From Methylococcaceae bacterium (GTDB lineage Bacteria; Pseudomonadota; Gammaproteobacteria; Methylococcales; Methylomonadaceae), in the NCBI GenBank assembly GCA_013140465.1, contig JABFST010000255.1, positions 1 through 12,594 on the forward strand: a DNA stretch of 12,594 bases, given 5' to 3'. Both the position numbers and the translations under genes were made by a program. Of this stretch, positions 1-12,594 are shown piece by piece. Under the pieces are notes generated by a model. That model saw nothing but the letters and a program-made list of their open reading frames with translations. It was not told the DNA's origin and did not search any database. Every line of letters starts with the position of its first letter. The stretch's first letter is position 1.

Positions 1-321
1 GGCCTTACATTTGACACACATGGAAAACAGAGAAGCACTGGAAAACAGGGCCAGGTCTTCAAAAATCACATTATGTGTCAAAACACACACGGGGTCAGGT
101 CTTGCATAAAAGCACGGGGTCAGGCCTTACATTTGACACACATGGAAAACATAAAAAGCACGGGGTCAGGCCTTACATTTGACACACATGGAAAACAGAG
201 AAGCACTGGAAAACAGGGCCAGGTCTTCAAAAATCACATTATGTGTCAAAACACACACGGGGTCAGGTCTTGCAAAATCACATTGTATGTGTCAAAACAC
301 ACACGGGGTCAGGTCTTGCAA
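1..321. repeat. GGGGTCAGG-type repeat cluster
   Basis: A cluster of related direct repeats. Positions 1-106 are repeated exactly at 169-274, and a shorter version of the last part recurs at 275-320. The core GGGGTCAGG followed by CTTGCA or CTTACA occurs at 91, 116, 162, 259 and 305. Between cores lies TGTGTCAAAACACACA, which can fold into a small TGTGT/ACACA hairpin. Similar cores are known from repeats linked to REP-associated (Y1/RAYT) transposases; no transposase gene is present here. Open reading frames across this stretch come from the repeat and look non-coding. The cluster runs off the left edge of the window. Confidence 0.85.
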
Positions 322-372
322 AATCACATTGTGATTTACTGCGGAAAAGACTTCTCGTTCCCAAACTCTGCT
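313..372. repeat. 60-bp palindromic repeat, copy 1
   Basis: This stretch is closely similar to 1399-1458. It contains the perfect palindrome AATCACATTGTGATT inside outer arms GTCTT...AAGAC, so it should fold into a hairpin. It ends in CTTCTCGTTCCCAAACTCTGC, which resembles half of the GTTCCCACGCTCTGC palindrome at 2084. It sits at the right end of the GGGGTCAGG cluster. Confidence 0.75.
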
Positions 373-491
373 TGCTGGGTTTCGCTACCGCTTTACCCAA
401 CCTAGGTGCTGTTAAAAACAGGCCACACGCTTGTTGACGGTCAGCACCAGTTATATACCCAGGCTTTGCACAAACAACGATGAGATTTATC

Positions 492-596
492 ATGTTACAA
501 GGCAATGCTTTTAACAAAAACAATACTCAGGCTGTGCGTTTGCCAGTGGAGGTGCGATTTAAGGATTCGGTCAAAAAAGCCCGTAGGTTTGTGTGA
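492..596 (+). pseudogene. vapB-type antitoxin, N-terminal fragment
   Basis: A 34-codon frame whose translation contains NTQAVRLPVEVRF, the hallmark of the VapB (AbrB-fold) DNA-binding antitoxin N-terminus, where the usual form is a GRSQAVRLP-E-RF type motif. After FKDSVKK the reading runs into unrelated residues and stops at 594-596, well short of the usual 70-80 residues. The matching C-terminal half lies about 530 bp downstream (1125-1303), and both pieces share the VEV(R/Q)FKDSVKK segment. The upstream ribosome site is weak. I read this as a broken antitoxin head, made by insertion or by recombination between two vapB copies. Loss of the C-terminal toxin-wrapping part should abolish neutralisation of VapC. 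Confidence 0.6.
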
Positions 597-893
597 GCTG
601 ACAAATCCCAACATTTCAACACCCACCAAGGCGACTTGCTGTTATCTTAAAATTAAACCGATGGGCTCTAGCCGCTAAAAAATCCTGAACCAAGCCTATC
701 CTTATTTCCACATATTAACTGTCATAGGTTGGCAATCCGTGTTTACCATCATAAAAGCGGGCAACGACTCAGCACATTGGCGATATTCAAGTGCGTAGGG
801 TTGTTCAGGATAAGATTTTTTATCTGTTGGTTTATTTCTTACATTTGAAGAAAATTGCGTCTGCAACTTTTTTGTACGACTGTAGTGAACAAT
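597..893. other. No recognisable gene
   Basis: About 300 bp between the vapB head and the AbrB-type antitoxin remnant. A 65-codon minus-strand frame (702-899) and short plus-strand frames are present. None shows a motif I recognise, a good ribosome site or family resemblance. The stretch may be decayed insertion material. I see no terminal inverted repeats bounding it. Confidence 0.5.
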
Positions 894-1117
894 ATGCACA
901 CACTTAAACTATCCCAAATGGGTAATGCCGTCGGCTTGATTTTACCGCCAGGGTGTTATTGCGCTTAAAGCTTGCCAAAGGCGATAGCGTGGTTTTGACT
1001 GATGCCCCTGATGGCGTGACGATTACCGCGTATGCGCCTGATGTTGAGGAGCAACTAAGGCTTGGGCGCGAGTTTATGCAGGAATTCGAGGAAACTTTTC
1101 AGGCATTGGCTAAATAA
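894..1117 (+). pseudogene. AbrB/MazE-type antitoxin (Doc-partner type), frameshifted
   Basis: The frame from 894 encodes MHTLKLSQMGNAVGLILPP, the swapped-hairpin AbrB DNA-binding start of the antitoxin family usually paired with death-on-curing (Doc/Fic) toxins. At about 948-953 the frame breaks. The continuation GTG TTA TTG CGC starting at 953 encodes VLLRLKLAKGDSVVLTDAPD and then the helical tail ending EETFQALAK, with a TAA at 1115-1117. One extra base, or two missing bases, explains the break; the rest would give the normal length of about 74 residues. The expected Doc toxin, normally directly downstream, is absent: sequence from 1125 is vapB tail instead. Regulation by DNA binding is lost in the present form unless the frame is restored. 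Confidence 0.8.
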
Positions 1118-1124
1118 TGCGGTA

Positions 1125-1303
1125 GTGGAAGTGCAATTTAAGGATTCGGTAAAAAAGTGCTTATCCGCATGAACGGCGAGGAACCCATACTTTGCCCTGT
1201 GGAAAATACTTGGGACAGTTTCTTTTTAAACGAGGAAAGCGTCAGTGAGGATTTTCTTCAAGAACGGGCTGAACAAACCGATACGCGTGGGGAAGCCCTG
1301 TAA
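1125..1303 (+). pseudogene. vapB-type antitoxin, C-terminal part, frameshifted
   Basis: The segment starts at GTG 1125 with VEVQFKDSVKK, matching the end of the fragment at 492-596. It then shifts frame at a run of six A (1151-1156) into VLIRMNGEEPILCPVENTWD and on to QERAEQTDTRGEAL, with a TAA at 1301-1303. The combination of an AbrB-like core, the PVENTWDSFF segment and an acidic tail is that of VapB antitoxins. The N-terminal AVRLP portion is missing here. One missing base in the A run accounts for the shift. The stop overlaps the ATG of a vapC-like start by one nucleotide (TAATG), the usual antitoxin-toxin coupling. It is non-functional as it stands. Confidence 0.75.
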
Positions 1304-1338
1304 TGCTTAAATACCTGTTGGATACCAACTTTTTTTAA
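1303..1338 (+). pseudogene. vapC toxin stub (11 residues)
   Basis: Directly overlapping the vapB tail, ATG at 1303 opens the frame MLKYLLDTNFF and then hits TAA. YLLDTN is the signature start of PIN-domain VapC ribonucleases, with D7 the first metal-binding acid. Everything after the T run at 1330-1336 is unrelated to a PIN domain, so nearly the whole toxin has been lost. What follows (1339-1398) is featureless sequence leading into a palindromic repeat. Confidence 0.65.
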
Positions 1339-1398
1339 AAATGTTGGATTGGTCTCAGGCTAGTCTGACACATAGGGGATCCCACTAACAGTGGTCAA

Positions 1399-1458
1399 GT
1401 CTTTCAAATTCACATTGTGATTTACTGTAGAAAAGACTTCTCGTTCCCAAGCTCTGCG
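1399..1458. repeat. 60-bp palindromic repeat, copy 2
   Basis: Near-identical partner of 313-372, in the same orientation. Outer arms AAGTCTTTC/GAAAAGACTT enclose CACATTGTG, so the element can form a long hairpin. It lies just past the mazF remnant and the vapC stub, so the vap/abrB remnants are bracketed by the two copies. The distance between copies is 1086 bp. Confidence 0.75.
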
Positions 1459-1470
1459 TTATTAACTGGC

Positions 1471-1827
1471 TCATTGCTCAAAACCCAAAATGATTTTCAT
1501 GTACCGCTCAATCGTTGCCATTTCCAATCCAGAAAGCGACGTCAACGGCTCAGAGGTAATGCGCTGATTATCTATTGCGCGGGCTTGGTCTATCATGACA
1601 TCGGAAGTTTGGTTTAACGCTCCACGCGCGGCAAGGTTAAACCGCAAGGGTTGGGCATTGGCATGAATCTGGGTTGTCAGTGGTAAAACAATGGTGCCGG
1701 GGTGGTCAACCTCATTTAAATCATCGCATTGCACGATAAGCGCAGGACGAATTTTTCCCGCTTCCGTACCTTTTTAGGGATTGAAATTCCCTAAATGCAC
1801 ATCGCCCCGTTTAAAGCCCATCTGCAT
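1471..1827 (-). pseudogene. mazF: MazF/PemK-type mRNA interferase, one internal stop
   Basis: The frame from ATG 1825-1827 (or 1819-1821) reads KRGDVHLGNFNP, stop, KGTEAGKIRPALIVQCDDLN and continues to ERYMKIILGFEQ, 118 residues in all. KRGD, NP-KGTE-GK-RP and LIVQ are the defining N-terminal motifs of MazF endoribonucleases, which cut mRNA at short sequence motifs. The middle segment VDHPGTIVLPLTT and the DQARAIDNQRI segment also fit, as does the length. The only visible lesion is TAA at 1774-1776 within NP-KGTE, one base away from several sense codons. A GTG at 1732-1734 could start an 87-residue product lacking the catalytic N-terminus. The start overlaps the antitoxin gene by 17 nt (or 11 nt), typical of translational coupling. 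It is a recent pseudogene, unless the stop is read through. Confidence 0.88.
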
Positions 1828-2044
1828 GACTCGCATCCAAGGCTTGATTGATTTCTAAGCTTTGTTTAGCCACTGCATTAGAAGCGTGTTTGATTTGCTG
1901 CCGTAGCTTTTTTCTTTGCAGCATTTCCGCGTAATAATGGAGTGATTCAGCGATGATTTCATTGGTGGGCTTGTTGTTTTCCTTGGCAATGTCCTGTAAT
2001 AACTGGCTGACATTATCATCGGTTGTAAACGTAATCGTTTGCAT
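1811..2044 (-). CDS. Antitoxin partner of MazF-type toxin
   Basis: A 77-residue protein. The start ATG at 2042-2044 is chosen because AGGAG (complement of 2052-2056) lies seven bases upstream; an upstream start at 2110 would run through repeat DNA. The N-terminal strand QTITFTT, followed by two predicted helices with NNKPTNEIIAESLHYYAEML, suggests a ribbon-helix-helix type DNA-binding domain. The lysine-rich, then acidic C-terminal tail would wrap the toxin. The stop lies inside the mazF start region (overlap 17 nt). The frame is intact although the toxin has a nonsense codon, the expected survival pattern when a toxin dies first. The family assignment rests mainly on operon position and fold-like pattern, so the exact family is not certain. 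Confidence 0.8.
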   Translation of the reverse strand: MQTITFTTDDNVSQLLQDIAKENNKPTNEIIAESLHYYAEMLQRKKLRQQIKHASNAVAKQSLEINQALDASHADGL

Positions 2045-2051
2045 GAGTTTT

Positions 2052-2083
2052 CTCCTAATGACTTGATAAAGCGGTATTTTATA
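2052..2083 (-). promoter_or_regulatory. Candidate -10 and ribosome site for the antitoxin-mazF operon
   Basis: On the minus strand TATAAAATA (2075-2083) is a good -10 element about 30 nt before the start codon, and AGGAG (2052-2056) is a strong ribosome site. A palindromic element begins immediately upstream at 2084. Any -35 box therefore lies inside the repeat, where no TTGACA-like match is visible. Insertion of the element may have replaced the original upstream promoter half. Confidence 0.4.
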
Positions 2084-2199
2084 GTTCCCACGCTCTGCGT
2101 GGGAATTCATCCCGCAACGCTCCTGCGTTGCGGAGATGTTAGTAGGCTAAGAAGACGCTGGAGCGTCTGGGGCTGCATTCCCACGCGGAGCGTGGGAAC
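2084..2199. repeat. Mosaic palindromic repeat (TTCCCACGC type)
   Basis: Outer 23-bp inverted arms at 2084-2106 and 2177-2199 differ at one position. Each arm is itself a hairpin (TTCCCACGC/GCGTGGGAA). Inside are two more hairpins, CGCAACGC/GCGTTGCG (2113-2132) and AGACGCTGGAGCGTCT (2153-2168). Such four-hairpin mosaics are common dispersed non-coding elements in several gammaproteobacteria. A half copy recurs at about 2520-2543. Confidence 0.85.
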
Positions 2200-2216
2200 G
2201 ATAAAAGTAATTAGCC

Positions 2217-2440
2217 CGTCATTCCGGCATGGATGCCGGACTCGTTAGAGCGCATAGCGAATCCAGTGCCACGGACGGTTGCTTCGGTAAGCTGTAAGTG
2301 CTTGATTTAGCATTGCCATCACAGTGAACATTCACATCCATGTGACTGGATACATGCAGGGCTATCCTGCCCTGCACCCTAACGGGTTAATGCAAATCCG
2401 CTCCCGGCGGATTTGTCTGGCATCCATGCCAGTATGACGG
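2217..2440. repeat. Palindromic mosaic element (GTCATTCCGGCATGGATGCC type)
   Basis: Imperfect inverted arms at 2217-2239 and 2417-2439 (CGTCATTCCGGCATGGATGCC against its complement) enclose two smaller hairpins. These are GCAGGGCTATCCTGCCCTGC near 2357-2376 and AAATCCGCTCCCGGCGGATTT near 2394-2414. There is no reading frame of note, so this is a MITE-like or REP-like element. A related half motif, CCGGAATGAC, is seen near 2481-2490. Confidence 0.7.
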
Positions 2441-2502
2441 TGCTTTTATAACTTGCTCAAACTTGTGTAGATACCTATGCCCGGAATGACTGGCTTTGAG
2501 AC

Positions 2503-2543
2503 ACTTGTGTATAACGACGAGCGCGGAGCGTGGGAACGATAAA
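2503..2543. repeat. 41-bp glgX-downstream flank, copy 1
   Basis: Ungapped similarity to 5552-5592 (both begin ACTTGTGTATAACGA and end ACGATAAA). In this copy the flank joins directly to the glgX-like segment at 2544. In the full glgX locus 53 extra bases (5593-5645) intervene. Its right half matches the GCGGAGCGTGGGAACG arm of the palindrome at 2177-2199. Confidence 0.7.
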
Positions 2544-2888
2544 CCCTAAACACCTCTTACGCACTTGCTAAGATGTTTAGCGGGCAACCAATACCACTGT
2601 GGTTCTTGCCGCGACGAAATAATGGTGTGGGTCGGTTAATGCGGGCATAGCGGCTTCGTCCATAATGGCGAGGTCGCCGGGCAAGTTGGTGTCTACAAAT
2701 CGATACCAGCGCTGGTTGTTTAAGTTGGGCAATTGAAAATTTGCGCCTTGCCAATGGGCGTTGGCGATCAGATAAACATCAGGGGCGACCCCTAATGCCG
2801 AGGTGCCAAAAAAATGCGCGGCAATTTGGCGCGATTCATATCCCCAATCGGGTGCGTTGAGGTGTTGCCCGTGCCAATGGATTTGTAG
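2544..2888 (-). pseudogene. glgX: Truncated second copy of glgX 3' end
   Basis: The segment aligns without gaps to 5646-5990, with ten substitutions in 345 bp. It covers the last 103 codons of glgX plus 33 bp after its stop. The minus-strand frame is open from the break at 2888 to TAA at 2577-2579. It has no start of its own and no catalytic part, since the active-site region of GlgX lies further upstream in the full gene. Within coding sequence there are seven isolated differences, all at third codon positions and all synonymous. One double change turns DEAHMP into DEAAMP. The break coincides with a palindromic element at 2885-2970. No product is expected. Confidence 0.92.
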
Positions 2889-2970
2889 GGCCGTAGGGTG
2901 CGGTGAAGGAAGGGAACCGCATCGTTCGCGATTGATGCGGTTCGTACCTCACCGCATCCTACGCGCTACA
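2885..2970. repeat. Long palindrome at the glgX-copy break
   Basis: Inverted arms TGTAGGGCCGTAGGGTGCGG (2885 onward) and its approximate complement ending CTACA at 2970 form a long hairpin. A nested GGAACCGCATC/GATGCGGTTC stem lies inside. It abuts the truncated glgX copy on one side and the first 115-bp tandem unit on the other. Similar GTAGGGTGCGGTGA palindromes are common dispersed elements. Confidence 0.75.
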
Positions 2971-3540
2971 AGACTAGTTGTTGCAGGAAGCTTCCCAGCA
3001 GACAGTTCCAAACAGCAGTTAAGTAGCAAGTCCTTGATGTACTTGTGCTTACTCTGACTTTTCCGAATTACAGTTAAATAAGGCTAGGACTAGTTGTTAT
3101 AGAAAGCTCCCAGCAGACAGTTCCAAGCAGCAGTTAAGTAGCCAGTCCTTGATGTACTTGTGCTTACTCTGGCTTTTCCGAATTACAGTTAAATAAGGCT
3201 AGGACTAGTTGTTATAGAAAGCTCCCAGCAGACAGTTCCAAACAGCAGTTAAGTAGCAAGTCCCTGATGTACTTGTGCTTACTCTGACTTTTCCGAATTA
3301 CAGTTAAATAAGGCTAGGACTAGTTGTTGTAGAAAGCTCCCAGCAGACAGTTCCAAACAGCAGTTAAGTAGCAAGTCCCTGATGTACTTGTGCTTACTCT
3401 GACTTTTCCGAATTACAGTTAAATAAGGCTAGGACTAGTTGTTATAGAAAGCTCCCAGCAGACAGTTCCAAACAGCAGTTAAGTAGCAAGTCCCTGATGT
3501 ACTTGTGCTTACTCTGACTTTTCCGAATTACAGTTAAATA
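2970..3540. repeat. Tandem array: five copies of a 115-bp unit
   Basis: Units begin at 2970, 3086, 3201, 3316 and 3431, with period 115 bp (116 in the first, which has an extra T in AGCTTCCC). The last unit ends at 3540 without the final AAGGCT. Units 3-5 are almost identical, while units 1 and 2 carry a few private changes; the first is the most diverged at its left end. Within a unit CAGTTAA(G/A)TA occurs twice, and AAGTAGCAAGT can pair imperfectly with ACTTGTGCTTACT. The period is not a multiple of three and each frame is closed, so the array is not protein coding. There are no variable spacers, so it is not a CRISPR. The function is unknown. Confidence 0.93.
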
Positions 3541-3545
3541 AAAAA

Positions 3546-5012
3546 CTAAACCCAATAAGGCAAGTACACTGCAAATTTTTTCGAACTTTCTGTATCTTTA
3601 AGCTTGATCCTACCTTCACTCAAAGCTTCCTTAATAATAAGGGAAACCTGCGGACTTTGCTTATCGTGCATACCAAAGCGTTTTCTTAGTGAACTGTTAT
3701 TCATCCCGCCCGCCCCATAATACTGAATGATGCTGTGCTGATAGCAAGCCTCAATCCGTTCTTCTCGCGTCATCTCGGCAAAAGTCTTTGGACTGTACAT
3801 AATCACCTTGAAAGAACTATCGGTTTCTTCCATTTTCAACGGTGGCAGCCCGAAAAGCTCAATAGCGGTAATCGCTTTTTCAAAGCCTGAGCCACGCTCC
3901 TCGCAAATAGTAAACCGCCTAAACGCAGCGGCTAACACTTCGTTGCGTGACTCAGGTGTTGCCCGTATCAGGCGATCAATTTTTTTGCCAGGTAACAACT
4001 TGCCGGGGTTGGAAATTTCAATGCGATCCGCAAAAATCTCAATCATCGGCCCGCTACCGCGAATCGTAAAATCCTGATGGATCAAGGCATTCGCAATCAG
4101 TTCGCGCAAAGCAATTTCTGGATAAACTGACGTGTCACTACGCAAAGCGTGTTTGATAACCTCGCTGCCCGGCAAAATGCCTTTTAAAAACTGAATCAAA
4201 CCCTCAAAGCCAATGGCATAACCTTTATTGTCGGGATATTCCTTGCTGCCCTGCGTTTTGGTTTTGCCTTCATACTGAACCACTCGCACCGCTTTACGCG
4301 CCAAACCATCAAACTGCGACAAATTGTGCGCCGCTGCCAACGCGCCAAAATTGGTAATGTAAAAACCTTTGCCGTCCACATCCTCAATCATCTTTTCTTG
4401 TTGCAGCCAATAAATGATTTCCTCAACACTGGTCGGCGTGGGCTTTTTCAACAGGCCATGAATGCCGGCAATATCCAACAGCGTCATGACCTCGGTGGAG
4501 TTTTTCAAGGTCGAAGCATGTAACTCTTCAAATACGGGCGTTTTGCTGTTTAACATCAACGCCCCGACATCTTGCCGCGAAGCTTTGCGCGTTGTGCCGC
4601 CACTACGGATAAAGCTGTCTTCGATAGACTTATGGGCAAGATGCACAGGTTTTACCGCACTTTCCTTGAGATACACAAATAACAACGCGCAATTATCAAA
4701 CAGCTCGATAGCATGATCCATATTGACTAAAGGCTCAACGCCAGCGCGGCATAGATTAGCCAATTGCTCGACAATGGTATCGGCATCCGCTTTATCAATA
4801 CCCACTACCTTGCCTGTTTTATCTTCCAGACCAAACACTAGAAAACCACCCCCGGGTAAATTGGCAAAGGCACACAAATGTTGGCACAACTTATCCTTTT
4901 TCGGCGACAGATTGGATTTCCAGTCCAATTCATTCAGCTCCTGCGGCACCGGCGACAGACTGTTCTGTAAATAAGCGATGGCTTTGGTGATCCAAGGTTT
5001 CATCATAATCAC
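3546..5012 (-). CDS. AlbA_2 (Schlafen-type) domain protein with GHKL-like ATPase domain
   Basis: A 488-residue cytoplasmic protein. Residues about 24-145 form an AlbA_2 (Schlafen-type, nucleic-acid binding) domain with ELDWKSNLSPKKDK, AFANLPGGGFLVFGLED and a G-VVGI turn. Residues about 296-400 form the HATPase_c_4 module, with an N box RELIANALIHQDF (303-315), DRIEISNPGKL (329-339) and ERGSGFEKA. Residues about 415-485 look like a winged-helix tail. Proteins of this layout are annotated as ATP-binding or putative transcriptional regulators (COG2865-like); the biochemical role is mostly undefined, and some occur near mobile or defence genes. The start is GTG 5010-5012 with GGAG five bases upstream; ATGs at 5004-5006 and 5001-5003 are alternatives. 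It lies 15 bp after the YgiT-type gene, probably cotranscribed. The frame is fully intact, unlike most of the region. Confidence 0.87.
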   Translation of the reverse strand: MIMMKPWITKAIAYLQNSLSPVPQELNELDWKSNLSPKKDKLCQHLCAFANLPGGGFLVFGLEDKTGKVVGIDKADADTIVEQLANLCRAGVEPLVNMDHAIELFDNCALLFVYLKESAVKPVHLAHKSIEDSFIRSGGTTRKASRQDVGALMLNSKTPVFEELHASTLKNSTEVMTLLDIAGIHGLLKKPTPTSVEEIIYWLQQEKMIEDVDGKGFYITNFGALAAAHNLSQFDGLARKAVRVVQYEGKTKTQGSKEYPDNKGYAIGFEGLIQFLKGILPGSEVIKHALRSDTSVYPEIALRELIANALIHQDFTIRGSGPMIEIFADRIEISNPGKLLPGKKIDRLIRATPESRNEVLAAAFRRFTICEERGSGFEKAITAIELFGLPPLKMEETDSSFKVIMYSPKTFAEMTREERIEACYQHSIIQYYGAGGMNNSSLRKRFGMHDKQSPQVSLIIKEALSEGRIKLKDTESSKKFAVYLPYWV

Positions 5013-5027
5013 TTACACTCCACGCAA

Positions 5028-5285
5028 TTAAAGCAAAGAAATTTCAGCAGCAACTGTCGGGGCCGTGAAATTAACCATTTCTAAAAAAAAGCCGCGTTGT
5101 AATGCTTTCTCGGCTTGACTGAGCAAGGCCTGATTGATTGCCGAACCCAGAAAAGCCTCGCCGCAGTTATCGCATATATTGGCGGGAACCTGTTTAAACA
5201 CCAAAACGCTTTCATTGCGCTCCAAGGTGACTGTAGTAAAACCTTTTTCAGTATAACCGTGCTGGCAAATCGCACATTTCATCAT
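5028..5285 (-). CDS. YgiT/MqsA-type zinc-finger antitoxin
   Basis: An 85-residue protein with two CxxC pairs, KCAICQ at residues 3-8 and ICDNCGE near 37-43, which together would bind one zinc. The VPANICDNCGEAFLG segment is the signature of YgiT-type zinc-finger proteins (the N-terminal domain of MqsA). It is followed by a helical stretch (INQALLSQAEKAL) and a short tail, with no complete helix-turn-helix domain. Family members pair with DUF4258 (MqsR/RelE-like) toxins. Here a toxin tail overlaps the start by four nucleotides (ATGA). AGGAG five bases upstream of the ATG at 5283-5285 supports this start. The toxin is truncated, so this is an orphan antitoxin, now possibly serving or simply preceding the AlbA_2 gene. 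Confidence 0.85.
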   Translation of the reverse strand: MMKCAICQHGYTEKGFTTVTLERNESVLVFKQVPANICDNCGEAFLGSAINQALLSQAEKALQRGFFLEMVNFTAPTVAAEISLL

Positions 5286-5416
5286 GTTCTCCTAGCAAAA
5301 TTATCAGTCCCTTTTAAGGGGCTGGGTTCGTAAACCGTTACGATAACTAACTGCTGTTCCGGTTTATTAATAGCAACGACAACATGTAATCGGCGCTGCT
5401 CGGTGTTTGTCAACAT
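5282..5416 (-). pseudogene. DUF4258-type toxin, C-terminal remnant
   Basis: The minus-strand frame ending at TGA 5282-5284 contains RRLHVVVAINKPEQQLVIVT followed by VYEPSP and a basic end (NFARRT). This matches the C-terminal strand pair and tail of DUF4258 family toxins that sit upstream of YgiT antitoxins. Upstream of about 5416 the frame continues only through a palindromic repeat, so the N-terminal half of the toxin, roughly 50 residues, is missing. A 76-residue frame starting at 5512 therefore mixes repeat and toxin and is unlikely to be a functional RNase. The toxin stop and antitoxin start overlap, preserving the old operon junction. Confidence 0.77.
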
Positions 5417-5548
5417 AGCCTTGTTGGCCGGAATAAGCCGCTTTGAGCGTAAGCGAAAAGTGGTGTTTCCGGCAAATCGTGGGCGCGGTGTGCCGGAAAC
5501 GGCTGTTTTCACTGGCGTTCAAACAGCCTTATTCCGGCCTACAAGGCT
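5417..5548. repeat. 132-bp palindromic element truncating the toxin
   Basis: Inverted arms at 5417-5449 and 5516-5548 (AGCCTTGTTGGCCGGAATAA against the complement of TTATTCCGGCCTACAAGGCT) enclose a nested stem, GTTTCCGGCA...TGCCGGAAAC. Nearly the whole element can fold into one hairpin. It has no coding capacity of its own, so it looks like a MITE-like or REP-like element. It starts exactly where similarity to the DUF4258 toxin ends. Confidence 0.83.
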
Positions 5549-5551
5549 TGG

Positions 5552-5592
5552 ACTTGTGTATAACGATGAGAGTAGAGCTTGGGTACGATAAA
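5552..5592. repeat. 41-bp glgX-downstream flank, copy 2
   Basis: Partner of 2503-2543. Between here and the glgX stop at 5679 there is only short AT-rich sequence. I see no convincing GC stem plus T run that would serve as a glgX terminator. Confidence 0.7.
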
Positions 5593-5678
5593 AACCAGAA
5601 GTCACCCACAAGTTGGCTTTTCATCATCTTTTCACAGTAAATCCACCCTAAACACCTCTTCCGCACTTGCTAAGATGT

Positions 5679-7766
5679 TTAGCGGGCAACCAATACCACG
5701 GTGGTTCTTGCCGCGACGAAATAATGGTGTGGGTCGGTTAACGCGGGCATATGGGCTTCGTCCATAATGGCGAGGTCGCCGGGCAAGTTGGTGTCTACAA
5801 ACCGATACCAGCGTTGGTTGTTTAAGTTAGGCAATTGAAAATTTGCGCCTTGCCAATGGGCGTTGGCGATCAGATAAACATCAGGGGCGACCCCTAATGC
5901 CGAGGTGCCAAAAAAATGCGCGGCAATTTGGCGCGATTCATATCCCCAATCGGGCGCGTTGAGGTGCTGCCCGTGCCAATGGATTTGTAGCCCCAAGCCA
6001 TCTTTAATGGCAAAGCTGTCATGCCGTAATAAAGGATGGCTTTTTCTAAAAGCAATCAGCAGCCGAAAAAACCGGAATAGGCTTTGGTTGATTGCCAAAT
6101 CCCGCCAATTCAGCCAACTCATGGCGTTGTCCTGGCAATAAGAGTTGTTGTTGCCTTGTTGGCTTCTGCCAAACTCATCGCCCGCCAAAATCATCGGCAC
6201 GCCGCGTGAAACCAGCAATAAGGTCGCCAAGTTGCGCACTTGTTGGGCGCGTAAGCGGGCTATGTCCGGGTCGGCACTCTCGCCTTCGGCACCACAATTC
6301 CAGCTGAGGTTGTGGTTGTCGCCATCGTTGTTGTGTTCGCCGTTGGCCCAATTGTGCTTGTCGTTATAACTGACCAAATCGCGCAAGGTAAAGCCGTCAT
6401 GGCTGGTTACGAAATTGATGCCATGACCTGGGTCTCGACCGAATTGGTACAAGTCGGCACTGCCTGACAAGCGGTTTGCCAAGCGTCCGACAAACCCGGG
6501 GTCGCCTTTAACAAAATGCCGCACATCATCCCGAAAATGTCCATTCCATTCCGCCCAGCGCCCCCAGTTAGGAAAGCTGCCCACTTGGTATAAACCTGCC
6601 GCATCCCAAGCTTCGGCAATTAATTTGGTGCTGGCAAGGATCGGGTCGGCGGCGATTTGTTCCAATAATGGCGGACTATCCAGCACGCGGCCTTGTTGGT
6701 CGCGGCCTAAAATAGAGGCCAAATCAAAGCGGAAGCCATCGACGTGCATGTCCATCACCCAATAGCGCAAACTGTCCATAATAAAATTGCGTACATAAGG
6801 CTGGTTGCAGTTGATGGTGTTGCCGCAACCGGAAAAGTTCATGTAATGTCCGTGTTCGGACAGCATATAGTAAGTGCTGTTGTCGATGCCTTTAAATGAA
6901 TAAGTGGGGCCACGGTGGTCGCCTTCGCCGCTGTGGTTGTACACCACGTCCAAGATCACTTCAATGCCCGCAGCATGTAAGGCTTTGACCATATCCTTAA
7001 AGTCGTTGATTTCGCTGCCGAGCGCGTCACCCGACCCATAAGCCGCTTTCAGGGCAAAAAAGGACAGGGGATGATAGCCCCACAGATTATGCAACGCCGC
7101 TCCGGTTTCTGGGTGGCTACGCGTGTTGTCCAGCTCATCAAACTCAGTGACGGGCAACAATTCGACGGCAGTGATGCCTAGTTCAAGCAAATAGGGGATT
7201 TTTTCAATCAGACCCCGAAAAGTGCCGGGATGCTGGGCGTGCGCGGACGGGTCTTGGCTAAAGCTACGGATGTGCAGTTCGTAGATGATGGAATCGGCTA
7301 AGGGGCGGTTTAGCGGTTGGTCGAATTCCCAATCGTAGTCTTTAGGCACTAACACCGCACGCCGAAACGGGCTTTTGGAATGCCCGGCATCCGCCCATTT
7401 GCCCCTACCGTTTAAGGCAATCGCGTAGGGGTCGGCAACGATGACGGTGTTGTCATAGCGATGCACTTGGTTGTGCGGACCATCGATTTTATAGCCGTAT
7501 TGAATACCTGGGTTGAGTCCGGCGACAAACACATGCCAGACATCGCCCGTGCGGTTGAGTTGGCTGTCCAAAGGGAAGGCGGCAATTTCTTGGTCTTCGT
7601 CGGGTAGAAAAAACATCAGCATCACGCGGGTGGCATGGCGGGCATAAATCGAAAAATTGATGCCGCCACGTTCCACAGTTGCGCCAAAAGGCAAGGCGTG
7701 CCCCCGTTGGATACTAAAATCTTCGCTAATTAAGGCAAGAAATTTTGTTGCTGAAGCCGATGCCAT
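5679..7766 (-). CDS. glgX: Glycogen debranching enzyme (isoamylase type)
   Basis: A glycoside hydrolase family 13 enzyme that cleaves alpha-1,6 branches of glycogen, or of limit dextrin after phosphorylase, in the cytoplasm. From this start it has 695 residues, a usual GlgX length. An N-terminal CBM48-like domain (about 20-120: HALPFGATVERGGINFSIY) precedes the barrel with WGYHPLSFF, DVVYNH (273-278), GFRFD with nucleophile D348, AEAWD with acid/base E385, and SHDG with D457. DKHNWANGEHNNDG is also typical of the family. I prefer ATG 7764-7766 because AAAGG lies seven bases upstream; ATG 7782-7784 would add six residues but has no clear ribosome site. It stands alone, with no other glycogen gene adjacent. 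A truncated copy of its 3' end lies 3.1 kb downstream. Confidence 0.96.
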   Translation of the reverse strand: MASASATKFLALISEDFSIQRGHALPFGATVERGGINFSIYARHATRVMLMFFLPDEDQEIAAFPLDSQLNRTGDVWHVFVAGLNPGIQYGYKIDGPHNQVHRYDNTVIVADPYAIALNGRGKWADAGHSKSPFRRAVLVPKDYDWEFDQPLNRPLADSIIYELHIRSFSQDPSAHAQHPGTFRGLIEKIPYLLELGITAVELLPVTEFDELDNTRSHPETGAALHNLWGYHPLSFFALKAAYGSGDALGSEINDFKDMVKALHAAGIEVILDVVYNHSGEGDHRGPTYSFKGIDNSTYYMLSEHGHYMNFSGCGNTINCNQPYVRNFIMDSLRYWVMDMHVDGFRFDLASILGRDQQGRVLDSPPLLEQIAADPILASTKLIAEAWDAAGLYQVGSFPNWGRWAEWNGHFRDDVRHFVKGDPGFVGRLANRLSGSADLYQFGRDPGHGINFVTSHDGFTLRDLVSYNDKHNWANGEHNNDGDNHNLSWNCGAEGESADPDIARLRAQQVRNLATLLLVSRGVPMILAGDEFGRSQQGNNNSYCQDNAMSWLNWRDLAINQSLFRFFRLLIAFRKSHPLLRHDSFAIKDGLGLQIHWHGQHLNAPDWGYESRQIAAHFFGTSALGVAPDVYLIANAHWQGANFQLPNLNNQRWYRFVDTNLPGDLAIMDEAHMPALTDPHHYFVAARTTVVLVAR

Positions 7767-8161
7767 AACAAAACCTTTATTCATCAGAAAACTTGGGGGT
7801 GTTGATTAACGGCAGCTCTTCAGCAACGTTAATTCACTTACACTTTTCAGGGCATTATATACCTTTACCTTGTGGGCATGGATAACTCAATTGGCGTGCC
7901 GAATCATTTGCTTTAGAGGCTATAAAAGCATTATAAAAAAAAACCTCCCAAGGCTTTCTTGATTTTTTAAGTCATTGATTTTAAATTTTTGTGGCATAGA
8001 CTTTAGCGTCGTAGGCTAGGCTAAAGCGTCTCCTACATGAATACTTTAACAGCCTCTTTGGCGAGGCAATAATTGGCTGGGGTGTTTGGGTATGCGCAAG
8101 TTTATCCATTATGCCCAGTTATCTTTTGTAATGAATAGACCGTTAATTAAGGGGAAATAAG
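7767..8161. other. Divergent intergenic region with a small hairpin repeat
   Basis: AT-rich sequence between glgX (minus) and the VOC gene (plus) that must carry both promoters. No confident -35/-10 pair stands out. A hairpin at 7999-8036 combines CTTTAGC/GCTAAAG and GTAGG/CCTAC stems and resembles a short dispersed repeat. AAGGGG seven bases before 8162 is the ribosome site of the next gene. Confidence 0.5.
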
Positions 8162-8554
8162 ATGAAATCTAATCCGGTTGCTTGGTTTGAAATTTATGTG
8201 CAAGACATGGAACGCGCCAAGGCGTTCTACGAAGCGATGCTCGACGTTAAGCTTGAAAAAATGCCACCCCCAACAAGTGAAATGAATATGGACATGTGGA
8301 GCTTTCCGACCGACAAAGAGGCTGCGCCCAACCTGTATGGCGCGTGCGGGATGCTGGTAAAAATGGAAGGCGTGCCTTCTGGCTTGGGCGGTACCTTAGT
8401 GTATTTTGCTTGTCAGGATTGCGCCGTAGAAGCCGCGCGTGCCGCCGAAAATGGCGGCAGTATTTTTAAAGGAAAAACGCCGATAGGTGAGCATGGTTTT
8501 TTTGCTTTAGTCCATGATACCGAAGGTAATTTGATAGGCTTGCATTCTATGTGA
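8162..8554 (+). CDS. VOC (glyoxalase/bleomycin resistance fold) family protein
   Basis: A 130-residue single-unit protein. The N-terminal PVAWFEIYVQDMERAKAFYE has the strand, then D-x-R-A-x-x-FY pattern that starts the beta-alpha-beta-beta-beta unit of vicinal oxygen chelate proteins. The second unit, LVYFACQDCAVEAARAAENG, is followed by GEHGFFALVHDTEGNLIGLH, the usual metal-site strand ending in a D-x-E-G-N-x-x-G-L motif. E10 and E122 sit where metal ligands are normally found. The substrate cannot be told from sequence; similar small proteins are often annotated as lyases or glyoxalases without test. The start is supported by AAGGGG seven bases upstream. The gene is convergent with priA, 68 bp away, and appears monocistronic. 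Confidence 0.88.
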   Translation: MKSNPVAWFEIYVQDMERAKAFYEAMLDVKLEKMPPPTSEMNMDMWSFPTDKEAAPNLYGACGMLVKMEGVPSGLGGTLVYFACQDCAVEAARAAENGGSIFKGKTPIGEHGFFALVHDTEGNLIGLHSM

Positions 8555-8622
8555 TGCTGCCAAGGCTGTAATGGCGATGGGTTTACTACACAGGCATCGC
8601 ATTCGCTGGCGGGGCAATGGCT

Positions 8623-10896
8623 TTAATACAAATCCACCGGATCCACATCCAAGGACCAACGGACTTTTTTGGCTTGTTTAAGTTTGGCAAGCGCGGGGAT
8701 GAGTTTGTCTAAAAACTTATGCAGTTCTTTACGTTTGTGGTGTTGGAACAGCAGTTGGTAGCGGTGCCAGCCCGCGCGTTTTGCCATTGGTGCGGCGACT
8801 GGGCCTAGCACTAGCGTATGGTTGTTATTGTGCTGCGCTAGCAAGAGTTTGACGGCCTCAAAAAAAACCGCCGGGGCATCGGCATCTTGGGCTTCGACCC
8901 GCAGCAAGGCTTGATAACTAAACGGCGGCAAGGCGGCGGCTTTGCGTTCGGCGAGCGCGGTTTGGGCAAAGCGTTGGTAGCCGTCGCGGATCAGCGTGGT
9001 CAATAAGGGATGTTCGGGTTGGCGGGTTTGTAACACCACCAACCCCGGTTTGTCGGCACGTCCGGCGCGTCCCGCCACTTGTACGACCATTTGCGCGAGT
9101 TTTTCGGGGGCATGGAAATCAATGCTGAACAAGCCGCTATCGACATCCAAAATCGCCACTAAGGTGACGTTGGGAAAGTGGTGGCCTTTCGCCAACATTT
9201 GCGTACCTAAAATAATATCGACTTCGCCTTGGTTAATTTGGTGCAGATAGTGTTCTAGGCTGCCTTTGCGCTGGGTGCTGTCGCGGTCTAGGCGCACGCG
9301 GGTATGGTAGGGGAATAAGTTAGCCAAAGCCTGTTCCACGCGTTCTGTGCCTAGGCCCAAGGCATTGAGTTTAGGGGTTTTACAGGCGGGGCAGTGGCTG
9401 GGGATGCGCTGTTCCGTACCGCAATGGTGGCAGCGCAAACACGCATCTTGGGCATGGATCACCAAATTGGCATCGCAACGCAGACAGCGTGCCACCCAAC
9501 CGCAGCCATGACAAATCAGGGTAGGGGCAAAACCCCGGCGGTTTAAAAACAACAGCACTTGTTCTTTTTTCGCCAAGGTCAGGCGCATTTGCGCCAGCAA
9601 GGGTTCGGACAAGCCTTCGTGCATGGTTTTATTGCGGATGTCCAATAACTGCAACACCGGGGCAATGGCGGTGCCGGCGCGTTGCGGCAAGTGCAGCCAT
9701 TGGTAGCGTTGCAGCATGACATTATGCAGGCTTTCTAAGGACGGTGTTGCCGAACCTAACAGCACCGGAATATGCAGGAGTTTGGCGCGGACGACGGCGA
9801 TGTCGCGGGCGGAAAACCGAAAGCCATCTTGTTGTTTAAACGACGCGTCATGCTCTTCGTCCAAAATAATCAGCCCCGCCCTGGGTAATGGCGTAAACAA
9901 GGCCGAGCGCGTGCCGAGCATGATCTGGCCTTGGCCTTGCTGCATGTGCAGCCACGCCGCTGCGCGTTGCTGGTCGGTGAGTTTGGAATGTGATAAGGCG
10001 ATGCTGACATTAAAGCGTTGCTGAAAACGTTGTTCAAGTTGTGGGGTCAGCGTGATTTCCGGGACCAGCACCAAGACTTGCTGCCCACGCGCCAACACCG
10101 CATGGATAATTTGCAGATACACTTCGGTTTTGCCGCTACCCGTTACGCCTTCCAGCAAAAACACGCCAAATTGTCCTAGGCTGGCGCAGACCGCATCGAC
10201 AGCGGCTTGTTGCGCGGGGTTGCTGGATAAGGCCGGGGTTTTGGTCAGGGTTTGCGGGGCAGTGCTAGTCAGTGGTTTGCTGCTGACTTGTAGCAGTTGT
10301 TTGTTGATGAGTTGTTGCGCCGCCGCTTTCCAGTTGTCGTGCTGGGCATTAAGGCTAGACGCTGTCATGCCATCGGCTTGGGCTTGCAAGGTTGCCAGCA
10401 GCTGTTGTTGTTTGGGGCTGCGGCGCAAGCTTTCGCTAGTGCTTGCAATGCCTAAGGCAGTCAGTTGGTAGTAGTTTTCACTCGGCAGTTTAACGGCTTT
10501 GCCTAGGCGCAGGGCCAACGGGAAAGCCGTGCTGATAACCACGCCTAAGGGATGGTGGTAATACTGGCAAGCCCACAGCAACAAACGCAAGTCTTTAGGG
10601 CTTAGCAGCGGTTGGGCATCTAAGACGCGCAGCACGCGTTTTAACTTGTCGGCGGTAATATCGCTGTGCTGGCTGATTTCGACCAACACCCCGATTTTTT
10701 TGGCAATCCCCCTGCCAAACGGGACTTCCAGACGGATGCCGGGCTTAAGCGTGCTGTGGTCTGTGGCTACGGGGGCGAGATAATCGAAGAGTTGGTAATA
10801 GGGTTCTGGGATAGCGACTTTAACAATCAGTTCACCGCTAGGGTGCAAATTAGGCATAGGTGTGGGTGGTGGTTTTGGCGGGCTATTCGCTATCAT
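8623..10896 (-). CDS. priA: Primosomal replication restart helicase PriA
   Basis: A 3'-to-5' DNA helicase that recognises stalled forks and reloads the replicative helicase via PriB/DnaT. It has 757 residues (E. coli 732). The N-terminal 3'BD domain (about 22-125: VKVAIPEPYYQLFDYL) is followed by Walker A GVTGSGKT (250-257), DEEH (346-349), motif III LLGSATPS, and a zinc-binding insert with C462, C465, C471, C474, C489, C492, C502 and C505. Their spacing equals that of E. coli PriA. Motifs LGTQMLAKGHHFP and QVAGRAGRA (606-614) follow, with a C-terminal KVRWSLDVDPVDLY. The start ATG overlaps the end of the acyltransferase gene by 14 nt; a later ATG at 10855-10857 would remove 13 residues, and neither has a strong ribosome site. 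It is the last gene of the minus-strand operon. Confidence 0.97.
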   Translation of the reverse strand: MIANSPPKPPPTPMPNLHPSGELIVKVAIPEPYYQLFDYLAPVATDHSTLKPGIRLEVPFGRGIAKKIGVLVEISQHSDITADKLKRVLRVLDAQPLLSPKDLRLLLWACQYYHHPLGVVISTAFPLALRLGKAVKLPSENYYQLTALGIASTSESLRRSPKQQQLLATLQAQADGMTASSLNAQHDNWKAAAQQLINKQLLQVSSKPLTSTAPQTLTKTPALSSNPAQQAAVDAVCASLGQFGVFLLEGVTGSGKTEVYLQIIHAVLARGQQVLVLVPEITLTPQLEQRFQQRFNVSIALSHSKLTDQQRAAAWLHMQQGQGQIMLGTRSALFTPLPRAGLIILDEEHDASFKQQDGFRFSARDIAVVRAKLLHIPVLLGSATPSLESLHNVMLQRYQWLHLPQRAGTAIAPVLQLLDIRNKTMHEGLSEPLLAQMRLTLAKKEQVLLFLNRRGFAPTLICHGCGWVARCLRCDANLVIHAQDACLRCHHCGTEQRIPSHCPACKTPKLNALGLGTERVEQALANLFPYHTRVRLDRDSTQRKGSLEHYLHQINQGEVDIILGTQMLAKGHHFPNVTLVAILDVDSGLFSIDFHAPEKLAQMVVQVAGRAGRADKPGLVVLQTRQPEHPLLTTLIRDGYQRFAQTALAERKAAALPPFSYQALLRVEAQDADAPAVFFEAVKLLLAQHNNNHTLVLGPVAAPMAKRAGWHRYQLLFQHHKRKELHKFLDKLIPALAKLKQAKKVRWSLDVDPVDLY

Positions 10897-11527
10897 GCCG
10901 CGTTAAGCAATACGGTAACAGTTCGGCAAAGGCTAGGCTTAGGGTGCGCGTAAACGCTACGGAGTCGGTGCTTTCGGGCAGCGGGTCGCCGACGATCACA
11001 TCACAATTAAACGGCACTAATAAGGCTTCGCCTTTGGGTAGGGCGCGGCCCAGGCCGTGCATGACCACGGGGGTCACTTTAATGTCCGGGCGGTCTTTGA
11101 GCAAATAAAACAAGCCTTTTTTGATTTTGCTGATTTTTTCGGGGCTGCCCCGGCTGCCTTCGGGGAACAGGATTAAAATGTCGCCGTTATCCAATGCCTG
11201 ATGGCAAGTTGCAAACAATTGTCCGGGTTCGGTCTGCCCGCTGCGGTTAAACGGCACTATATTTAAGCAATGCACCGATAGCCAAGCCAAGCAGCGGTTG
11301 CTTAAAAAATAGTCGGCGGCAGCAACGGGCCGGACTTTAGGTAGGCTATGCAGCGGAAACAGGCTCATTAACACTAGTGCGTCCAAATGGCTGTTGTGGT
11401 TGGCGGCAATAATTGCGGGGCCGGTGTGCGGCAGTTTTTCGCGTCCGCGTAGGTTAATGCCCAACATAAGCAATGCCAAGGGTTTGATGATGAGGGCAAA
11501 TACTGCAATCTTAAGCACTTTGTCCAT
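10883..11527 (-). CDS. PlsC-type lysophospholipid/1-acylglycerol-3-phosphate acyltransferase
   Basis: A 214-residue membrane-associated acyltransferase. The N-terminal hydrophobic stretch (about 5-24) anchors it. The catalytic NHNSHLD motif gives H44 and D49 (HX4D); block II is VPFNRSG (91-97), block III FPEGSRG (121-127) with glutamate E123, and block IV VTPVVMHG (151-158). The family acylates lysophosphatidate, or related lyso-lipids, from acyl-ACP or acyl-CoA. The start ATG at 11525-11527 overlaps the cdsA-like stop by one base (TGATG); a longer open frame to 11770 lies inside cdsA and has no acyltransferase character. Being coupled to a CDP-diacylglycerol synthase, it probably supplies or remodels phosphatidate. 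The main plsC may be elsewhere in the genome. Confidence 0.92.
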   Translation of the reverse strand: MDKVLKIAVFALIIKPLALLMLGINLRGREKLPHTGPAIIAANHNSHLDALVLMSLFPLHSLPKVRPVAAADYFLSNRCLAWLSVHCLNIVPFNRSGQTEPGQLFATCHQALDNGDILILFPEGSRGSPEKISKIKKGLFYLLKDRPDIKVTPVVMHGLGRALPKGEALLVPFNCDVIVGDPLPESTDSVAFTRTLSLAFAELLPYCLTRHDSE

Positions 11528-12465
11528 CAATACGCCACATAATACAAAAAGTGAAAAAACAGCGGGGCGGTGTAAATCAGGCTGTCCAATCTGTCCAGTA
11601 TGCCGCCATGCCCTGGGATTAGGCTGCCGCTGTCTTTGATGTTGAGATCCCGTTTGACGGATGACAGCACGACATCGCCGACAAACCCCGCCAAGCCGAT
11701 AATCAGCCCTGCCACCCAGCCTTGGCTTTGGTTTAAAGGTGTCAGCAACGGCGCGGCGAAACCCGCGCACACGGTAGTGGTCAACACCCCGCCGACAAAG
11801 CCTTCCCAGGTTTTGTTGGGGCTGACTTTGGGGATGATTTTATGTTTGCCCAAGCATTTGCCCCAAATATATTGGCACACGTCATTAAATTGGGTGGTAA
11901 ACAATAAGAACAGCACGAGACCCATCGCACCTGCATTGGGGTTTTTGACGGGCAAGGTGAGTAGGTAGGCGATGTGGCTTACTGCAAACACCATCAGCAT
12001 GACCGCCCAATGCAATATGCCCGCTGAGCGTATAAAGCCTTGGGTGTCGCCTATCAATACCATGCGCATCGGCAGAAACAAAAACACATAGACTGGGATA
12101 AATATGATGAACATGCCATACCAGCCAATGCTGACCCAGTAGTATTGCACGGGGATAGCCAAATATGCCCAAAAAATCACGCGTCGGTCGGTCATGCGGG
12201 TCGGGACTATCGACAAGAATTCTTTTAAGGCCAAAAAGCTTAAAAAACCAAAAAACACAATTGCGGTTTGGGTGTTGCTGGCAAGCACCAAAAACAACAG
12301 GCCAACGATCCACCACCAGGATTGGATGCGTAAGCGCAGTTCGGTGTAGTCGGTGCTGGGGTTTTTAGCCGCCAACAACAAACGGCTGGCACTGGCAAGC
12401 AGCAACAAGCCCACGACGGCGAGCATCGCGGCACTGGCGTGAGGGGGGATATTAAGCGCGGTCAT
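11527..12465 (-). CDS. Phosphatidate cytidylyltransferase (CdsA/YnbB-like)
   Basis: A 312-residue integral membrane enzyme that makes CDP-diacylglycerol from phosphatidate and CTP. About eight hydrophobic segments are visible, beginning at residues 12-32. The hallmark SPNKTWEGFVGG (215-226) and the C-terminal signature SVKRDLNIKDSGSLIPGHGG (269-288) continuing ILDRLDS are both intact, with the key aspartates of the DSG and DRLDS segments present. The N-terminal half and the gene order (acyltransferase neighbour, upstream membrane gene) resemble the YnbB branch more than the housekeeping CdsA beside uppS/dxr. The ATG at 12463-12465 overlaps the upstream gene by 14 nt. It is translationally coupled to the acyltransferase by a one-base overlap. 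Confidence 0.93.
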   Translation of the reverse strand: MTALNIPPHASAAMLAVVGLLLLASASRLLLAAKNPSTDYTELRLRIQSWWWIVGLLFLVLASNTQTAIVFFGFLSFLALKEFLSIVPTRMTDRRVIFWAYLAIPVQYYWVSIGWYGMFIIFIPVYVFLFLPMRMVLIGDTQGFIRSAGILHWAVMLMVFAVSHIAYLLTLPVKNPNAGAMGLVLFLLFTTQFNDVCQYIWGKCLGKHKIIPKVSPNKTWEGFVGGVLTTTVCAGFAAPLLTPLNQSQGWVAGLIIGLAGFVGDVVLSSVKRDLNIKDSGSLIPGHGGILDRLDSLIYTAPLFFHFLYYVAY

Positions 12466-12594
12466 GGCGTTCCATAAACCGATAGGCGGTTAAGGTGCGG
12501 CGGTATAAGGTCACACAACACCCTAGGTTGATAATCACCAAGGCTACCAATATGGCATAGTGGTTGGGGGTAAAGTACCATTCTGCGGCACTGG
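12452..12594 (-). CDS. C-terminal end of a membrane protein, possibly CDP-alcohol phosphatidyltransferase
   Basis: Only the last 46 codons lie inside the window, and the gene continues past the right edge. The frame reads AAEWYFTPNHYAILVALVII and then a hydrophobic run, followed by a basic tail (YRRTLTAYRFMERHDRA) ending at TAA 12452-12454. This is one membrane helix with a positive cytosolic end. The 14-nt overlap with the cdsA-like gene shows it belongs to the same operon. In ynb-like clusters the gene before the CdsA homologue encodes a CDP-alcohol phosphatidyltransferase, and a C-terminal transmembrane helix fits. No catalytic motif is visible in this fragment, so identity is an inference from context. 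Confidence 0.5.
   Translation of the reverse strand, partial: SAAEWYFTPNHYAILVALVIINLGCCVTLYRRTLTAYRFMERHDRA

Follow-up and report, generated by a model that had tools for sequence, protein, structure and literature searches.

A 3′ remnant of glgX bounded by interspersed repeats in a methanotroph genome

A 345-bp piece of the glgX 3′ end lies at 2544–2888 of the 12,594-nucleotide stretch of DNA analysed here (the window); it codes for no GlgX and no function is inferred for it. The reading that we favour, with modest confidence, is that it is the non-functional 3′ remnant of a second glgX copy, which would have been longer during most of its divergence from the intact gene and was cut by a repeat-associated rearrangement. 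The differences between fragment and gene are nearly all synonymous, and both ends of the fragment lie at the edges of repeats in a genome that is crowded with them.

Results

A truncated copy of glgX in the window

The intact gene, the fragment and the repeats around them are as follows.

5679–7784, minus strand: intact glgX, a glycogen debranching protein of 701 aa assigned by TIGR02100 and Pfam; the parental or sister gene of the fragment
2544–2888, minus strand: 3′-terminal glgX fragment, a pseudogene, identical to 5646–5990 at 335 of 345 positions
2577–2888, within the fragment: coding part, the last 104 glgX codons with the stop included; about 33 bp of 3′ flank make up the rest
2205–2543, no strand assigned: interspersed repeat D+A, 339 bp, its right edge forming the fragment's left boundary
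2886–2968, no strand assigned: interspersed inverted-repeat element B, about 83 bp, its left edge forming the fragment's right boundary, with 2–4 bases of overlap
2972–3541, no strand assigned: tandem array of a 115-bp unit, 4.9 units at 97%, adjoining element B
5417–5592, no strand assigned: a different repeat of the interspersed kind, made up of palindrome C and an A-like tail; it lies downstream of the intact glgX, 53 bp from the part homologous to the fragment

Intact glgX scored 688 bits against TIGR02100 (glgX_debranch; cut-off 640.9) and carries the Pfam domains CBM_48, Alpha-amylase and ISOA1-3_C. The fragment has the same orientation, at a distance of 3102 bp. The earlier note had described a gapless 345-bp alignment to the 3′ end of glgX, and this was confirmed: in an ungapped comparison with an offset of 3102, only 10 of the 345 positions differ, and the pair was recovered with E = 4.5e-166 in a search of the own genome. 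A pseudogene fragment born of partial duplication is expected to show such close similarity to a stretch of an intact gene elsewhere in its genome. The homology starts at 2543 and stops at 2888, with mismatches at 2889 and 2890. Since the fragment retains only 104 of the 702 glgX codons (stop codons counted), the original protein cannot be translated from it. Its first 52 codons contain no ATG, GTG or TTG start, and neither do the 20 open codons that precede them.

The differing positions are 2559, which lies downstream of the stop, and 2598, 2640, 2650, 2651, 2700, 2712, 2727, 2853 and 2865 in the coding part. The seven isolated coding differences all fall on third codon positions and are synonymous, and the adjacent pair at 2650–2651 turns His678 of the gene (CAT) into Ala (GCT) in the fragment, exactly as had been noted earlier. 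None of the 10 differences damages the reading frame. Loss of constraint would place differences at all codon positions; here seven of the eight coding events are synonymous.

Beyond the fragment, a search of the own genome, which is 83% complete, brought up no additional part of a glgX of this type. Contig 65 of the same genome carries part of a second GlgX that is 50% identical. Of 34 other genomes searched within the genus, three have a glgX of the type at 5679–7784 (75% or more), and most of the rest have a match of about 44–48%. No Rfam family matched the window at gathering scores. A literature search listed no title on the locus, though published work on it may exist.

Selection during the divergence of the two copies

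From the synonymous pattern it had been proposed that both sequences diverged under selection, as alleles or paralogues, before one of them was cut short. Part of the argument held. The synonymous share expected under neutrality in the codons of the fragment is 0.22–0.28 (about 0.27 was used), and the probability of at least seven synonymous events among eight is then P = 0.0006 for pure drift in the fragment. The His/Ala site itself varies freely among homologues: of 40 aligned sequences, the window's own protein and three that fall short of the site were set aside, and the remaining 36 have N in 15, A in 5, Q in 4, K in 3, D and E in 2 each, and H, G, W, S and R in 1 each. Divergence wholly by neutral drift in a truncated copy is thus unlikely.

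The other part, that both copies were under selection, does not follow. A working gene filters its own changes too, so that synonymous differences alone do not prove function on both sides. Among single-difference codons of relatives the synonymous share is 69–85% (27/39, 35/46, 38/46 and 22/26). With half of the changes assigned to the gene, the same probability becomes 0.03–0.07 at this share and 0.05–0.15 at 80–100% synonymous; with three quarters it is 0.09–0.27 and 0.20–0.56, and with all of them 0.24–0.66 and 0.50–1, each range reflecting how strict the selection on the gene is taken to be. Only eight coding events enter the test. Most of the divergence probably took place under selection, which may have acted on the gene alone.

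These values bear on the main alternative, that the fragment was truncated at birth, by a partial duplication, and that much of the divergence arose later in the working gene under selection. Such a history is possible, though we regard it as doubtful; its standing depends on how many of the changes fell on the gene, which was approached by comparison with relatives.

Relatives of the gene and placement of the changes

Among the closest proteins (the best 120 of 7999 scored), the cluster of the gene itself comprises four sequences from one contig, and the next hit is 79% identical. When the 103 aa of the fragment were used as a protein query, the one candidate scored was 63% identical, so that this search gave no second copy of the fragment. 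A DNA search of 41 genomes, the own included, returned one weak match (75% over 88 bp) besides the two local copies. Orthologues with 75–79% protein identity are 57–66% identical to glgX across the compared region. Thus no close relative with this type of glgX was found in the genomes searched, and those compared are at most 66% identical.

At the nine coding sites that differ, agreement with the gene versus the fragment is 3:3, 3:2, 3:3, 5:0, 3:3, 3:1 and 2:1 in the seven nearest relatives and 3:4, 5:2 and 5:1 in three farther ones. The counts appear to lean towards the state of the gene, in relatives that are distant and not independent of each other.

A tree of the kind that the earlier note had suggested was built from the final 103 codons, and 10 relatives out of 71 loci (L053 to L061, and L063) were included; L062, whose contig ends short of the region, and L026, which by its coordinates is on the same contig as L061, were omitted. 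Gene and fragment are paired with 98% ultrafast bootstrap. The changes between them were left unplaced because the relatives are too distant. With all positions the branch lengths are 0.002 for the gene and 0.027 for the fragment, but this asymmetry is not significant: when the gene branch has to carry all the change, 1.5–1.7 log-likelihood units are lost, and every split of the changes lies within 1.7 units. With third positions alone the branches are 0.040 (gene) and 0.031 (fragment), and the whole likelihood range is 0.13 units. If the all-position estimate were right, most change would lie on the branch of the copy and truncation at birth would be unlikely; the nearly flat likelihood across the share of the gene leaves room for it.

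Repeats at both ends of the fragment

A new observation is that each end of the fragment lies no more than a few bases from the border of an interspersed repeat, the two repeats being unrelated. On the left, 13 of the 16 tail alignments of 34 or more bases stop at 2536–2543, and the other three overrun the edge to 2548–2555. The repeat that ends here, D+A, has a copy at C302 (88.8% across 339 aligned columns, short of about 20 bases) and lies at C63 in two pieces, corresponding to 2213–2353 and 2417–2536, at 97%. Its portion at 2205–2485, about 280 bp, has at least 11 near-full copies elsewhere in the genome at 89–97% identity. On the right, the breakpoint at 2888 is also where element B has its left edge. 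Near-identical copies of B occur at C204 and C64 (98% each), C255 (95%) and C199 (93%), over 81–84 bp; in these four the match begins at 2885–2887 and the flanks are unrelated. The 115-bp array beyond B was found at no second place in the own genome. No clear target-site duplication was seen at the repeats. The breakpoints fit a rearrangement at, or a deletion beside, mobile or recombining repeats.

The 41 bp to the left of the fragment (2503–2543) resemble 5552–5592 near the intact gene at 35 of 41 positions (85%), and 53 bp (5593–5645) lie between the latter and the homologous part of glgX. Both observations of the earlier note were reproduced. Its conclusion, that the flank had moved together with the gene, was not supported. 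The segment 2503–2543 is the tail of the 339-bp repeat and has at least 20 further matches in the genome, some of them partial, among the 40 of 74 candidates scored; since it is a genome-wide repeat, the similarity alone is no evidence that the flanks moved together. The segment 5552–5592 belongs to the same family of tails, but the repeat in front of it is another one, the palindrome at 5417–5548. At least nine other places in the genome outrank 5552–5592 by E-value as matches to 2503–2543 and two tie with it; among the matches listed, seven of the nine are also higher in identity. The flanks differ at 6 of 41 positions and the glgX copies at 10 of 345 (Fisher P = 0.004, a test picked after the data had been seen); compared with the 33 bp of 3′ flank alone, with one difference, P = 0.12. 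The better reading is that the two flanks are two separate repeats. In favour of joint movement, each of the two glgX ends has a tail of this family next to it, with side and orientation shared; if the repeats are independent, this leaves as explanations only chance in a region rich in repeats, or recombination at them.

Palindrome and tail occur jointly at C63 of the relative G002 (93.5% over 170 bp). The 132-bp palindrome is present on at least seven other contigs of the own genome at 94–99%, and at no fewer than eight places in G002 at 87–94%.

Repeats at junctions also raise the possibility of an assembly artefact, in which the glgX end of a strain variant was joined at repeats into the contig of a metagenome bin. 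The source assembly, of which the window is contig 186 (507 contigs, 83% complete, 2.5% contaminated), and the divergence of 3%, which is of strain level, would allow it, as would the exact repeats of 60 bp within B common to C204 and C64 and the 84 bases of the left repeat (2417–2500) identical to C63. The junctions themselves, however, lie beside more distinctive bases. Across seven loci compared, the longest exact stretch shared with 2471–2560 is 26 bp; C63, identical over 2417–2500, is not one of the seven. The left part of B differs from C204 and C64 at two sites, and no other glgX fragment of the same type, such as the absent 5′ part, was found in the genome. We consider an artefact improbable.

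Very improbable is a third history, in which an integrative element (about 2889–5645) entered the glgX 3′ end, gave the gene a new end swapped in from the glgX of another strain, left the old one on its far side, and was later stripped of its integrase and filled with repeats: the gene end does recur 3.1 kb downstream, in unchanged orientation and beyond the interval, with mostly synonymous differences and accessory-type genes between (Schlafen/AlbA_2, YgiT-type zinc finger), but the interval ORFs scanned (two against Pfam and three against NCBIfam, shorter overlapping ORFs excluded) gave no integrase match, among the listed matches to the interval within the genus, with eight candidates scored per genome, nearly all are its repeats, plus one match of 69% that falls within the Schlafen-type gene, and the fragment ends sit at repeat edges. 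If it were true, glgX would be a protein-coding integration site of a kind that is not known to have been described.

Other features of the window

At 8143–12552, a glyoxalase-like gene, priA and the acyltransferase/cdsA blocks are adjacent in the window and match three separate contigs in G002. The contig end at 12431–12594 overlaps contig 443 (99% over 164 bp), perhaps as an unjoined assembly overlap or a strain variant. Two 33-bp pieces that are 91% identical, 545–577 and 1124–1156, lie at lower coordinates than the fragment.

Discussion

The preferred reading places divergence first and truncation after it. With seven of eight coding events synonymous, the divergence either preceded the truncation or happened in a working gene. 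The second glgX could have been a duplicate of older date or a related strain's version of the gene, and it would still have been longer while most of the roughly 3% divergence arose. The cuts would then have been made by the repeats, with D+A on the 3′ side and B on the 5′ side; the probable mechanism is a deletion adjoining an inserted element. What would be the rest of this longer copy did not turn up in the genome, at 83% completeness. The fragment has the look of an unremarkable by-product of genome rearrangement.

According to the account of prophage e14 in PMC6379469, this element inserts at the 3′ end of icd, provides the gene with a new end and leaves a pseudo icd′ of 163 bp, a situation like the present one in that a duplicate of a gene 3′ end, in the same orientation, is left at a distance. 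The present locus differs from the case described there, as no integrase or prophage gene was found among the ORFs scanned in the interval and the fragment ends at repeat edges.

Partial gene duplicates and pseudogene fragments are known from repeat-rich bacterial genomes. The present locus is a small example from a methanotroph, in which interspersed repeats bound gene scraps and probably cut them. Its synonymous pattern is unusually clean for a dead copy, on eight coding events; in being truncated, lacking a usable start, lying near its parent gene and being bounded by repeats, the glgX scrap resembles such fragments.
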